Program-made: the position numbers and the translations under genes
Shown: positions 1-64,000 of the stretch, in pieces
Layout: each line of letters begins with the position of its first letter
Numbering within the stretch: the stretch's first letter is position 1
Notes under the pieces: model-generated
Told to the model about the DNA's origin: nothing
What the model saw: only the letters and a program-made list of their open reading frames with translations
The model's database searches: none
Origin: Desulfobacterales bacterium
GTDB taxonomy: Bacteria; Desulfobacterota; Desulfobacteria; Desulfobacterales; JAHEIW01
Length of the DNA stretch: 64,000 nt
Assembly (NCBI GenBank): GCA_030066985.1
Contig: JASJAN010000033.1
Location: forward strand, 1 to 64,000
Direction of reading: 5' to 3'

Positions 1-936
1 TATCTGGTGCGGTCTTTGTTGCCCGCTCACCCCAGCCTGCATTTGCATGCCCATTTTGCCCATTCGCCGGCTTCAGTGGCCATGTTTGCCAGTATACTCA
101 GTGGGTTGCCGTTTAGTTTTACCGCCCATGCTAAGGACATCTATACATCTGATCCTAGACAGCTGCGAGAAAAAATGGCGTTGGCCCAATTTGTCATTAC
201 GTGCACCGAATACAACCGCCGTTATTTAAAGGCGCTGGTTGATGGGGCCCAACGCCCGGTTTACTGCGTTTATCATGGCATCGATACCGAGCTGTTTTCT
301 CAGATCGCTGATCATTCAACCAAAGCCAAAGAACCATATCAACTCCTGACCGTGGCGCGTTTGATTGCCAAAAAGGGGCTGCCAACGGTTTATCAGGCGC
401 TGAAGATTCTAAAGGATAAAGGGATTTCTTTTGAGCATACCCTCATCGGTGATGGTGAAGACCGCCTAAAAATTTTGGCCCTCATAAAAGATCTGGATCT
501 GGTTGCCCAGACCCGCTGGTTGGGCACTCAGCCCCATGAAGTGGTACAGCAGCATTACCGTCAGGCGCATCTTTTCGTGCTGGGCTGTGAAGTGGCACCC
601 AATGGTGATCGAGATGGCATTCCCAATGTCCTTTTTGAAAGTATGGCCATGGGGGTACCGGTAGTGGCGACTCACATATCGGCCATTCCCGAGCTTGTGG
701 ATCATGAAAAAACGGGCTTGCTGGTTGATCCCGGGGCCCCTGAGGAAATGGCCGGGGCCATGCGACGACTGCTGACCGATGCGGACCTCAGGCATAAAAT
801 GATACCTGCAGCGCAACAGCGGGTGGTGCGCGATTTTGACAACCGATCCCTGATAAAGGGCTTGGCCGAAATTTATCGTAAAGAAATCAAGTCCTTTTGT
901 CACGTGGGCAATGCGGAATCGCCGGATATGCCCTAA
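1..936 (+). CDS. Glycosyltransferase family 4 protein (5' end outside window)
   Basis: The reading frame is open from the first base, so the gene starts upstream; about 311 residues are visible. They cover the end of the acceptor domain (HLHAHFAHSPA, FTAHAKDIY, then a CTEYNRRYL segment) and a complete GT4 donor-binding domain: LLTVARLIAKKGLP, the GDGEDR turn, and the acidic E-x7-E region in GIPNVLFESMAMGVPVVAT. Proteins of this family transfer a sugar from a nucleotide-sugar onto a growing glycan at the cytoplasmic membrane. The neighbours (carbamoyltransferase, second GT4, deacetylase) suggest extracellular or capsular polysaccharide synthesis. The exact sugar cannot be read from the sequence. 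Confidence 0.9.
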   Translation, partial: YLVRSLLPAHPSLHLHAHFAHSPASVAMFASILSGLPFSFTAHAKDIYTSDPRQLREKMALAQFVITCTEYNRRYLKALVDGAQRPVYCVYHGIDTELFSQIADHSTKAKEPYQLLTVARLIAKKGLPTVYQALKILKDKGISFEHTLIGDGEDRLKILALIKDLDLVAQTRWLGTQPHEVVQQHYRQAHLFVLGCEVAPNGDRDGIPNVLFESMAMGVPVVATHISAIPELVDHEKTGLLVDPGAPEEMAGAMRRLLTDADLRHKMIPAAQQRVVRDFDNRSLIKGLAEIYRKEIKSFCHVGNAESPDMP

Positions 937-1042
937 GGCAGTTCGGTCAACACTTTTTAACCCTGATGCGTCCAGCATAGGTGACGTTACCGGTTCCATG
1001 CGGGATGCCGGCGATACCATCTGCGAAAAGACAAACCATGGC

Positions 1043-1071
1043 TTGACATCTAAGTCTTCGATTTCTATACT
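1043..1071 (+). promoter_or_regulatory. Sigma-70-type promoter upstream of the carbamoyltransferase gene
   Basis: A perfect -35 hexamer TTGACA (1043-1048) is followed after 17 bases by TATACT (1066-1071), a near-consensus -10. The next start codon, ATG 1152, is preceded by AGGAGG at 1142-1147. This is the clearest housekeeping promoter in the window and would drive the carbamoyltransferase/glycosyltransferase pair. Confidence 0.7.
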
Positions 1072-1151
1072 TTTTGAAATAGATTGATTCTGACCGCCAA
1101 CAGATGTTGATAGTTGCCTGCGCCGATGAATTGGAGTGGACAGGAGGATAA

Positions 1152-2786
1152 ATGAGGATTCTATCGCTATTTTATGGACATGATGCCAACTGTGTTCTGC
1201 TGGAAGACGGAGAGCCGGTTGTTGCATTAGAAAAAGAAAGATTAACCCGCATAAAACATGACCAGGGGGTCATGGATCTCGAACCGATCCTGGAAACATA
1301 CGGCTGGTCACCTGACAGCATAGATGTGGTCGTGATCAACCCCCAAACAAGACCGACTTTAGAAGGCCGGCAATTCCAATGGGAAATAGAGGACAAAACC
1401 TATCAAGACAATCCGCAATATCTCAAAGAAGGCTGGGTCGGGCCGGTTGAATACCGCTACAGCCAGCATCGCATCCGGCTGTTTGGCCGCTGGTACAATG
1501 GCTATGCCGTAGACCATCACCTGGCCCATGTGGCCGGCGCTTTGTTTACCGCCCCGTTTGAAGAGGCCTGTTTGTTGACTGCAGACGGGGGAGGGGATTT
1601 TAAAATGTGCGCCCTGGCCTATGGCAGCGGTAACAAAATCCCGCTGATCGAATACGGCTGGGGATATGAGGGTCTCGGCCGCCTGCAGCTCAACATCGGC
1701 CGAACTTGGGCCTCCATCGGTGAGTATAATTTTGGAATGAAACGTCTGGAAGGCGCCGGTAAACTGATGGGCCTGGCCAGTTACGGCACCCCGCGGCAGG
1801 AGATCATTGACGTCTTAAGACAGCAAATGCTCTATCATCCGTTTTCACCGTATCCAAGGGATGAATCCGGAGAACTGAGGGTTGTGCAGTTTGATCCAAA
1901 AAGTCCATTTGCGCAGGACCTGTGTGCATCTTTACAGGCGCTGACCACCGAATATTACCTGGAGGCGGCTGCGCGCGTTAAATCGTGGCAACCTTCCAAG
2001 AATATTATTTTAACGGGCGGTTGCTCGATGAACTGCATCGCCAATACCGCGGTGCATAAAAGCGGGCTGTTTGAAGATACCTGGGTGCCGGCCCAGCCCC
2101 ACGACGGCGGGCTCGGTCTGGGCCAAGCCCTGTTTGTCTGGCACCATGTTCTGAATCGACCGCGGGTGCCGAAGGCATGGAGCCCGTATCTGGGCACCGA
2201 TGCCGGCGAGCTGGGCACCGATGTGATCCCGGATATGATTCGCTTTCTGGAAGACGGGAAAAGTGTCGGTCTATGCTATGGGCGCGCCGAATCAGGGCCG
2301 CGCGCCTTGGGGCATCGTAGCATTTTGCTTGATCCGCGAATCCCTGATGGAAAAGACCGTTTAAACGACCGTGTCAAGCATCGCGAGTGGTACCGTCCAT
2401 TTGCACCGATGGTGCTCGGGGATTGGGGTGTGCCCAGCAAGTACATGTCTTATATAGTGCCGACCGATGCCGAGCAGGTTCCGGCGGTGACCCAGGTGGA
2501 CGGCACCAGCCGGCCTCAGATTGTCGATGCCCGGGACGACACCTTCATCTATAAATTGCTGACGGCCTGGCGCGACAAGACGGGCTGCCCGCTTCTATTG
2601 AACACCTCATTTAACTGCCAGGAACCGCTGGTAGATACCATCGAGCAGGCCCGGGCAACCTGGAAGCGCACCGAACTGGATGTATTGGTCACTCCCGAAG
2701 GCATCGAAGTGGACAAAACCGACGCTCATGAACTGTCGTCGGAAGCCGCCTTCAATAATGCCTCCCTGCGGGCTTCATCCGGATGA
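1152..2786 (+). CDS. Carbamoyltransferase, NodU/CmcH (TobZ) family
   Basis: 544 residues, full length for the family. The N-terminal ASKHA-like domain opens with ILSLFYGHDANCVLLEDG and KERLTRIKH. The metal/substrate histidine motif HHLAHVAGAL and the nucleotide-binding TADGGGD follow at about residues 120-150. The C-terminal YrdC-like region carries RAESGPRALGHRS and YRPFAPMVL. Family members make carbamoyl-adenylate from carbamoyl phosphate and ATP and carbamoylate a sugar or antibiotic hydroxyl. The start has a strong AGGAGG site and its own promoter. The stop overlaps the next glycosyltransferase by four bases (ATGA), so the two are translationally coupled and a carbamoylated glycan is the likely product. 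Confidence 0.93.
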   Translation: MRILSLFYGHDANCVLLEDGEPVVALEKERLTRIKHDQGVMDLEPILETYGWSPDSIDVVVINPQTRPTLEGRQFQWEIEDKTYQDNPQYLKEGWVGPVEYRYSQHRIRLFGRWYNGYAVDHHLAHVAGALFTAPFEEACLLTADGGGDFKMCALAYGSGNKIPLIEYGWGYEGLGRLQLNIGRTWASIGEYNFGMKRLEGAGKLMGLASYGTPRQEIIDVLRQQMLYHPFSPYPRDESGELRVVQFDPKSPFAQDLCASLQALTTEYYLEAAARVKSWQPSKNIILTGGCSMNCIANTAVHKSGLFEDTWVPAQPHDGGLGLGQALFVWHHVLNRPRVPKAWSPYLGTDAGELGTDVIPDMIRFLEDGKSVGLCYGRAESGPRALGHRSILLDPRIPDGKDRLNDRVKHREWYRPFAPMVLGDWGVPSKYMSYIVPTDAEQVPAVTQVDGTSRPQIVDARDDTFIYKLLTAWRDKTGCPLLLNTSFNCQEPLVDTIEQARATWKRTELDVLVTPEGIEVDKTDAHELSSEAAFNNASLRASSG

Positions 2787-3910
2787 ACATTTGCTATTAT
2801 ACACCGTTTAAACCCCTTTCGCATGCCCATCCATCCGGTGATTTGGTCACCGCAACGGGCATTTTTTCTTTTCTGAATAAACAGGGGCATCGGGTGATTC
2901 CAATGAGTGATTTTCGGTGCCGCTGGATTTACTGGAAACCGTTGCGCTGGCTGCAGCTGCTGCAGGAGATCCGACGGGTGGTGCGAAAAAACGCCGCAAC
3001 CGGCATGGACCTGTGGTTTACCTACCACAGCTATTACAAAGCCCCGGATCTTTTGGGAATGGCGGCTGCTCAACGGATGGATATCCCCTATGTTATATTT
3101 CAGGGTATTTATTCCACCAAACGACAGCGCGCCTGGAAAACCTGCCCCGGATTTTACCTGAACCGGCGCACGTTGTGCGCTGCACGACATATTTTCACCA
3201 ATAAAAAGCGTGATTTGCTCAATTTGAAACGTCTTATACCCGAGCAAAAAATTACCTATATTGCACCGGGTCTGATACCGGATGATTTTTCCTTTGATGC
3301 CGCTGCCAGAGCAGAACTCAGGCGCGCATTGAATCTTGGTGACGACCCGGTGGTATTTACGGCCGCCATGTTCCGGCCGGATGTCAAAACCGAAGGCCTG
3401 ACCTGGGTGATTCGGACCTGCGGTGAACTTTACCGGCAGGGCCATCCGCTGTGGCTGGTTATCGCCGGAGATGGTAAAGAAAAGGAAAAATTAAAACAGC
3501 TTGCCGATCAATATTTGCCGCAGCGCGTTCATTTTGTCGGCCGCATCGAGCGCAAAGAGATGTACCGCTATTACAGCGTCGGCGATCTGTTTGTTTTTCC
3601 AGGGATCCGGGAATCGTTGGGCATGGTTTTTCTTGAAGCGCAGGCCTGCGGGCTTCCGGTGGTGGCCTTTGAAAATGCCGGTGTTCCGGAAGCGGTTCAA
3701 AACGGAAAAACCGGATTGCTGGTGCCCATGTATGCCAGCGGCCCGTTTGCCGAAGCCATCAGCCGGCTCATAAAAGATGCCCAGCTGCGCCGTCAGATGG
3801 GCAATGCCGCGCAATCGTATGTTTGGCAAAATCATGATCTGAATAAAAACTACCAGAAAATGGAAGGCGTGCTGAAAACCCTGATTCAAGCCGCTGATCA
3901 AACCCATTGA
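2783..3910 (+). CDS. Glycosyltransferase family 4 protein
   Basis: 375 residues with two Rossmann-like halves. The N-terminal half starts MNICYYTPFKPLSHAHPSGD, typical of a GT4 acceptor domain. The C-terminal half has VIAGDGKEKEKL, HFVGRIERKEMYRYY and the donor-site motif GIRESLGMVFLEAQACGLPV with both acidic residues, then VPEAVQNGKTGLLV. A retaining sugar transferase is expected. Its start codon overlaps the carbamoyltransferase stop, so the two are probably co-translated and act on the same glycan. Acceptor and donor are unknown. Confidence 0.92.
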   Translation: MNICYYTPFKPLSHAHPSGDLVTATGIFSFLNKQGHRVIPMSDFRCRWIYWKPLRWLQLLQEIRRVVRKNAATGMDLWFTYHSYYKAPDLLGMAAAQRMDIPYVIFQGIYSTKRQRAWKTCPGFYLNRRTLCAARHIFTNKKRDLLNLKRLIPEQKITYIAPGLIPDDFSFDAAARAELRRALNLGDDPVVFTAAMFRPDVKTEGLTWVIRTCGELYRQGHPLWLVIAGDGKEKEKLKQLADQYLPQRVHFVGRIERKEMYRYYSVGDLFVFPGIRESLGMVFLEAQACGLPVVAFENAGVPEAVQNGKTGLLVPMYASGPFAEAISRLIKDAQLRRQMGNAAQSYVWQNHDLNKNYQKMEGVLKTLIQAADQTH

Positions 3911-3930
3911 CCATGCGCCTGTGTCCGACC

Positions 3931-3992
3931 CACGGGCCTTTGCAGCAATTTATAATTAGGAAGCGATTTGCCCGTGTTGAATTGAATCGCTT
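3931..3992 (+). promoter_or_regulatory. Possible H-type pseudoknot in the 5' leader of the phosphatase gene
   Basis: Two perfectly complementary pairs interlock. CACGGGC (3931-3937) can pair with GCCCGTG (3970-3976), and AAGCGATT (3961-3968) can pair with AATCGCTT (3985-3992). The order a-b-a'-b' is that of a pseudoknot. It ends 16 bases before ATG 4009. No known riboswitch class was recognised, and the match may be chance. Confidence 0.3.
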
Positions 3993-4008
3993 GGAAAGCT
4001 AATATTTC

Positions 4009-4629
4009 ATGGATAACCGTAGCATAACGCGTCTGGGGCTCATACGACATGCTGAAACTGCCTGGAATCGGGAAGGCAGGATTCAGGGTCATCAGGATTC
4101 ACCGCTGACGGAAAAGGGAAAAAAGGATGCCGATCGCTGGGGTTTAGAGTTAAGCCGCATTCCCTGGGACCGTATGATTATCAGTGATCTGGGCCGTGCT
4201 ATTGATACGGCTGCCATCATCAATCATCACCTGCAGGTTCCTTTTGAGGCCGATCCGCGGCTCAGGGAACAGGATTGGGGCGATTGGACTGCCAAACCGG
4301 CTGAGAAAATAAAAACTGAAGAATTGCCAAAGCTGGCTGAATCCCAAAGAAGCGGCTGGCAGTTTTGTCCGCCGCAAGGCGAGGATCGCATCAGTGTGTG
4401 GCAAAGAAGCCATAATGCCCTGGTGGATGCGGCCCGCAGATGGCCCGGCAGCGCCATTCTGGTAGTCACCCACGAAGGGGTCATTAGAAATGTGATTTAT
4501 CGTCTGTGCAACCGGCCCTATGAACCCGGTGAAGCGTCACTGATTGAATCCCGGCATTTACACTGGCTGGTTATCCATAACAGCGGCCTGCAACTGGATC
4601 AGATCAACGCCCTGACGTTACCGAAATAA
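4009..4629 (+). CDS. Histidine phosphatase family protein (phosphoglycerate-mutase-like)
   Basis: 206 residues. The catalytic LIRHAETAWNREGRIQG motif (RHG variant RHAE) is at residues 11-27. The second arginine is in the LGRAIDTA region, the acid is in LREQDWGDW, and the second histidine is in VVTHEGVIRNV. The fold forms a phospho-histidine intermediate on phosphorylated small molecules or sugars. Alpha-ribazole phosphatase, sugar phosphatase and phosphoglycerate mutase cannot be told apart here. It sits between glycan genes and abuts the next gene without a gap, so a sugar-phosphate substrate is plausible but unproven. Confidence 0.85.
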   Translation: MDNRSITRLGLIRHAETAWNREGRIQGHQDSPLTEKGKKDADRWGLELSRIPWDRMIISDLGRAIDTAAIINHHLQVPFEADPRLREQDWGDWTAKPAEKIKTEELPKLAESQRSGWQFCPPQGEDRISVWQRSHNALVDAARRWPGSAILVVTHEGVIRNVIYRLCNRPYEPGEASLIESRHLHWLVIHNSGLQLDQINALTLPK

Positions 4630-5379
4630 TTGCAATACGAAATGGAAATTCTAACGATTCACGACATCCGTAAAGCCTATTTTGACCTGGATCTGGACGT
4701 CTACCAGCTGACCTTTGATGATGGCCTTTTTTCCCAGTATTATTATTTTCAATTGTTTAAAGATCATCCCGTAACGCTGACCTATTTTATTACCACATCA
4801 TTCATAAAACCCGGTACCGCCAGGCCCGTTTTTGGCGGTCAGTATCTGCCCTATATCAAATCCAAAAAATATATGTTCCGCACCTTTGCCGAGGGCCGCT
4901 TTGATCACTTTATGAACCTGGCCGAATTGCAGAAAATCAGCCGGCAGCCAAATGTTGAAATCGGGGCCCACAGCCATTTTCATGATGTGATTCTAACCCG
5001 CACCCAGCCACATAAGCGCAAAGCATTAAGCCCCTGGAAGCTTGAACGTATTCCCGCCGCGAAAGCCATGGACCGTGAAGCGTTCAGCATCCGCTCCAAA
5101 CTGGCGTTCAAAGGCTTTGAACTGGATGGTGAAAAAGTGATTATCAGATCCCAGACCGCCTGGGAGGATTATATCAAATATGATACCGAACTTTGTCTGC
5201 GCTGGTTTGATCAGAATTTAAACATGCAGCCCAAAAGCTACGGCTTTCCTTTCAATGAGTACAGCGACACATATGTTCGCATTTTGAAATCCTTTGGCTT
5301 CGAGCAGTTTTTTGCTGCCCGGCCCAAGAATAAAGCGGAAATTACCGGCCGAATTGATATTGATAGTTTAATTAAATAG
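4630..5379 (+). CDS. Polysaccharide deacetylase-like (NodB homology) protein
   Basis: The NodB motif 1 metal/catalytic aspartates are in LTFDDG (about residues 29-34). Motif 2, HSHFHD, has the H-S-x-x-H metal-binding spacing. The strand TYFITTSF and the late SYGFPF segment fit the family barrel. Such enzymes remove N- or O-acetyl groups from glycans. The protein is short (249 residues) and shows no signal peptide, so it may act on a cytoplasmic precursor. The start is either TTG 4630, directly after the previous stop, or ATG 4642; neither has a strong ribosome-binding site. Confidence 0.7.
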   Translation: MQYEMEILTIHDIRKAYFDLDLDVYQLTFDDGLFSQYYYFQLFKDHPVTLTYFITTSFIKPGTARPVFGGQYLPYIKSKKYMFRTFAEGRFDHFMNLAELQKISRQPNVEIGAHSHFHDVILTRTQPHKRKALSPWKLERIPAAKAMDREAFSIRSKLAFKGFELDGEKVIIRSQTAWEDYIKYDTELCLRWFDQNLNMQPKSYGFPFNEYSDTYVRILKSFGFEQFFAARPKNKAEITGRIDIDSLIK

Positions 5380-5579
5380 TTATTTTCTCAGTGACGCAAA
5401 CCGATTCAGAAGTTGAGCATACACGGTGTGTGCCGGTCATGTTATTTTCTGCTCCCACACAGCGGGATCTTGCACCTGATGTTAAAAAATTAAGGTGCTC
5501 AAAAGGCTGCGATTTGGCTTTTTTGTAGTAGTATTTAGTTGAAGTTGGTCCGGTTGTTTATTTCTGAAATAAAAAAGGT
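5380..5579. other. Intergenic region, no gene seen
   Basis: About 200 bases follow the deacetylase-like gene and precede the large palindrome at 5580. No open frame with coding features and no convincing terminator were found; GGCTTTTTTG near 5516 is a weak T-run. Confidence 0.5.
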
Positions 5580-5722
5580 GAACCCAAATTAAAAGAATGG
5601 ATAAGGGTTCAGGACAAGACGTCGATTTGATTTAAAAGCGGAGCGTACACGTAGTACGTGAGCATTTTAAATCAAATCGCAACGCAGTCCTGGGCCCTTA
5701 GACGCTTTTTTAATTTGGGTTC
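5580..5722. repeat. 143-bp near-palindrome with CGTAC-N5-GTACG core (copy A)
   Basis: The left arm begins GAACCCAAATTAAAA and the right arm ends TTTTAATTTGGGTTC. Further paired blocks are TAAGGG with CCCTTA, AGGAC with GTCCT, and CGATTTGATTTAAAA with TTTTAAATCAAATCG. The centre is CGTAC-ACGTA-GTACG at about 5644-5658. Blocks of mismatch separate the paired blocks. It lies between two convergent genes, and its last base touches the stop codon of the GNAT gene. Copies B and C share length, layout and core but not arm sequence. Confidence 0.85.
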
Positions 5723-6867
5723 TAGGTGAAGGTTGTGTCCGCGTCACAATAGCTGAAACTAATCTTGCCGACACAGTCGTCCAGCACACTTTCTTTCTTT
5801 TTGGGATAAAACAAATACAGACGCTGCTGTTCTTTAATCAACGGCTGCAGGTCGGGGTGGCTTTCAAAATAACCCAGCAGGCTGGCCGGAAATTCAAGCC
5901 GGTCGGCGCTGAATTTTTGGGCGTAAAGCAAGGCCAGATAAACCGCTATGTCGCCGTCGGCGGGATTTTTGAAGGCAAAATCCAAAATTTTAACCCAGGT
6001 CCTGCCTTTTTTGGTCAAGACCGATAGAATCAAAAATCCTTTGAACGCGTTGCTATCCGTTGAGTAGATTTCCAGGGCAATATAGTCGAACAGCTCGCTG
6101 ACCAGCGAAAAATAATAGGGCTCGGCTTCTGTCTGTTCATGGGCGGCCGATATCAGCCAGCGATATTTAAGCATCCAGTTAATGGCTTCGATGCCGCGGA
6201 AAAATCGAGGGCCGTTCATCTGTTTGCGGATCGTCGGCTCTGCCTGTCGGCTGATTTGCGCAACGCTTTTATGTTCAAAAGGGTCTTTTTGCGGATGTAA
6301 ATCAGACAACAACCGGCGGTAAAGAATGTTTTTTGACTGCTGATAAAGCGCGTCTGCATTGCTGCCGGCATCCAATGATGCTTGCGCATCTTGTCGTATG
6401 TCTTCCAGTTTGCGAACTTTTTCCAGCCTTAACTGGTAGTAGGTCAGATGGCCGAGTTCTTTAAACCCGGCTTTCAGATAGGCTTGCTGCGCGCCTGCGG
6501 TCATCCGGGTGACCGGAAAATCGATGTTGAGCTTTTTGATTTCCTCTAAAAGACGGCCGGCAACACCTGTGCCGCGATAATCGGGAGACACGAAAAATGC
6601 GCTTGACCAGTGAATTCTTTTCAGCTCGTTATGGTGGGACAATAATCCGGGAAGCAAACCCTGGTAGCCGATGCAGTTGTTGTCATGCAGGGCCACCAAT
6701 AAAGACACATCTTCGGGGCGGCCGTAAGGATTATTTAGCTGGGATAACGCACGGCGTCGGGATATGGGCACCCCTGTCTGGTATGGCGTTTGCTTGAGCG
6801 CCTGACGCGCAAAATGGTCGATGTGCTGAAGTTTTATTTTTTCTATTTTAATTTGATCTGCTTTCAA
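5722..6867 (-). CDS. GNAT-family N-acetyltransferase with C-terminal extension
   Basis: 381 residues. The first ~150 form a GNAT fold. The acetyl-CoA-binding motif A is FVSPDYRGTGVAGRLLEEI (R/Q-x-x-G-x-G/A type), followed by MTAGAQQAYLKAGFKELG, where the GF segment is the usual motif B. The remaining ~230 residues are a poorly conserved alpha/beta region with no recognised domain. It resembles GNAT proteins found in glycan clusters that acetylate amino-sugars. It is transcribed towards the deacetylase-like gene and divergently from the MurG-like gene at 7040. Confidence 0.75.
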   Translation of the reverse strand: MKADQIKIEKIKLQHIDHFARQALKQTPYQTGVPISRRRALSQLNNPYGRPEDVSLLVALHDNNCIGYQGLLPGLLSHHNELKRIHWSSAFFVSPDYRGTGVAGRLLEEIKKLNIDFPVTRMTAGAQQAYLKAGFKELGHLTYYQLRLEKVRKLEDIRQDAQASLDAGSNADALYQQSKNILYRRLLSDLHPQKDPFEHKSVAQISRQAEPTIRKQMNGPRFFRGIEAINWMLKYRWLISAAHEQTEAEPYYFSLVSELFDYIALEIYSTDSNAFKGFLILSVLTKKGRTWVKILDFAFKNPADGDIAVYLALLYAQKFSADRLEFPASLLGYFESHPDLQPLIKEQQRLYLFYPKKKESVLDDCVGKISFSYCDADTTFT

Positions 6868-7039
6868 TTATGGTTTTCCTTTAAACCCATCTAAACTTTT
6901 CAGGAATTTTCATCTAAAATGTCGTCCAAAGATCAGATAAGGGCCTCATTTTTATAGCAGAGTTTGCCGTATTTAGGAAGATGGAATAAAATGCCGATCT
7001 GAACCGCGCATCACCTGGGAGGTTAAGAAAGCGTTGCCG

Positions 7040-8203
7040 ATGAAAATTTTCGTTTATTGTCAGCATGTCCTGGGAATCGGGCATCTGTTCAGGTCCCTGG
7101 AAATTTGTAAGGCTTTGAGCGCGCATCAGGTTGTGCTCATTACCGGCGGCCCGCCCATGGCGGTGGATCTTCCCAAACACGTCCGGTCGGTTCATCTGCC
7201 GGAGTTGCAGATGGACAGCGGCTTTAAAGGCCTATTAAGTTCCGATCAGCAGTTGTCCGTCGCGCAAATCATCGAGCGGCGCAAGCAGGATCTGTTTGCG
7301 CTTTTTGAAGCGGAAAAGCCGGATATTTTTTTAGTCGAGCTGTATCCTTTTGGGCGCAAAGCATTTCGCTTAGAGCTGGATCCCATTCTTGAGGCTATCT
7401 CTGAAAAAAGAGTGGCTCCCTGCAGGGTGATATGCAGCGTGCGCGATATCCTGGTTGAAAAGGAGGATCAGCGGCGACATGAAGACCGGGCGTTAAAAAC
7501 GCTGAATCAATTTTTTGATGCCGTTCTGGTGCATTCGGATCCGAAACTGATTAAGTTAGAGGAGACCTTTTTCCGCAGCGATGATCTTAAGATTCCCATT
7601 GTTTATACCGGCTTCATTGCCCAGCCGTGCCCGACAGGGGCGCGCAAGAAAACCCGAGCCCAATTGGGTCTGGATGACAAGCAAAAATTGATCATCGCCA
7701 GTGCCGGCAGCGGCAGCGTCGGCAGCGTTCTGCTTGAGACGGTTGTCAAGGCATTTCAGCAACTGCCCGATAGCAATGGAAACTGCCTGCGGGTTTATAC
7801 CGGCCCCTACATTCCCGAAGAGGACTTTGAATCATTGAGGTGCCAGGCGAGCAAACGGGTGTTTGTTGGAAGGTTTAACACGGAATTTTTGCCTTATCTG
7901 GCTGCCGCTGATCTGTCTGTCAGTATGGCCGGCTATAACACCAGTATGAATATTTTAGCAACCCGTGTTCGGGCGCTGGTATGGCCATTTTCTCAAAATC
8001 AGGAGCAGGTCATGCGGGCCGACAAGTTGGCCGCAATCGGTGCGTTAAATGTGATCAACCAGCAGGATTTAACACCCCAACGGCTGGGGCAATTGATGGA
8101 TCGCAGCCTTGCTCAGAACTCGTCGGCGTCGTTTGATGTTGACTTAGACGGTGCTAACCACACGGCCCGGTGGCTTGAGCGGTTGGTTTCAGGCGAGCAT
8201 TGA
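7040..8203 (+). CDS. MurG-like predicted glycosyltransferase (COG4671 type), first paralogue
   Basis: 387 residues from ATG 7040. TTG 7034 is six bases upstream and better placed for GGAGG near 7018, but the paralogue at 9996 begins with the matching MKI-x-x-YCQ. The N-terminal GIGHLFRSLEI is the GxGH loop of GT-B enzymes, and IASAGSGSVG opens the C-terminal half. The late AADLSVSMAGYNTSMNI corresponds to the donor-binding GGYN region. It is predicted to transfer a nucleotide-activated sugar. It heads a tight operon with the TPR/GT-C protein, a paralogue and a methyltransferase. Confidence 0.8.
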   Translation: MKIFVYCQHVLGIGHLFRSLEICKALSAHQVVLITGGPPMAVDLPKHVRSVHLPELQMDSGFKGLLSSDQQLSVAQIIERRKQDLFALFEAEKPDIFLVELYPFGRKAFRLELDPILEAISEKRVAPCRVICSVRDILVEKEDQRRHEDRALKTLNQFFDAVLVHSDPKLIKLEETFFRSDDLKIPIVYTGFIAQPCPTGARKKTRAQLGLDDKQKLIIASAGSGSVGSVLLETVVKAFQQLPDSNGNCLRVYTGPYIPEEDFESLRCQASKRVFVGRFNTEFLPYLAAADLSVSMAGYNTSMNILATRVRALVWPFSQNQEQVMRADKLAAIGALNVINQQDLTPQRLGQLMDRSLAQNSSASFDVDLDGANHTARWLERLVSGEH

Positions 8204-8241
8204 CACAAACCGCTATTTTTTGCCCGCCTAATAGTGATATC

Positions 8242-9996
8242 ATGTCAAATCAGTTAATTGAAAAAACAAAAACAACCCATTGGGTGCCCATTTTACTGCT
8301 GGCCTGTGTCAGCGCTGTTATTTATGCTAATTCGCTGTCGAATGGTTTTGTTTACGACGATTTGGGCACCATAGTGGAAAATGTGCACCTCAAGCGTTTC
8401 GACAATTATCTGTCTTCATTTTATAATTCATCCTATTTTAAGATATCCGGCGGGGAAGCCAGTTATCGACCGGTGGCGACGCTGTCCTACTATTTGCTTT
8501 ACGCCGTTTTTGGTTTGAACCCATTTGGCTACCATTTGACCAGTGTGATCCTGCACATGCTAAATGTCGTTCTGGTTTATCTGATGGCCCATGTTATTCT
8601 GGAGCATAAAAGACCGGCTGCGATCGCCGGTTTGTTGTTTGCCTGTCACCCGGTCAACACCGAGGCGGTAAACAGTATTTCATACAATGAAGACCTCATT
8701 ACCGCTTTTTTCTTTTTTCTGGCCCTGTTGTTATATATGAAGTTGAAGACTTCAGCACCCAGGCGCAATGTCTTTTTCTTTTTTTTAACACTGCTTTTTT
8801 TTCTGCTGGGGCTGCTGTCAAAAGAAATGGCCATAACCTTGCCGGTCATCGCTGTGGTTTATGATCTCACCCTCAGAAAACCTTTTTCGCAAAACCTAAC
8901 CTTAAGGTGGGTGCTGCAGGTCGTCAAGGAACGCTTAATCTATTATTTGGGGTTTATGGGGATCAGTCTATTTTATTTATGGCTGCGGTTTTTTGCCATT
9001 TATAATCTGGAGGAAGTTGAAACCCAGATCTGGGGACGCTTGGTTGACCGGATTCTCTATTTGCCCGTTATCTTTTTTAAATACATCAAGCTGAGCCTGT
9101 TTCCGCTCAATTTAAATGCCGATTATGTGTTTGCCTATCCCACCCGGTTTTTTGATCTTTTACCCCTAATCGCTTTAATCATTGTGGCGGCTGTGGTGAT
9201 TTTCAGCTTTTTCATGTTTAAAACCTCAAGGGCGACTTCATTCGGGATATGGTGGTTTTTTCTGACGCTATTTCCCGTATTTAATTTAATTCAAATCTAT
9301 AATCCCTTTGCCGAGCGCTATTTGTATATCCCGTTATTCGGCTTCTGTGTGGTCCTATCCATTTTTCTGGAATATGGTTTAAATCGTCTTTCTTTTACGC
9401 GATCACCGCTGATAAGGATCGCCATCGTTGTGTGTCTGGTGGTGTTTTGGGCCATTATTACTGTTGACCGCAACAGGGACTGGAAGAATGGTTATAGCCT
9501 CTGGACCCAGACGCTTGAAGTTGAGCCCAACAGTGTCAGGGCACACGGTAATTTGGCCCGGGTCTACCAGGAAAAAGGTATGATCGAAGCCTCATTGCGG
9601 GAAGTGAAAAAAGTGATGGAACTAAATCCTAAAGATTATAAGGCACATTACAACCTGGGCGTCATTTTAGATAAACAGGGTTTTGTTTCCGAAGCGATTT
9701 CAGCCTATAACAAAACAATCGACATTAATCCGCGATTTAAAAATGCGCATTTTAACCTCGGCAATATGTATAAAAAGCAAAATATGCTTGCAGAAGCCGA
9801 GCGGGCATATCAAATAGTCGTTGAGCTCGATCCTGATGATATCGAAGCTCGCAATAATTTAGGGGTGATCTTTGCCATGCAGGGTGATTATGATTCTGCC
9901 GTAGTTGAATGGCAAAAAGTGATGGCATTGGACCCGCAAAACCGAGACGTGCAAGCCAATATCGAAAAGGCAAAGAAGCTCTTACATCAACAATAA
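8242..9996 (+). CDS. TMTC-like GT-C membrane glycosyltransferase with TPR tail
   Basis: About 584 residues from ATG 8242 (TTG 8200 would add 14 residues and overlap the previous gene). The N-terminal ~420 residues hold about ten membrane segments. They carry GT-C/TMTC hallmarks: NGFVYDD with the likely catalytic aspartates, SYRPVATLSYY, HPVNTEAVNSISYNEDL and LSKEMAITLPV. The last ~150 residues are four tetratricopeptide repeats (HGNLARVYQEKG, HYNLGVILDKQG, HFNLGNMYKKQN, RNNLGVIFAMQG). Eukaryotic TMTCs O-mannosylate proteins using a lipid-linked sugar; bacterial relatives are mostly uncharacterised. Its position between two sugar-transferase paralogues supports a glycan-transfer role. Confidence 0.8.
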   Translation: MSNQLIEKTKTTHWVPILLLACVSAVIYANSLSNGFVYDDLGTIVENVHLKRFDNYLSSFYNSSYFKISGGEASYRPVATLSYYLLYAVFGLNPFGYHLTSVILHMLNVVLVYLMAHVILEHKRPAAIAGLLFACHPVNTEAVNSISYNEDLITAFFFFLALLLYMKLKTSAPRRNVFFFFLTLLFFLLGLLSKEMAITLPVIAVVYDLTLRKPFSQNLTLRWVLQVVKERLIYYLGFMGISLFYLWLRFFAIYNLEEVETQIWGRLVDRILYLPVIFFKYIKLSLFPLNLNADYVFAYPTRFFDLLPLIALIIVAAVVIFSFFMFKTSRATSFGIWWFFLTLFPVFNLIQIYNPFAERYLYIPLFGFCVVLSIFLEYGLNRLSFTRSPLIRIAIVVCLVVFWAIITVDRNRDWKNGYSLWTQTLEVEPNSVRAHGNLARVYQEKGMIEASLREVKKVMELNPKDYKAHYNLGVILDKQGFVSEAISAYNKTIDINPRFKNAHFNLGNMYKKQNMLAEAERAYQIVVELDPDDIEARNNLGVIFAMQGDYDSAVVEWQKVMALDPQNRDVQANIEKAKKLLHQQ

Positions 9997-11168
9997 TGAA
10001 AATCATCTTATACTGCCAATATGTCTGGGGGATGGGGCATTTGTTCCGCAGCCTGGAGCTTGCCCGCGCGTTTTCCGAGCATCAGGTCATTTTGATTGCA
10101 GGAGGCCGCGAGGTTGATGTTGATCTACCCGAACACATTTCGCTTGTCCGCCTGCCCGGTTTATACATGGATGAGCAATTTACGACCCTGATGGCCGAAG
10201 ATGCAGATCAATCCGTTGCGTCTGTTCAGCGCCAGCGCCGAGAAATTTTAATCTCTTTGTTCGAACAACACCAGCCCGATATTTTTATGATCGAGCTGTA
10301 TCCCTTCGGGCGCTCGGTTTTTGGTTTTGAGCTTGAGCCCCTGCTGGACTCGATCCACCAAGGCTGCTTCGGTGATATAAAGGTGGTGTGCAGTCTGCGG
10401 GACATTCTGGTTGAAAAAAGAAAGCAGGAATTTTATGAAGAGCGGGTCATCAATTCACTGCACACCTATTTTCATCTGTTATTGGTACACTCGGATGACC
10501 AGCTGCTCAGCCTCGATGAGACCTTCAGTCGAATGGATGACATCCGCATCCCAACGGTGTATACCGGTTTTGTTTGTCCAAAAGCCGACCCGGTGGCCGG
10601 TCAGCACTTGCGACACGAGCTGGGTATCGGTCCGGATGATAAGCTCATTGTCGTCAGCGCCGGTGGCGGCCGATCCGGCTATGCGCTTTTGGACTGTGTT
10701 CTGGAAGCTTACCCCTTGTTAACCCAAAAAGAACCAATCAGAATTGAAATGTTTAGCGGTCCTTTCCGCGAACCCGAAGAGTTTAAGCGCCTAACGGCCA
10801 AAGCCGTCAATGGCATTCGTGTTCGCTACTATACCAAGCGGTTTTTAGACTATTTATCTGCAGCTGATCTCTCCGTCAGCCTGGCCGGCTACAACACCTG
10901 CATGAACATCATGGCCGCACGGGTTCCTGCACTGATTTTTCCGTACGCAAAGCAGCAGGAACAACCGTTGCGGGTTGCCAAAATAAATAAATATATACCC
11001 ATGCAATCACTACATGACAAAGATATTGAACCCACGGTTCTCAGCCGCTATATTCAAGAAATGCTGCTCGAGCCCCGGCCCACCCAACAGATACCGATTA
11101 ATCTGGATGGCGCGGAAAATACGGCTCAATATCTTATGACCTGGCTGGGCGGCCAATTTAAACCTTAA
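9996..11168 (+). CDS. MurG-like predicted glycosyltransferase (COG4671 type), second paralogue
   Basis: 390 residues. ATG 9996 overlaps the previous stop (TAATG), which indicates translational coupling; a longer in-frame opening from 9909 lies inside the neighbour and is not used. It is collinear with the 7040 gene. The matching segments are GMGHLFRSLELARAFSEHQV, the IELYPFGR block, CSLRDILVEK, the LVHSDDQLL block and AADLSVSLAGYNTCMNI. The pair probably arose by duplication and may add two successive or alternative sugars. Confidence 0.85.
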   Translation: MKIILYCQYVWGMGHLFRSLELARAFSEHQVILIAGGREVDVDLPEHISLVRLPGLYMDEQFTTLMAEDADQSVASVQRQRREILISLFEQHQPDIFMIELYPFGRSVFGFELEPLLDSIHQGCFGDIKVVCSLRDILVEKRKQEFYEERVINSLHTYFHLLLVHSDDQLLSLDETFSRMDDIRIPTVYTGFVCPKADPVAGQHLRHELGIGPDDKLIVVSAGGGRSGYALLDCVLEAYPLLTQKEPIRIEMFSGPFREPEEFKRLTAKAVNGIRVRYYTKRFLDYLSAADLSVSLAGYNTCMNIMAARVPALIFPYAKQQEQPLRVAKINKYIPMQSLHDKDIEPTVLSRYIQEMLLEPRPTQQIPINLDGAENTAQYLMTWLGGQFKP

Positions 11169-11185
11169 CCATCGAGAAGCGTCAC

Positions 11186-11830
11186 GTGGCAAAAAATCAG
11201 GACACTCCAATCGACGAATACATCGCGGCGCATACCGATGCGCTTTCGCCGCTGCTGACCCAGCTTTTAGAAGAGACAGAGGCCCTTACCGGTCGCTCGC
11301 GCTGGAGTATCGGTCAGGTTGAAGGCCGCTTGATGCAATTTCTGGTTAAAGCATCGGGAACCCGCTTAGCTGTTGAAATCGGTACATTTACCGGCTTTTC
11401 GGCCCTGATGATTGCCGAGGCCTTGCCCGCTGACGGCCACCTGGTGACCTGTGAGGCCAGCAGAACCTATGCGGAAATCGCTTTACGCTATTTTGCCCAA
11501 AGCCCCCATGGCCGCAAAATTCGCCTGGAGTTGAAGCCAGCCCTTGAAACATTGCAAAAAATTGCCGCTAACTCTGTCGATTTTGTTTTTATCGATGCGG
11601 ATAAACCGTCCTATGGGGTTTATTTTGACGAAGCGCTGCGCATACTGCATTCTGGAGGCCTGATTTTTGTCGATAACATCTTCTGGCGCCATAAAATATT
11701 TAAGCGTCCCATTTCCAATGAAAATGCAAAGGCGATCGCTGCCTTTAATCAAAAGGTAATGAACACCGAAGGCATTGAAAAAGTAATGTTGAGTGTGCGC
11801 GATGGTATATATTTAATCCGCAAGAAGTAA
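11186..11830 (+). CDS. Class I SAM-dependent O-methyltransferase (COMT/caffeoyl-CoA type)
   Basis: 214 residues from GTG 11186, 17 bases after the previous stop. The SAM site is VEIGTFTGFSALMIAEALP. The metal/substrate motif is DFVFIDADKPSYGVYF, and FVDNIFW provides the second acidic/asparagine pair. Family members transfer a methyl group to catechol-like or other hydroxyls in a divalent-metal-dependent way. As the last gene of the glycosyltransferase operon it may methylate the glycan or a lipid carrier, but the substrate is unknown. Confidence 0.88.
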   Translation: MAKNQDTPIDEYIAAHTDALSPLLTQLLEETEALTGRSRWSIGQVEGRLMQFLVKASGTRLAVEIGTFTGFSALMIAEALPADGHLVTCEASRTYAEIALRYFAQSPHGRKIRLELKPALETLQKIAANSVDFVFIDADKPSYGVYFDEALRILHSGGLIFVDNIFWRHKIFKRPISNENAKAIAAFNQKVMNTEGIEKVMLSVRDGIYLIRKK

Positions 11831-12176
11831 GGCGCTGTGCATGCTTTCTGACGACATCCTTTATGGGCCAAGAGGTTGTTTTCAATAAAAAATCGTTGTA
11901 TTTATCAGGAACCATTCCTATTTACTAAAAAAGTCTTTTATGATACAGCTACTGCCTATTATATATTAAATGCATCCGATTTATAAAATGCGTTTCCCTT
12001 GAATCGTGAGACGTGAAGTCACTGTCTTCTGTGACGATGGCGCAGATTCTAAAAAGCGAAATTAACCATTGCCAATTTGCCGGCAAGGGGTTAATTGTGT
12101 TCATTGCCACTTCACCGAGTTGAATCAATGTTAATCGATCACCTGTCGCTGTCTTGCCGGATAAAAGGTTGCAAAC
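11831..12176. other. Intergenic region with one stem-loop at 12061-12095
   Basis: No gene is supported. The only clear structure is ATTAACCATTGCC (12061-12073) facing GGCAAGGGGTTAAT (12082-12095), a 13-bp stem with one extra base. It lacks a T-run and so is not a typical intrinsic terminator. It separates the glycan operon from the transport locus. Confidence 0.45.
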
Positions 12177-12875
12177 ATGGCTGAGCAACAAATCCCTTTG
12201 ACTGGTAAAAAATCTCCCCAAAGCGTTGACCGCCAGATTGCTCTGCCATTTGCCAAATCCCTTGAAATTTCACTAAAAAGCATAAAAGTCCGATTCTTCA
12301 GATCCCTGATCACCACCATGAGTCTGGTGCTGGCGGTTTCCTTTTTAAGCTTTGTGCGCGTCAGCAACGATGTGGCCAATGGGCTGCTGGCGACCCAGGA
12401 ACCCCAAATGCGTCAGGCGGTTATTCGCGCCGGCTATGATATCGGGCCTGAAGATACAAATGTGGGTGCCAGCCCGAAACAGCGCTGGATTATCATCCTG
12501 TCGCTGATGGTTTGTGTGGTCGGCATCGTCAATGCGCAGCTTATGGCGGTAACCGAGCGATTTCGCGAAATTGGTACGATGAAATGCCTCGGGGCTCTGG
12601 ATCGATTCATTTTACGACTGTTTATTCTCGAAGCCGGCATGCAGGGCCTGGCGGGTGCAGGTGCGGGTGCGCTGGCAGGGGCTCTGTTTGCCCTGATCGG
12701 CGCCTTGTTGCGATTTGGCCCGGCTGCTTTGAGCGCTGTATCCTGGGTGGCGGTGATGGTTTCATTTGCCATTGCTGTTGCGGTGGGGTGTATATTGAGT
12801 TTGATCGGTGTTTTTTACCCGGCGATTGTGGCCGCCAGAATGCAGCCGGTTGAGGCCATGCGGGTGGAGCAATAA
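12177..12875 (+). CDS. Minimal FtsX-like ABC permease
   Basis: 232 residues. Four membrane segments are visible: one near residues 43-60 (LITTMSLVLAVSFLSFV), and three in the C-terminal half around WIIILSLMVCVVGIVNA, the glycine/alanine-rich GLAGAGAGALAGALFALIGA, and AVMVSFAIAVAVGCILSLIG. FREIGTMKCLGA between TM2 and TM3 is the coupling-loop signature of MacB/LolC-type permeases. It ends PVEAMRVEQ, the usual FtsX tail. The periplasmic loop is only about 45 residues, against roughly 200 in MacB, so the substrate-handling domain is essentially absent. It probably pairs with the ATPase at 12994 and the giant permease at 13836. Confidence 0.82.
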   Translation: MAEQQIPLTGKKSPQSVDRQIALPFAKSLEISLKSIKVRFFRSLITTMSLVLAVSFLSFVRVSNDVANGLLATQEPQMRQAVIRAGYDIGPEDTNVGASPKQRWIIILSLMVCVVGIVNAQLMAVTERFREIGTMKCLGALDRFILRLFILEAGMQGLAGAGAGALAGALFALIGALLRFGPAALSAVSWVAVMVSFAIAVAVGCILSLIGVFYPAIVAARMQPVEAMRVEQ

Positions 12876-12880
12876 CAATT

Positions 12881-12977
12881 GGTGCACGGCACAAGGCCAA
12901 AGGCGCAGGGCTGAGGCATAACATAACGAGGCCTCAGACAAGACATAACATGCGCCCTGGGCCCTGTGCCGTGCGCC
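12881..12977. repeat. Inverted repeat between permease and ATPase genes (E1)
   Basis: The left arm (12881-12906, beginning GGTGCACGGCACAAGGCC) pairs with the right arm (12952-12977, ending TGTGCCGTGCGCC), mismatching at few positions. A nested hairpin CTGAGGC/GCCTCAG sits at 12911-12937. It starts five bases after the permease stop and ends just before the GGAG site of the ATPase gene. Confidence 0.85.
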
Positions 12978-12993
12978 CTGTATGGAGTGTATT

Positions 12994-13731
12994 ATGGCAG
13001 AATCAACCAATATCGTGCGTGTGACCGATGTCTTTAAAACGTTTCAACTGGGAAAAGTTGAGGTTGAGGCATTAAAGGGGGTAAATCTTGAGATTGCGCG
13101 CGGCAATTACATTTCAATTATGGGTCCCTCCGGATCCGGCAAAAGCACCCTTTTTAATATGATCGGCGGTCTAGATAAGCCGACTTCCGGTAAGGTATTT
13201 ATCGATGAGGTGGATATCGCCCAACTGGATGCCTACGAATTGGCCTGGCTGCGCTGCCGCAAGATCGGCTATATTTTTCAAACCTTTAACATTATTCAGG
13301 TTATGACCGCCCTGGAAAATATAACTTTGCCAATGGTGTTTGCCGGGATGAACAATGACGCTGCGGTCGAAAAAGGATTGCAATTATTAGAGCTCGTGGG
13401 ATTGGGTGACCGTTTCAGCCATAAACCCTTTGAACTTTCCGGCGGCCAGCAACAGCGCGTGGCCATTGCCAGAGCCCTGGCCAATGACCCCGCCATTATT
13501 CTGGCGGACGAGCCCACCGGCAACCTTGACCTGACCACCGGAGAAGAAATTATTGCCTTGCTGAAACGCTTGAGCCAGGATCGCAATGTGACGGTAATAT
13601 CGGCAACCCATGATTTTAAGATGCTCAATGTGTCCGATCAGGTGGTCTGGATACGGGATGGCACCGTTGACAAAATTGAAGATCGCGAAGAGTTGTCAAT
13701 TTCGATCGGCAAGATCGATACCCGTCATTAG
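12994..13731 (+). CDS. ABC transporter ATP-binding protein, LolD/MacB type
   Basis: 245 residues from ATG 12994, chosen because GGAG at 12984-12987 sits seven bases upstream; ATG 12982 lies on that site. Walker A is GPSGSGKST, the Q-loop is FQTFNII, the signature is [15 protein letters not shown], and Walker B is [12 protein letters not shown] with the D-loop. The H-loop is SATHD. The ADEPTGNLD form and small size mark the mechanotransmission/lipoprotein-export ATPases (LolD, MacB, FtsE). It should energise the FtsX-type permeases on either side. Confidence 0.93.
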
Positions 13732-13740
13732 CATTTAGCC

Positions 13741-14010
13741 GTTGGCCACTGTTCACTGGCTGCTGGCAGACTGCTCCTAGCATCGTGTTTTAGGCAATTA
13801 ATACGAAAATTTATTGTACATGGATTTTCAGCAATATGTTTTTTAACTGCATATCAAAGAACCATAAACACACGAATCCTGCGCCGGGGACGGGAATGCC
13901 ATATTCCAACAACCAGGCACAAGTAGCCAGCAGCCAGGAGCCAGCTGCCAGTAGCCAGCAGCCAGAGACGAGCGGCCGGAAGCCAGTTGCCAGCAGCCAG
14001 CGGCGAGCAG
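13741..14010. repeat. Word inverted repeat overlapping the giant permease start (E2)
   Basis: CTGGCTGCTGGCAGACTGCTCC in the spacer (about 13756-13777, quoted in pieces: CTGGCTGCTGGCA then GACTGCTCC) is complementary to the CCAGCAGCCAGGAGCCAG-type words repeated at about 13920-14008. The right arm has several copies of a GCCAGCAGCCAG word. It lies within the open frame of the next gene and is translated into a Ser/Gln/Ala/Pro-rich stretch. Confidence 0.6.
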
Positions 14011-17000
14011 TAAAATGGTCTTTTGCATTTGTTATATTGCTTTGCAGCTTGCTGTGGATCCCCGCGGCAGATGCAGTGACCGAAAATAATTTGCCGGATG
14101 CCTTCAGCGACGTCATCAGCCGGCTTGCCGAGTTGAAAGATCGCAGCACGGGAACTGCCGGGAATGCGGCTGCAGCCCTTTATCTTAAAGAGAGATTTGA
14201 AAAACTGGGATACGAGAATGTGGGATCCTACCGATTTTCAGTGCCGGTCATTCAGCATTCCCAAAGCCAGTTAACCCTGCCAGACCAAAAACGCCCTGTT
14301 GAACTGAACCCCATCCTTGGCAATGCCGTGACGCCGCAAACGGTTGCCTCGCCCGGAGTTTCAGGCCCGCTGATTTATGCCGGTCGCGGTGAGCTGGCCG
14401 AATTAAACGGCAAACAAATCCCAAATTCAATCCTAATAATGGAATTGGATTCAGGAAAAAATTGGCTGAATGCTGCCAATTTAGGCGCGCGGGCAATCAT
14501 TTACGTTGATCGTGGAAATTCAACCAAATCGCTATTTGAAGAAAAGTTTGAACTGTCTCCTTTGCAATTTCCGCGTTTCTGGGTGTCGCTGGCGCGCGCC
14601 AGGGAGGTGTTCGGCGATTTTGAAAAGACACCCAACGGTCAGATTGCGGCCGAAGCCCGACTGGTCTCCCAGACGCGCTGGCAATTGGTGAGTTCGGAAA
14701 ATATTTACTGTTTTATCGACGGTGTTGACCGAAACCTAAAGGAGCGATTGGTCATGGTGGAGGCTTTTTACGACAGCACCGCCACCGTCGCTGGGCTATC
14801 GCCGGGTGCCGATGAAGCGGTGGGTATTGCCACCCTGCTTGAATTGGCACGCTTTTTAAAGAAACATCCGCCCAAACGATCCGTGCTGTTGATTGCCAGC
14901 AGCGGGCATGCCCAGACCCTGGCAGGTTTTCGCGAAATGATCTGGAGCATCTCCGCCAGGTCAAAAGACATGCGCAAATTGCAAAAATCATTTAAGGCGC
15001 TTGTCAAAGAAAAGCGCAAGACGCTTAAACTGTTAAAAAACTTTTCGGTCGATCCAGGGGCCAAAAACGAAGCCCTGGATGAGGAGACCGGCAAAATACT
15101 GAAAAACGCCATCGACCAACGCCTAAAAACAGAAGCCGACAGGGTGTCACGCCGCCTGATGCAGCTGCGGCTGGAGCAGGAGACCAGGGCCAGCGCAAAG
15201 CAAATTCAGAACCTGACCGATGAAAGACTGACGCTCAGGCGCCTGATGTGGAGTCCTGATTTTTCGGATTTGAACGCTGATGATCGCCAGGCACTTGCCG
15301 GACTCATTCCCAAAGCCATTAGCGACCAGAAGGCCATTTTATCCGATGTGCGCCGACACGCCAGAGAGATCGGTGACGCGCGTGCCTTTAGAAGCGCGGT
15401 AAGAGCCTATGACCTGGATGCAGCCCTATCTTTGCACCTGTCCAGTCGGGGCGACGGTTTCGGCGCCTTCAACTATGGGTGGGCTTTTCCGTTTAGGCCC
15501 CGGATTAACCGCACCGCGATTTACAGCACCTTAGATGAGGTCCTGAGCCAGGGGGCATCGCGAATAGAAAAAGAGCTGGGCATCGTCGGTATGTATAAAG
15601 ATAGCTTGCGCCCCAGTCGTAAACGCTCATGGCAAAGCTATTTTCTTGACAAGCCGCCGCTGGGCGGAGAGCTGACCGCGCTGGGCGGCATCCACGGGCT
15701 GACCTTTGTGACCACCCATGATGCCAGAGCGCGCTGGGGGACACCGTATGATACCCCTGAAAATGTGGATACGGCTTTTGCCCTCAAACAAAGCGCAGTC
15801 GTCTGTCGGTTGATTAAGCATCTGGCGCAAGTCCCCAAACTGCATGATGAAATTTTTCCCCGCTTTGGCTATTCCGCAATTATCGGAAGGGCTAAATTTT
15901 TGCGGCACGGTGAACTGTTTGCCGATCAACCGGCACCGGGAACCGTGTTGCTTTGCTACCAGGGCCCGGCACGCTTTTATGTGATGGTTGATCATCTGGG
16001 CAGTTTTTACCTCAGGGGGTTAGCGGATAAAAAGCACAGTTATCATAAAATCATTTTTGAAGGCTATAAATTTGATCCTGCAAGCGGCAATATTGTCTGG
16101 ACCATCGATAAAAAGAAAACCGGCAAAGTCGCTTATCGCGTGAAAATGTACCGGCGGTTAATGGAAACTGATCTGGTGATGTTTGCCAGCAACGGAATCA
16201 CTTTTTTTAACCTGCTGGAACCCCGAACATTCCGTCATCTGAGCAAGGTCAAGATTATTGACGGGCGCCGCGAATCCGATCCGCTGCGCTGGTTTATGAG
16301 CCGGCTCGACACCTGGATTTCGGATTACACCAATGCATCAACCATATCGACCACCTTTCTGGAGCCGGGCACCCCGTTAAAGTTAACCCTGTCCGATACG
16401 GTGCTGCGCAATAAACTGGTTCTGACCAATGCCAGCAAGGATAAATCCACCGGTGTCGGATTTATGGTGGGCCAGACGCCCTTTTTGCACCGCACGGCTT
16501 ACCGCGTGGCCAAAGACATGTGGACCCTTTTGGAGCCGCGCATATCCAATTTAGAAAAGCGCGGGATATTCAACGAGCGCATCCGCTCACTTCAGGAAGA
16601 TGGCCTGGGAGCGTTACAGACCGCCCAAACGGCTTTCGAGGACAAATTATACGATCGGGCATCCGAGGCCAGTATGCGCTCGTGGGCACTGGCCACGCGG
16701 GTATATGAGGATGTGGAAAAAACCCAGAAAGACGTTCTTTACGGAGTGTTATTTTACATCGCTCTTTTTGTTCCGTTTGCTTTTTGTATGGAACGTCTTT
16801 TGTTTTGTTATGCCAATATTTACAAGCGCATTATTGCCTTTATCATCATTCTCGTATTGTTAATTGCGCTGATCTACAATGTGCATCCGGCCTTTCGCTT
16901 GGCCTACAGCCCCATGGTGGTCATACTCGCCTTTTTCATCATGGGGTTATCTTTAATGGTGACGCTGATCATCTTTTTCCGTTTTGAAGGCGAAATGACC

Positions 17001-18875
17001 CAGCTGCAAACCCGCGCCAAACTGATCCAGTCTGAAGAACTCGGGCGCTGGAAAGCCTTTGTTGCGGCCTTTCTGCTGGGTGTTAGCAATTTGAGACGGC
17101 GACGTTTGCGGACTGCACTAACCTGCGCAACCCTGATTATTTTAACGTTTACCATTATGAGCTTTACGGCCGTCAAGTCCATGCGGCACCATGCCCGGCT
17201 GCTGTATGAACCGACGGCACCCTATAAGGGATTTTTGTTAAAAAATGTCAACTGGCGCGATTTGCCCCCTCAGGCTTTCGAATCCATCAGCAATAATTTC
17301 GCCCAAAAAGGAACCAGCGTTCCGCGGGTCTGGCTGGAGGATGCGGACAGAACGCGCACGACGCGAATTCCGGTTTATTACAATGGCCGATCCTTTGAAG
17401 CCCAGGGGCTGGTCGGTCTTTCACATCTGGAGCCGGATGTTTCAGGTCTCGACAAAATTTTGATTGGCGGGCGCTGGCTGGCTGAAAATGAACTCAACAC
17501 CATCCTGTTGCCCGAACGCATGGCTCGGAGCCTGGGTATCGATGCGCAAAATCCGCAGGGGGCTGTGATTACCATGTGGGGTATGCCCTTTGAAGTTGTG
17601 GGCGTTTTTTCGGGCAAACAACTGCAGCAGCGAACCGACCTGGACGGCGAACCGCTGACGCCGGCCACTTTTCCTCGTGAAGTCTCTGGCGAGATGACCG
17701 AAGAAGAGCTCGAGGCCATGGAATCCGGTGATGATGTGCGAGAATTTCAAAGCCGCTACCAACACATCCCCGGTGATCTGACCATGATTATGCCCTATCG
17801 CAGTCTTCTGGCGGCCGGGGGGCATTTAAAAGGCGTGGCCATTGTTCCGCAGGCGAACATCTCCATTCAAAATGAAGCACAGAATTTGGTGGATCGCTTT
17901 GGTTTGTCGCTCTTCAGCGGAGAGCCCGATGGCACCTATCTTTATCATGCCAGCGATACCATGCGATACAGCGGTGTGCCCAACATTATCATCCCGATTA
18001 TCATTTCGGTGTTTATCGTCTTAAATACCATGATCGGTAGTGTTTATGAGCGCAAGCGTGAAATCGGCATTTATACTTCTGTGGGATTGGCGCCCTCGCA
18101 TGTATCGTTTTTATTTATTGCCGAGGCGATGGCTCTGGCCGTTATCAGCGTGGTGCTTGGGTATCTGTTGGCGCAGACGTCGGCCAAATTGTTTGCCGAA
18201 ACAGCGCTGTGGTCCGGCATAACGGTCAATTACTCTTCCTGGGCCGGTGTGGCCGCTATGGTACTGGTGATCATCGTTGTGCTGGTGTCTGTCCTTTACC
18301 CGTCCAAGGTGGCCGGTAAAATTGCCATTCCGGATGTCAACCGGGCCTGGACGCTTCCCGAGGCAAAGGGAAATAGCCTCGAGGTAACACTGCCATTTTA
18401 CATGAGTTATGCAGAGCATCGCAGTATCGGCGGGTTTTTGCTGGAATATTTCCAGGGGCACCTGGACGTATCCCATGGGCTGTTTTCCACGGGTGATATC
18501 GAATTTGGTTTTATCTGCCAGACGGCGCCCGGCTTAACCGGAGACGCTGAAGACTGCCCGGAACAACGCTGTGAATACGACGCCTGCCTGCAGATGTGGG
18601 CCAGCGTCTGGCTGGCACCTTTTGATTTCGGCATCAATCAGAAAGTCGAATTTCAATTTTGCCCGGCAGCCGACGAGCCCGGGTTTTTAGAGATCAAGGT
18701 GCGCCTGACAAGGGAGTCTGGCGAGGCCAATGCCTGGCATCGAATCAATAAAGGATTTTTGCATAATGTCCGCAAACAACTGCTGCTCTGGCGGTCATTT
18801 GAGGAGTCGACCAAGGAGCACTATGAGCAATTGCTGGCCGAAGCTGAAAAAGAAATGGGAATCGAATCAAGCTAA
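13836..18875 (+). CDS. Giant FtsX-type permease with degenerate M28-peptidase/PA-like domain
   Basis: 1679 residues. Residues ~25-55 are a low-complexity Ser/Gln stretch encoded by a repeat. A membrane/signal segment follows at ~61-80 (FAFVILLCSLLWIP). Residues ~90-370 match an M28 aminopeptidase with a PA-like insert, including PGADEAVGIATLLELARFL. The expected H-x-D is AFYD and the catalytic Glu-Glu is replaced by SSGHAQTLAG, so it looks enzymatically dead. Coiled, charged helices and a long soluble region run to ~960. Membrane segments occur near 968-1045 and 1095-1115, and the FtsX core (SVYERKREIGIYTSVGLAPS) lies at ~1380-1490. A ~180-residue soluble tail ends the protein. ATG 13896 is an alternative start, still upstream of the repeat. 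Confidence 0.8.
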   Translation: MFFNCISKNHKHTNPAPGTGMPYSNNQAQVASSQEPAASSQQPETSGRKPVASSQRRAVKWSFAFVILLCSLLWIPAADAVTENNLPDAFSDVISRLAELKDRSTGTAGNAAAALYLKERFEKLGYENVGSYRFSVPVIQHSQSQLTLPDQKRPVELNPILGNAVTPQTVASPGVSGPLIYAGRGELAELNGKQIPNSILIMELDSGKNWLNAANLGARAIIYVDRGNSTKSLFEEKFELSPLQFPRFWVSLARAREVFGDFEKTPNGQIAAEARLVSQTRWQLVSSENIYCFIDGVDRNLKERLVMVEAFYDSTATVAGLSPGADEAVGIATLLELARFLKKHPPKRSVLLIASSGHAQTLAGFREMIWSISARSKDMRKLQKSFKALVKEKRKTLKLLKNFSVDPGAKNEALDEETGKILKNAIDQRLKTEADRVSRRLMQLRLEQETRASAKQIQNLTDERLTLRRLMWSPDFSDLNADDRQALAGLIPKAISDQKAILSDVRRHAREIGDARAFRSAVRAYDLDAALSLHLSSRGDGFGAFNYGWAFPFRPRINRTAIYSTLDEVLSQGASRIEKELGIVGMYKDSLRPSRKRSWQSYFLDKPPLGGELTALGGIHGLTFVTTHDARARWGTPYDTPENVDTAFALKQSAVVCRLIKHLAQVPKLHDEIFPRFGYSAIIGRAKFLRHGELFADQPAPGTVLLCYQGPARFYVMVDHLGSFYLRGLADKKHSYHKIIFEGYKFDPASGNIVWTIDKKKTGKVAYRVKMYRRLMETDLVMFASNGITFFNLLEPRTFRHLSKVKIIDGRRESDPLRWFMSRLDTWISDYTNASTISTTFLEPGTPLKLTLSDTVLRNKLVLTNASKDKSTGVGFMVGQTPFLHRTAYRVAKDMWTLLEPRISNLEKRGIFNERIRSLQEDGLGALQTAQTAFEDKLYDRASEASMRSWALATRVYEDVEKTQKDVLYGVLFYIALFVPFAFCMERLLFCYANIYKRIIAFIIILVLLIALIYNVHPAFRLAYSPMVVILAFFIMGLSLMVTLIIFFRFEGEMTQLQTRAKLIQSEELGRWKAFVAAFLLGVSNLRRRRLRTALTCATLIILTFTIMSFTAVKSMRHHARLLYEPTAPYKGFLLKNVNWRDLPPQAFESISNNFAQKGTSVPRVWLEDADRTRTTRIPVYYNGRSFEAQGLVGLSHLEPDVSGLDKILIGGRWLAENELNTILLPERMARSLGIDAQNPQGAVITMWGMPFEVVGVFSGKQLQQRTDLDGEPLTPATFPREVSGEMTEEELEAMESGDDVREFQSRYQHIPGDLTMIMPYRSLLAAGGHLKGVAIVPQANISIQNEAQNLVDRFGLSLFSGEPDGTYLYHASDTMRYSGVPNIIIPIIISVFIVLNTMIGSVYERKREIGIYTSVGLAPSHVSFLFIAEAMALAVISVVLGYLLAQTSAKLFAETALWSGITVNYSSWAGVAAMVLVIIVVLVSVLYPSKVAGKIAIPDVNRAWTLPEAKGNSLEVTLPFYMSYAEHRSIGGFLLEYFQGHLDVSHGLFSTGDIEFGFICQTAPGLTGDAEDCPEQRCEYDACLQMWASVWLAPFDFGINQKVEFQFCPAADEPGFLEIKVRLTRESGEANAWHRINKGFLHNVRKQLLLWRSFEESTKEHYEQLLAEAEKEMGIESS

Positions 18876-18910
18876 ATATCGCCCAACGGGGTTTCGTGAA
18901 TATATATTCT

Positions 18911-18991
18911 ACCACGAAGCTCACGAAGGACTCGAAGTGAAAAACAAGAAAGCTTGCATTAATCTTCGTGCCGCTTCGTGTTCTTTGTGGT
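18911..18991. repeat. ACCACGAAG inverted repeat, copy 1 of a tandem pair (E3a)
   Basis: It begins ACCACGAAGCTCACGAAG and ends CTTCGTGTTCTTTGTGGT, about 81 bp, with AAGCTT near the centre. Each arm has two to three degenerate ACGAAG words. It lies 35 bases after the giant permease stop. Confidence 0.85.
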
Positions 18992-19027
18992 GAATTGAAG
19001 ATCATAATGTTAACGTGCATAAGTTTT

Positions 19028-19107
19028 ACCACGAAGATCACGATAAACAGGAAATGAAAAACACAAGCTTATCTTTCATCTTCGTGGAACTTCATGCCCT
19101 TCGTGGT
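19028..19107. repeat. ACCACGAAG inverted repeat, copy 2 of a tandem pair (E3b)
   Basis: It begins ACCACGAAGATCACGA and ends CATGCCCTTCGTGGT, about 80 bp, again with a central AAGCTT. It shares length and layout with the copy at 18911 but is clearly diverged. A third, longer member is at 34090. Confidence 0.85.
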
Positions 19108-19186
19108 GCACAACATCGCCATAGTGATACAAACAATCAATTATCGTGCGCGTTGGATATGAAAGTTTAGTCAGGAAACAGAGATA

Positions 19187-21226
19187 ATGACCGAAAATCA
19201 GCAACCCGCATCCAATGAACCTCAGCCCTCGGACGTTAAGGGGGAAAAAATCGGAGAAAAAATCCGTTTACGGGCCATTGTGCTGGGGTCGATTTTTGCG
19301 CTGGTGATTTGTTTAATTACACCTTTTAACAATGCATTTCGCCAGGCAACACCTCTGGGCGGTGGTCATTTCCCGCTGGCACCATTTTATATTCTGGTAT
19401 GGCTGATGGTCATGACGGCCGGATTACATTGGGTTTTCAAAGGTCGCAAATTGATGACCGGCAAAGAGCTGTTGGTGTCCTGGGCCCTGATGATGCTGTT
19501 GTCCGGAGTCGCCTGGACGGGTTTGGCGCGCACTTTCTTTATCAACCTTACCGCTCCTTTTCATTTTGCCACGGTTGAAAACCGCTGGTCAGAAGTGCTT
19601 CATCCGCTTTTGCCCGAAAGCTGGTTCCCCCAAAGCCGGGATGCCGTCGCCGGTATTTACAACGGTCTTGCGGGAGGGCGGCAACTGGGTTGGTTTGACG
19701 TCCTTAAGCAGATCCCCTGGGATGCGTGGTTAACCCCCCTGGTGACCTGGACGATTTTTGTTTTGCTGTGTTATTTTGTGATGGTGTGCATCATTAACCT
19801 GTTAAGCAAACAGCCCCTCTACAATGAACGCATGAACTTTCCGCTGTTACGGGTACCACTTATCATGCAAGAGGCTCTTGACAGCAGCCGTCTTGGCAAG
19901 TTCTTTACCAATCGTTTCCTGATAGCCGGCCTGATGGTCCCGGTTTGCCTGCATCTGCTCAATGGGCTGGCCTTTTACAATCCGTCCATCCCCCAAATTC
20001 CGACCCTGATTCTGGCCGGTAAATATTTTCCGAAGTTTGGGCTTCTGTCCGGATTTTTCAAGTTAAAAATATACATATATCCGGCGTTTATCGGCTTCGC
20101 CTTTTTAACCTCCAAACAAATTTCGTTTTCATTCTGGGTTTTTTTCATCCTGGGGATCCTGCTGTTTGGGTTGCTGAGCGTACTGGGATTAAATATTCCG
20201 GCGGCAGCCCTGGGTGTCACCTTTGGTCCCACCATCTCGCGCCCTGAAGAGACACAAATGATTGGTGCCTATATCGTTTTTTTCCTGTTTCTGGCCTGGC
20301 TGGCACGCTTTCATTTTATTCAAATTGTGCGCTATGGGGTTGGCTTCAAAAAAGATGACCATCCGGAAACAGAATGGATATCGACCCGTTTTGCCTTCTG
20401 GGGATTTGTTTTGGGAAGTTTGGCAATCGTTTTTTGGTGTCATTATTTCGGCATACCGCTGCTGTTTTCCTTCATGGTGGTCTTTGCTTTTTTTATGTTT
20501 ACACTGGTTGCGGTGCGCGTCATTTGCCAGGGCGGGATTGCATATTTTACCTTAACCGCTGCGCCGATGGACGGATTAATGGCTTTTTTCGGGCCCAAGT
20601 TTTTCACCAGTGTCGGTATTGTGGTGGCCGCTGTTATTCAGAAAGTGCTGTTTGTTGATTTGCGGGAATCGCTCATGCCCTCATTGTTGCATACCCGCAA
20701 AATCACCGATAAAACGCGCAATAATCGATTGATTTTTTTGGGCATTGCCGTCACATTGGTTGCCGGTGTGCTGATTTCGTTTCTGGCCATGCTGGCTTTG
20801 AGTTACAAATTCGGCATGCGCGAATTGCAACTGGACTGGGCCACCCGGACCACGGTGGCCCTTTATGATAATGTTTACAGCCTGGTTGAATCACCGGTTA
20901 AACCGGGTGAGTGGGTGATGATTTTTTCGATTACCGGTGCAGTGGTCATGCTGGTTTTGGTCATCTGCTATCATCGTTTTTACTGGTGGCCGATTCACCC
21001 CATTGGCTACCTGACCGCTTACAGCTCTGCCATGCGCATTCTGTGGTTTAGTTTTTTTATCGGTTGGGCTTGCAATGCCCTGTGCATGCGTTATGGCGGA
21101 GTGCGCTTGTTTAAAAAACTGCGGAACTTTTTTATTGGACTGATTATCGGTGATTTTTTTATGGCCGGCACCTGGGCCATCATCGGACTCTTTAGCTATT
21201 CCAGTTATCTGGTGTTACCTGACTAA
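19187..21226 (+). CDS. Multipass membrane protein, DUF6785/OPT-like
   Basis: 679 residues with about 14 hydrophobic segments and a charged N-terminus. It resembles the DUF6785/DUF6784 membrane proteins related to oligopeptide transporters (OPT). The visible family-like segments are IPAAALGVTFGPTISRPEE, RVICQGGIAYFTLTAAPMDG and the C-terminal HPIGYLTAYSSAMRILWFS. No biochemical function is established for this group. It follows the FtsX/ATPase genes and precedes a second OPT-like gene, an arrangement that suggests one export or uptake system. Family assignment is from memory of the sequence pattern. Confidence 0.65.
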   Translation: MTENQQPASNEPQPSDVKGEKIGEKIRLRAIVLGSIFALVICLITPFNNAFRQATPLGGGHFPLAPFYILVWLMVMTAGLHWVFKGRKLMTGKELLVSWALMMLLSGVAWTGLARTFFINLTAPFHFATVENRWSEVLHPLLPESWFPQSRDAVAGIYNGLAGGRQLGWFDVLKQIPWDAWLTPLVTWTIFVLLCYFVMVCIINLLSKQPLYNERMNFPLLRVPLIMQEALDSSRLGKFFTNRFLIAGLMVPVCLHLLNGLAFYNPSIPQIPTLILAGKYFPKFGLLSGFFKLKIYIYPAFIGFAFLTSKQISFSFWVFFILGILLFGLLSVLGLNIPAAALGVTFGPTISRPEETQMIGAYIVFFLFLAWLARFHFIQIVRYGVGFKKDDHPETEWISTRFAFWGFVLGSLAIVFWCHYFGIPLLFSFMVVFAFFMFTLVAVRVICQGGIAYFTLTAAPMDGLMAFFGPKFFTSVGIVVAAVIQKVLFVDLRESLMPSLLHTRKITDKTRNNRLIFLGIAVTLVAGVLISFLAMLALSYKFGMRELQLDWATRTTVALYDNVYSLVESPVKPGEWVMIFSITGAVVMLVLVICYHRFYWWPIHPIGYLTAYSSAMRILWFSFFIGWACNALCMRYGGVRLFKKLRNFFIGLIIGDFFMAGTWAIIGLFSYSSYLVLPD

Positions 21227-21231
21227 CGTCA

Positions 21232-21320
21232 GTTATTGGTTAATAGTTATTTGTTATTCGTAGATGCGGTATTCTTACTATTTTTATTTCCAATAACCAA
21301 TAACCAATAACAAATAACGG
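21232..21320. repeat. GTTATTG word inverted repeat (E4)
   Basis: The left arm (21232-21260) is four degenerate copies of a TTATTGG-like 7-mer. The right arm (21290-21320) is four copies of its complement (CCAATAA, CCAATAA, CCAATAA, CAAATAA). It fills the spacer between the two OPT-like genes and stops ten bases before ATG 21330. The same word family recurs at 45785. Confidence 0.85.
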
Positions 21321-21329
21321 AATCTCTCC

Positions 21330-23288
21330 ATGTACGAAGATAAAGAACTGCAAGAATATCGAGATCTGCTGGAAACCCCGACCGAGTTTGATGAGGGTTT
21401 TGACTGGAAGACGGTGGTCGGGGCCATTTTTATCGGTTTTTTGATGATGCCCGGCAGCATGTATCTACAGCTGGTTATTGGCACCGGTATCGGGCCCGCG
21501 GCGCGCTGGGTCACCATCATCCTTTTTGCTGAACTGGCGAAACGCTCTTACAGCGAACTCAAACAACAGGAAATATTCTTATTGTATTATATGGCCGGAG
21601 CGGCGTTGTCGACGCCCTTTCAGGGCCTGTTGTGGAATCAATATTTGGTGCAGTCCGACGCCGCCCGGATGCTGGGGGTTACCGAGTTTATTCCCACCTG
21701 GGTAGCGCCGGCCCCGGAATCCGCTTCACTGGTGGAGCGCACCTTTTTCCACCGTGACTGGCTGATACCCATTCTGCTGCTGGTAGGTACCCAGATCATT
21801 CAGCGCATCGATCAGTTCGGGCTGGGATACGCGCTATTTCGTATTACATCCGATGTCGAAAAACTGCCATTTCCCATGGCGCCGGTGGCAGCACTGGGAA
21901 CGATGGCTCTGGCAGAGTCCACCGAGGATAAGAAGAAAAGCTGGAAATGGCGGGTCTTTTCCATCGGCGGTGTTATGGGGTTGGCTTTTGGGGCGATTTA
22001 TGTGTTGCTGCCCACTGTATCGGGCCTCATCCTTATGGAACCGATCCGACTGATTCCCATTCCCTGGGTTGAGCTGACCGGTCATACCGAAGGGGTGCTG
22101 CCGGCGGTTGCCACCGGAATTCAACTGGACCTGGGATTGGTTTTTATCGGTATGGTGTTGCCCTTCTGGGCGGTGATCGGTGGACTGGTGGGAATCATCA
22201 TTACGATTGTGGCCAACCCGATCCTGTACAAGAACGGGATCCTGACCCGCTGGCATCCGGGTATGGAAACCGTCGATACCATGTTTGCCAATAATTTCGA
22301 TTTTTACATGAGCTTCAGTATCGGTTTGGGTCTGGCCATTGCTTTTGTGGGGATCTGGCATGTGTTGCGATCCTTTGGCAAACACGAGGGCACCAAGGGC
22401 CGGATGCGGGATCTGTTCCGCCCGCCGCCGGGTCGCGGGGATTTCAATTTTTGGATTTCCATCGGCATCTATGTTTTTTCCACCATTTCATACGTGTTGC
22501 TCTGCCTGTGGCTGGTTCCAAATTTCCCCTGGCCTTTTTTTCTGGCTTACGGCTTTATCTACACCCCGATCGTCTCCTACATTACAGCCCGGATGGAAGG
22601 CATTGCCGGCCAATTTGTCAGTTTGCCGCTGGTGCGAGAGATCAGCTTCATTGCAGGTGCCAAATATTTCGGCTATCAGGGGATCGAGATCTGGTATGCG
22701 CCCATTCCGATTCATAATTACGGTGAGGCCACTGTAAATTTTCGGCAAATCGAGCTGACCGGCACCAGCATTCGCGGTATTATCAAGTCTGAAATTGTGG
22801 TCTTTCCGATCGTCATGACGGCCAGCCTGCTGTTTTCGCAATTTATCTGGCGATTGGCCCCCATCCCCTCCAGCGCCTACCCCTTTGCTCAAGAAATCTG
22901 GCATCTGCAGGCCTTGAATACGCTGTTGATGCAAAGCTCAACTCTGGAAGGCAATGCTGCTTTTTACCAGGCGCTCAATATTGTATACGTGATCGCCGGT
23001 TTGGGGCTGGGGGTGATTACCTATACAATTTTGACCCTTTTTGGCCTTCCGATTATGCTGGTCTATGGTATGGTACGCGGACTGGGCCAGACCCTGCCGC
23101 ATGCCATGTTCCTTGAGGTGGCCGGGGCCTTGTTGGGACGCTTTTTTTTCCTCAAGCGTTACGGAGCCATGTGGCGCCAGTACGCGCCGGTTTTGTTGGC
23201 CGGATTTTCCTGCGGCATGGGGCTGACCGGTATGTTTGCCATGGGGGTTACCCTGATCCTTAAATCATTAGGTCGACTGGCGTATTAG
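21330..23288 (+). CDS. OPT-like multipass membrane transporter
   Basis: 652 residues with 13-15 hydrophobic segments. After a short acidic cytoplasmic start comes FIGFLMMPGSMYLQLVIG, then FRITSDVEKLPFPMAPVAAL and the ARMEGIAGQFVSLP loop. These resemble the OPT/peptide transporter superfamily. It is paired with the related gene at 19187, which suggests a hetero-oligomer. Whether it carries peptides, metal-chelates or something else cannot be told from the sequence. Confidence 0.65.
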   Translation: MYEDKELQEYRDLLETPTEFDEGFDWKTVVGAIFIGFLMMPGSMYLQLVIGTGIGPAARWVTIILFAELAKRSYSELKQQEIFLLYYMAGAALSTPFQGLLWNQYLVQSDAARMLGVTEFIPTWVAPAPESASLVERTFFHRDWLIPILLLVGTQIIQRIDQFGLGYALFRITSDVEKLPFPMAPVAALGTMALAESTEDKKKSWKWRVFSIGGVMGLAFGAIYVLLPTVSGLILMEPIRLIPIPWVELTGHTEGVLPAVATGIQLDLGLVFIGMVLPFWAVIGGLVGIIITIVANPILYKNGILTRWHPGMETVDTMFANNFDFYMSFSIGLGLAIAFVGIWHVLRSFGKHEGTKGRMRDLFRPPPGRGDFNFWISIGIYVFSTISYVLLCLWLVPNFPWPFFLAYGFIYTPIVSYITARMEGIAGQFVSLPLVREISFIAGAKYFGYQGIEIWYAPIPIHNYGEATVNFRQIELTGTSIRGIIKSEIVVFPIVMTASLLFSQFIWRLAPIPSSAYPFAQEIWHLQALNTLLMQSSTLEGNAAFYQALNIVYVIAGLGLGVITYTILTLFGLPIMLVYGMVRGLGQTLPHAMFLEVAGALLGRFFFLKRYGAMWRQYAPVLLAGFSCGMGLTGMFAMGVTLILKSLGRLAY

Positions 23289-23343
23289 AAGCGGTATCAA
23301 AAACCTGTTTAATGTTGTGTCCCAACATATTTTGCAATATGAT

Positions 23344-23411
23344 CGTCACTCCCGCACAAAGCGGGAGTCCAGTTTTAGGCCGACCGGATTTCCGCCTGCG
23401 CAGGAATGACG
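23344..23411. repeat. CGTCA(T/C)TCCCGC-type dispersed inverted repeat (E17)
   Basis: It begins CGTCACTCCCGCACAAAGCG and ends CCTGCGCAGGAATGACG. This form (CGTCATTCCCGC...GCGGGAAT...ATGACG) is a widespread REP-like dispersed repeat of proteobacteria. It is in the spacer upstream of the radical SAM gene. Confidence 0.8.
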
Positions 23412-23515
23412 AGCGGACAGCACGCATCAGAAACAAAGAACATGTTAGATATTGATTCTGTAACAGCATACCAAACTGTTGTATTGAAAATATAATTTCC
23501 GATAAAATAATCTTC

Positions 23516-25009
23516 ATGAATCCTGCCATTGAGCCCATAACGGTCCTTCTGGTCGCTTTGTATCGGTACCAGAATTTTCCAATTCGAATACTGCATTCCC
23601 TCCTTGAAAAAATTGAAGGCGTTGAACCCCATACTATTTTTTTTAAAAATCATTACACCAATGCAGTAACACCGCCAACCGTTAAAGAGGAAGCATTATT
23701 CAAGGAGAAAATAGCTGAGCTTCAGCCCAAAATGGTTGGTTTCAGCGTCTATTCGCCTTATGTTCCGATCGCCCGAAAATTAACCACCCTTGTCAAAGAA
23801 CATTCCTCTGCGCTTGTGATGTGGGGTGGTATTCACCCGACGCTATCGCCTGAAAATTGCCTCGAACAATCTGACATCGTGTGCATCGGTGAAGGTGAAG
23901 GTGCCCTGGAGGATCTGGTTGTATGCCTAAGGGACGGCAAAGATTATCATTCGATCGACAATTTATGGATCCGCCAAAACGGTATGCGGCATAAAAATCC
24001 CCTGCGGCCCTTGATCCAAAATTTGGATTCCGTACCCTATCCGGCATATGCGCGGGATGCCTTTTATTTTATCGGATCCAATAACTTATCCCGTAAAGAT
24101 CCGGCGATTGTCGATCCCATTTTAGCAACAATGCCTGCCCGGGGCTGTCCTTTTTCCTGTTCTTATTGCGTCAACAGTCTGTTGCGACCGCTATACCGGG
24201 GTCTGGGCTTTTATAATCGGCGGCGGTCGGCTGCCAACGTGATTGCTGAAATGCAGGAGATTTTAACGATACCCGGAAATAAAAAAGAGCAGGTCGAATT
24301 TCATGATGAAAATTTCGGAACAGATGAATCCTGGCTGAACGATTTTGAAGCGCTCTACCCCAAACAGATCGGTCTGCCGTTCAAGGTCCAGTATAATCCC
24401 AAACTCATCAAACCGGACTTGATCGCCCGGTTAAAACGATGCGGTCTTCATCGCATCAAGTTTGGCATCGAGTCCGGGTCCGATTATATTCGAAATCAGA
24501 TTTTCAAAAGGCCGGGGAAAAATACCGAAATATTGAAACTGGCGCATCAAATTTCACAATATGATGTTAAAATCAGGTATGATCTGATTATTGATAACCC
24601 TTATGATACCGAACAAACGTTAAAAGAAACCATTGGTCTCTTGCTGAAATTGCCGAAACCGTTGCGGTTTAATCTTTATTCGCTGCAGTATTTTCCGGAA
24701 TATCCGTTAACCCGCCAGGCGATCCAGGACGGTCACATTAGTGAGCAGGAGGCCAGTTTGGACCATCTGAATCAGAAAATGGCACGTAATTGGGCTTTTG
24801 TCCCCCGGTTGTTGCCATTGAACAAAAAACAAATGATGAATAATATTATCTGGTTGATGGTCTGCGGCCGTGCCAAAGATGCTGCTGTGCAGCAGGCCGT
24901 ATTCAGCGATGGATATAGCGCCAGGGTAAAATTAGCCCGCCTGAGCGTCAAAGCTATTTTTTGGGGTAAGATTCAGGCCCTCCAAAGAATAATGCAGAAA
25001 AAAAGTTGA
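23516..25009 (+). CDS. B12-binding radical SAM protein
   Basis: 497 residues. The N-terminal ~150 form a cobalamin-binding-like Rossmann domain (VGFSVYSPYVPIA, MWGGIHPTLSPE, CIGEGEGALEDL) without a clear DxHxxG motif. The radical SAM barrel follows, with the cluster motif CPFSCSYC at about residues 210-217 and FHDENFGTD and KFGIESGSDYIR strands typical of this class. Relatives act in lipid, cofactor and natural-product methylation or rearrangement. The C-terminal 120 residues show no recognised domain. Which substrate it acts on is unknown; no classical partner is adjacent. Confidence 0.85.
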   Translation: MNPAIEPITVLLVALYRYQNFPIRILHSLLEKIEGVEPHTIFFKNHYTNAVTPPTVKEEALFKEKIAELQPKMVGFSVYSPYVPIARKLTTLVKEHSSALVMWGGIHPTLSPENCLEQSDIVCIGEGEGALEDLVVCLRDGKDYHSIDNLWIRQNGMRHKNPLRPLIQNLDSVPYPAYARDAFYFIGSNNLSRKDPAIVDPILATMPARGCPFSCSYCVNSLLRPLYRGLGFYNRRRSAANVIAEMQEILTIPGNKKEQVEFHDENFGTDESWLNDFEALYPKQIGLPFKVQYNPKLIKPDLIARLKRCGLHRIKFGIESGSDYIRNQIFKRPGKNTEILKLAHQISQYDVKIRYDLIIDNPYDTEQTLKETIGLLLKLPKPLRFNLYSLQYFPEYPLTRQAIQDGHISEQEASLDHLNQKMARNWAFVPRLLPLNKKQMMNNIIWLMVCGRAKDAAVQQAVFSDGYSARVKLARLSVKAIFWGKIQALQRIMQKKS

Positions 25010-25074
25010 AAACAAAATAAAAACCAAATAATAATAAACAGATGCTGAACCTTTCAACAGATAAAGAGGAGCCC

Positions 25075-25695
25075 ATGATTAAATTTCGGGTTGTCGTACT
25101 GACGGTGTTCTTTATTGGTTTGGCCGGTATGGCCCAAGCGGATGCGCCCAACCAGATCGGCGGTTTCGTGCTGGATCAGGATATTAAAAAATTTGAAGAC
25201 CGGGTAATAATGGATACAGCCCTGCCGGTGCGTTATGCGGAAAATTTTGAAGAGGTCGAGATCAAGTTTACCCAGGGATTTAAGAGCGGGCTAATTACTT
25301 TTGGCAGCTGTGAGCGACCGGGTCATATCGTCAGGATCAAATTAAAATACGCGGATTCCAGCAAAAAATTCTACAACAAATTGCTCAAACGATTTAAACA
25401 GCGATTCGGTGAACCCGATGAGTACCGGGGAGATCCTTTTAAAATTGTGGATGCCTGGAAATGGTCTTTTGCGAATCAGCAAAACCAGAGCATCAGCCTG
25501 ATCCTGCAGCACAACACAAAGGATGAAGCGGAAAAAAAGGGCAATGCGGTCAAGCTCACCAATAGCACCCTGATTGAAGAAGATCTTCTGTGTTATAAGC
25601 GCAAGCAACTCGACTACCGGGAAAGACTGCGACAGCGCGAGTGGAAGGCTGTCAAACCGCAAGATAGCGGTTGGGAGCTTTTTATACCGCGTTAG
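25075..25695 (+). CDS. Exported hypothetical protein
   Basis: 206 residues from ATG 25075, selected because AGAGGAG lies just upstream; an opening from 25042 lacks a site. A Sec signal peptide is evident (FRVVVLTVFFIGLAGMAQA, cleavage before DAPNQ). The mature part includes GGFVLDQDI, a predicted strand-rich region with CERPGHIVRIKLKY, and a basic helix KLLKRFKQRFGEPDEYRG. It probably resides in the periplasm. No family was recognised beyond a general resemblance to small Desulfobacterota exported proteins. It is followed immediately by another unknown gene. Confidence 0.75.
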   Translation: MIKFRVVVLTVFFIGLAGMAQADAPNQIGGFVLDQDIKKFEDRVIMDTALPVRYAENFEEVEIKFTQGFKSGLITFGSCERPGHIVRIKLKYADSSKKFYNKLLKRFKQRFGEPDEYRGDPFKIVDAWKWSFANQQNQSISLILQHNTKDEAEKKGNAVKLTNSTLIEEDLLCYKRKQLDYRERLRQREWKAVKPQDSGWELFIPR

Positions 25696-25705
25696 TGGAG
25701 GGGCA

Positions 25706-26587
25706 TTGCAGAATCGATGGAAAGAGATCGCCTGGTACGGCATGCGCTTTAAAATCCCCGCCGACTGGCAGCTCAGCCAGATCGGGATCCGCTACTTGTC
25801 CATCGAAGATGAATTCGGACCGGTAATGGAAATGAAATGGGCACCGGTTAAAGGCCAATTTTCCCATTCGACCCACCTCAAACGATTAACCGCTCTGCAA
25901 AACAGACAGCTCAGAAAAGCGGTCAAGCCCGAGCCGCTCTCCTCTGAATGGGCCCAAGCCCTGTCCGATTTTAAAGCCAGCGAATTCTCCTGGCATTCCC
26001 GTTCAACTCGAGGCCGGGGCGTGTTGTTGTATTGCCCGACCTGCCGCACGGCTGCTCTGGTACAATTTTTTTTGAAAGACACAAATGGCCATCAAACTGC
26101 TATACGCGACATTTTAAGCTCCCTTCGGGACCATCGCACAGACGGTCAGATTCTGTGGGCGGCGTACGATATTCGCGCACTCATCCCCCAGAGCTACGAA
26201 TTGAAAAGCTATCGCTTTGAGGCCGGTCAATACGAGCTCGATTTTGCAGAGGGCAACCAGCATGTGATCCTGTATCGTTGGTCTATGGCGTCTGTTTTAC
26301 TGGCACAACAGGGTCTGGCGCAGTTGGCAAAAACGGTCGCGGATTTTGGCCGCACCGAACCGGCTGCCGGAACTATTGATGGACATGATATGATTGAGTG
26401 GAGCGCGTCGCCAACTGCTGACTGGCAGCGACGGCTGAGCCGTTTCAAACGCAAGGCATCCTATTGCTGGCTGGGGCTTTGGCATCTGAAAGCCAAAAAT
26501 CGCATTCTGGGCGTCCGCGCTGAAGGAACCAGGCCCTTGGACACCAAGGTATTGGACCACATCTGCAGCCATTATGAAATTATTTAA
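25706..26587 (+). CDS. Hypothetical protein of the PqqD-linked cluster
   Basis: About 293 residues if started at TTG 25706, which follows GGAGGGG very closely; ATG 25742 (MRFKIPADWQ) is the alternative. The much earlier opening at 25574 overlaps the previous gene and is unlikely. Two similar-looking halves each begin with a W/P-containing beta segment (YGMRFKIPADWQLSQI; YDIRALIPQSYELKSYRF). There is no signal peptide. A CPTCRTAAL segment gives a single C-x-x-C. Its stop overlaps the PqqD-like gene by 14 bases, so the two are coupled. Function unknown. Confidence 0.6.
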   Translation: MQNRWKEIAWYGMRFKIPADWQLSQIGIRYLSIEDEFGPVMEMKWAPVKGQFSHSTHLKRLTALQNRQLRKAVKPEPLSSEWAQALSDFKASEFSWHSRSTRGRGVLLYCPTCRTAALVQFFLKDTNGHQTAIRDILSSLRDHRTDGQILWAAYDIRALIPQSYELKSYRFEAGQYELDFAEGNQHVILYRWSMASVLLAQQGLAQLAKTVADFGRTEPAAGTIDGHDMIEWSASPTADWQRRLSRFKRKASYCWLGLWHLKAKNRILGVRAEGTRPLDTKVLDHICSHYEII

Positions 26588-26957
26588 GAAAAAACCGGAA
26601 CGTCCATCCATCAGCCGGGCGGAAGCGCTGAGGCGAATTCCGTCTAAAAATCTTCAGATACGCGAAGAGCAACTGGACAGCGGTGAGGTGGTTATCCATT
26701 ATCCGGTAACGATTCGGCCTTTTTTTGCCGGTCTGGCCAAGCGTTTTGGTGGGTCTGAGGCGCAAATACAGAGTAGAAAACTTCAACTGGATGCATTGGG
26801 GACGTCGGTCTGGGCCCTGATTGATGGAAACGCTTCGGTGCGGCAGCTGATCAATACGTTTGCCACAACCCATCAACTTGAGCCCCGGGAGGCCGAGGTG
26901 GCGGTCACTCAATTTTTAAGGGAGCTTGGGCGGCGGGGTTTGATCGGAATGCGTTAA
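26574..26957 (+). CDS. PqqD-like (RiPP recognition element) domain protein
   Basis: 127 residues. A basic N-terminal tail is followed by a beta strand pair and the PqqD core: KLQLDALGTSVWALIDGNAS, then VRQLINTFATTHQLEP and FLRELGRRGLIGM. PqqD-fold proteins bind peptide substrates for radical SAM or other modifying enzymes, although many free-standing members have no known peptide. It overlaps the preceding hypothetical gene. The B12-radical SAM gene at 23516 is in the same direction but separated by two genes. No precursor peptide was recognised. Confidence 0.72.
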   Translation: MKLFKKKPERPSISRAEALRRIPSKNLQIREEQLDSGEVVIHYPVTIRPFFAGLAKRFGGSEAQIQSRKLQLDALGTSVWALIDGNASVRQLINTFATTHQLEPREAEVAVTQFLRELGRRGLIGMR

Positions 26958-26991
26958 ACATGCTTGGCGGCAGCACCCAACCGCAAAATGA

Positions 26992-27324
26992 TTAAAACCC
27001 CTGCAGGGCATCATCCATGGTGCCTACGATCGGCAGAAAAGAGTCAAAACCGGCAATTTCAAAAACCTCCTTAACGTAATCCTGCATGTCACACAGCATC
27101 ATCTTGCCTTCTTCGCGTTTAAGTGCCTTTGTGGCCTTGAGAATAACGCGCAAACCAGCACTTGAAATGTAATCAAGGTCTTTGAAATCAATAATCATAT
27201 TTTTGGAGCCATCATCGATGGCTTGAAATATCTTTTTCTCAAATCCTTGGGATGTATTGGAATCAAGACGTCCGTTGAGTTTAAATATGTTTATCCCGCC
27301 GTGGTTTTCTTCAATGATTTCCAT
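26992..27324 (-). CDS. STAS-domain anti-sigma factor antagonist (SpoIIAA/RsbV-like)
   Basis: 110 residues covering one STAS domain. The phospho-acceptor region DYISSAGLRVIL (Ser54/Ser55) is intact. Such proteins bind an HATPase-type anti-sigma kinase when unphosphorylated and are released when phosphorylated. The adjacent HATPase gene (27409) is its obvious partner. No sigma factor or PP2C phosphatase is in the window, so the output may be something else, perhaps the ABC exporter in the same cluster. Confidence 0.9.
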   Translation of the reverse strand: MEIIEENHGGINIFKLNGRLDSNTSQGFEKKIFQAIDDGSKNMIIDFKDLDYISSAGLRVILKATKALKREEGKMMLCDMQDYVKEVFEIAGFDSFLPIVGTMDDALQGF

Positions 27325-27408
27325 TTACTTTCCTCCCAACCACCATAAGTAAATTAGCATTATTCAAGTCCTGCAGATAAATGCTGTGTTGCTGCGGTCT
27401 GCAGCTTT

Positions 27409-27867
27409 TTAAGTTGAGCCCTTTACCCTTTTTTTTGCGGGTTGAGCCTCTTCGATATTTTTTTTAAGCGTTAAAATGTTTTTGTCTTTACAGCGCTGAT
27501 AACAAACTTCATCCATTAGGTTTTTGGCGAGATGAATCCCCAATCCGCCAATTTTGCATTCTTCAATTGTGCACCCCAGATCGGGTGAATCAACCTCGGT
27601 GGGGTTAAACGGAATGCCGTCATCTTCGATGTTAAAGATGAGTTCACCATCCTCAAGAGCGATCTTAACGGTAATGTGGTGAACTTTCTTGTCATTATAA
27701 CCATAGGAGATAATATTGGTAAACAGTTCATCAAGCGCTAAATTAGTTTCGAAGATAAACTTGGGCGACAAACCGATCGACTCCCCAAAGCTTTCTAACT
27801 TTTGGCACAGGGTATCCAACTCGGATAAATTATTTTTAAGTTTAAAGCTTATTTTATTTTTGGCCAT
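27409..27867 (-). CDS. RsbW-like ATP-binding serine kinase / anti-sigma factor
   Basis: 152 residues of GHKL ATPase fold. The N-box is ALDELFTNIISYGY, the G1 box is IEDDGIPFNP, and the G2 box is GGLGIHLAKNLMDEV. The length equals that of RsbW/SpoIIAB. It should phosphorylate the STAS protein encoded 84 bases downstream on the same strand. The C-terminal tail is lysine-rich. The cluster order (ABC exporter, CNB protein, HATPase, STAS) points to a shared regulatory module. Confidence 0.88.
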   Translation of the reverse strand: MAKNKISFKLKNNLSELDTLCQKLESFGESIGLSPKFIFETNLALDELFTNIISYGYNDKKVHHITVKIALEDGELIFNIEDDGIPFNPTEVDSPDLGCTIEECKIGGLGIHLAKNLMDEVCYQRCKDKNILTLKKNIEEAQPAKKRVKGST

Positions 27868-27960
27868 GAAGGTTTACCTCTAAGGCAAATAGCCTCAGTC
27901 GATCAACGAGCCCATTGTAGCGCAAAATGACCGGTCTTGAAAATAGTTTTTTTATGCAGG

Positions 27961-28485
27961 TCAAATAAGGCTGACTCCCAGGTTTTCCAGGCATTCTCCG
28001 CACATATCACCGCGACCGGACAAAAATCGCTCTTCCCAGGTATTGATATTTTTGGCCACGGCTTTGAAAATGCGCGGCATGATATCGGGAAATTGTTGCA
28101 GCGCTTTGCCAAATTTTTCGCGTTCCAACACAAGACAGATGGTGTCTTCGGTGGCTTTAAGGGAAAAGAGCCGGCGAACTTCTCCCATAAGAGTCAGGCT
28201 ACCAATGAACTCACCGGCTTTGCAGTCCCTGATTTGTCTGGCATTGCTGTTATCGCTGCGCTCCAGACTGGCATTGCCGCTGATCAGGTAGAATGCGCGT
28301 CCATCGTCTTCATGTTGTTTGAAAATATATTCTTCTTTTTTAAACTTTTCTCTGGTGCAAAGATAAGCAAATATCTTAAGGGTTTCAAGCGGCAGCCCTG
28401 AAAAAAAGTACGTCTGCCGCAAGATTTCCAGATTTTCTTCTAACTCGCTGGACGGATTGGCATTATTTATTTCCGACGAGCTCAT
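27961..28485 (-). CDS. Cyclic-nucleotide-binding-domain protein
   Basis: 174 residues with one cNMP-binding beta-barrel. TYFFSGLPLETLKIFAYL is the leading helix. KEEYIFKQHEDDGRAFYLIS matches the barrel start, and GEFIGSLTLMGEVRRLFSLK is the phosphate-binding-cassette region, with the arginine pair. There is no DNA-binding domain, so it is an effector or regulatory subunit rather than a CRP-type regulator. Its start codon lies inside the end of the ABC exporter gene (23-bp overlap), which implies co-translation and a physical partnership. Confidence 0.85.
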   Translation of the reverse strand: MSSSEINNANPSSELEENLEILRQTYFFSGLPLETLKIFAYLCTREKFKKEEYIFKQHEDDGRAFYLISGNASLERSDNSNARQIRDCKAGEFIGSLTLMGEVRRLFSLKATEDTICLVLEREKFGKALQQFPDIMPRIFKAVAKNINTWEERFLSGRGDMCGECLENLGVSLI

Positions 28486-30973
28486 ACAGCATTCCTTTCC
28501 GGGCCATCAGTTCGTCATAGGTGCCGATTTCAAGAATCTTACCGGCTTTCATGACGGCCACGCGATCATAGTTTTTAATGGTATCCAGGCGGTGAACTAC
28601 AGAGATAACCGTGTTTCTTTTCTTCCAGCGGGTCTCCAGCAGGTTCTGAATCCGCGACTGCGACTTATTGTCAAGCGCGGATGTGGCCTCATCCATGATT
28701 AAAATCTTGGGGCGTTTCAAAAATACGCGGGCGATGGCCAGTTTCTGCTGCTGGCCACCGGAGAGTTTGTCGCCTTTGGCGCCCACCTGGTAGTTCATTC
28801 CAATTTCTATAATGGTTTCCAGCAGGTCTTCTTCAATCAGAAGCTGGATAATGCTTTGATTGATTTTCTCCTGTGCCTGGGGATTGGCTGTTTTGGTTTT
28901 CCCAAAAAAGATATTATTCAGGATGGTCTGCGAATAAATATACTCCGACAACTGATAAGAGGTAATCGCTTCAGCATCGTCGTCGGAAATTTTTTCACGA
29001 AACAATGCCCGGCCCTCCAATATAAGATTTTCTAAAAAAGCAGGTAAGGCCACCATCTTATGAATGCCGGGTACAAACCGTAATGCCAGATCCAGCAACT
29101 GCTCATGATGCTCAGCTGACAGCTCGTGCAGCTTTTTGCGCTTCAATCTTTCTACTACCAGCTTAAATTTGTCAAGCTCATCCGGTTTGATGGGGCTTTG
29201 CTCGAAGAATACCGCATCCGGCGGAAGGTTGCCGAGGATATCGACCGTCTGGCGTGCCAAATCTGCGCCCAGGCTGAGCAAGGGGCGCGTCAAATCGGCC
29301 TGCTTCATGAAGTTCAGAAAATAGGGATTCCTACTCAGTCGGGTGTGCACAAATTCGCTTTTATTTGGCGTGCCGAAAATTAAATTCTCGGCCACACTGG
29401 AGTAATAAAGATACTTATTCTCATCGAAAAATTCTACGTAATCTGCCAGTTCCTCGCCAAAATCGCGCTGGAAATTTTCACGGACCCGGATGATCACGTT
29501 AACTAAATCCTGGTTTTCATCGTGGGCCAAAATGGTATTCATGCCAAAACGCAAGACATCCACAAATATACCGGTCTGCTGGAGCACTGAAATGATATCG
29601 TCCAGGGTCGGCAGTTCGGTATCGCTTTGCCCGTTACCGTCAACTCTGGCCTTACAGGAATAAAGCAGGTTTTCTTCGATGGTTCCATCAAAAATGAAAG
29701 GACTCTGGGCCACAAAGCCCATATTGTTGACCATGTCTTTTTTCGTCAAATCGGCAACTTCTTTATCGCCGATCAAGACGTGGCCGCCGGTATATTTATA
29801 GAGCTGGCCGATGCAAAGGGCCAGAGTGCTTTTGCCGCTGCCGGAAAAACCCACCAGAGCCAGATGCTCGCCCGGATTTAAATGCAGGTTGATGCCGTCT
29901 AGCAGACGAATGCCGCTGTCGGTGACAAACGAAAGGTCTTTGACGTCAACGCTGGGCTCCAGATCGTATGCTTCGCGGTCGTCGGGCTCAATGGCATGAT
30001 CGGGCATGACATCGAAGAATTCCATGGTGCGCTGATAGGTCACGGAACCGTCCTGATAAACCTGATAAAACTCAATCAATTCTTTCCAGGGATCATACAG
30101 GCGTTCCTGGGCCGATAAAAAGGCAACCAGCGCGCCCAACTGCAGTTGACCTTTGATGGTTAGGTAGCCGCCGAGCAAAAACACAATAAAGGGGCCCAGG
30201 CTGATAAAAAAACCATTGGATGTTTTAACGGCGAATCGGTATAAGCTCCAGACGATTCTAATTTTTAGCAGGCGATCCACCAGGCTGTCATATTTCGTAT
30301 TTTCAATGCGGTAAGCGCCGTTGCCATGGACCTCATGAATGCCCGAAACGGATTCGGCGATGCGGCTTGACAATGTTCGTGCCGCATCGACGCGTTTTTT
30401 GTTGGCGCGGTTAACCCCTCTTTGAAGCACCGGTACCAGAAAAACGACGATCGGATAAATGCTAAAGGAAACCCCCGCCAGTAGGGGGTTTAGCCAGAAC
30501 AGATAAGCGGCAAAGGCCAACAGCGTGAGTATGTTGGTCACCGGGGCGGCAATGGCCATACCCACAAAATTACCCGGCATTGCCAGCTCGGTGACCAGTG
30601 AATTAACTACTGAGCCCGGCTGGGTATTTCTAAAAAAGCCCAACGGCAGGGTCAGGATATGATGGTAGAGCTCTTTGCGCATGTTGGCGGTGGCACGCTG
30701 GGTAATCAGGGTTTGCAAAAGATTGGTCAGGTATTTAAGCCCGCTGAAAAAAATCACAGCCACCAGATAAATACCGCAATATAAAAGCAGCAAATCAATA
30801 TCTCTTAAATTGATGGCTTCATTGACAATGCGTTTTTGCATCTCCAGCGGCAATACCCTGGCAAAAACCATCACGATGATGATGACCAGCAGTATAATTT
30901 GCAATTTGACATTGCCGGGAAATACCCAGGAAAAAAGCGATCGCTTTACGACCGGGATATCGGCTTTTTTCAT
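28463..30973 (-). CDS. ABC exporter with expanded nucleotide-binding domain
   Basis: 836 residues. Six membrane helices of a type I exporter span ~25-310. Walker A GFSGSGKST is at ~374 and signature LSGGQQQKLAIARVF at ~737, about 360 residues apart instead of the usual ~105. Walker B ILIMDEATSALD and the VVHRLDT switch follow. Between Walker A and the signature lie three Q-loop-like blocks: SPFIFDGTIEENLLYS (~424), KYLYYSSVAENLIFG (~517) and YIYSQTILNNIFFG (~675). Only the third leads to an intact signature, so the first two look like degenerate copies of the helical subdomain. The substrate is unknown. It overlaps the cyclic-nucleotide-binding gene and so may be gated by it. Confidence 0.88.
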   Translation of the reverse strand: MKKADIPVVKRSLFSWVFPGNVKLQIILLVIIIVMVFARVLPLEMQKRIVNEAINLRDIDLLLLYCGIYLVAVIFFSGLKYLTNLLQTLITQRATANMRKELYHHILTLPLGFFRNTQPGSVVNSLVTELAMPGNFVGMAIAAPVTNILTLLAFAAYLFWLNPLLAGVSFSIYPIVVFLVPVLQRGVNRANKKRVDAARTLSSRIAESVSGIHEVHGNGAYRIENTKYDSLVDRLLKIRIVWSLYRFAVKTSNGFFISLGPFIVFLLGGYLTIKGQLQLGALVAFLSAQERLYDPWKELIEFYQVYQDGSVTYQRTMEFFDVMPDHAIEPDDREAYDLEPSVDVKDLSFVTDSGIRLLDGINLHLNPGEHLALVGFSGSGKSTLALCIGQLYKYTGGHVLIGDKEVADLTKKDMVNNMGFVAQSPFIFDGTIEENLLYSCKARVDGNGQSDTELPTLDDIISVLQQTGIFVDVLRFGMNTILAHDENQDLVNVIIRVRENFQRDFGEELADYVEFFDENKYLYYSSVAENLIFGTPNKSEFVHTRLSRNPYFLNFMKQADLTRPLLSLGADLARQTVDILGNLPPDAVFFEQSPIKPDELDKFKLVVERLKRKKLHELSAEHHEQLLDLALRFVPGIHKMVALPAFLENLILEGRALFREKISDDDAEAITSYQLSEYIYSQTILNNIFFGKTKTANPQAQEKINQSIIQLLIEEDLLETIIEIGMNYQVGAKGDKLSGGQQQKLAIARVFLKRPKILIMDEATSALDNKSQSRIQNLLETRWKKRNTVISVVHRLDTIKNYDRVAVMKAGKILEIGTYDELMARKGMLYELVGNK

Positions 30974-31513
30974 TTCAAAGCTCCTTTATCGCCGTTTCCA
31001 GGATCGACTTTGTATGCAAACAGCGGAAGTTCTTGGAAGGAAAAGTGTCAAATGTGTACTATTAAAATAATCCTTTTGACAAGCAGATTTTTATGAGGTG
31101 ACATCCCTGATCGTTTTCAAAAAGCAATCAATCAAATTCAAAACATGTTTGAATCATTTATATTTTTAATTTGGATGGGTTTTGTGATGTACCGTTTGGT
31201 GCCTGGGGTTTGTTCGCTTCAAGATTTCAAACAGATATATAAATAAAAATGGTTTTATTCAAAATATTTGGCAGACATGATACCAGCGTAGAAAACCGCC
31301 CGGGATCGCAACTGTATGAAAATTTCGCCAACTGCCATCAGCGCTCAAATCGCCGATCATGTTTGTGGCTGATTTGTTTTGACAAAAGAGATCGGAAAAT
31401 ATTATAAATACTAGTTTGAACATTCCGATAATTTGAAAAGAACTGCTTAATTTCATTATAAAAATTATAGTGGCGCAATTCTCCAGCGCGGAAAGTTATG
31501 AGGCAAACGTCGA
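30974..31513. other. 540-bp intergenic region, AT-rich, no gene supported
   Basis: This is a divergent spacer between the ABC exporter and DUF2065 genes. A short minus-strand opening (31259-31456) has no coding signs. CAAAATATTTGGCAGACATGAT (31260-31281, given as CAAAATATTTGG plus CAGACATGAT) is loosely complementary to 31357-31381, so a weak inverted repeat of ~122 bp may be present. A TTGACA at 31075-31080 has no matching -10. Confidence 0.4.
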
Positions 31514-31699
31514 ATGGAATTCTTTTTATGCGTGATTGGAATGGTAATGATCGTTGAAGGATTGCCTTATTTTGCTTTTCCGGACAAAATGAAGACCTGG
31601 GTCAGTAGAATTATCGTTTCACCCAGCAGTTCCTTGAGAAAATTTGGTCTGGTGCTCATGGCATTAGGCTTGGTTTTGGTTTATATCGGGCGCATGTAA
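31514..31699 (+). CDS. DUF2065 family small membrane protein
   Basis: 61 residues, two hydrophobic helices: FFLCVIGMVMIVEGLPYFAF and GLVLMALGLVLVYIG. The central FPDKMKTWV turn and the terminal YIGRM match the YjeT/DUF2065 pattern. It is an inner-membrane protein of unknown function, often near hflC/hflK or tRNA modification genes; here it lies 57 bases before queA and in the same direction. Confidence 0.85.
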   Translation: MEFFLCVIGMVMIVEGLPYFAFPDKMKTWVSRIIVSPSSSLRKFGLVLMALGLVLVYIGRM

Positions 31700-31756
31700 C
31701 GGGTTAGATTGGCAAAACGCAGCTGGCAAACAAATCCGACATGGTAAATAACAATT

Positions 31757-32821
31757 ATGTATGCTTTAAGCGCTTATAATTATCAACTCCCCGAAGAGCT
31801 AATCGCTCAGAGACCCGCAGACCGGCGGGATCAATCCAACCTTCTGGTATTGGATCGCCAAAGCGGGCGGGTGCTTCATCGCCGGTTCGATGTGCTGGGC
31901 GATTTTCTGAAGCCCGGCGATGTTTTGGTGGTCAACAACACTGCGGTGATACCCTGCCGGCTGCAAGGCAAAAAAGCCAGTGGTGGGCGCGTTGAAGTGC
32001 TGATCTGCAGTTTTAACGGCCAGGGAAACCCGTTGGCATCCAAACCTGAACCGGTTTTTGAATGTTTGATCAAAGCCGCCAAACCGCTGCGGTCGGGCAG
32101 TTCTTTATTCTTCGATGATCAGCTGTCTGCCCGAGTCCTTGAACGGCGCAATGGAACCTATCTGTTAGAATTTGACACGCATGAGGATTTTGAATCCATT
32201 TTAAATCGGATTGGAGAAATTCCCCTGCCGCCCTATATTCGTCGTTCAGCAGAAATGAAAGCACCCTGTGATGATCGGGAGTCCTACCAAACCGTATATG
32301 CAACCCAAAAAGGTGCGATAGCGGCGCCCACGGCTGGATTACACTTCACTCCCGAACTGTTGGCGCGCTTGAAGACACGGGGTGTCAAAATTGCTGCCGT
32401 TACGCTGCATGTCGGATATGGAACCTTTCGGCCGGTGCGCTCAGAGGATATTCGTTTACACCACATGCATTCTGAACAATATTTGATTTCCAGCGCGACC
32501 GCACATTTGATCAACTCCGCGCGAGCGGCCGGGCATCGCGTGGTTGCCGTTGGCACAACCAGTGTGCGCACCCTGGAATACGCCGCTGATGCCAGCGGTA
32601 AGATAGCGGCTGGCAGCGGCAACTGTAATTTGTTTATTTACCCGGGATACCGGTTTAAGGCAGTTGATACGCTGATTACCAATTTTCATTTGCCCCAATC
32701 AACGTTGATTATGCTGGTTTCGGCTTTTGCGGGTCGCGAAAAGGTGTTGCACGCCTATCAAGAAGCGATCAATCGAAGATACCGCTTTTACAGTTATGGA
32801 GATGCGATGCTCATCTTATAG
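31757..32821 (+). CDS. queA: S-adenosylmethionine:tRNA ribosyltransferase-isomerase
   Basis: 354 residues, full length. It starts ALSAYNYQLPEELIAQRPAD. Other QueA landmarks are NNTAVIPCRLQG, GEIPLPPYIRR, the YQTVYA segment, GAIAAPTAGLHFT, the VTLHVGYGTFRPV block and TNFHLPQSTLIMLVSAFAG. It converts preQ1 at tRNA position 34 to epoxyqueuosine using SAM as ribosyl donor. Together with tgt downstream it forms the queuosine pathway. An inverted repeat separates the two genes. No preQ1 riboswitch was seen upstream. Confidence 0.97.
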   Translation: MYALSAYNYQLPEELIAQRPADRRDQSNLLVLDRQSGRVLHRRFDVLGDFLKPGDVLVVNNTAVIPCRLQGKKASGGRVEVLICSFNGQGNPLASKPEPVFECLIKAAKPLRSGSSLFFDDQLSARVLERRNGTYLLEFDTHEDFESILNRIGEIPLPPYIRRSAEMKAPCDDRESYQTVYATQKGAIAAPTAGLHFTPELLARLKTRGVKIAAVTLHVGYGTFRPVRSEDIRLHHMHSEQYLISSATAHLINSARAAGHRVVAVGTTSVRTLEYAADASGKIAAGSGNCNLFIYPGYRFKAVDTLITNFHLPQSTLIMLVSAFAGREKVLHAYQEAINRRYRFYSYGDAMLIL

Positions 32822-32822
32822 C

Positions 32823-32916
32823 GTCAGTGGTCCGTTGTCAGTTGTCCGTTGCAACCAAACTGGCTAAACCTAAAAGCAGGCTACAACAGACGACGGACTA
32901 AGAACAACTAACGGAT
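32823..32916. repeat. TCCGTTGTCAGTTG word inverted repeat (E6)
   Basis: The left arm (32823-32851) contains GTGGTCCGTTG, GTCAGTTGTCCGTTG. The right arm (32884-32916) is built of complementary words (CAACAGACGACGGAC, CAACTAACGGAT). It starts one base after the queA stop and lies 32 bases before tgt. Confidence 0.75.
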
Positions 32917-32921
32917 GATAA

Positions 32922-34064
<1,143 letters not shown>

Positions 34065-34089
34065 ATTAAAGGCAAACATTTAAGGACTC

Positions 34090-34218
34090 ACCACGAAGCA
34101 CACGAACCCGCCCGCCTCGCCTGAGCCCGCCTCAGGCGGACGATGGCGGGCGTGGGATGCACGAAGACACTAAGAAAAATAAAATTCCATTCTTCTTATC
34201 CTTCGAACTCTTCGTGGT
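34090..34218. repeat. ACCACGAAG inverted repeat carrying a nested GC-rich hairpin (E7)
   Basis: The outer arms are ACCACGAAGCACACGAA at 34090 and CTTCGAACTCTTCGTGGT ending at 34218. Inside, CCCGCCCGCC (34108-34117) faces GGCGGGCG (34146-34153), and GCCTGAG faces CTCAGGC around 34119-34137. The GC-rich part interrupts the AT-richer outer element, so it looks like one repeat inside another. It lies between tgt and the NifU-C gene. Confidence 0.8.
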
Positions 34219-34281
34219 AAAATTAAACTCATATATTCTCATTGATTCTAATAAACCTACGCAACCAAAGGAGATTGTATC

Positions 34282-34503
34282 ATGAAAGAAAAAGTTGAGG
34301 CAGCCCTTGAAAAAATCAGACCCATGTTGCAGGCCGATGGCGGGGATGTAGAACTGGTCGATGTTCAGGAAGGTATCGTGACCGTTCGATTGCAAGGGGC
34401 CTGCGCGGGATGTCCCATGTCGCAAATGACCCTTAAAAACGGTATTGAAAAAATACTGAAAAAGGAAATCCCGGAAATCGTATCAGTGGAATCAGCGCCA
34501 TAA
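34282..34503 (+). CDS. NifU C-terminal-domain protein (Fe-S scaffold/carrier)
   Basis: 73 residues, one NifU-C domain. [17 protein letters not shown] and [18 protein letters not shown] contain the C-x-x-C that binds a [4Fe-4S] cluster. Such single-domain proteins deliver clusters to target enzymes. It sits at the edge of the tgt and methylmalonyl-CoA genes and has AAAGGAG before ATG. It is separate from the full NifU at 48540. Confidence 0.93.
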
Positions 34504-34520
34504 TTTCCTCTTGAGGAAAT
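34503..34520. other. Perfect short palindrome after the NifU-C gene
   Basis: ATTTCCTC-TT-GAGGAAAT is an 8-bp perfect stem that overlaps the stop region and is followed by GTCATTT. It has no T-run; it could stabilise the mRNA end. Confidence 0.4.
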
Positions 34521-34548
34521 GTCATTTCATGCAATAGATTGACTTGCC

Positions 34549-35093
34549 ATTCATTTATTGACTTGTCATTTATAGTCATACGTTCGCTTCGCTCACGTCA
34601 TTAAAAATGGGTAAGGATGAAGCTGGATGATTTGCACGTATATCAACTCTCAATGTCGCTGGGAGATCGAATTTGGGACATCGTTGTTAAGTGGAATTAT
34701 TTTGCAAAAGATATCGTTGGCAAGCAACTCGTGAAAGCAGCAGATTCAGTCGCTTCAAATATCAGTGAAGGATACGGAAGGTTTCATTATAAAGAGTCCA
34801 AACATTTTGAATATTATGCAAGAGGATCTTTGTATGAAACAAAAACCTGGATAACCAAAGCGCATAACCGTAGCTTGATCAATGATGCTGACTTTCATAA
34901 TTTTCAAAAAGACATCGACGTGCTTGGAATCAAACTGAATAATTATATTCGTTTAATCGGCAAAAAAGGTTCAGCTAACCAGATTTAGGTAACAGCAAGC
35001 AAAACAGTCGTGGTATTCAAACCATAATGACAAGTGGTTAAATGACGCTCCCGAAGGGGCAAATGACAATCAAAAATGACAATAAAATAGGAG
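34549..35093. mobile_element. Inverted-repeat element enclosing a four-helix-bundle gene (E8)
   Basis: The left flank (about 34549-34610) and right flank (about 35022-35093) are imperfect inverted copies built on a TTGTCATTT word. The left has TTGACTTGTCATTTATAG and CGTCATTAAAAATGG. Reading the right on the opposite strand gives TTGTCATTTTTGATTGTCAT, then CGTCATTTAACC. Both flanks carry a TTCG hairpin (GTTCGCTTCGCTC; CCCCTTCGGGAG). The gene at 34617 is the only content. It sits inside an otherwise co-directional metabolic operon. Confidence 0.6.
34617..34988 (+). CDS. Four helix bundle protein (23S rRNA intervening-sequence type)
   Basis: 123 residues. The family pattern is clear: DLHVYQLSMSLGDRIWDIV, then VKAADSVASNISEGYGRF, FEYYARGSLYETKTWITKAH, and DIDVLGIKLNNYIRLI. 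The first members were found inside 23S rRNA intervening sequences; free-standing copies are common and unexplained, and a relative (Avd) serves diversity-generating retroelements. Here there is no retroelement and no rRNA. The gene is flanked by inverted repeats, so it looks like mobile cargo. Confidence 0.85.
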   Translation: MKLDDLHVYQLSMSLGDRIWDIVVKWNYFAKDIVGKQLVKAADSVASNISEGYGRFHYKESKHFEYYARGSLYETKTWITKAHNRSLINDADFHNFQKDIDVLGIKLNNYIRLIGKKGSANQI

Positions 35094-35099
35094 TATTCA

Positions 35100-35504
35100 A
35101 TGAAAATCTTAAAAATTGATCACCTGGGTATTGCGGTTAACAGCATCGATGACGGCAAAAACTTCTGGACCGATGTTTTGGGTCTTGCCTATGAGGGATC
35201 GGAAACCGTGGCGGAACAAAAAGTCACGACGGCCTTTTTCCCGGTTGGCGAAAGTGAAGTGGAATTGCTGGAATCCACCGCGCCCGATGGGCCGATTGCC
35301 AAGTACCTTGAAAAAAAAGGCGAGGGGATTCAGCATGTGGCCTTTCGTGTGGAGAACATTGAAGAGGCTTTAAGTGAATTAAAGGAAAAGGGCATACGCT
35401 TGATTGACGAAACCCCGCGGATCGGCGCCGGTGGGGCCAAAATTGCTTTTCTGCACCCCAAATCCACCAACGGGGTGTTGGTGGAGCTGTGCCAGAGAGA
35501 TTAG
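35100..35504 (+). CDS. mce: Methylmalonyl-CoA epimerase
   Basis: 134 residues of VOC (glyoxalase-like) fold. It starts MKILKIDHLGIAVNSIDDG with the first metal histidine, then GIQHVAFRVENIEEAL, and ends LHPKSTNGVLVELCQ with the last metal glutamate. The enzyme interconverts (R)- and (S)-methylmalonyl-CoA, and the downstream mutase acts on the (R) form. AATAGGAG precedes ATG 35100. Confidence 0.95.
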   Translation: MKILKIDHLGIAVNSIDDGKNFWTDVLGLAYEGSETVAEQKVTTAFFPVGESEVELLESTAPDGPIAKYLEKKGEGIQHVAFRVENIEEALSELKEKGIRLIDETPRIGAGGAKIAFLHPKSTNGVLVELCQRD

Positions 35505-35541
35505 TTTGCGGTTGATACTTTCTACCGATTACAGCAATAAA

Positions 35542-35649
35542 TTAGGTGCCAGGTGTCAGTGTTCAGGTGTCAGTCCTTATATTTGTCCCTGACACCTGAA
35601 ACCCGACACCTGAACCGCCAACGGCGGAACTTTTGAGCCTGATACCTAA
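35542..35649. repeat. GTGTCAG/CTGACAC word inverted repeat (E9)
   Basis: The left arm 35542-35573 reads TTAGGTGCCAGGTGTCAG then TGTTCAGGTGTCAG. The right arm has CTGACACCTGAAACCCGACA, then CCTGAAC at 35588-35614, and GCCTGATACCTAA at 35637-35649. A nested CCGCCAACGGCGG palindrome (35615-35627) interrupts the right arm. It occupies the spacer between mce and the mutase gene. Confidence 0.82.
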
Positions 35650-35716
35650 GTTATAATAATCTACTTATAATTGTTCTTACTACGGGAATAAAAGTTAGAA
35701 AAAGGAGTAAACGACC

Positions 35717-37846
35717 ATGGCAAAACACCCGGATATTAAAAAATGGCAGGAGCTCGCCGAAAAAGGGTTAAGAGGCAAACCCCTGGAATCCTTGGATTGG
35801 AATACCCCGGAAGGCATACCTGTAAAGCCCTTATACACGGCTGAAGATCTCGCAAACATGGCGCATCTCAATACACTGCCGGGCCTGGAACCTTATGTGC
35901 GGGGTCCCCGGGCAACCATGTATGCGGGAAGACCGTGGACCATCCGGCAATACGCCGGATTTTCCACTGCCAAAGAGTCCAATGCTTTTTATCGCCGCTG
36001 TCTAGCAGCCGGTCAAAAGGGCCTGTCAGTGGCATTTGATCTGGCGACGCACCGTGGATACGATTCCGATCATCCCCGGGTCAGCGGGGATGTCGGCAAG
36101 GCCGGTGTGGCGGTCGACTCGATTGAAGATATGAAAATCCTGTTTGATCAGATTCCGCTGGATCAGATGACGGTATCCATGACCATGAATGGCTCCGTAT
36201 TGCCAATCTTAGCCGGCTATATCGTTGCTGCTGAAGAACAGGGCGTCAGCCAGGAAAAATTGGCCGGAACGATCCAAAATGATATCTTAAAGGAATACCT
36301 GACCCGCAACACCTATATCTATCCGCCGGAACCTTCGATGCGAGTTGTTTCCGATATCATCGGGTATTGTTCAAGTCACATGCCCCGCTACAATACCATC
36401 AGTATCAGTGGTTATCATATGATGGAGGCCGGCGCCGACTCCGTTTTGCAGACCGCTTTTACCCTGGCAGACGGCCTGGAATATGCTCGGGCCGCCATCA
36501 ACGCCGGGCTGGATATTGATGCCTTTGCGCCGCGCCTGTCTTTTTTCTTTGGGATCGGCATGAACTTTTTCATGGAAATTGCCATGCTGCGCGCAGCGCG
36601 GTTTTTGTGGCATAAAATCATCAGCCAGTTCAACCCCAAGGATCCGCGATCAACCATGTTGCGCACCCACTGCCAGACATCAGGCTGGAGCCTGACGGCC
36701 CAGGATCCGTATAATAACGTCATCCGGACCACGCTAGAATGCTTGTCGGCCGCTTTGGGGGGCACTCAGTCGCTGCACACCAATTCTTTTGACGAAGCCG
36801 TCGGGCTGCCCACTGATTTTTCAGCTCGGATTGCGCGCAACACCCAGCTGATTGTGCAGGAAGAATCTCAAATTTGCAAAGTCGTTGACCCGCTGGCAGG
36901 CTCCTACTATGTTGAGTCGTTAACGGACGGTATTATTCGCGAAGCCGGTAAAATTATCGATGAAGTTGAAGAAATGGGCGGCATGGCCAAAGCGATTGAA
37001 ACCGGAATGCCCAAAATGCGGATCGAGGAAGCGGCTGCCCGCCGGCAGGCCCGTATTGATCAGGGCAAAGATGTGATTGTCGGTGTCAACAAGTACACGA
37101 TCGAAGAAGATGTGGACCTTGACGTTCTCGAAGTGCCGGCAAGTGTTCGGGATGAACAAGTCAATCGTTTAAAAGAGCTCAAAGCCAACCGGGATGCAAA
37201 AGCGGTTGAGCAGGCGCTGCAGGCAGTTGTCAATGCTGCTGAATCCGATGGTAATTTGCTCGAAGCCTGCATTCCGGCAGTGCGGGCCCGGGCCACCGGC
37301 GGCGAAATTTCAGATGCCCTTGAAAAAGTTTTTGGGCGTTTTGTGGCCACCACCCAGTGTATATCGGGTGTGTATGCCTCGGAATACGGTGATAGTGAAA
37401 TTATTGAATCCATCCGTAAACGGGCAGCAGAATTTAATGAAAAAGAAGGCCGGCGCCCAAGAATCCTGGTGACCAAAATGGGCCAGGATGGTCACGACCG
37501 GGGCATTAAAGTCATTGCCACCGCTTTCGCCGATCTTGGCTTTGATGTGGATATCAGCCCCATGTTTCAAACACCGGAAGAGGCCGCCCGAATGGCAGTC
37601 GAAAATGATGTTCATGTGGTCGGCCCATCGAGTCTGGCCGCCGGTCATAAAACACTGGTGCCGGAGTTGATTGAATCCCTTAAAAAAGAGGGCGGCGGGG
37701 ATATACTGGTGGTGGTGGGGGGGATTATACCGCCATCCGACTATGAGGCCTTGTATGATGCCGGCGTGGTCGGTATTTTCGGCCCCGGTACACCCGTGAC
37801 CGAATCTGCCAATCACGTGCTCAATGCTCTGGAGCAGAGAGGATAG
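35717..37846 (+). CDS. Methylmalonyl-CoA mutase, single-chain
   Basis: 709 residues in one polypeptide, the length of the homodimeric/large mutase chain. The TIM-barrel substrate part has [37 protein letters not shown] and [12 protein letters not shown]. The C-terminal B12 domain has the lower-ligand motif [16 protein letters not shown] and [11 protein letters not shown]. Adenosylcobalamin-dependent rearrangement links succinyl-CoA and (R)-methylmalonyl-CoA. AAAGGAG precedes ATG 35717. meaB follows. No cobalamin riboswitch was seen. Confidence 0.97.
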
Positions 37847-37961
37847 CTAACCTCATAAAATTCGAAACCGGATAGGCGTTTAATCGGTATTCTTGATGCC
37901 ATCACCCGAAACGCGAATCACGTGATTGGAGGATAAATATCCTAGATTGCAAAATTAACGA

Positions 37962-38954
37962 ATGAATCCGGCTGATCCTAAAATATTGATTAAGGGTGTC
38001 CGTAAACAGGACCGCAGGTTGCTATCTAAAACCATCACCCTGATTGAGAGCTCACGCCCTGATCATCAGCAATTGGCACGCCACATCGTTGATGAGCTCT
38101 TGCCGCATACCGGCAAAGCGATTCGTTTGGGCATTACCGGTGTGCCCGGTGTCGGCAAAAGCACTTTCATTGAAAGCCTGGGCACATTGCTGGTGGAAGG
38201 CGACCATCGGGTGGCTGTTCTGGCGGTCGATCCCAGCAGCTCCAAAAGCGGCGGCAGTGTGATGGCTGATAAGACCCGCATGGAAAAACTGGCGGTTGAA
38301 AAAAATGCGTTTATACGTCCGTCTCCTTCCGGGGGTACCCTGGGCGGCGTGGCCCGCAAAACACGCGAAACCATGCTCGTCTGCGAAGCCGCCGGTTTTG
38401 ATGTGATCATCGTCGAGACTGTCGGTGTAGGACAGTCTGAGACCACCGTGGCGTCAATGGTTGATTTTTTTCTGGTGTTGATGCTCGCTGGTGCCGGAGA
38501 CGAGTTACAGGGAATAAAAAGAGGTGTCTTGGAACTGGCCGATGCCCTTGCCATTAACAAGGCTGATGGTGATAATATCAAAAAGGCTCAAAAAGCCGCC
38601 AAAATATATGCCGCCGCATTGCATATGCTGCTACCCGCATCTCCCAACTGGGAGCCGCCGGTATTGACCTGCAGTGCAGTGGAGATGACAGGTATTGATG
38701 ACATCTGGCAAACGGTTATACAATTTCATAACCAGTTTAGCCGCAGCGGCGAATTGGAACAAAAACGCCAAAGACAGGCGCTGGACTGGCTGTGGTCCAT
38801 GGTTGAAGATGAGCTGAAACAGAGGTTCTATAACAATCCTAAAATCAAACAAAGACTCGATCAGATTACCCGTGCGGTTGCCAGAGGTGACACCTCCCCG
38901 ACACTTGCAGCTGATAAATTGCTTTTTTTTCTTGACAATAAGCCTCCGGTCTAG
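37962..38954 (+). CDS. meaB: Methylmalonyl-CoA mutase-associated G-protein chaperone MeaB
   Basis: 330 residues. P-loop GVPGVGKSTFIESLG, switch-like DPSSSKSGGSVMADKTRM, the DVIIVETVGVGQSE block and INKADGDN base-recognition motif are all present. The dimerisation arm at the C-terminus is intact. It loads and protects adenosylcobalamin in the mutase encoded just upstream. The start has no strong ribosome-binding site. Confidence 0.95.
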   Translation: MNPADPKILIKGVRKQDRRLLSKTITLIESSRPDHQQLARHIVDELLPHTGKAIRLGITGVPGVGKSTFIESLGTLLVEGDHRVAVLAVDPSSSKSGGSVMADKTRMEKLAVEKNAFIRPSPSGGTLGGVARKTRETMLVCEAAGFDVIIVETVGVGQSETTVASMVDFFLVLMLAGAGDELQGIKRGVLELADALAINKADGDNIKKAQKAAKIYAAALHMLLPASPNWEPPVLTCSAVEMTGIDDIWQTVIQFHNQFSRSGELEQKRQRQALDWLWSMVEDELKQRFYNNPKIKQRLDQITRAVARGDTSPTLAADKLLFFLDNKPPV

Positions 38955-39167
38955 AAGATTTACCCTTTTATAATCACGATTCTGAGGTCGGTCATCCAAT
39001 ACCGCTAAATCAAGGTTGCATTCATCCCGTGAGTCATAAAATAGTGGCCTATTGGCATTTTACAGAGTGATATCCATTCTTAAACCAGTACTCCAGTCCG
39101 GCCTTCGTAGCCGAAGCACCTTAGGTGGAGGTGGCTACTCTAACACGCCAATGAAAGGATTTGAATA
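38955..39167. other. Spacer between meaB and the carboxyltransferase gene
   Basis: 213 bases. The only structure is a small hairpin, CCTTCGTAGCCGAAG near 39101-39115, followed by an ACCTTAGGT palindrome at 39119-39127. AAAGGA near 39154 precedes the next gene. No promoter or terminator was convincing. Confidence 0.4.
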
Positions 39168-40721
39168 ATGGGTGTTGTCGAAAATAAAATCAAAGAACTG
39201 AAGGAACGTGAAGCCAAAATCCTTGCGATGGGAGGCGAAAAAGCGGTTGCCAAGCAGCATGAAAAAAACAAGCTCACTGCCCGTGAACGGTTAAATCTCT
39301 TATTTGATGAGGGGACGTTTCGCGAAATTGATATGTTTGTCAATCATCGCTGTGTTAATTTTGGCATGGAAAAAGTTGACATCCCCTCTGACGGGGTCAT
39401 CACCGGCCATGGAATGGTGGACGGCCGGCCCGTGTTTGCGTTCTCTCAGGATTTTACGGCCAGAGCCGGCAGTTTGGGGGAGATGCATTCCAAAAAGATC
39501 TGCAAGGCCATGGACTTGGCCTTAAAAGCCGGTGTTCCGTTTGTGGGGATAAACGACTCGGGGGGTGCCCGTATTCAGGAAGGTGTTGATGCCCTCTCCG
39601 GGTATGGCCAGATTTTTTTCCGCAATTCCGCCGCCTCGGGTGTCATACCGCAGATTTCAGCGATAATGGGCCCCACTGCCGGTGGCGCGGTGTATTCACC
39701 GGCCATGACTGACTGGGTGTTCATGGTCAAAGGCAGCAGCTATATGTTCATCACCGGACCTGAAGTTATCAAAGCCGTTACCGGTGAAGAAATTACCTTT
39801 GAGGATTTGGGCGGCGCTAAAACACATAATGAAAAAAGCGGTGTGGCGCACTTTGCCTGTGACAGCGATCAAGATGCTATTGATCGCATCAAACGGCTGT
39901 TATCCTATCTGCCTGCCAATAATATGGAAGATCCCCCAGTTGTGGATAGCGGTGATGATCCGCGTCGGTCCGATTCGGCGTTAAATTCGGTCATACCGGA
40001 CAACCCCAACAAGTCTTATGATATCAAAGACATCATTCGTGCCATTGTTGACAACGGGGAATTTTTCGAGCCCCATCAATATTTTGCCCGCAATATGGTG
40101 GTATGTTTTGCCCGATTGAATGGCAGAAGTGTTGGCATTATCGCCAACCAGCCGAAGGTGCTGGCCGGCTGTCTGGACATCAATGCGTCGGACAAAGCCA
40201 CCCGTTTCATTCGATTTTGCGACGCGTTTAATATTCCGATGCTGACCATCGCCGATGTTCCGGGGTATCTGCCGGGCAGCCAGCAGGAATGGGGAGGGAT
40301 TATCCGACATGGTGCCAAGCTCTTGTGGTGTTATTCAGAGGCGACAGTGCCCAAGCTGCTGCTGGTCACCCGCAAAGACTACGGGGGCTCGTATCTGGCC
40401 ATGTGTTCCAAAGACCTGGGAGCGGATATGGCATTTGCCTGGCCTACGGCGGAAATTGCCGTCATGGGTGCGGCGGGCGCGGCCAATATCATCCACCGCA
40501 AGGAAATTTCGCAAGCTGAGGATTCAGCCACCAAGCGCCAGGAAAAAATTCAAGAATATGAAGAGCTGTTTTCCAATCCTTACCAGGCAGCCAATCGGGG
40601 TTATATTGATGCGGTCATCGAGCCCAGCGAGACCCGGACGCGCCTGATCGATGCCCTGGAAGTATTATGCACCAAACGGGAAACCCGGCCACCGAAAAAA
40701 CATGGCAATATCCCCATGTAA
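39168..40721 (+). CDS. Acyl-CoA carboxyltransferase beta subunit (methylmalonyl-CoA 12S type)
   Basis: 517 residues with two crotonase-fold halves. The N-half has KKNKLTARERLNLLFDEGTF, GINDSGGARIQEGVDAL and IMGPTAGGAVYSPAMTDW. The C-half has VADVPGYLPGSQQEWGGII and TRKDYGGSYLAMCSKDLGAD with AFAWPTAEIAVMG. This domain moves a carboxyl group between methylmalonyl-CoA and biotin. The next two genes supply a small subunit and the biotin-carrying 5S chain, so it is part of a methylmalonyl-CoA:pyruvate/oxaloacetate carboxyl-transfer system. Propionyl-CoA carboxylase is the alternative, but no biotin carboxylase is here. Confidence 0.93.
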   Translation: MGVVENKIKELKEREAKILAMGGEKAVAKQHEKNKLTARERLNLLFDEGTFREIDMFVNHRCVNFGMEKVDIPSDGVITGHGMVDGRPVFAFSQDFTARAGSLGEMHSKKICKAMDLALKAGVPFVGINDSGGARIQEGVDALSGYGQIFFRNSAASGVIPQISAIMGPTAGGAVYSPAMTDWVFMVKGSSYMFITGPEVIKAVTGEEITFEDLGGAKTHNEKSGVAHFACDSDQDAIDRIKRLLSYLPANNMEDPPVVDSGDDPRRSDSALNSVIPDNPNKSYDIKDIIRAIVDNGEFFEPHQYFARNMVVCFARLNGRSVGIIANQPKVLAGCLDINASDKATRFIRFCDAFNIPMLTIADVPGYLPGSQQEWGGIIRHGAKLLWCYSEATVPKLLLVTRKDYGGSYLAMCSKDLGADMAFAWPTAEIAVMGAAGAANIIHRKEISQAEDSATKRQEKIQEYEELFSNPYQAANRGYIDAVIEPSETRTRLIDALEVLCTKRETRPPKKHGNIPM

Positions 40722-40822
40722 ACGGTTTGCCGGTTGTCCGGTTTTGCCCGTTTAACTCGTTGTGGCCTCAAAGACCTCAGTTTTCCGGCAATACCGGAAA
40801 ACGGGCTCAAACGGTTTAACCC
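40719..40822. repeat. GCCGGTT/GCCCGTTT word inverted repeat (E10)
   Basis: The left arm (40719-40756) contains GGTTTGCCGGTTGTCCGG and TTTTGCCCGTTTAAC. The right arm (40780-40822) contains TTCCGGCAATACCGG, AAAACGGGCTCAAACGG and TTTAACCC. It begins on the carboxyltransferase stop codon and ends just before the AAAGGAG of the next gene. The same word family returns at 50745. Confidence 0.82.
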
Positions 40823-40837
40823 AATAAAGGAGTTCAG

Positions 40838-41062
40838 ATGGGAGATGATCAAAAAATTGCAGCGGCCATCGCCGCTGTGATGCAATATATTAAAACCGAA
40901 GAAGAAGCGATTGCCATGCAGGCCGCCATGCCGGCGGCTGCCCAGATGCCGCTGTTTGCCCAACCGCCTGCACCAACCATCAAGCCCTGGGGCATCAGTG
41001 GCCGGCAGGCGCAAATGCAGATGCGCAATTTGATGCAGCTGAGAACTTTTCGTAAATTATAA
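40838..41062 (+). CDS. Small soluble subunit of the methylmalonyl-CoA carboxyltransferase/decarboxylase complex
   Basis: 74 residues. The N-terminal helix KIAAAIAAVMQYIKTEEEA and the terminal WGISGRQAQMQMRNLMQLR resemble the C-terminal part of MmdD/OadG and the small MmdE subunit. In those complexes this region carries a conserved tryptophan/GR motif that bridges subunits. No membrane helix is present, unlike gamma/delta subunits of sodium-pumping decarboxylases, which fits a soluble transcarboxylase. It lies between the carboxyltransferase and biotin chain genes. Good RBS AAAGGAG. Moderate certainty. Confidence 0.65.
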   Translation: MGDDQKIAAAIAAVMQYIKTEEEAIAMQAAMPAAAQMPLFAQPPAPTIKPWGISGRQAQMQMRNLMQLRTFRKL

Positions 41063-41070
41063 GGGGTTTT

Positions 41071-41141
41071 TTGTGTTTCGTATTTCGTGTTTCGTATGTT
41101 TTTCACGATTACGTTCTACCAAACACCAAACACTAAACACC
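41071..41141. repeat. GTGTTTCGT/ACACCAAAC word inverted repeat (E11)
   Basis: The left arm (41071-41096) is three words, TGTGTTTCG, TATTTCG, TGTTTCG. The right arm (41117-41141) is ACCAAACACCAAACACTAAA then CACC. It lies between the small subunit and the 5S/biotin gene. Confidence 0.8.
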
Positions 41142-41175
41142 TTGCTTCTAAAGCATATAAAAGGAGTGCCAAAAA

Positions 41176-43203
41176 ATGAATGACGACATTCAAGTAAAAA
41201 ACACGACAATGAATTATGACAAAGATCGGCCCGCGGCGGAAAACCCTATCAAGATAGAGGACCTCTCGCTTCGTGATGGCCATCAATCCCTGTTTGCGAC
41301 CCGGGGTCGCACCGAAGACATGATTCCGGTGGCCGAAATGATGGACGATGTCGGTTTTTGGGCCATGGAAGTGTGGGGCGGAGCAACCTTTGACACCATG
41401 CACCGCTTTTTAAATGAAGATCCCTGGGAACGTCTTCGTACCTTAAAACGCTATATCAAAAAGACGCCGTTTTCGATGCTGCTGCGGGCCCAGAATCTGG
41501 TGGGTTATCGCAACTATGCCGATGATGTCGCCAAGGCCTTTGTTGAAAGGACCTGTGAAAACGGCATGGACGTCTTTCGCACCTTTGACGCCCTCAACGA
41601 CTATCGTAACTTTGAAACGGTCGTTCCGGTGATTAAAGAGTACGGCAAGCATTTTCAAGGCTGTATCTGCTATACGATGACCGAGCCGCGCATGGGCGGA
41701 GAGGTCTATAATATCGACTATTACGTCAACAAGGCCAAAGATCTGGAAAATATGGGAGCTGACAGCATCTGCATCAAAGACATGGCCGGCCTGCTGGCGC
41801 CTTATGATGCGTTTCATCTCATCAAAGCACTGAAAGCGACCGTCAAACCGCCGATTCACCTGCACAGCCATTTTACCTCCGGAATGTCGCCGATGACGCA
41901 CTTAAAAGCCATCGAGGCCGGGGTGGATATTATTGATACCGTTATGTCGCCCTATGCCTATCGGACCTGCCATGCGGCCATCGAGCCCCTGGTGATGACA
42001 CTGCTGGGCACCAATCGGGACACCGGTTTTGACATCCGACTGCTGGCCCAGATCAATGAAATTCTTGAAAAAGAGGTCATGCCCAAATACCGGCATCTGC
42101 TGGATGATACCAAGGTGTCCATCATCGACATTAACGTGCTGCTCCATCAGACGCCGGGCGGAATGCTGTCCAACCTGGTCAATCAATTACGAGAAATGGA
42201 TGCGCTCGATAAGATTGATCAGGTATATGCCGAATTGCCGCGGGTCAGAAAAGAGCTGGGGCAAATTCCACTGGTTACGCCCACCAGCCAGATTGTGGGC
42301 ACCCAGACGGTCAACAATGTTCTGTTTGACGACGAAAAAGAACGCTATAAAATGATCACCGGCCAGGTTAAGGACCTGTGCTACGGTCTGTATGGTAAAA
42401 CCGCTATACCCATTGATGGCGAAGTGCAGAAAAAGGCCCTCAAAGGTTATGACCGCGGAGAGGAACCCATTACCTGTCGCCCGGCGGAGGTGCTGGAGTC
42501 CGAGCTGGTAGAAGCCAAAGATAAGATCGGTGATTTGGCTGTTGATTTGGACGATTTGCTGATCTATGCGCTGTACCCGGTCACCGGAGAGCGATTTTTA
42601 AAATGGAAATACGGCAAAGAACAGGCCCCGCAGGATGTGCAGCCCAGAACGCTGGAGGATGCGGCTGCCGAGCAGGAGCTGATTAAAAAGGCCAAGGCCG
42701 GCCTGCTGGTTGAAAAAGGCGGTAAAAATGGTCCTGAAAGAAGCGAAAACACGCGCACCTTCAATGTCTTTGTAGGTGAAGATTATTTTGAAGTAGCGGT
42801 CGACGAAATCGGCGGCTCACCGGTGGTCAGCTATGTTCAACCAATGGCTGCGGGTATGCAGATGCCGGCTGCCGCTCCGGCTGCGCCTGCCGCCCCGGCA
42901 GCTGCACCTGCCGCTGCAAAACCGCCGGCCTCTGAAGCCAAAGAAGCCAAGGCCGAAGCGCCCGCTGCCGCCCCGGCAGCAGTCGTTGAAGGCACTCCGC
43001 TGACCGCACCGATGCCCGGCATGATTATCAAATACGCAAAACAAGAAGGCGATGCCGTCAACGAGGGTGAAACAGTGGTGATACTGGAAGCCATGAAAAT
43101 GGAAAACGCCCTGCCGTCACCGGCAAGCGGCACAATTAAAAGCCTCAACTTCAGTAGCGGCGATTCGGTGGCCAAGGGTGATGTGCTTGCTGTGATAGGT
43201 TAA
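41176..43203 (+). CDS. Biotin-carrying carboxyltransferase 5S subunit (OadA/PycB type)
   Basis: 675 residues. The HMGL-like barrel begins IEDLSLRDGHQSLFATRGRT and contains the metal region ICIKDMAGLLAPYDA and HLHSHFTSGMSP. A conserved carboxyltransferase domain follows. A flexible Ala/Pro linker (~545-590) leads to a biotinyl domain with EAMKMENAL, the lysine being the biotin site. It moves carboxyl between oxaloacetate/pyruvate and biotin. Unlike the three-chain Propionibacterium enzyme, 5S and biotin carrier are fused. Strong AAAAGGAG site. Confidence 0.95.
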   Translation: MNDDIQVKNTTMNYDKDRPAAENPIKIEDLSLRDGHQSLFATRGRTEDMIPVAEMMDDVGFWAMEVWGGATFDTMHRFLNEDPWERLRTLKRYIKKTPFSMLLRAQNLVGYRNYADDVAKAFVERTCENGMDVFRTFDALNDYRNFETVVPVIKEYGKHFQGCICYTMTEPRMGGEVYNIDYYVNKAKDLENMGADSICIKDMAGLLAPYDAFHLIKALKATVKPPIHLHSHFTSGMSPMTHLKAIEAGVDIIDTVMSPYAYRTCHAAIEPLVMTLLGTNRDTGFDIRLLAQINEILEKEVMPKYRHLLDDTKVSIIDINVLLHQTPGGMLSNLVNQLREMDALDKIDQVYAELPRVRKELGQIPLVTPTSQIVGTQTVNNVLFDDEKERYKMITGQVKDLCYGLYGKTAIPIDGEVQKKALKGYDRGEEPITCRPAEVLESELVEAKDKIGDLAVDLDDLLIYALYPVTGERFLKWKYGKEQAPQDVQPRTLEDAAAEQELIKKAKAGLLVEKGGKNGPERSENTRTFNVFVGEDYFEVAVDEIGGSPVVSYVQPMAAGMQMPAAAPAAPAAPAAAPAAAKPPASEAKEAKAEAPAAAPAAVVEGTPLTAPMPGMIIKYAKQEGDAVNEGETVVILEAMKMENALPSPASGTIKSLNFSSGDSVAKGDVLAVIG

Positions 43204-43362
43204 AAGGTTCAGGGTTCCGCGTTCAGGGTTAATCGGTTGCGCGTTACGCGTTGCGGGTTGCAGGATAAACTTGCCAACTGCTGGCATCCAGCAACTAGCT
43301 GCCATTGATCGTAACCTTGAACCTTTGAACCCTGAACCCTTGAATCAGGCGCCTTACGCCTG
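43204..43362. repeat. GGTTCAGGGTT word inverted repeat with nested hairpins (E12)
   Basis: The left arm (43204-43230) is AAGGTTCAGGG, TTCCGCGTTCAGGGTT. The right arm (43313-43344) is AACCTTGAACC, TTTGAACCC, TGAACCCTTGAA. Between them are GCGCGTTACGCG (43239-43250) and CTGCTGGCATCCAGCA (43279-43294). A small TCAGGCG/CGCCTGA hairpin follows at 43345-43362. It lies between the biotin subunit gene and sucC. Confidence 0.82.
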
Positions 43363-43412
43363 AGTTATTAAAATTTACCTCGGCGCTCGTAATAGCGACG
43401 GAGAAGACGAAT

Positions 43413-44573
43413 ATGAAGATCCACGAATACCAGGCCAAAGAATTGTTCAGAAAATATGGCGTCCCTGTACCGGAAGGGGGAATCGCTTTTACCTCAGCAG
43501 AAGTCGTTGACATTGCCAAAACGCTTGGCGGTTATCCGGTGGTTGTCAAAGCCCAGATTCATGCCGGCGGCCGCGGTAAAGGCGGTGGGGTTAAATTGGC
43601 CCAATCCGCAGAGGAGGTGGCCCAAGCAGCGGACGACATTATCGGCATGAACCTGGTGACCCATCAGACCGGTACCGGTGGCCAGCTGGTGAAAAAAGTG
43701 CTGGTCGAACAGGGTCTCAACATTGCCAAAGAGCTTTATCTGAGCATTATTCCGGATCGCTCATCGGCCCAGATTGTCATTATGGCCAGTGAGGCCGGCG
43801 GTATGGATATTGAAACAGTGGCTGCTGAAACCCCGGAGAAAATTATCAAAGTGCCGATAAATCCGCTGCAGGGCTTACAGGCCTATCATTGCCGTGCGGT
43901 GGCCTTTGGCTTAAATTTGAGCCCAGCGGTGATGAAACCGTTTGTGGCCATGCTGAAAAATCTGTACCGGCTTTTTATGGATGCGGATTGCTCACTGCTT
44001 GAAATCAATCCGCTGGTCATCACTGCCGAAGAAACGGTGATGGCATTGGATGCCAAAATAAATTTTGATGATAATGGCCTTTTCCGGCATCCGGAAATAA
44101 AAGAGTACCGTGATATAGATGAGGAAGATCCGCTCGAGGTTGAAGCCTCCAAATTCAACCTCAATTATATCAATCTGGACGGCAATGTGGGCAATATGGT
44201 TAACGGTGCCGGGCTGGCGATGGCCACCATGGACATCATCAAACAAGCCGGGGCGGAACCGGCCAATTTTCTGGATGTGGGTGGCGGTGCCAGTGCTGAA
44301 ATGGTTGAAAACGGGTTTCGCATTATCTTAAGTGATCCGAATGTCAAAGGCATATTAATCAATATATTCGGCGGGATTTTGCGCTGCGATATTCTGGCCA
44401 ATGGTGTGGTCGAGGCCGCTAAGAAGACCGGCATCAAAGTCCCGGTGGTGGTGCGCATGGAAGGTACCAACGTGGAAGCAGGGCGCAAAATTTTGGCAGA
44501 TTCCGGCCTGAATTTAATCACCGCTGCTGATTTAAAAGATGCCGCCCAAAAAATTGCCGAAGTCGTTCAATAA
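43413..44573 (+). CDS. sucC: Succinate--CoA ligase (ADP-forming) beta subunit
   Basis: 386 residues. ATP-grasp N-domain starts [20 protein letters not shown], with [17 protein letters not shown] as the nucleotide-binding loop. Magnesium residues are in SLLEINPLV. The C-terminal Rossmann domain has [12 protein letters not shown] and [11 protein letters not shown]. With SucD it makes ATP (or GTP) from succinyl-CoA, or activates succinate for propionate formation. It belongs with the mutase and carboxyltransferase genes upstream. Confidence 0.97.
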
Positions 44574-44600
44574 AGCTGATAACTGTTCGATAGATACGGC

Positions 44601-44828
44601 TCACCGCAGAGGCCGCAGAGAATGTTTCATTTTGGCCTGTTTTTTTGAGAGGAAAAAACAGGCCAAACAATCTGCCAAATGTCGATAGTATATGCTTAAA
44701 GTGTAAACCGGATCAGGTGCTAATATCATCGGTTTACCACCGCGAAGCGGTTGAAGATTTTCATTTGCCGTCCCCTCAACGGCAAATGAAAGAATATTAA
44801 CTTTGCGATCTTTGCGTCTTTGCGGTGA
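44601..44828. repeat. Composite ACCGCAGAG inverted repeat with four nested hairpins (E13)
   Basis: The outer arms are TCACCGCAGAGGCCGCAGAG at 44601 and TTTGCGTCTTTGCGGTGA ending at 44828. Inside are four hairpins: TTGGCCTGTTTTTT/AAAAAACAGGCCAA (44632-44666), GTAAACCG/CGGTTTAC (~44702-44738), CCGCGAAGCGG (~44742-44752), and TTTCATTTGCCGT/ACGGCAAATGAAA (~44758-44790). It fills the sucC-sucD spacer. The element at 47072 shares the outer arms and the last two hairpin words. Confidence 0.85.
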
Positions 44829-44850
44829 AAAATAAAACAGGGGAAAAATC

Positions 44851-45723
44851 GTGAGCATATTTGCGAATAAAGACACCCGGGTTGTGGTTCAGGGCATTAC
44901 CGGAAAAGAAGGACAATTTCACACTCGGCACTGCATTGAATACGGTACCCAGATTGTCGCCGGGGTCACGCCTGGCAAAGCCGGACAAAAAATGGATGAT
45001 GTACCGGTATTTAATACCGTGCAGAGTGCCGTTGAAGCCACCGGTGCAAACTGCAGTTTGATTTTTGTGCCGCCGGCTTTTGCCGCTGATGCGATCATGG
45101 AAGCTGCCGATGCCGGGCTGGATTTGATCGTCGTGATTACCGAGGGCATCCCGGTTCTGGATATGATGCGGGTTAAAAACTACCTGCAGTCAAAATCGGT
45201 TCGCATGATCGGGCCCAACTGCCCGGGTATTATTACACCCGGTGAGGCCAAAATAGGTATTATGCCGGGACCCATTCACAAGCCCGGCGGACCGATCGGG
45301 GTGGTGTCAAGGTCAGGGACTTTAACTTACGAGGTGGTCCATCAGTTAACCTTGCAGGGCATCGGGCAGACGACCTGTATCGGTATCGGGGGCGATCCGA
45401 TCACGGGCACGAGTTTTATCGATTGTCTGGAAGCGTTTGAGCAGGATCCCGCCACCCAGGGTGTGGTCATGGTCGGTGAAATCGGCGGAACCGCTGAAGA
45501 GGAAGCCTCTGAGTTTATCGCCAATCAAATGTCCATTCCGGTTGTGGGCTTTATCTCAGGGCTTACGGCGCCCCCAGGCAGGCGCATGGGCCATGCCGGA
45601 GCCATTATCTCCGGCAGCAGCGGCACGGCCCAGGCAAAGATTGACGCCATGAAGTCCCATGGGGTTCATGTGTGCGAAGATCTTGGAAGCCTGGGAGAGT
45701 TCTGCGCTCAAGTTTTCAGTTAA
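44851..45723 (+). CDS. sucD: Succinate--CoA ligase (ADP-forming) alpha subunit
   Basis: 290 residues from GTG 44851. CoA-binding loop [13 protein letters not shown] is at the N-terminus, then [20 protein letters not shown]. The phosphohistidine is in [20 protein letters not shown]. The length is normal. It pairs with sucC upstream despite the 277-bp repeat-filled spacer. Confidence 0.97.
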
Positions 45724-45784
45724 GATGCAAATCGGCTCTTACATTCAGGGTCAGTTAGCCTTGCAAATGAGACATTAATACGCA

Positions 45785-45839
45785 GGTTATTGGTTATCTG
45801 TTATTCGTTATTCTAATAACCAATAACCAATAACAAATA
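45785..45839. repeat. GTTATTG word inverted repeat (E5)
   Basis: The left arm (45785-45813) is GGTTATTGGTTATCTGTTAT then TCGTTATTC. The right arm (45814-45839) is TAATAACCAATAACCAATAA then CAAATA. The arms touch, so this would be a compact hairpin. It uses the same words as the element at 21232, 24 kb away. It sits between sucD and hypA. Confidence 0.85.
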
Positions 45840-45917
45840 GCTGCTCCAGCAGAGTCGGGGCGGTATTTTTTTTGAGACCGTAAAGGATTATTATATCGAA
45901 GCGATAGGCGACTGCGT

Positions 45918-46286
45918 ATGCACGAAATGGGTATTGCCTTACAGATTGTGGAGATTGCCACCGCCTCCCTGCCGGCGGATTTAGGCAAAGCCCGGGTGGC
46001 TGCGGTTAATCTCAAAATTGGCAAACTGGCGGCGGTTGTGCCGGATAGCCTGCGGTTTTGTTTTGCCGTGGCCATCAAAGACACACCGCTTGAGGGCGCC
46101 AATCTGATCATTGAAGAATTGCCGGTGGTGGCAAAATGCAATGATTGCAATGCGCAATGGACCATCGATGCGCCTGTTTTTGTCTGCCAAAAATGTCAGA
46201 GCGGCTCGCTGGAAATTCTTTCCGGACGGGAACTCGATATCGAGTCCATCGAGGTTGTTGAAGAGGAAAAACATGATTCTGGATAA
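45918..46286 (+). CDS. hypA: Hydrogenase nickel metallochaperone HypA
   Basis: 122 residues. The nickel-binding N-terminus MHEMGIALQIV is intact (Met-His-Glu). The zinc domain has two C-x-x-C pairs, CNDCNAQW and CQKCQSGSLEI. HypA delivers nickel to [NiFe]-hydrogenase large subunits together with HypB. The following hypB start lies inside its end, so the two are coupled. No hydrogenase structural genes are in the window. Confidence 0.95.
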   Translation: MHEMGIALQIVEIATASLPADLGKARVAAVNLKIGKLAAVVPDSLRFCFAVAIKDTPLEGANLIIEELPVVAKCNDCNAQWTIDAPVFVCQKCQSGSLEILSGRELDIESIEVVEEEKHDSG

Positions 46287-47055
46287 TATCTCTCATATAA
46301 AACACTATTTTCATCATAAAGAATTTGACAAGCCCCACCATGGCCACACCCATCATTCAGCGGCGGATGTGAGTACCCAAAAAAGCGGCAGCCGCCAGAT
46401 AAAGGTTGTGCGCCGGGTTCTGGATGTGAACGCCAAGATGGCCGAACAGAACCGGCGGCTTTTTGCCGAAAAAGGCATTTTTGTGCTCAATGTGATGAGC
46501 TCACCGGGTTCGGGTAAAACAACCACCCTTGAAAAAACCCTGGCGCGGATTATGCCTGAAATCAAAAGTGCCGTGATTGTGGGCGATATCTGCACAACCC
46601 ACGATGCCGACCGGCTGGCCAATACCGAAGCGCCGGTGGTCCAGATTAATACCGATGAATTCGGCGGCGATTGTCACCTAGTTGCGCACGTGATTGAAAA
46701 AGCGGCCGTGACGCTGGATCTTGATGAGATTGAATTTTTGGTGGTTGAAAATGTTGGCAATCTCGTCTGCCCGGCGGAGTTTGACATTGGTGAGGATTCA
46801 CGCGTGGTGATCTTGAGTGTCACCGAGGGCGAAGACAAGCCGGTTAAATATCCGCTGATGTTCCGGGAATGTGAGGCGGCCCTCCTAAACAAGATTGATT
46901 TGCTGCCTTATCTGGATTTTGACAAGCAAAAGGCGCTTGATTTCATCCATCAGGTTCATCCGCAGATGCCGGTTTTTGAAATTTCGGCCAAAACCGAAGA
47001 AGGCTTCGATGCCTGGATCGAATGGTTAAAGAGTAAGATTCGGCAGAAAGCTTGA
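46273..47055 (+). CDS. hypB: Hydrogenase nickel incorporation GTPase HypB
   Basis: 260 residues from ATG 46273, which overlaps hypA by 14 bases; a longer frame from 46111 lies inside hypA and is rejected. The N-terminus is histidine-rich (HIKHYFHHKEFDKPHHGHTH), a nickel store. The GTPase core has MSSPGSGKTTTLEKTL, GDICTTHDADRL, the FLVVENVGNLVCPAEFD block and LNKIDLL. Specificity for nickel is family knowledge. Confidence 0.96.
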   Translation: MILDNISHIKHYFHHKEFDKPHHGHTHHSAADVSTQKSGSRQIKVVRRVLDVNAKMAEQNRRLFAEKGIFVLNVMSSPGSGKTTTLEKTLARIMPEIKSAVIVGDICTTHDADRLANTEAPVVQINTDEFGGDCHLVAHVIEKAAVTLDLDEIEFLVVENVGNLVCPAEFDIGEDSRVVILSVTEGEDKPVKYPLMFRECEAALLNKIDLLPYLDFDKQKALDFIHQVHPQMPVFEISAKTEEGFDAWIEWLKSKIRQKA

Positions 47056-47071
47056 GCAAGGTCTTCTTTTT

Positions 47072-47333
47072 ACCGCAGAGATGCAGAGAGCGCAGAGAGA
47101 AAGTTATTTTTCATTTGCCGCTGAGATGACGGCAAATGAAAACCCCTCAACCGCTTCGCGGTTAAATAAATAATTCCGCGAACCAGCATCTATCTTGTTA
47201 TTGATTGCCCGAAAGGCAGATAAAGTTGGGGCTATTTTTGGATACCTGTCCCGCGAAATGTGTCAAACATTTTGCGGGATCAGAAAAACAGGCACAATAT
47301 GAATATTCTCTGCGAACTTTGCGTCTCTGCGGT
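47072..47333. repeat. Composite ACCGCAGAG inverted repeat, second copy (E14)
   Basis: Outer arms: ACCGCAGAGATGCAGAGAG at 47072 and CTTTGCGTCTCTGCGGT ending at 47333. Nested hairpins: TTTTCATTTGCCG/CGGCAAATGAAAA (47107-47142), CCGCTTCGCGG (47151-47161), and TCCCGCGAAATGT/AACATTTTGCGGGA (47249-47279) framed by CCTGT and ACAGG. It fills the space between convergent hypB and nifS. Together with the 44601 copy it brackets sucD-hypA-hypB. Confidence 0.85.
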
Positions 47334-47367
47334 GAATTTAACTTATTAAACCGGCAGTCCCCTCGAG

Positions 47368-48540
47368 TTACCCTTCCATAGCCTGCTTCCAGAAGGGCGA
47401 CAGCTCTCTGAGTCGCTCGATGATCGGCGGCAGCGTATCGATGATCACATCCATTTCATCTTCGGTATTATAGCGGCTGAGACTAAAGCGGATGGAGCCG
47501 TGGGCCGCGGTGAAGGGAACGCCCATGGCACGCAACACGTGGGACGGCTCCAGCGAGCCGGATGTGCAGGCTGAGCCAGAAGAGGCGCAAATGCCGTGTT
47601 CATTCATCATCAAAAGGATGGACTCGCCCTCCACATATTCGAAGGCAATACTGGTGGTGTTGGGCAGGCGACTGGTCGTATCACCGTTGACCATCGCATT
47701 GGGCACCTTTGCCAGCAGGGCATGCTCGAGTTTATCCCGTAAACGGCTGATGTCTTCATAACCGTCTACTTGCACATGGCCATAGGCCAACTCGGCCGCT
47801 TTGCCCAGCCCGATAATCGCAGCCGTATTTTCAGTGCCTCCGCGGCGCCCACTTTCCTGGTGGCCGCCGATCATAAACGGGGAAAATTTGGTGCCTTTGC
47901 GGATGTATAGCGCGCCGACGCCCTTGGGCGCATGAAATTTGTGACCCGAAAGTGAGAGCATATCAATACCGCTTTCGCTAACGTTGATGGGGACCTTACC
48001 TACGGCTTGAACCGCATCGGTGTGGAATAAAATTCCCCGGTCTTTGACCTCACGCGAGATTTCTTCGATGGGAAAAAGCACACCGGTTTCGTTGTTGCCC
48101 CACATCAGGCTGACAACAGCGGTATCATCGCTTAAACTGTTATAAAAATAGTCTAGATCGAGTCGGCCCTTATCATCAACCGGAACGAATGTGGCGCGGT
48201 ATCCTTTTTTAGAAAGGGTTTCATACAGATTTTTTATGGCCGGGTGCTCGACTCTGGAGGTCACAATATGTTTTTTATCCGGATAGGATTCGATGGCCGC
48301 GCGTATAGCTGTGCCGTCGCTTTCTGTTCCGCAGCTGGTAAAAACGATTTCTGAGGGCGACGCACCGAGCAGATTGGCAACATTTTCGCGGGCCGTCTTA
48401 ATTGCCTCGCCAACATTTCCGCCAAAAGAATGCATGCTGGAGGGATTTCCGTAAAAATCACTAAAATAGGGCATCATGGCGTCCAGCACTTCCGGTGCCA
48501 CCATGGTCGTGGCATTGTTATCAACATAGATGACCTTCAT
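47368..48540 (-). CDS. nifS: Cysteine desulfurase NifS
   Basis: 390 residues, PLP-dependent class V fold. YVDNNATTMVAPEVLDAM is the N-terminus. The PLP lysine is in LSGHKFHAPKGVGALYI, and the catalytic cysteine loop is CASSGSACTSGSLEPSHV. It removes sulfur from cysteine for iron-sulfur cluster assembly on the NifU encoded directly upstream (one-base overlap). The pair is the only full Fe-S assembly set seen here. It may serve hydrogenase or general needs; no nitrogenase genes are present. Confidence 0.95.
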   Translation of the reverse strand: MKVIYVDNNATTMVAPEVLDAMMPYFSDFYGNPSSMHSFGGNVGEAIKTARENVANLLGASPSEIVFTSCGTESDGTAIRAAIESYPDKKHIVTSRVEHPAIKNLYETLSKKGYRATFVPVDDKGRLDLDYFYNSLSDDTAVVSLMWGNNETGVLFPIEEISREVKDRGILFHTDAVQAVGKVPINVSESGIDMLSLSGHKFHAPKGVGALYIRKGTKFSPFMIGGHQESGRRGGTENTAAIIGLGKAAELAYGHVQVDGYEDISRLRDKLEHALLAKVPNAMVNGDTTSRLPNTTSIAFEYVEGESILLMMNEHGICASSGSACTSGSLEPSHVLRAMGVPFTAAHGSIRFSLSRYNTEDEMDVIIDTLPPIIERLRELSPFWKQAMEG

Positions 48541-49367
48541 TACTGCACCTCCTCAACCACGAGGTCTGGTGAAACCAGCTCCCGCAACTTGGATTCAACA
48601 TAGTGCTTCAACGTCACCGGTGATTTGACACAGGATGCACAGGATCCACCCATGCGGACCAGGACCCGATTCCCGTCGACATCGATCAATTCCAGCCGGC
48701 CGGCGTCTTTTTTCAGGGTGGGGTTGATTTCGCGCTCGATACTTTCCTCAATCAGTTTAATCTTTTGCAAGTTAGTTAAGGCCGGTGCTTTTTTGGGGGT
48801 GGGTTTTTCTTTGCCCAAAATCGTGTCGATAATTTCCTGGATGCGGTCGTGGCAATTGCCGCAGCCGCCACCGGCTTTGACGTAGTCGGTAACGCCTTCG
48901 ATGGTCGAAACATGATTTTCCCGCACCACGCGTTCGATTTCCCTGTCGGTGACACCGAAACACTCGCATACGATTTCACCATCAACCTCTTTTTCGGGTT
49001 CATCCAGATAACAGCCAATGGCCTTTTCCAATGCATCGCGGCCCATCACTGAACAGTGCATTTTTTCTTTTGGCAGGCCGCCCAAAAATTCAGCGATGTC
49101 TTCGTTGGTGATGCTTTTCGCTTCCTCCAGGGTCTTGCCCTTGACCATCTCCGTCAGGGCTGAGGAAGAAGCGATTGCGCTCGCACAGCCGAATGTTTGA
49201 AAAGTGGCATCTTTAATTTTGCCGTCTTCATCGAGCTTAAAATAAAAAGTCAGGGCATCACCGCATGCAATCGAGCCGACCTCTCCTACCCCGTCAGCAT
49301 CATCGATAACGCCGACATTGCGCGGATTAAGAAAATGATCTTTAACCTTATCGGTATACTCCCACAT
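48540..49367 (-). CDS. nifU: Three-domain Fe-S scaffold NifU
   Basis: 275 residues. The IscU-like N-domain has its three cysteines in SIACGDALTFYF, TFGCASAIASSS and KMHCSVMGRDAL. The middle BFD-like [2Fe-2S] domain has CECFGVTDREIE and AGGGCGNCHDRI. The C-terminal NifU domain ends with GGSCASCVKSPVTLK. A GGGAGG site precedes the ATG. It receives sulfur from NifS encoded in the same transcript. Confidence 0.96.
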   Translation of the reverse strand: MWEYTDKVKDHFLNPRNVGVIDDADGVGEVGSIACGDALTFYFKLDEDGKIKDATFQTFGCASAIASSSALTEMVKGKTLEEAKSITNEDIAEFLGGLPKEKMHCSVMGRDALEKAIGCYLDEPEKEVDGEIVCECFGVTDREIERVVRENHVSTIEGVTDYVKAGGGCGNCHDRIQEIIDTILGKEKPTPKKAPALTNLQKIKLIEESIEREINPTLKKDAGRLELIDVDGNRVLVRMGGSCASCVKSPVTLKHYVESKLRELVSPDLVVEEVQ

Positions 49368-49819
49368 ATCTGCCTCCCATGAAATTAGTATTTAACCAGC
49401 GAATTTATGCTGTCTGTGCCAAAGTTCCATTTATCATGTTAATCATTTTTTCTAAAAAAGGAAGCAAGCTGGACCGGTTTTTCGATTAAAAACAGATCAA
49501 TATAATATGGCATCACCCAAGCTTGAACGCGCTTTTTAGAAAAGAGCATGGACAATTCATTTTGGATACTTTATAGTAACAAATCATTGATATTAATAGG
49601 TTACTTTAAAAGAGGCCCGTTTTATCGACGCCATCAAATCGCTTTAATCAACTGGCACTCGGCGCAAGACAAAGGGCATTAACCGTTTGCAGCAGGAACC
49701 CTGAGTGTAACAATTCGAATCTTCGCGCGCTTCTCCAGTACCAACCACATACGTCATGACGAACCCAGAACCCTAAGCCTCTTTCCTTGAACCTTGCGCC
49801 TGATATCAGGAGGACGGCC
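49368..49819. other. Divergent spacer between nifU and the MEMO gene
   Basis: About 450 bases. GGCGCAAG (49661-49668) and CTTGCGCC (49793-49800) may be the ends of a degenerate inverted repeat, but the interior matches poorly. The region 49440-49600 is AT-rich and should contain the nifU promoter, though no convincing hexamers were found. No gene is supported. Confidence 0.4.
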
Positions 49820-50680
49820 ATGACACCCACTAAACTCAGAAGAGCTGTATTTGCCGGCAGCTGGTATCCGGCTAACGCGGCTGAATGCGAAAAAGAAATC
49901 GACGGTTTTCTGGCGGAGGGCCAGAAGCTTGACATTCCGGTCGGAAAGCGGGTCGGGGGTATTGTGCCCCATGCCGGCTGGTTTTTTTCCGGAAGCATTG
50001 CCTGCAATGTGATTAGCAGTTTAAGATCGGATGAACCGCCCGATGTGTTGGTGATTTTCGGAATGCATCTTCATCCAAATGACCGATGTGTAATGATGGC
50101 CGAAGGTGCCTGGGAGACCCCTTTCGGTGAAATTGTTGTTGAGGAGCAATTGGCCGGCGAGTTGGCAAAACAATTTTCCTTCACCCTTGAATCCTACAAC
50201 CAGTTTAACCAGGACAATACCATCGAGCTTCAGCTGCCTTTTATTAAGTATTTTTTCAAAAATGTGCGTATCGTTGCCATGGGCGTGCCACCTGCTGAAA
50301 GCTCTTTAGCCATCGGCCAGGCGGTCGTCGAAATCGCCGCGCAGCTGAATCTAAATATTAAGGTGATTGGATCCACTGATCTGACCCATTATGGCCCCAA
50401 TTATGGATTCGTATCCAAAGGCCCGGGGCCCGAGGCGGTTGACTGGGTGCGCCAGAAAAACGATCGCCGCATCATCGATATGATGCTGAGTATGGATGCA
50501 GAAAAGGTCATCACGGAGGCCTTAGCCAGCCAGAATGCATGCTGTGCCGGCGCCGCGGCGACTGCCATTGAGACCGCCAAGCATCTGGGCGCCAAACAGG
50601 CGGCGTCCATTGCCTATGCCACCAGCTACGATAAAAACCCGGCGGATAGTTTTGTGGGATACGTTGGCATCGTCTTCTGA
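49820..50680 (+). CDS. amrB: MEMO1 family protein (AmmeMemoRadiSam system protein B)
   Basis: 286 residues from ATG 49820, with AGGAGG at 49808-49813; a start 33 bases earlier lacks a site. The N-terminus RRAVFAGSWYPANAAECEKE and the metal-site-like segments VPHAGWFFSGSIA, FGMHLHP and STDLTHYGPNYGF match the family, which shares the fold of class III extradiol dioxygenases. In many bacteria it accompanies AmmA and a radical SAM protein in one system; neither is adjacent here. Function unproven. Confidence 0.92.
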   Translation: MTPTKLRRAVFAGSWYPANAAECEKEIDGFLAEGQKLDIPVGKRVGGIVPHAGWFFSGSIACNVISSLRSDEPPDVLVIFGMHLHPNDRCVMMAEGAWETPFGEIVVEEQLAGELAKQFSFTLESYNQFNQDNTIELQLPFIKYFFKNVRIVAMGVPPAESSLAIGQAVVEIAAQLNLNIKVIGSTDLTHYGPNYGFVSKGPGPEAVDWVRQKNDRRIIDMMLSMDAEKVITEALASQNACCAGAAATAIETAKHLGAKQAASIAYATSYDKNPADSFVGYVGIVF

Positions 50681-51296
50681 ATCTGGCGAAGCTCTTTTGC
50701 AAAAGTGGATAAGTGGTGAGTTCTCAAATATAGTGGGTCGTATCAACAGGTTGGCCGGTTTGGCCCGTTGAGCCCGTTAGCCCGTTTAGAAAGGAACCAT
50801 ATCTTATCTTGATCAACCGGCAAACGGGCTCAACGGGCTCAACAGGCTTAACCCTTTAGAAAGAATAGTCGGGGTGGCAGCCTAAGACTCTTTCCATGTC
50901 CTTCCCCTTTTGCGTCCACAACACATTCAAATCCGAAATCACCCCTACTTTAAAACCAGATCTGCTCTCCTCCGGCCGCGCTGATGGCATTCCCGTGCAC
51001 ATGGGAAAATAGGTAGCTGCGGCACAACAAAATCTTCAAGCTGAAAGACGTGCGCCATGGTTTCCGTTACATTGTCAGGAAAAAACATGGTGCCGGTGAT
51101 TTCGAAATGGACACTTCAACCACAAAACTTTGGGAAATTGAATATTCGCTTTGCCAGAGTCCAACCGGCAAACCACCCCGAAATCGGATTTTGAATTTTC
51201 AGGATTTTATGAGAGGATACCACCTCCTCATCTGCTAAGGGTGGTACCATAATTCATCTCACAATTCAACAGTAAAGCGGGTTTTAAGCGCTTAAG
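50681..51296. other. 616-bp intergenic region with one inverted repeat
   Basis: Apart from the repeat at 50745-50854, the stretch 50860-51296 shows no supported gene. A 62-codon opening at 51050 has no ribosome-binding site or family resemblance. GGATACCACCTCC and GGGTGGTACC near 51216-51247 form a loose inverted pair between the convergent MEMO and glnS genes. Confidence 0.45.
50745..50854. repeat. GCCCGTT/AACGGGC word inverted repeat (E15)
   Basis: The left arm (50745-50787) has GGCCGGTTTGGCCCGTTGAG then CCCGTTAGCCCGTTT. The right arm (50815-50854) has AACCGGCAAACGGGCTCAAC then GGGCTCAACAGGCTTAACCC. Each arm has three to four copies of the word. It is related to the element at 40719. Confidence 0.85.
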
Positions 51297-53042
51297 CTAT
51301 TTTTTCTGCTGCTGGGCCTTCAGAATTTTAGCCCAGGTGTCCCGCAAGGTGACAATGCGATTGAATACCGGAGATTGCTGAGCGCTATCTTTGGTATCGA
51401 CGCAAAAATATCCCAGGCGTTCAAATTGATAGCGATCACCTGGATTGGCGGCGGTCAAGCTGGGTTCTATCATGCAATTTTCCAATATTTCAAGAGAGTT
51501 AGGATTTAAGTAGTCTACGAAATCCTTTCCTTCCTCGGCGGCATTGGGATTATCTTTCACAAACAGATGCTCATACAGGTTCACCTGAGCCTCGAGGGCA
51601 TGTGCGGCCGAAACCCAGTGCAGCGTCCCTTTGACCTTGCGGCCATCCGGTGCATCCCCGCCACGGGTTTGGGGGTCATAGGTACAATGCAGCTCGGTAA
51701 CTTCTCCGGTTGCCGGATCTTTAACCACATCGACGCAGGTAATAAAATAGGCATAGCGCAGCCGAACTTCGCGTCCCGGTGCCAGTCGGAAAAACTTTTT
51801 GGGCGGTTCTTCCATAAAATCATTCTGTTCGATGTAAATCTCCCGGGAAAATGGGATTTTGCGGGTGCCCGCATCCGGATCTTCGGGGTTGTTGATGGCA
51901 TCCAGTTCTTCTTCTTGCCCTTCAGGATAATTGTCAATGATAACTTTTAATGGCCGCAGGACACCCATGACCCGGGGCGCCATTTTGTTCAGCTGTTCCC
52001 GGATACAGTATTCCAGCAGGGCGATGTCCACCATGCTGTCGGCTTTGGCCACCCCGATGCGCTCGCAGAAATTACGAATGGATTCAGGAGTATATCCCCG
52101 ACGGCGCAAACCGGATATGGTCGGCATGCGCGGATCGTCCCAACCTTCAACATGGCCTTCTTCCACCAGGCGGATCAGCTTGCGCTTGCTGAGCACCGTA
52201 TAGTTGAGGTTAAGGCGCGCGAACTCAATTTGCTGGGGATGGTAGACCTCCAGTTGGTCCAGCACCCAGTCATAGAGCTCGCGGTTGATTTCAAATTCCA
52301 GGGTGCAGAGCGAATGCGTGATGCCCTCGATCGAATCCGACAAACAGTGGGTAAAGTCATACATGGGATAAATCACCCACATACCACCGGTGCGATAGTG
52401 GGGGACTTTTTTGATGCGATACAAAGTGGGGTCGCGCATCAGCATATTGGGGGAGGTCATATCGATCTTGGCCCTGAGCACATGGGCGCCTTCATCGTAT
52501 TGACCGGTCCGCATGCGTTCGAACATATCCAAGTTTTCTTCAATCGAGCGCTCGCGATAGGGGCTGTTTTTGCCTGCTTGCGTTAGGGTGCCGCGATACT
52601 CCCGGATCTCATCCGAACTGAGGCTGTCCACATAGGCCTTGCCTTTTTTGATCAGTTGGACCGCAAATTCAAAAAGCTGTTCAAAATAATCAGAGGCATG
52701 ATAGAGGCGATCTTGCCAATCGAACCCCAGCCAGCGGACATCGTTTTTGATAGATTCCACGTATTCAACTTCTTCTTTGGCCGGGTCGGTATCATCAAAC
52801 CGCAGGTTGCACAGGCCCTGGTATTCTTCAGCCAGCCCAAAATTCAAGCAGATGGATTTAGCGTGCCCGATGTGCAGATATCCGTTGGGTTCGGGCGGAA
52901 AGCGCGTATGGACGCGGCCGTCGTTTTTGCCGGCCGCGATGTCTTCGTCGATAATGTATTTGATAAAATTCGTCGGCGCTGAAAGATCGTCGCCGGTTTT
53001 CGCAGATACCGATGGTGCGGTTTTTTTATCCGGTGGCTTCAT
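51297..53042 (-). CDS. glnS: Glutaminyl-tRNA synthetase
   Basis: 581 residues, full length. The HIGH signature is in [18 protein letters not shown], and [13 protein letters not shown] provides the KMSKS-type loop. [19 protein letters not shown] and [20 protein letters not shown] are typical, followed by the C-terminal beta-barrel domain. GlnRS in a bacterium outside Gammaproteobacteria implies direct charging of tRNA-Gln; the tRNA-Gln gene is 2.4 kb away. It is oriented opposite to the antiporter gene. Confidence 0.97.
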
Positions 53043-53646
53043 AGGGGTTATTCCTCAACAAAACAGGGGTTCACATGTATTATTGCCTAAATCCTGCATG
53101 AAAATTAATGCGAAGTTGAGATTGCCTTTAACGGCAACAAGTCAAGCAAATTTTAGAATTACAACTACATATCTATTAAGTACAATAAATGAAAATCATT
53201 TTATCGCATTAATTTTCACCCTTGGAACAACGCGGCGAGCCGGAGGCTTCCATCTGCTGCGTTATTAAGGACGAAGCATAGTTCACTATAGCTTCGCCCT
53301 TTAGTGCCTTGCATATGAAAGCCTCCAACTCGTGCAAAATTCAGGTATTAAATTAGAATGCATTTTTAAAAAAATCAAACGATTTGAAAGCAATCCGCCA
53401 GATTGCACCTGATCCGATCATCCCGGTCGACATTTTTGACAACCTGGGGTACCTTGGTTATTGGAATTCTGAGGAGGCAAGATTTCTTCTTGAAATATGC
53501 CGATTCATCCTCATGTTTAATCATCAATTTAATTCGCGACGCAGCGCCAAGGAGCGGATTCTGATGTGTTGCTGAATTACGATAGTGACTGACGAACTAC
53601 CTGCAGAGAACATCCTTAAAAAATATAATCTTCGAAAGAACTAAAA
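53043..53646. other. Divergent spacer between glnS and the antiporter gene
   Basis: About 600 bases holding the imperfect palindrome at 53211-53342. A 63-codon frame starting at 53384 was not accepted: no ribosome-binding site and no recognisable domain. No promoter hexamers were clear. Confidence 0.4.
53211..53342. repeat. Imperfect ~132-bp palindrome (copy D, divergent core)
   Basis: The inner arms pair well: GCGAGCCGGAGGCTTCCAT from 53235 with ATGAAAGCCTCCAACTCGTG up to about 53335, then CGAAGC/GCTTCG, and a core CATAG-TTCA-CTAT. The outer AATTTT/AAAATT ends also match, but the left arm has about 16 extra bases. Size and layout resemble copies A-C; the CGTAC core is absent. Confidence 0.6.
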
Positions 53647-54786
53647 TTGAGCGCATCCGAGCATGATAAACAACCCGGTCTTTTTCGATCCGAGATGTCT
53701 TTGTGGATCGGCACTATCACTACCCTTGTATTTTTCTTTTATGGCAAAACCTGGTTGATGGATTTATCCTATTTGTTGAAATATGGCATCCTCTTTATAT
53801 GGCTGTTTGCTGCAATGCTGTGGTTGGCGTTCAGCGTGGTGCGGCACGCCGATTGTTTAGCAATTATTCTTGGCGAGCCTTATGGTACGCTGATTTTAAC
53901 ATTGGCGGTCATCAGTATCGAGGTGATCATGATCGCAGCGGTCATGATCACCGGTGAAAATAACCCGACCCTGGCCCGCGATACCATGTTTTCAGTGTTG
54001 ATGATCGTCTTAAACGGCATGCTGGGCCTGACGCTGTTGATCGGTGGCTTGCGTCACCATGAACAGGGATATAACCTGCCTGGCGCCAAGGCTTATCTGG
54101 GTGTGTTGTTCCCACTGGCTGTGCTGGGGCTTGTCGTTCCAAGCTATACGACCTCTGCACCGGGGGGCCAGGTCTCCACCTTATTGGCCATCTATCTTCT
54201 GATTATGTCTGCTGGTCTCTACGTAGTGTTTTTGTTGATTCAGACCACGCGTCACAGCCAATATTTTCAACAGCCGGTGCAACCCGATAATGAAACTGCC
54301 GCCGAAGACCATCATGAGCACGGCGATCTGATTGTCCGATCGGTGGGCTTTCATGCTGTTTTTCTGATACTAACCATGCTGCCGGTCGTGCTGCTGTCCA
54401 AGAGTATGGCCAAACTGGTGGAATACGGCATTACCAGCCTCCAGGCGCCCCAGGCTTTGGGCGGTTTCTTAGTGGCTATACTGGTCTTGTCACCGGAAGG
54501 ACTGGGTGCCGCCAAAGCCGCCATCGCCAACAAACTGCAACGCACCGTCAATATTGCCCTGGGATCGGGTTTAGCCACTATTGGTTTAACCATACCGGCG
54601 GTGCTGGCCGTCAGTCTGTTTACCGGCCGTACCATCGAGTTGGGGCTTGAACCTGTGCAAATCATTTTGCTGGCCCTCACCCTGCTGGTGAGCGTCATCA
54701 ACTTCGGCGCGGAGCGCACTAATGTCTTACAGGGAGCCGTCCATTTGATTCTATTTATTTCTTATATCATTCTTATTTTTGACTGA
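53647..54786 (+). CDS. Ca2+/H+ (Na+/H+) antiporter, ChaA type
   Basis: 379 residues, 11 hydrophobic segments in two similar halves. The alpha-1 repeat carries TLAVISIEVIMIAAVMITGE and the alpha-2 repeat carries LVAILVLSPEGLGAAKAAIA; the glutamates in these repeats carry the ion in CaCA exchangers. A histidine/acidic loop (EDHHEHGD) lies between the halves. The start may be TTG 53647 or ATG 53695. A single-gene unit, followed 39 bases later by a DUF3124 gene. Confidence 0.87.
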   Translation: MSASEHDKQPGLFRSEMSLWIGTITTLVFFFYGKTWLMDLSYLLKYGILFIWLFAAMLWLAFSVVRHADCLAIILGEPYGTLILTLAVISIEVIMIAAVMITGENNPTLARDTMFSVLMIVLNGMLGLTLLIGGLRHHEQGYNLPGAKAYLGVLFPLAVLGLVVPSYTTSAPGGQVSTLLAIYLLIMSAGLYVVFLLIQTTRHSQYFQQPVQPDNETAAEDHHEHGDLIVRSVGFHAVFLILTMLPVVLLSKSMAKLVEYGITSLQAPQALGGFLVAILVLSPEGLGAAKAAIANKLQRTVNIALGSGLATIGLTIPAVLAVSLFTGRTIELGLEPVQIILLALTLLVSVINFGAERTNVLQGAVHLILFISYIILIFD

Positions 54787-54825
54787 GCAGGTTTAAGGGT
54801 TTTAACGAAACCCGGAGGGGGAAAA

Positions 54826-55410
54826 ATGGCAATTTCCGACAAACCCGATAACGGATCATGGCTGACCAATAAAACCTTTTTGGCCGTCTTTGGCACTCTG
54901 TTAGCGCTGATTATCATCACCTTGTTCAGCGTCATTAACATGGCCACTCAGGTGGAAGATATAGATGAGAAGCTAAAATATATTCCAACCCAGGTCAGCG
55001 CCTCTGAGATATTGGCAAAACCGGTGGTTGCCGGCCAGACGGTTTACGTACCTGTGTACTCGCATATTTACGCCCAGGGCGGAAAGCCCTTTCTGCTGGA
55101 AGCAACCCTCAGTATCCGCAATTCAGATCCGAACCAGCCAATAACCATCAGTGCTGTTCGCTATTACGATTCCCGCGGCCAGATGGTTCAGAATTATCTT
55201 GAAAAACCGGTAAGAATGTCCCCCCTGGCGACCGCCGAGTTCTTGGTTGGTCAGCAAGATATCAAAGGGGGCTCAGGGGCTAATTTTATAGTGGAATGGG
55301 TTTCCGACACGCCAGTAAATGAGCCGGTGATTGAAGCCGTGATGGTCGGCCTCAAGACTCAAGCGGGCATTTCATTTGTCAGACCAGGCGTTGCAGTCCA
55401 GAACAAATAA
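54826..55410 (+). CDS. DUF3124 domain protein, membrane-anchored
   Basis: 194 residues with a GGAGGGGG site before ATG. One membrane helix near residues 17-38 (FLAVFGTLLALIIITLFSVI) anchors a periplasmic domain. The DUF3124 features are VYVPVYSHIYAQ, LEATLSIRNSDPNQPITISA and YYDSRGQMVQNYLEKPV. Function unknown. It is co-directional with the antiporter gene and may act with it. A shared hairpin at 55421 ends the unit. Confidence 0.8.
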   Translation: MAISDKPDNGSWLTNKTFLAVFGTLLALIIITLFSVINMATQVEDIDEKLKYIPTQVSASEILAKPVVAGQTVYVPVYSHIYAQGGKPFLLEATLSIRNSDPNQPITISAVRYYDSRGQMVQNYLEKPVRMSPLATAEFLVGQQDIKGGSGANFIVEWVSDTPVNEPVIEAVMVGLKTQAGISFVRPGVAVQNK

Positions 55411-55420
55411 ATCCCAATGA

Positions 55421-55454
55421 AAAGAGGCACTCAAATTATTTTGAGTACCTCTTT
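55421..55454. terminator. Bidirectional hairpin between DUF3124 and tRNA-Gln
   Basis: AAAGAGGCACTCAAA-TTAT-TTTGAGTACCTCTTT is a 15-bp stem with one mismatch. It lies 10 bases after the DUF3124 stop and 12 bases beyond the 3' end of the minus-strand tRNA. The T content of the stem ends would serve both directions. Confidence 0.65.
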
Positions 55455-55466
55455 AATATGTCGAAA

Positions 55467-55540
55467 TGGCTGGGGGACCAGGATTCGAACCTGGGTTAAC
55501 GGGGCCAGAACCCGTCGTCCTGCCGCTAGACGATCCCCCA
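55467..55540 (-). tRNA. tRNA-Gln (anticodon CUG)
   Basis: Read on the minus strand it forms a full cloverleaf: acceptor TGGGGGA/TCCCCCA, D-arm GTCTAGCGGCAGGAC, anticodon stem ACGGG/CCCGT with loop TTCTGGC (anticodon CTG), and a T-arm with GGTTCGAATCC. Discriminator G and CCA are encoded (55467-55469 complement). It reads CAG codons. The partner enzyme GlnRS is encoded 2.4 kb away; the palindrome at 55594 and gltX lie upstream of it. Confidence 0.95.
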
Positions 55541-55593
55541 GCATCTTCAAGTCAACCTTAAATATATATCATCTGCCCACCCGTCAAGTCAAT

Positions 55594-55739
55594 TTTTTCC
55601 GATTTCTGAATGGTTATTTTCCCGATGAGTGGCGTTCTTCGCGCCTTTTGACCCTCAACGTACGCACAGTACGCCGAAGGCCAAAAGCCTTGTGCGGCCT
55701 TGCTCATCAATAAAATCCCTCATCCAAAAATCGGAAAAA
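55594..55739. repeat. 146-bp near-palindrome with CGTAC-N5-GTACG core (copy C)
   Basis: The left end is TTTTTCCGATTTCTGAATG and the right end CATCCAAAAATCGGAAAAA. Inner paired blocks include CGATGAG with CTCATCA and CCTTTTG with CCAAAAG. The core is CGTAC-GCACA-GTACG. It lies between gltX and tRNA-Gln, both on the minus strand. Arms are unrelated to copies A and B. Confidence 0.85.
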
Positions 55740-55756
55740 CTACTTTTAATAATAAA

Positions 55757-55786
55757 CTCTGCGAGCTCTGTGCTCTCTGTGGTAAG
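55757..55786. repeat. Solitary half of an ACCGCAGAG-type repeat
   Basis: CTCTGCGAGCTCTGTGCTCT then CTGTGGTAAG matches the right arms of the elements at 44601 and 47072. No left arm is nearby. It lies between copy C and the gltX stop. Confidence 0.6.
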
Positions 55787-55794
55787 TTTTAATG

Positions 55795-57219
55795 CTATTC
55801 TTCTCTATCCTGAATAAACTGGATAGCCTTTTTCAGCCTTGCAATAACCTTGTCTTTGCCGATGATGGCGGCCACTTCGAAAATGCCGGGACTGGCGGTT
55901 CGACCGGTCAGGGCCACCCGCACGGGCTGGGCGATTTTACCCAGCTTCAGGCCGGTCTGCTCCATGACGGCTTTAAAAGCCGATTCCAGATTTTCTTCGG
56001 AAAAAGTGTCCAGGCGCTCAAACTGCGCCAACAGCAATTGCAGGGCTTCGAGCACCGTTGGCTTTAAAAATTTTTTAGCTGCCTTTTCCTCATATTCAAT
56101 GTCATCTGCAAAATAAAACAAAGCGCTTTGCGCCATTTCGTCCAGGGTTCTGCTGCGGGCGTGCAGGGTCTCGATGACCTTTAGTAGAAGGTTGTTGTCC
56201 TCAACGGTTGTCTTGTAACGCCTTAGAAACGGTTTAAGGGCTTCCACGAGTTCCTCAGCGGGTGTGGCCCGAATATGGTCGGCATTCAGTGCCAAAAGCT
56301 TTTCAGCATCAAAAACCCCGGCGGATTTTCCGATATGCTCCAGGTCAAACACGTCGATCAGCTCCTGGCGGGTAAAAAATTCCTGATCCCCGTGTGACCA
56401 GCCCAGTCGAACCAGGTAGTTGAGCATGGCATCCGGCAGGTAGCCCAAATCGCGGTAGGCCGATACGGATACGGCGCCATGGCGTTTGCTGAAACGGCTT
56501 TTGTCGGTGCCCAGCACCATGGGTACATGGCCGTAAACCGGCAAGGGGCAATCCAGCGCTTTGTAAAGCAGGATTTGTTTGGGCGTATTCATGACGTGAT
56601 CATCGCCGCGGATAACCGTATTGATCTGCATGGTCATATCGTCGATGACCACCGCGAAGTTATAAGTTGGAATACCGTCGCTGCGGCACACGATAAAGTC
56701 ATCCAGTTCATCATTTTGAAAAACGATATTGCCCTTGATAACATCTTCAACCACAGTAGTGCCGCTTAGGGGCGCTTTCAGTCGTATCACGGCCTGCGGT
56801 GTTTTCGGCAGGCCTTTATTGCGGCAGGTGCCGTCATACTTGGGTTTGCCGCCGCTGGCCATTGCCTTTTTTCGCATGGCCTCAATTTCTTCTGGTGAAC
56901 AGGTGCAGTAATATGCATGGCCCGAATCGATCAGACGGTCCAAATATTGGTGATAAATATCAAGCCGTTTGGTTTGATAATAAGGGCCTTCATCCCAATC
57001 GATGCCCAGCCACTCGAGGGCCTCGAAAATGGCATCGATGGCCTGCTGGTTGGAGCGTTCGGTATCTGTGTCTTCGATGCGCAAAACAAATTTTCCTTGC
57101 ATACGACGGGCGTACAGCCAGTTAAAAATGGCGGTGCGTGCATTACCGACATGCAGGAAGCCGGTCGGGCTGGGGGGGAAGCGCGTCACGATCAGATCAT
57201 TTGTTGATTCGATTTGCAT
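55795..57219 (-). CDS. gltX: Glutamyl-tRNA synthetase
   Basis: 474 residues from ATG 57219, preferred because GAGGG sits five bases before it; ATG 57231 would add four residues. The class I signatures are PPSPTGFLHVGNARTA and KSRFSKRHGAVSV. The zinc-like region has CTCSPEEIEAMRKK and YDGTCR. LRIEDTDTERSN is intact. With glnS present it need only charge tRNA-Glu. Its 3' spacer holds two repeats and tRNA-Gln. Confidence 0.96.
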   Translation of the reverse strand: MQIESTNDLIVTRFPPSPTGFLHVGNARTAIFNWLYARRMQGKFVLRIEDTDTERSNQQAIDAIFEALEWLGIDWDEGPYYQTKRLDIYHQYLDRLIDSGHAYYCTCSPEEIEAMRKKAMASGGKPKYDGTCRNKGLPKTPQAVIRLKAPLSGTTVVEDVIKGNIVFQNDELDDFIVCRSDGIPTYNFAVVIDDMTMQINTVIRGDDHVMNTPKQILLYKALDCPLPVYGHVPMVLGTDKSRFSKRHGAVSVSAYRDLGYLPDAMLNYLVRLGWSHGDQEFFTRQELIDVFDLEHIGKSAGVFDAEKLLALNADHIRATPAEELVEALKPFLRRYKTTVEDNNLLLKVIETLHARSRTLDEMAQSALFYFADDIEYEEKAAKKFLKPTVLEALQLLLAQFERLDTFSEENLESAFKAVMEQTGLKLGKIAQPVRVALTGRTASPGIFEVAAIIGKDKVIARLKKAIQFIQDREE

Positions 57220-57724
57220 ATTAGCCCTCATCTCTGTCTGGGTTGTTCGGGGTTCAAAATGAGTAAATTTTAAGTAATATTTTCTTCAAATATTGCCGAA
57301 ATTTTATAATAAACTATTGAATTTTATATATAAATAAATAAAAGGCCTGAGCCGGCCTGTCATTACCTAATTTAATTGTTTGACAAGTAAACCAATTCGG
57401 CTTAGTAATAGTTATCATTTCCTTTCGTTTGCCACAATTCCATCCGTCATCAATACCCGATTCAATTGACAAGGATCCCTAAAGTGATGATCTTCTCATA
57501 TTATAAATTTAATGATATTAGAATCTTAAAAAGAACTTAAATTCATTTTTCCAACGGTGAATTTCAATATCACAGAAGGATAGCGAGTACAAGAGAACAA
57601 ATTGCATAAAATTGACGAAAACTCTTGACAATCGCTTACAGATAAATTACTAGATGCCCACCTTTAAAAATGAGTCTTTAAAAATTAAAATATATATAAA
57701 TTTCAAATTATTAGGAGATTACTC
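57220..57724. other. AT-rich divergent spacer between gltX and rpmF
   Basis: About 490 AT-rich bases without a supported gene. A small AGGCC/GGCCT hairpin is near 57350. The rpmF promoter candidate is listed separately. No large inverted repeat is present, unlike most other spacers of this length. Confidence 0.45.
57625..57653 (+). promoter_or_regulatory. Candidate promoter for rpmF and the fatty-acid genes
   Basis: A perfect -35 TTGACA (57625-57630) and, 17 bases on, TACTAG (57648-57653) as a weak -10. The rpmF start is 72 bases further, preceded by AGGAG. The -35 is convincing, the -10 less so. Confidence 0.45.
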
Positions 57725-57907
57725 ATGGCGGTACCAAAACGTAAAAAATCCAAGTCAAAGCGCGATAAGCGTCGGACCCACCAGAAACTTAGCGCGCCGA
57801 ATCTGTCTTCCTGTCCGGAATGTGGTGAAGCCACCCAGCCTCACCATGCCTGCCCCAGTTGCGGATATTACAAAGGCCGTAAGGTTGTCGAGACCGAAGA
57901 AGACTAA
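57725..57907 (+). CDS. rpmF: 50S ribosomal protein L32
   Basis: 60 residues. [20 protein letters not shown] is the canonical start. The zinc-binding form is retained, with CPECG and CPSCG pairs separated by ATQPHHA. It leads a run of fatty-acid synthesis genes, a frequent bacterial arrangement, but plsX and fabH, the usual next genes, are missing. ATTAGGAG precedes ATG. Confidence 0.97.
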
Positions 57908-57956
57908 TCTTTAATGCCATCGCCAACCGTTTTCATTTTCAAAAGGATTAAATTTA

Positions 57957-59624
57957 ATGACTTCAACAAAGACATCAAACAACAGCGATCTATATGGACT
58001 GGACCTGGAATCTCGGCAAATGGTCCTGGATACGGTCGGGCAACTCAAAAAGCGGCTTTTGACGCCTGAAAAAATTTCTGAATTCGATCGGGAAGAAATT
58101 TTTCCCGAAGACACCATTCGTGAAATGCTCGGCCCGGAAATCGGGCTTCAGCTGCTCATGATTCCCGAAGAATATGGGGGACTGGGCGGCGGCGCCCGTG
58201 ACAGCTGTGCCATTACCAGAGAAATGGCCAAAATATGCCTGGGTATTACCACCGCCTTCTTTGCCATTCAATTAGGGGCAGATCCCATTATCGTGGGGGG
58301 CACCAAAGAGCAAAAACAAAAATGGCTGGGTAAAATCGCAGCTGGGGACGCCCTGGTGGCTTATGCGGTTACCGAACCCGATGCCGGCAGCAATGTGGCT
58401 TCAATCAAGACCAAAGCCGAACCGGTCACGGATGAAAGCGGCAACATCACCGGCTACAAGATAAACGGTACCAAGCAATTTATCTCTACCGGCGGTTATG
58501 CAGAATTTATAACCCTGCTGGCCAATACCCCCGAAGGCGCAACCTTTTTTATTATTGAAAAGGACACCGAAGGCTATGAGCGGGGCAAAGGCGAAGAAAA
58601 ACATGGTATTCGGGCCTCGAACACCTCACCGTTGACTTTTACCGATGTAATTGCACCGGTTGAAAATATCATTGGCGGCGTGACAGGAGAGGGGCTCAAG
58701 CAGGCCAGCAAGGTATTCGGCTATACCCGTCTGATGGTGGCCTCTATGGCGTTAGGCGGCGGCGAAGCGGCCCTGGATATCGTTTTGCCCTATGCCCAGG
58801 AACGTATTCAGTTTAAAACACCGCTTTCAGAAAAGCAGGGCTACACCCACAAACTGGTGGTGCCGCATGCGGTACGTCTTGCCGCTGCAGCCACCTATAT
58901 CGATGAAGTGGCCACCAGATTGGATGCAGGTGAACAGGGCCTTGAGGTGGAGGGCTCTATTGCCAAACTGTTTGCTACCGAGGTGGCCAACAAAGCGGCT
59001 GATGATGCCATGCAAGCCTTGGGCGGATATGGCTATATTACCGAATACGGTGTCGAGAAAATCAAGCGTGATGTCAAAATTACCTGCATTTACGAAGGCA
59101 CAAGCGAAATCCAGCAAAATATCATCAGTACCTTTCGCTGGAAGACAACGCGTAAATCAAAAGGTGCCTTTTACGATGGCATTGCCGAAGAAATGGATCA
59201 GCTCGAATCCCAAAACAATGAAGCCGGCTGCCGCACCATTGCTCTGGCAGCTCGGGCCCTTAATAAATCCATCTTTTTGGTCAATGACAACCGGCTGACC
59301 CGTGAGCAGACCATTATGTTTGCCTTGGCGGATATGATGCAATATGTCGAAGTCGCCGCCAGTTTTGCACGACAGGCGGTGGTTTTAACCGGGGAAAACC
59401 ATGCCCAAGCCGAAAAAACTCGCGTTTTTTCACGTATATTTGCCAATGAAATTGCGCAGCTGACATCCGGCAATATTTTAAAGATTCTGTACGGCTCCGG
59501 TATTTTTGACGCCGAGCAGTCGGCAAATTTCCTGTCAGAAATATCGCACGCTAAACTGGCAGAGAGCTATCACAATATCATTGCTGACATGGACCGTGCA
59601 GCGGATATTATTTTTAATCGTTAA
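57957..59624 (+). CDS. Acyl-CoA dehydrogenase family flavoprotein
   Basis: 555 residues, longer than the ~380 of classical members because of an extra C-terminal helical domain (~435-555). The FAD/substrate segments are YAVTEPDAGSNVASIKTKAE and TGYKINGTKQFISTGGYAEF. MQALGGYGYITEYGVEK and CIYEGTSEIQQNII carry the region of the catalytic glutamate. It resembles the larger bacterial acyl-CoA dehydrogenases. It is placed between rpmF and fabG, where plsX/fabH normally lie, so it may act on acyl chains of the synthesis or recycling pathway. Confidence 0.88.
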   Translation: MTSTKTSNNSDLYGLDLESRQMVLDTVGQLKKRLLTPEKISEFDREEIFPEDTIREMLGPEIGLQLLMIPEEYGGLGGGARDSCAITREMAKICLGITTAFFAIQLGADPIIVGGTKEQKQKWLGKIAAGDALVAYAVTEPDAGSNVASIKTKAEPVTDESGNITGYKINGTKQFISTGGYAEFITLLANTPEGATFFIIEKDTEGYERGKGEEKHGIRASNTSPLTFTDVIAPVENIIGGVTGEGLKQASKVFGYTRLMVASMALGGGEAALDIVLPYAQERIQFKTPLSEKQGYTHKLVVPHAVRLAAAATYIDEVATRLDAGEQGLEVEGSIAKLFATEVANKAADDAMQALGGYGYITEYGVEKIKRDVKITCIYEGTSEIQQNIISTFRWKTTRKSKGAFYDGIAEEMDQLESQNNEAGCRTIALAARALNKSIFLVNDNRLTREQTIMFALADMMQYVEVAASFARQAVVLTGENHAQAEKTRVFSRIFANEIAQLTSGNILKILYGSGIFDAEQSANFLSEISHAKLAESYHNIIADMDRAADIIFNR

Positions 59625-59681
59625 ACCTTACCCCAATTGAGCGTGTATCGCTCAATCAGGGTGGTGCGGAAGGAGATTGAA

Positions 59682-60413
59682 TTGCGATTCGAAAACAAAG
59701 TGGTCATGGTAACCGGAGGGGCGGCTGGGATCGGACAGGTAACAGCTGAAAATTTTGCCAAGGAGGGCGCCAAGGTGGCGATCTGCGATGTCAACACCGA
59801 GGCCGGTGAAGCTGCTGCCAAAGCATTGGGTCCCGAAGCCTCTTTTGCGCAGGTAGATGTTGCCAACAGCGCATCGGTGTCCGACTGGGTGGAGGCGGTG
59901 ATGGGCCAATACGGGCAGATTGATGTGCTGGTCAACAATGCCGGTATCACCCGCGATGGCCTGATTATGCGCATGAAAGAAGAAGACTGGGATGTAGTGA
60001 TCAGTGTTAACCTGAAAAGCGCGTTCAATTGTATCAAGGCGGTGTCCAAAATTATGGTCAAGCAGCGAATGGGCCGCATCATTAATTTGGCTTCGGTCGT
60101 GGGCGTCATGGGCAATCCCGGCCAGGCCAATTATGTGGCTTCAAAAGCCGGTATGATCGGTCTGACCAAAACCGTTGCCAAAGAACTCGGATCAAGGGGA
60201 GTTACGGTAAATGCGGTTGCCCCTGGTTTTATTGAAACCGATATGACCGCCGTTTTGTCAGAAAAAGCCCGCGAGGCGATGCTCAGTATCATCCCGCTGC
60301 AAAGAGCCGGTACGCCTCAGGATGTCGCCGAAGCCATTACGTTTCTGGCTTCCGATAATGCGGCGTATATTACGGGGCAGGTACTTCACGTCACTGGCGG
60401 AATGTACATGTAA
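59682..60413 (+). CDS. fabG: 3-oxoacyl-ACP reductase FabG
   Basis: 243 residues from TTG 59682, chosen because AAGGAG (59670-59675) sits six bases upstream; a frame from 59637 has no site. NADPH-binding VTGGAAGIGQ, NNAGITRDGL, then the catalytic Ser/Tyr/Lys in NLASVVGVMGNPGQANYVAS and KAG. GFIETDMT follows as usual. It reduces 3-oxoacyl-ACP in fatty-acid synthesis. The stop overlaps the first base of a long palindrome. Confidence 0.93.
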   Translation: MRFENKVVMVTGGAAGIGQVTAENFAKEGAKVAICDVNTEAGEAAAKALGPEASFAQVDVANSASVSDWVEAVMGQYGQIDVLVNNAGITRDGLIMRMKEEDWDVVISVNLKSAFNCIKAVSKIMVKQRMGRIINLASVVGVMGNPGQANYVASKAGMIGLTKTVAKELGSRGVTVNAVAPGFIETDMTAVLSEKAREAMLSIIPLQRAGTPQDVAEAITFLASDNAAYITGQVLHVTGGMYM

Positions 60414-60555
60414 ACTGGCTTTAAAATGGCCATCTTTTAACCGAATACAGCGTTACGGGAAGGAGAAAACCGCTAACGTACCAAATGTACGCGGCACGAT
60501 TTTCTCCTCCCCGCGCCTTGTCTTCGGTTAAAATCTAATCATTTTAAAGCCAGTT
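60413..60555. repeat. 143-bp near-palindrome with CGTAC-N5-GTACG core (copy B)
   Basis: The left end AACTGGCTTTAAAATG pairs perfectly with the right end CATTTTAAAGCCAGTT (16 bp). Next paired blocks are TTTTAACCGAA with TTCGGTTAAAA and AGGAGAAAA with TTTTCTCCT. The core is CGTAC-CAAAT-GTACG. By eye about three quarters of arm positions pair. It begins on the last base of the fabG stop and lies 128 bases before acpP. Confidence 0.9.
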
Positions 60556-60682
60556 ACTAAATTATTATGAGATCGATTCAAGTAATCTAAAGCCAGTTTC
60601 CGATACATTTTGGATTAAACAAGTTTCAAACTTTGATGAAAACTATGGATGACCGGGGAGACCGGGTAAGGAGGAAAATCAG

Positions 60683-60910
60683 ATGTCTGTTGAGGAGAGA
60701 GTCAAAAAGATCATTGCCGAAAAACTGAGTGTTGAATTGGAAGAAGTCGTTCCTGAGGCGTCATTTGTTGATGATTTAGGAGCCGATTCACTCGATCTGG
60801 TTGAGTTAATTATGTCAATGGAAGAAGAGTTTGACACCGATATCTCGGACGAGGATGCCGAGCAAATAACTACGGTTAAAGATGCCATTGCCTATGTCAA
60901 CAAGCAGTAG
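60683..60910 (+). CDS. acpP: Acyl carrier protein
   Basis: 75 residues. The phosphopantetheine serine is in [20 protein letters not shown] (DSL motif). The overall acidic four-helix pattern and start [17 protein letters not shown] are canonical. AAGGAGG precedes ATG. It carries acyl chains for FabG and FabF encoded on either side. Confidence 0.97.
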
Positions 60911-61175
60911 GTTGACGCTTGTTAGTTTTTTGTAAGCTTAACGGACTTGCAACGACTGCTGTGCATTTAGTGATCCGGAAAGTAGTGCCGCCCTTGGGGC
61001 ATTGGATTCTGAATGTAACGAACGGCAGTTTCATTTGCCAAATTCACCGGTGGACGCCCGTTACCGCGGGTGGGTGGGCTTTGGCGATAGCAGGCACGCT
61101 ACGGCGCTGCCAAACCAAATATTAATCTGGATGCGGGTGATGGGAGTCGCCCGATATTGCCACAAAGGAGGTCCC
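60911..61175. other. Spacer between acpP and fabF
   Basis: 265 bases. An open frame running into fabF from 61002 lacks family resemblance in its first 58 codons and is not accepted. No clear inverted repeat or promoter was identified. Confidence 0.4.
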
Positions 61176-62417
61176 TTGCAAAGGCGAGTTGTCATAACAG
61201 GAATGGGGCTGGTGACCCCAATCGGAATTGGTGTCGAGGACAGCTGGTCGGCACTCTGTGCCGGAAAATCGGGTATCGGTGAGATCACCCGATTTGACGC
61301 GTCAAATTATCTGACTCGAATCGCCGGCGAAGTCAAGGGTTTTAACGCGGAAGACTTTATTCCGAAAAAAGAGGCCAAGCGAAACGAGCTGTTTATTTCA
61401 TATGCCATGGCGGCAACACGAATGGCAATGGAAGACTCCGGCTTGAAAATAGACAGCTCCAATGCAGATCGCATCGGGGTTGTCACCGGCTGCGGTTTGG
61501 GCGGTCTCGGAATCATGGAAGATACGATTTTAAATGTCGCCACCAAAGGCCCCAGACGGGTGAGCCCGTTCTTTATCCCGATGATGATCGGTAATATGGC
61601 GCCGGGCATGATATCCATTCATTTTGGTGCCAAAGGCCCGAACCTATCGCTGGCAACCGCCTGCGCCGCCGGAGCCCATGCGGTGGGTGACTCCTTCAAA
61701 ATGGTTCAAAATGGCATGGCAGACGCCATGATCACCGGTGGCACCGAAGCAGTTGTATCCAAGACTGCGGTTGCCGGCTTCAATGCCATGAAGGCCCTTT
61801 CGACTCGCAATGATGAACCCCAAAAAGCTTCACGACCGTTTGATCGTGATCGAGACGGGTTTGTCATTGGTGAAGGCTGCGGCATTTTGATATTGGAATC
61901 TTTAGATTTTGCGTTGGAAAGAGGCGCCACCATTCATGCTGAGATGGCGGGATTCGGGCTAACCGGAGATGGCTACCACATTACCTCACCATGCCCGGAT
62001 GGCGACGGTGCGGTAAGGTGCATGCAGGCGGCATTAGATGATGCCGGTATGGCCCCCGATGAGGTGGACTATATAAATGCCCATGGCACCTCCACTGAAC
62101 TAAACGACTTGTATGAAACCCGGGCGGTTAAAGCGGTATTTAAAGACCATGCCTATAAATTGGCGATGAGTTCCACAAAATCAATGACCGGCCATCTATT
62201 GGGCGGCGCTGGTGGCATTGAAACGGTGTTCAGCGTTTTGAGCGTTAATCGTGATGAGATTCCACCGACGATAAATTATGAGAACCCGGCAGAAGAATGT
62301 GATCTGGACTATGTGCCCAACACCGCGCGTCAGACGACAGTCAATGCGGCCATGACCAATTCGTTTGGGTTCGGTGGAACAAATGCCACTTTGATCTTGA
62401 AAAAATATTCCGATTAG
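61176..62417 (+). CDS. fabF: 3-oxoacyl-ACP synthase II FabF
   Basis: 413 residues from TTG 61176, with AGGAGG at 61166-61171; this gives the canonical RRVVITGMGLVTPIGIG start. Catalytic cysteine is in LATACAAGAHAVGD; the histidines are in NAHGTSTELND and SMTGHLLGGAGGIE. NSFGFGGTNATLIL ends the thiolase fold. It elongates acyl-ACP with malonyl-ACP. Both fabF and fabG use TTG starts with strong ribosome-binding sites. Confidence 0.96.
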   Translation: MQRRVVITGMGLVTPIGIGVEDSWSALCAGKSGIGEITRFDASNYLTRIAGEVKGFNAEDFIPKKEAKRNELFISYAMAATRMAMEDSGLKIDSSNADRIGVVTGCGLGGLGIMEDTILNVATKGPRRVSPFFIPMMIGNMAPGMISIHFGAKGPNLSLATACAAGAHAVGDSFKMVQNGMADAMITGGTEAVVSKTAVAGFNAMKALSTRNDEPQKASRPFDRDRDGFVIGEGCGILILESLDFALERGATIHAEMAGFGLTGDGYHITSPCPDGDGAVRCMQAALDDAGMAPDEVDYINAHGTSTELNDLYETRAVKAVFKDHAYKLAMSSTKSMTGHLLGGAGGIETVFSVLSVNRDEIPPTINYENPAEECDLDYVPNTARQTTVNAAMTNSFGFGGTNATLILKKYSD

Positions 62418-62505
62418 CCATTAAATTTTGCACGGTTGGAGGCCCGTAACACACCGGTAACGAAAACGGCTGCCAAACAGCCAGATTCGCGGAAAGGTCA
62501 ATTCG

Positions 62506-62540
62506 AAATGGCAAGGCACTCTGAGCCTTGCCATTTTTTT
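62506..62540 (+). terminator. Rho-independent terminator after fabF
   Basis: AATGGCAAGGC and GCCTTGCCATT form an 11-bp stem around ACTCTGA, followed by a run of five T beyond the stem. It lies about 90 bases after the fabF stop and closes the rpmF-fabF unit. Confidence 0.9.
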
Positions 62541-62746
62541 GCTTGCGGTAAACGGGTTAGACATATATTATTCAAAGCTAACTTTTTTACGGGCATCCTG
62601 CCGGCGGACGCATTCACCAGGAAATATCAATTAATTGCATCGAATCAATGATAATCACAGGTGTTTCTGCGCCCAATCCGGCTGTTGCCATTTTTTGACG
62701 ATATTTCAAGCCCTTGCATTCTTAATAAAATACCGATAAGGAGAAT

Positions 62747-63235
62747 ATGATTTTTATGGCAGCCGATGATTCTCGACCTTCATGGGAAAATTACTTTATG
62801 GATATCGCGATGCTGGTTGCACGGCGCTCAACTTGCCTTCGACGAGCGGTTGGTGCCATTATCGTTAAGGATAAACGCATCCTGTCAACCGGTTACAATG
62901 GGGCCCCGACCGGTGTTCGTCATTGTGAAGAAGTGGGCTGTTTGCGCGAAAAATTAGGGATTGAATCCGGCAAAATGCACGAGTTGTGCCGTGGCATCCA
63001 TGCGGAGCAAAATGCAATTATTCAAGCAGCTTATCATGGGGTCTCTTTGAAAGGCGCCAGTGTATTTTGCACCAATTTACCCTGTTCAATATGTGCAAAG
63101 ATGATCATTAATGCGGGGATAGATAAAATATATTATCACGCCGGTTATGCGGATGATATATCAAAGGACATGCTGGAAGAAGCCAACATAGAGCTGATTC
63201 ACCTTGACACCAAACCGCAGGGGGAAGAATCATGA
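62747..63235 (+). CDS. Deoxycytidylate (dCMP) deaminase family protein
   Basis: 162 residues. The zinc site is complete: [13 protein letters not shown] gives the histidine and proton-shuttling glutamate, and [12 protein letters not shown] gives the two cysteines. [20 protein letters not shown] and [17 protein letters not shown] are typical of the ComEB/dCMP deaminase group. It converts dCMP to dUMP for dTTP synthesis. AAGGAG lies just upstream of ATG 62747; ATG 62756 is an alternative. Its end overlaps nrdR by four bases. Confidence 0.93.
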
Positions 63236-63702
63236 AGTGTCCATATTGTGGTGAAATCGACAACAAAGTCATTGATTCGAGATTGAGCAAAGATGCCAGT
63301 GTTATCCGCCGGCGCCGAGAATGTATTGTGTGCACGCGTCGGTTCACAACGTATGAGCACATTGAAGAAATCCCGATTATGATTATCAAAAAAGATGGCC
63401 GGCGTGAAGTATTTAACCGCGATAAGGTCCGGTCCGGCCTCAAAAAAGCGTGCCAAAAGCGAAACATCAGCATCAACGTGATCGAAGAATTTATCGACGA
63501 TCTCGAACGGGATCTCAGGGAAACGGGTGAAAAAGAAATACCAGCTTCCTTTCTCGGAGAGAAAATAATGACAATGCTGCATGACCTGGACGATGTCGCA
63601 TATGTTCGCTTTGCCTCGGTCTATCGTGAATTTAAAGATGTTAATGACTTTGTTTCTGAGTTGAAAACCCTGCTCAGCAACCAGAAGACAGAAGATAAAT
63701 AA
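63232..63702 (+). CDS. nrdR: Transcriptional repressor NrdR
   Basis: 156 residues. The zinc ribbon is [19 protein letters not shown] with [17 protein letters not shown]. The ATP-cone domain follows ([20 protein letters not shown], then [15 protein letters not shown]). NrdR binds ATP/dATP and represses ribonucleotide reductase genes through NrdR boxes. ATGA overlap with the dCMP deaminase gene links the two to nucleotide metabolism; ribD downstream is the classical neighbour. Confidence 0.97.
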
Positions 63703-63800
63703 CCCGGCTTCGCTTTAACAAGCTTCCGTCTTCGTTAACCGCCATCGCTAAAGCTAAGGCGGTCAAGAAACTTCGCCGGACAGGACGCCGCGGCAAGTAG

Positions 63801-63950
63801 ATGACAGAGTTCAGACGACAGAAAACAGATAACAGAGGACAGAAGACAGAGGACGGAGTTCAGAGAACTGTAATAATACATCAGACACAATGCATTAGAT
63901 TCAATAGCAGTCTGACATCTGACATCTGACATCTGACCTCTGATCTCTGA
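63801..63950. repeat. CTGACATCTGA/CAGAGGACAGA word inverted repeat (E16)
   Basis: The left arm (63801-63866) consists of many GACAGA/CAGAGGACAGAAGAC words. The right arm (63912-63950) has TCTGACATCTGACATCTGAC then ATCTGACCTCTGATCTCTGA. It lies between nrdR and ribD and ends five bases before the ribD ATG. A separate CCGCCATCGC/GCTAAGGCGG hairpin sits near 63740-63763. Confidence 0.8.
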
Positions 63951-63955
63951 AACGA

Positions 63956-64000
63956 ATGGAACACGAACATTTTATGCGAATGGCCTTGAAACTCGCCAAG
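63956..64000 (+). CDS. ribD: RibD N-terminus (3' end outside window)
   Basis: Only 15 codons are visible, reading MEHEHFMRMALKLAK. This matches the invariant start of RibD deaminase/reductase (xxFMxxALxLA). Its place after nrdR is the classical order. The assignment rests on these residues and the context. Confidence 0.7.
   Translation, partial: MEHEHFMRMALKLAK

Follow-up and report, generated by a model that had tools for sequence, protein, structure and literature searches.

The 23S rRNA intervening-sequence proteins (S23; PF05635), the family to which the gene studied here belongs, are widespread; to our knowledge they have remained without a known function ever since the early-1990s descriptions of intervening sequences (IVSs) bearing such open reading frames, and we know of no catalytic activity for them. 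In Coxiella, the 428-nt 23S IVS combines an S23p ORF, a terminal inverted repeat and heptameric GACAGAT direct repeats of variable number (PMC4990558). The distribution of 23S IVSs is sporadic and they have been proposed to be mobile (PMC4990558), a proposal with the ORF as a component being attributed in that paper to Ralph and McClelland (1993). Like the IVSs of Coxiella and Leptospira, the S23 units described below carry a sense S23 ORF, terminal inverted repeats and heptameric repeats, although the arms of the copy in our window are themselves weak. The IVS sits in the 23S rRNA gene, whereas the window unit lies between protein genes, and subfamily-specific words, gene-less hairpins of the same word and an arm sharpness that follows S23 belong to the S23 units only, not being described for IVSs in the literature examined. 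The 23S rRNA IVS is the known special case of the S23 unit, from which anatomy and proposed mobility were already familiar; a search of the open literature (subscription papers and preprints lay outside it) found no paper linking S23 genes to intergenic word arrays.

Other described systems share part of this anatomy. REP/REPIN sequences with their RAYT (TnpA-REP) genes resemble the S23 unit in having a single gene within inverted palindromic arms together with many gene-less palindromes; however, the S23 protein is a four-helix bundle without the HUH/Y1 catalytic domain, and its arms are arrays of 7-8-nt words rather than GTAG-tagged palindromes. Avd, the accessory protein of diversity-generating retroelements (4DWL, 8UB7), shares the modeled fold of S23, but the reverse transcriptase of those elements has no counterpart in the window genome (0 RVT_1 matches). 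MITEs are likewise short gene-less inverted-repeat units found at several places, as is a 144-nt unit described below; they differ in that no transposase relative was found. A TTAA target duplication is possible. Finally, heptamer repeats in Xanthomonas (GGGAATC), Nostoc (GGGGA(C/T)T) and Beggiatoaceae (TAACTGA) have been described as G-quadruplex or translational elements, without S23 (PMC4692102, PMC4679880), the intergenic Xanthomonas heptamers forming 70 convergent inverted pairs (PMC4692102). These published arrays are intergenic like the S23-word arrays, and the S23 protein XCC0516 (2GSC) comes from Xanthomonas campestris; by analogy, the GGGAATC heptamers are a plausible candidate for a further case of S23 words.

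The window, that is, the whole stretch of 64,000 nt that was analyzed, comes from a Desulfobacterales genome of 5.07 Mb that is 97.8% complete (G000; G001 is its sister genome, and L-numbers denote the loci compared). An initial annotation made from the letters had read the gene at 34617 as being of the rRNA-intervening-sequence type, and profile searches agreed, matching the ORF to PF05635 (E 1.3e-24, 86.9 bits, curated cut-off 33.8) and to TIGR02436 (E 3.1e-24, 85.3 bits, curated cut-off 24). PF05635 was the only domain in the ORF, and no Y1/HUH transposase domain was found in the unit. The predicted monomer (pLDDT 94.3) matched XCC0516 (2GSC) and BT_0352 (2RLD) with TM-scores of 0.83 and 0.80, indicative of a four-helix-bundle fold, and also matched the Avd structures cited above. 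The known assembly of 2GSC is a pentamer (PMC4990558). The S23 gene is in sense with both neighbors, all three lying on the + strand (Table 1).

Table 1. Features of the S23 unit, its neighbors and the gene-less word hairpins of the window
Feature	Position	Strand	Basis or remark
NifU-like 73-aa protein, left neighbor	34282-34503	+	Conserved anchor for site comparison
Left word array (TTGACTTGCCATTCATTTATTGACTTGTCATTT), outer arm of unit	34538-34574	+	Direct and inverted repeat search; subfamily word TTTGTCA of L023/L046/L049
Short hairpin within left end (ACGTTCGCTTCGCTCACGT)	34580-34598	+	Read directly; weak RNA fold, z -1.1
S23 four-helix-bundle gene, 123 aa	34617-34988	+	PF05635 and TIGR02436 profiles, predicted fold
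Right inverted word array (AATGACAAGTGGTTAAATGA ... AAATGACAATAAAATA)	35026-35089	+	Repeat search
Short CGAA hairpin inside right array	35047-35060	+	RNA fold z -0.3
Methylmalonyl-CoA epimerase, right neighbor	35100-35504	+	Conserved anchor for site comparison
Gene-less CACGAAG-word hairpin upstream of NifU-like gene	34090-34219		In G000, G001, G003; absent from G002
Gene-less GGTGTCA-word hairpin	35544-35617		Word of sister-species S23 units L069/L070/L074/L076; RNA fold z -7.1
Gene-less word hairpin (GGCACAA)	12881-12977		Hairpin scan
Gene-less word hairpin (CTGGCCG/CAGCCAG), loop ~190 nt	13728-14013		Word like that of S23 unit L073
Gene-less word hairpin (GTTATTT)	21228-21325		Fold z -2.5
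Gene-less word hairpin (CCGGTTTGC)	40719-40818		Hairpin scan
Gene-less word hairpin (GTGTTTC)	41063-41149		Word of S23 unit L059 in G001
Gene-less word hairpin (GGTTCAG)	43197-43343		Word of S23 unit L054 in G001
Gene-less word hairpin (GTTATTG)	45782-45847		Hairpin scan
Gene-less word hairpin (GAGCCCGTT)	50754-50847		Hairpin scan
Gene-less word hairpin (CAGAGGA)	63804-63955		Word of S23 units L002/L018/L024

Inverted word flanks around the gene, also part of the initial annotation, were recovered by repeat searches as two arm pairs, 34551-34570/35026-35045 (20 nt, 85%) and 34556-34571/35074-35089 (16 nt, 81%), with inverted TTGACTTGTCATTT/AAATGACA copies on both sides of the gene. The score of the upstream against the downstream flank was 13.0, compared with 12.5 for the 95th percentile of mismatched pairs, and is borderline when judged alone. 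The inverted words are real, but they are a worn, degenerate copy. As RNA, the whole unit folded no better than shuffled sequences (z -0.73), and the same was true of its small TTCG and CGAA hairpins (z values in Table 1); the former value gave no support to a strong RNA structure for the unit. No other gene of the window lies inside such flanks, as had been claimed, and about ten gene-less word hairpins are found there besides the S23 unit. The weight of the case comes from the family: the nearest protein relatives (L023, L046 and L049) have crisp TTTGTCA/TTGGTCA arms whose word is identical to that of the window unit.

The window genome encodes six S23 proteins. The expectation that each copy in the genome be flanked by inverted repeats held for five of the six genes, the word being different each time (GGACTGA, CAGAGGT, TTGTCATT, GAAACTT and AGTGAGCTAA types) and the arms of the four other flanked copies being much clearer than those of the window unit; it failed for the sixth (L003), which has no arms, and roughly 10-20% of S23 genes overall are without clear ones. 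When the comparison was extended, 137 of 169 S23 loci (~80%) scored at least 12.5 for inversion between upstream and downstream flanks, vs. 3 of 58 other small genes from the same loci (3-5%), one of these three being itself part of an S23 unit (MWU, p 3e-21). Of the 169 loci, 94 were the scorable ones in G000 and related genomes; the other 75, from many phyla, were those that best matched a typical S23 alignment and so sample the family unevenly. Eight more cyanobacterial plasmid S23 genes and one between nrdB and nrdA all scored 14.5-31.5.

Arm identity in the 135 scored units was 0.66 at lag 7, 0.65 at lag 14 and 0.64 at lag 21, against ~0.25 at most other lags; lag 7 was the best in 109 of these units, with 8-nt words in the minority. 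Read inward from either end, the arms were G-rich and C-poor in 121 of 133 cases, with a weak common pattern (C/T)AG(T/G)GGT. Among S23 genes with co-directional neighbors, 104 of 110 were in sense according to a simple ORF rule. This recurring arrangement is termed an S23 unit here: an S23 gene enclosed by inverted ~7-nt word arrays, ~0.45-0.65 kb in total, seated in an operon gap. The claim that neither known context of the family applies here stood in part: Rfam gave no rRNA match at 12 loci, and a scan of S23 loci for conserved 23S motifs was negative throughout; in anatomy, however, the Coxiella 23S IVS corresponds to the S23 unit (PMC4990558). The possibility that S23 loci are hidden 23S rRNA IVSs was rejected for the loci examined on this lack of rRNA matches. 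A search for S23 in phages gave no match, and E. coli K-12, one of the control genomes searched, had no S23 either.

The similarity of S23 proteins between genomes was correlated with that of their words (Mantel r 0.29, permutation maximum 0.08, p ≤ 0.0005), and remained so once pairs with homologous flanks were taken out (r 0.27, maximum 0.09), with both members having the same word in 85% of the remaining pairs whose protein similarity exceeded 0.8. The word varies between elements and is specific to the S23 protein subfamily.

Whole units, arms and gene together, recur in near-identical form (88-95% identity over ~450-630 bp) at unrelated sites, both within a genome (L012/L037, L070/L074, L050/L052) and between families (L068/L075), and the identity of these moved copies ends at the outer arm edge or no more than ~80 bp from it. 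Thirteen genomes of the Brucella/Ochrobactrum genus have a 478-bp S23 unit at the stop codon of puuA, and 16 empty sites read in the same genus are clean, with a gap of 14-29 nt; this orthologous empty site concerns the puuA unit and not the insertion in our window. The filled site has TTAA next to either end of the unit where the empty site has CTGA; this TTAA could be a duplication or could belong to the word array. Each of the 13 genomes has exactly one S23 gene, and these genes are under purifying selection (median dN/dS ~0.05, with dS near saturation). A search for insertion polymorphism at the Nostoc nrdBA plasmid site matched only the record itself. The suggestion that the window gene belongs to a mobile unit was borne out at the level of the family by the recurring units and clean empty sites, and the S23 unit is apparently a mobile element with a bacteria-wide distribution.

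The gap between the NifU-like and epimerase genes, which holds the S23 unit in G000, differs among relatives. In G001 it retains word ends as in the G000 unit, with S23 reduced to its last codons (IGKK...ANPL-stop), and in G002, G003 and G005 it is occupied by gene-less hairpins built of other words. The G000/G001 alignment is good on the right side only, the deletion join on the left having been read by eye, and the G001 sequence is an internal-deletion derivative of the S23 unit. This remnant and the other-word hairpins indicate that gene loss can create gene-less hairpins and that the hairpin type in a gap changes between species. The neighboring gene-less hairpin upstream of the NifU-like gene (Table 1) contains, in G000, an extra GC-rich palindrome (CCGCCTGAGGCGG type) that is absent from G001 and G003.

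Gene-less hairpins are frequent in G000, where 464 kb of sampled sequence contained 23 strict word hairpins (Markov-shuffled sequence, 0), which extrapolates to ~250 per genome. Eight S23-less genomes gave 1 hairpin in 254 kb, and some S23 genomes also gave none; across the order, hairpin density showed a modest correlation with S23 count (Spearman 0.50, p 0.025). The G000 hairpin words matched S23-arm words of their own family with a score of 13.3, compared with maxima of 10.6 for column-permuted words and 11.8 for the S23 arms of other genomes; gene-less hairpins bear the words of S23 units from their own lineage. For GAGCCCGTT and CACGAAA words an S23 partner was not found. Hairpins of the GAGCCCGTT word recur in the genome (in the window and at L190 and L194), and no S23 unit of this word was found in the family. 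In Ochrobactrum, one 144-nt hairpin, loop included, recurs at other sites with 83-91% identity.

The association between arrays and S23 was examined in 35 genomes of the Brucella/Ochrobactrum genus (13 with and 22 without S23) by counting a 20-nt word pattern. The 13 genomes with S23 had 47-122 occurrences each; of the 22 without, 15 had none, 6 had 1-19, and G069, in which a contig ends inside the unit, had 86 (MWU, p 4e-7). Three S23-less genomes (G074, G042 and G060) fall inside S23-bearing groups in trees of the S23 locus and two other loci, and the well-supported branches force at least three changes, so that, within this one genus and these few loci, the association is not the effect of a single clade. 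At one orthologous gene-less hairpin, the arm-arm score was 21.5 (sharp) in genomes with S23 and 10.3 (worn) in those without (p 1.4e-4, G069 left out), the identity at lag 8 being 0.66 vs. 0.46; the S23-less G058 and G054 are exceptions that retain sharp arms. This contrast is correlational; of all the evidence it speaks most strongly for S23 acting in trans. A role of S23 in the spreading of hairpins, as put forward in the initial annotation, is thus in line with the coupling of word and subfamily, the lineage-specific words and the genus-wide presence pattern, all of which amount to correlation.

Starting from unit structure, subfamily words, movement, gene loss and array-S23 association, all read from sequence, we infer S23 binding, re-copying and host chemistry as follows. 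The window locus probably represents a small mobile element in a worn state, the S23 protein of which recognizes hairpins of its own word and helps host enzymes to maintain or copy them in trans. The S23 pentamer would bind word arrays of its own subfamily and would act on every hairpin bearing that word; host replication or repair enzymes, helped by S23, would re-copy the folded strand, so that each arm is rewritten after the other, and the re-copied hairpin might occasionally be copied into new gaps. Units that have lost the gene, as G001 has at the window site, would live on as gene-less hairpins for as long as other S23 copies serve them and would decay once no S23 remains. The DNA-copying step by the host, taken alone, is doubtful. 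Against the reading as a whole, G000 hairpins of the same word have no visible loop in common, a pattern not expected from simple copy-and-paste; the degenerate state of the window unit, the S23 genes without clear arms, the modest density correlation and the sharp arms of G058 and G054 also count against it.

The main rival to the mobile-element reading, which we consider unlikely, is that S23 is an RNA-binding regulator useful to the host and that the hairpins are mRNA binding sites kept by selection, which decay after S23 is lost. Maintenance in trans, purifying selection on S23 and the sense orientation in operons (104 vs. 6) would all be explained in this way, but one and the same gap holds different words or none in related species, copies move while their neighbors are unrelated, and the neighbors (NifU/MCE, carB/purF, guaB/guaA, puuA, nrdB/nrdA, cas6/cas4) have no common theme. 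It is more improbable still that another system, such as Y1/RAYT transposases, moves the word hairpins and that S23 genes merely land in them. Consistent with such a passenger role, G000 hairpins far exceed S23 genes (23 in 464 kb vs. 6 in the genome) and Y1_Tnp is found in most relatives; however, word and S23 subfamily are coupled, array presence follows the S23 gene in the Brucella/Ochrobactrum genus, and the Y1-rich G014 and G006, which are without S23, have no hairpins in the stretches sampled. Furthermore, G013, G016 and G027 have S23 units and no Y1_Tnp match, so RAYT transposases are not required. Least probable of all is that S23, like Avd, serves a reverse transcriptase that copies the unit RNA, as the modeled Avd fold, the strong sense orientation and the IVS history of RNA hairpins and RNase III (PMC4990558) might suggest, since RVT_1 gave 0 matches in G000 and in 12 further genomes that have S23, one of them G021, whose moved copies are 95% identical; a reverse transcriptase is therefore not required, and this partner was rejected on genome content.

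Returning to the mobile-element reading, a broader form of it is possible and is offered tentatively: a class of mobile elements with no recombinase, transposase or polymerase of their own, in which a pentameric S23 protein recognizes folded DNA or RNA by its own 7-nt word and makes host enzymes rewrite and copy such hairpins in trans, thereby spreading its gene and sustaining gene-less hairpins, with 23S rRNA IVSs and several heptamer families as instances. The coupling of each S23 subfamily to its own heptad word provides a candidate substrate for a family without a known function, places rRNA intervening sequences among the landing sites of a general element and offers a possible source for the intergenic heptamer arrays reported piecemeal in bacteria. 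It also points to mobility without a self-encoded enzyme and cautions that an S23 gene next to a CRISPR or metabolic operon may have inserted there without being a functional partner.

Several observations were made at individual loci. An armless S23 subfamily (L003, L057, L060 and L061), with flanks conserved in one family, looks domesticated or vertically inherited. S23 units with inverted word arms lie between cas6 and cas4 on cyanobacterial plasmids (L355, L359), and others, with differing words, occupy the guaB-guaA gap in several betaproteobacterial genera (L133, L139, L154, L165, L172), possibly a recurrent landing site. At the L283 site (L292-L316), most repeats have switched word in parallel in the two arms (GGGAGTA vs. 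GGCAGTA types), a concerted replacement. Additionally, in L328 (G051) and L330 (G074), at the site of L285, the hairpin flanks lie ~6 kb apart and in opposite orientation, as if an inversion breakpoint fell in the hairpin.
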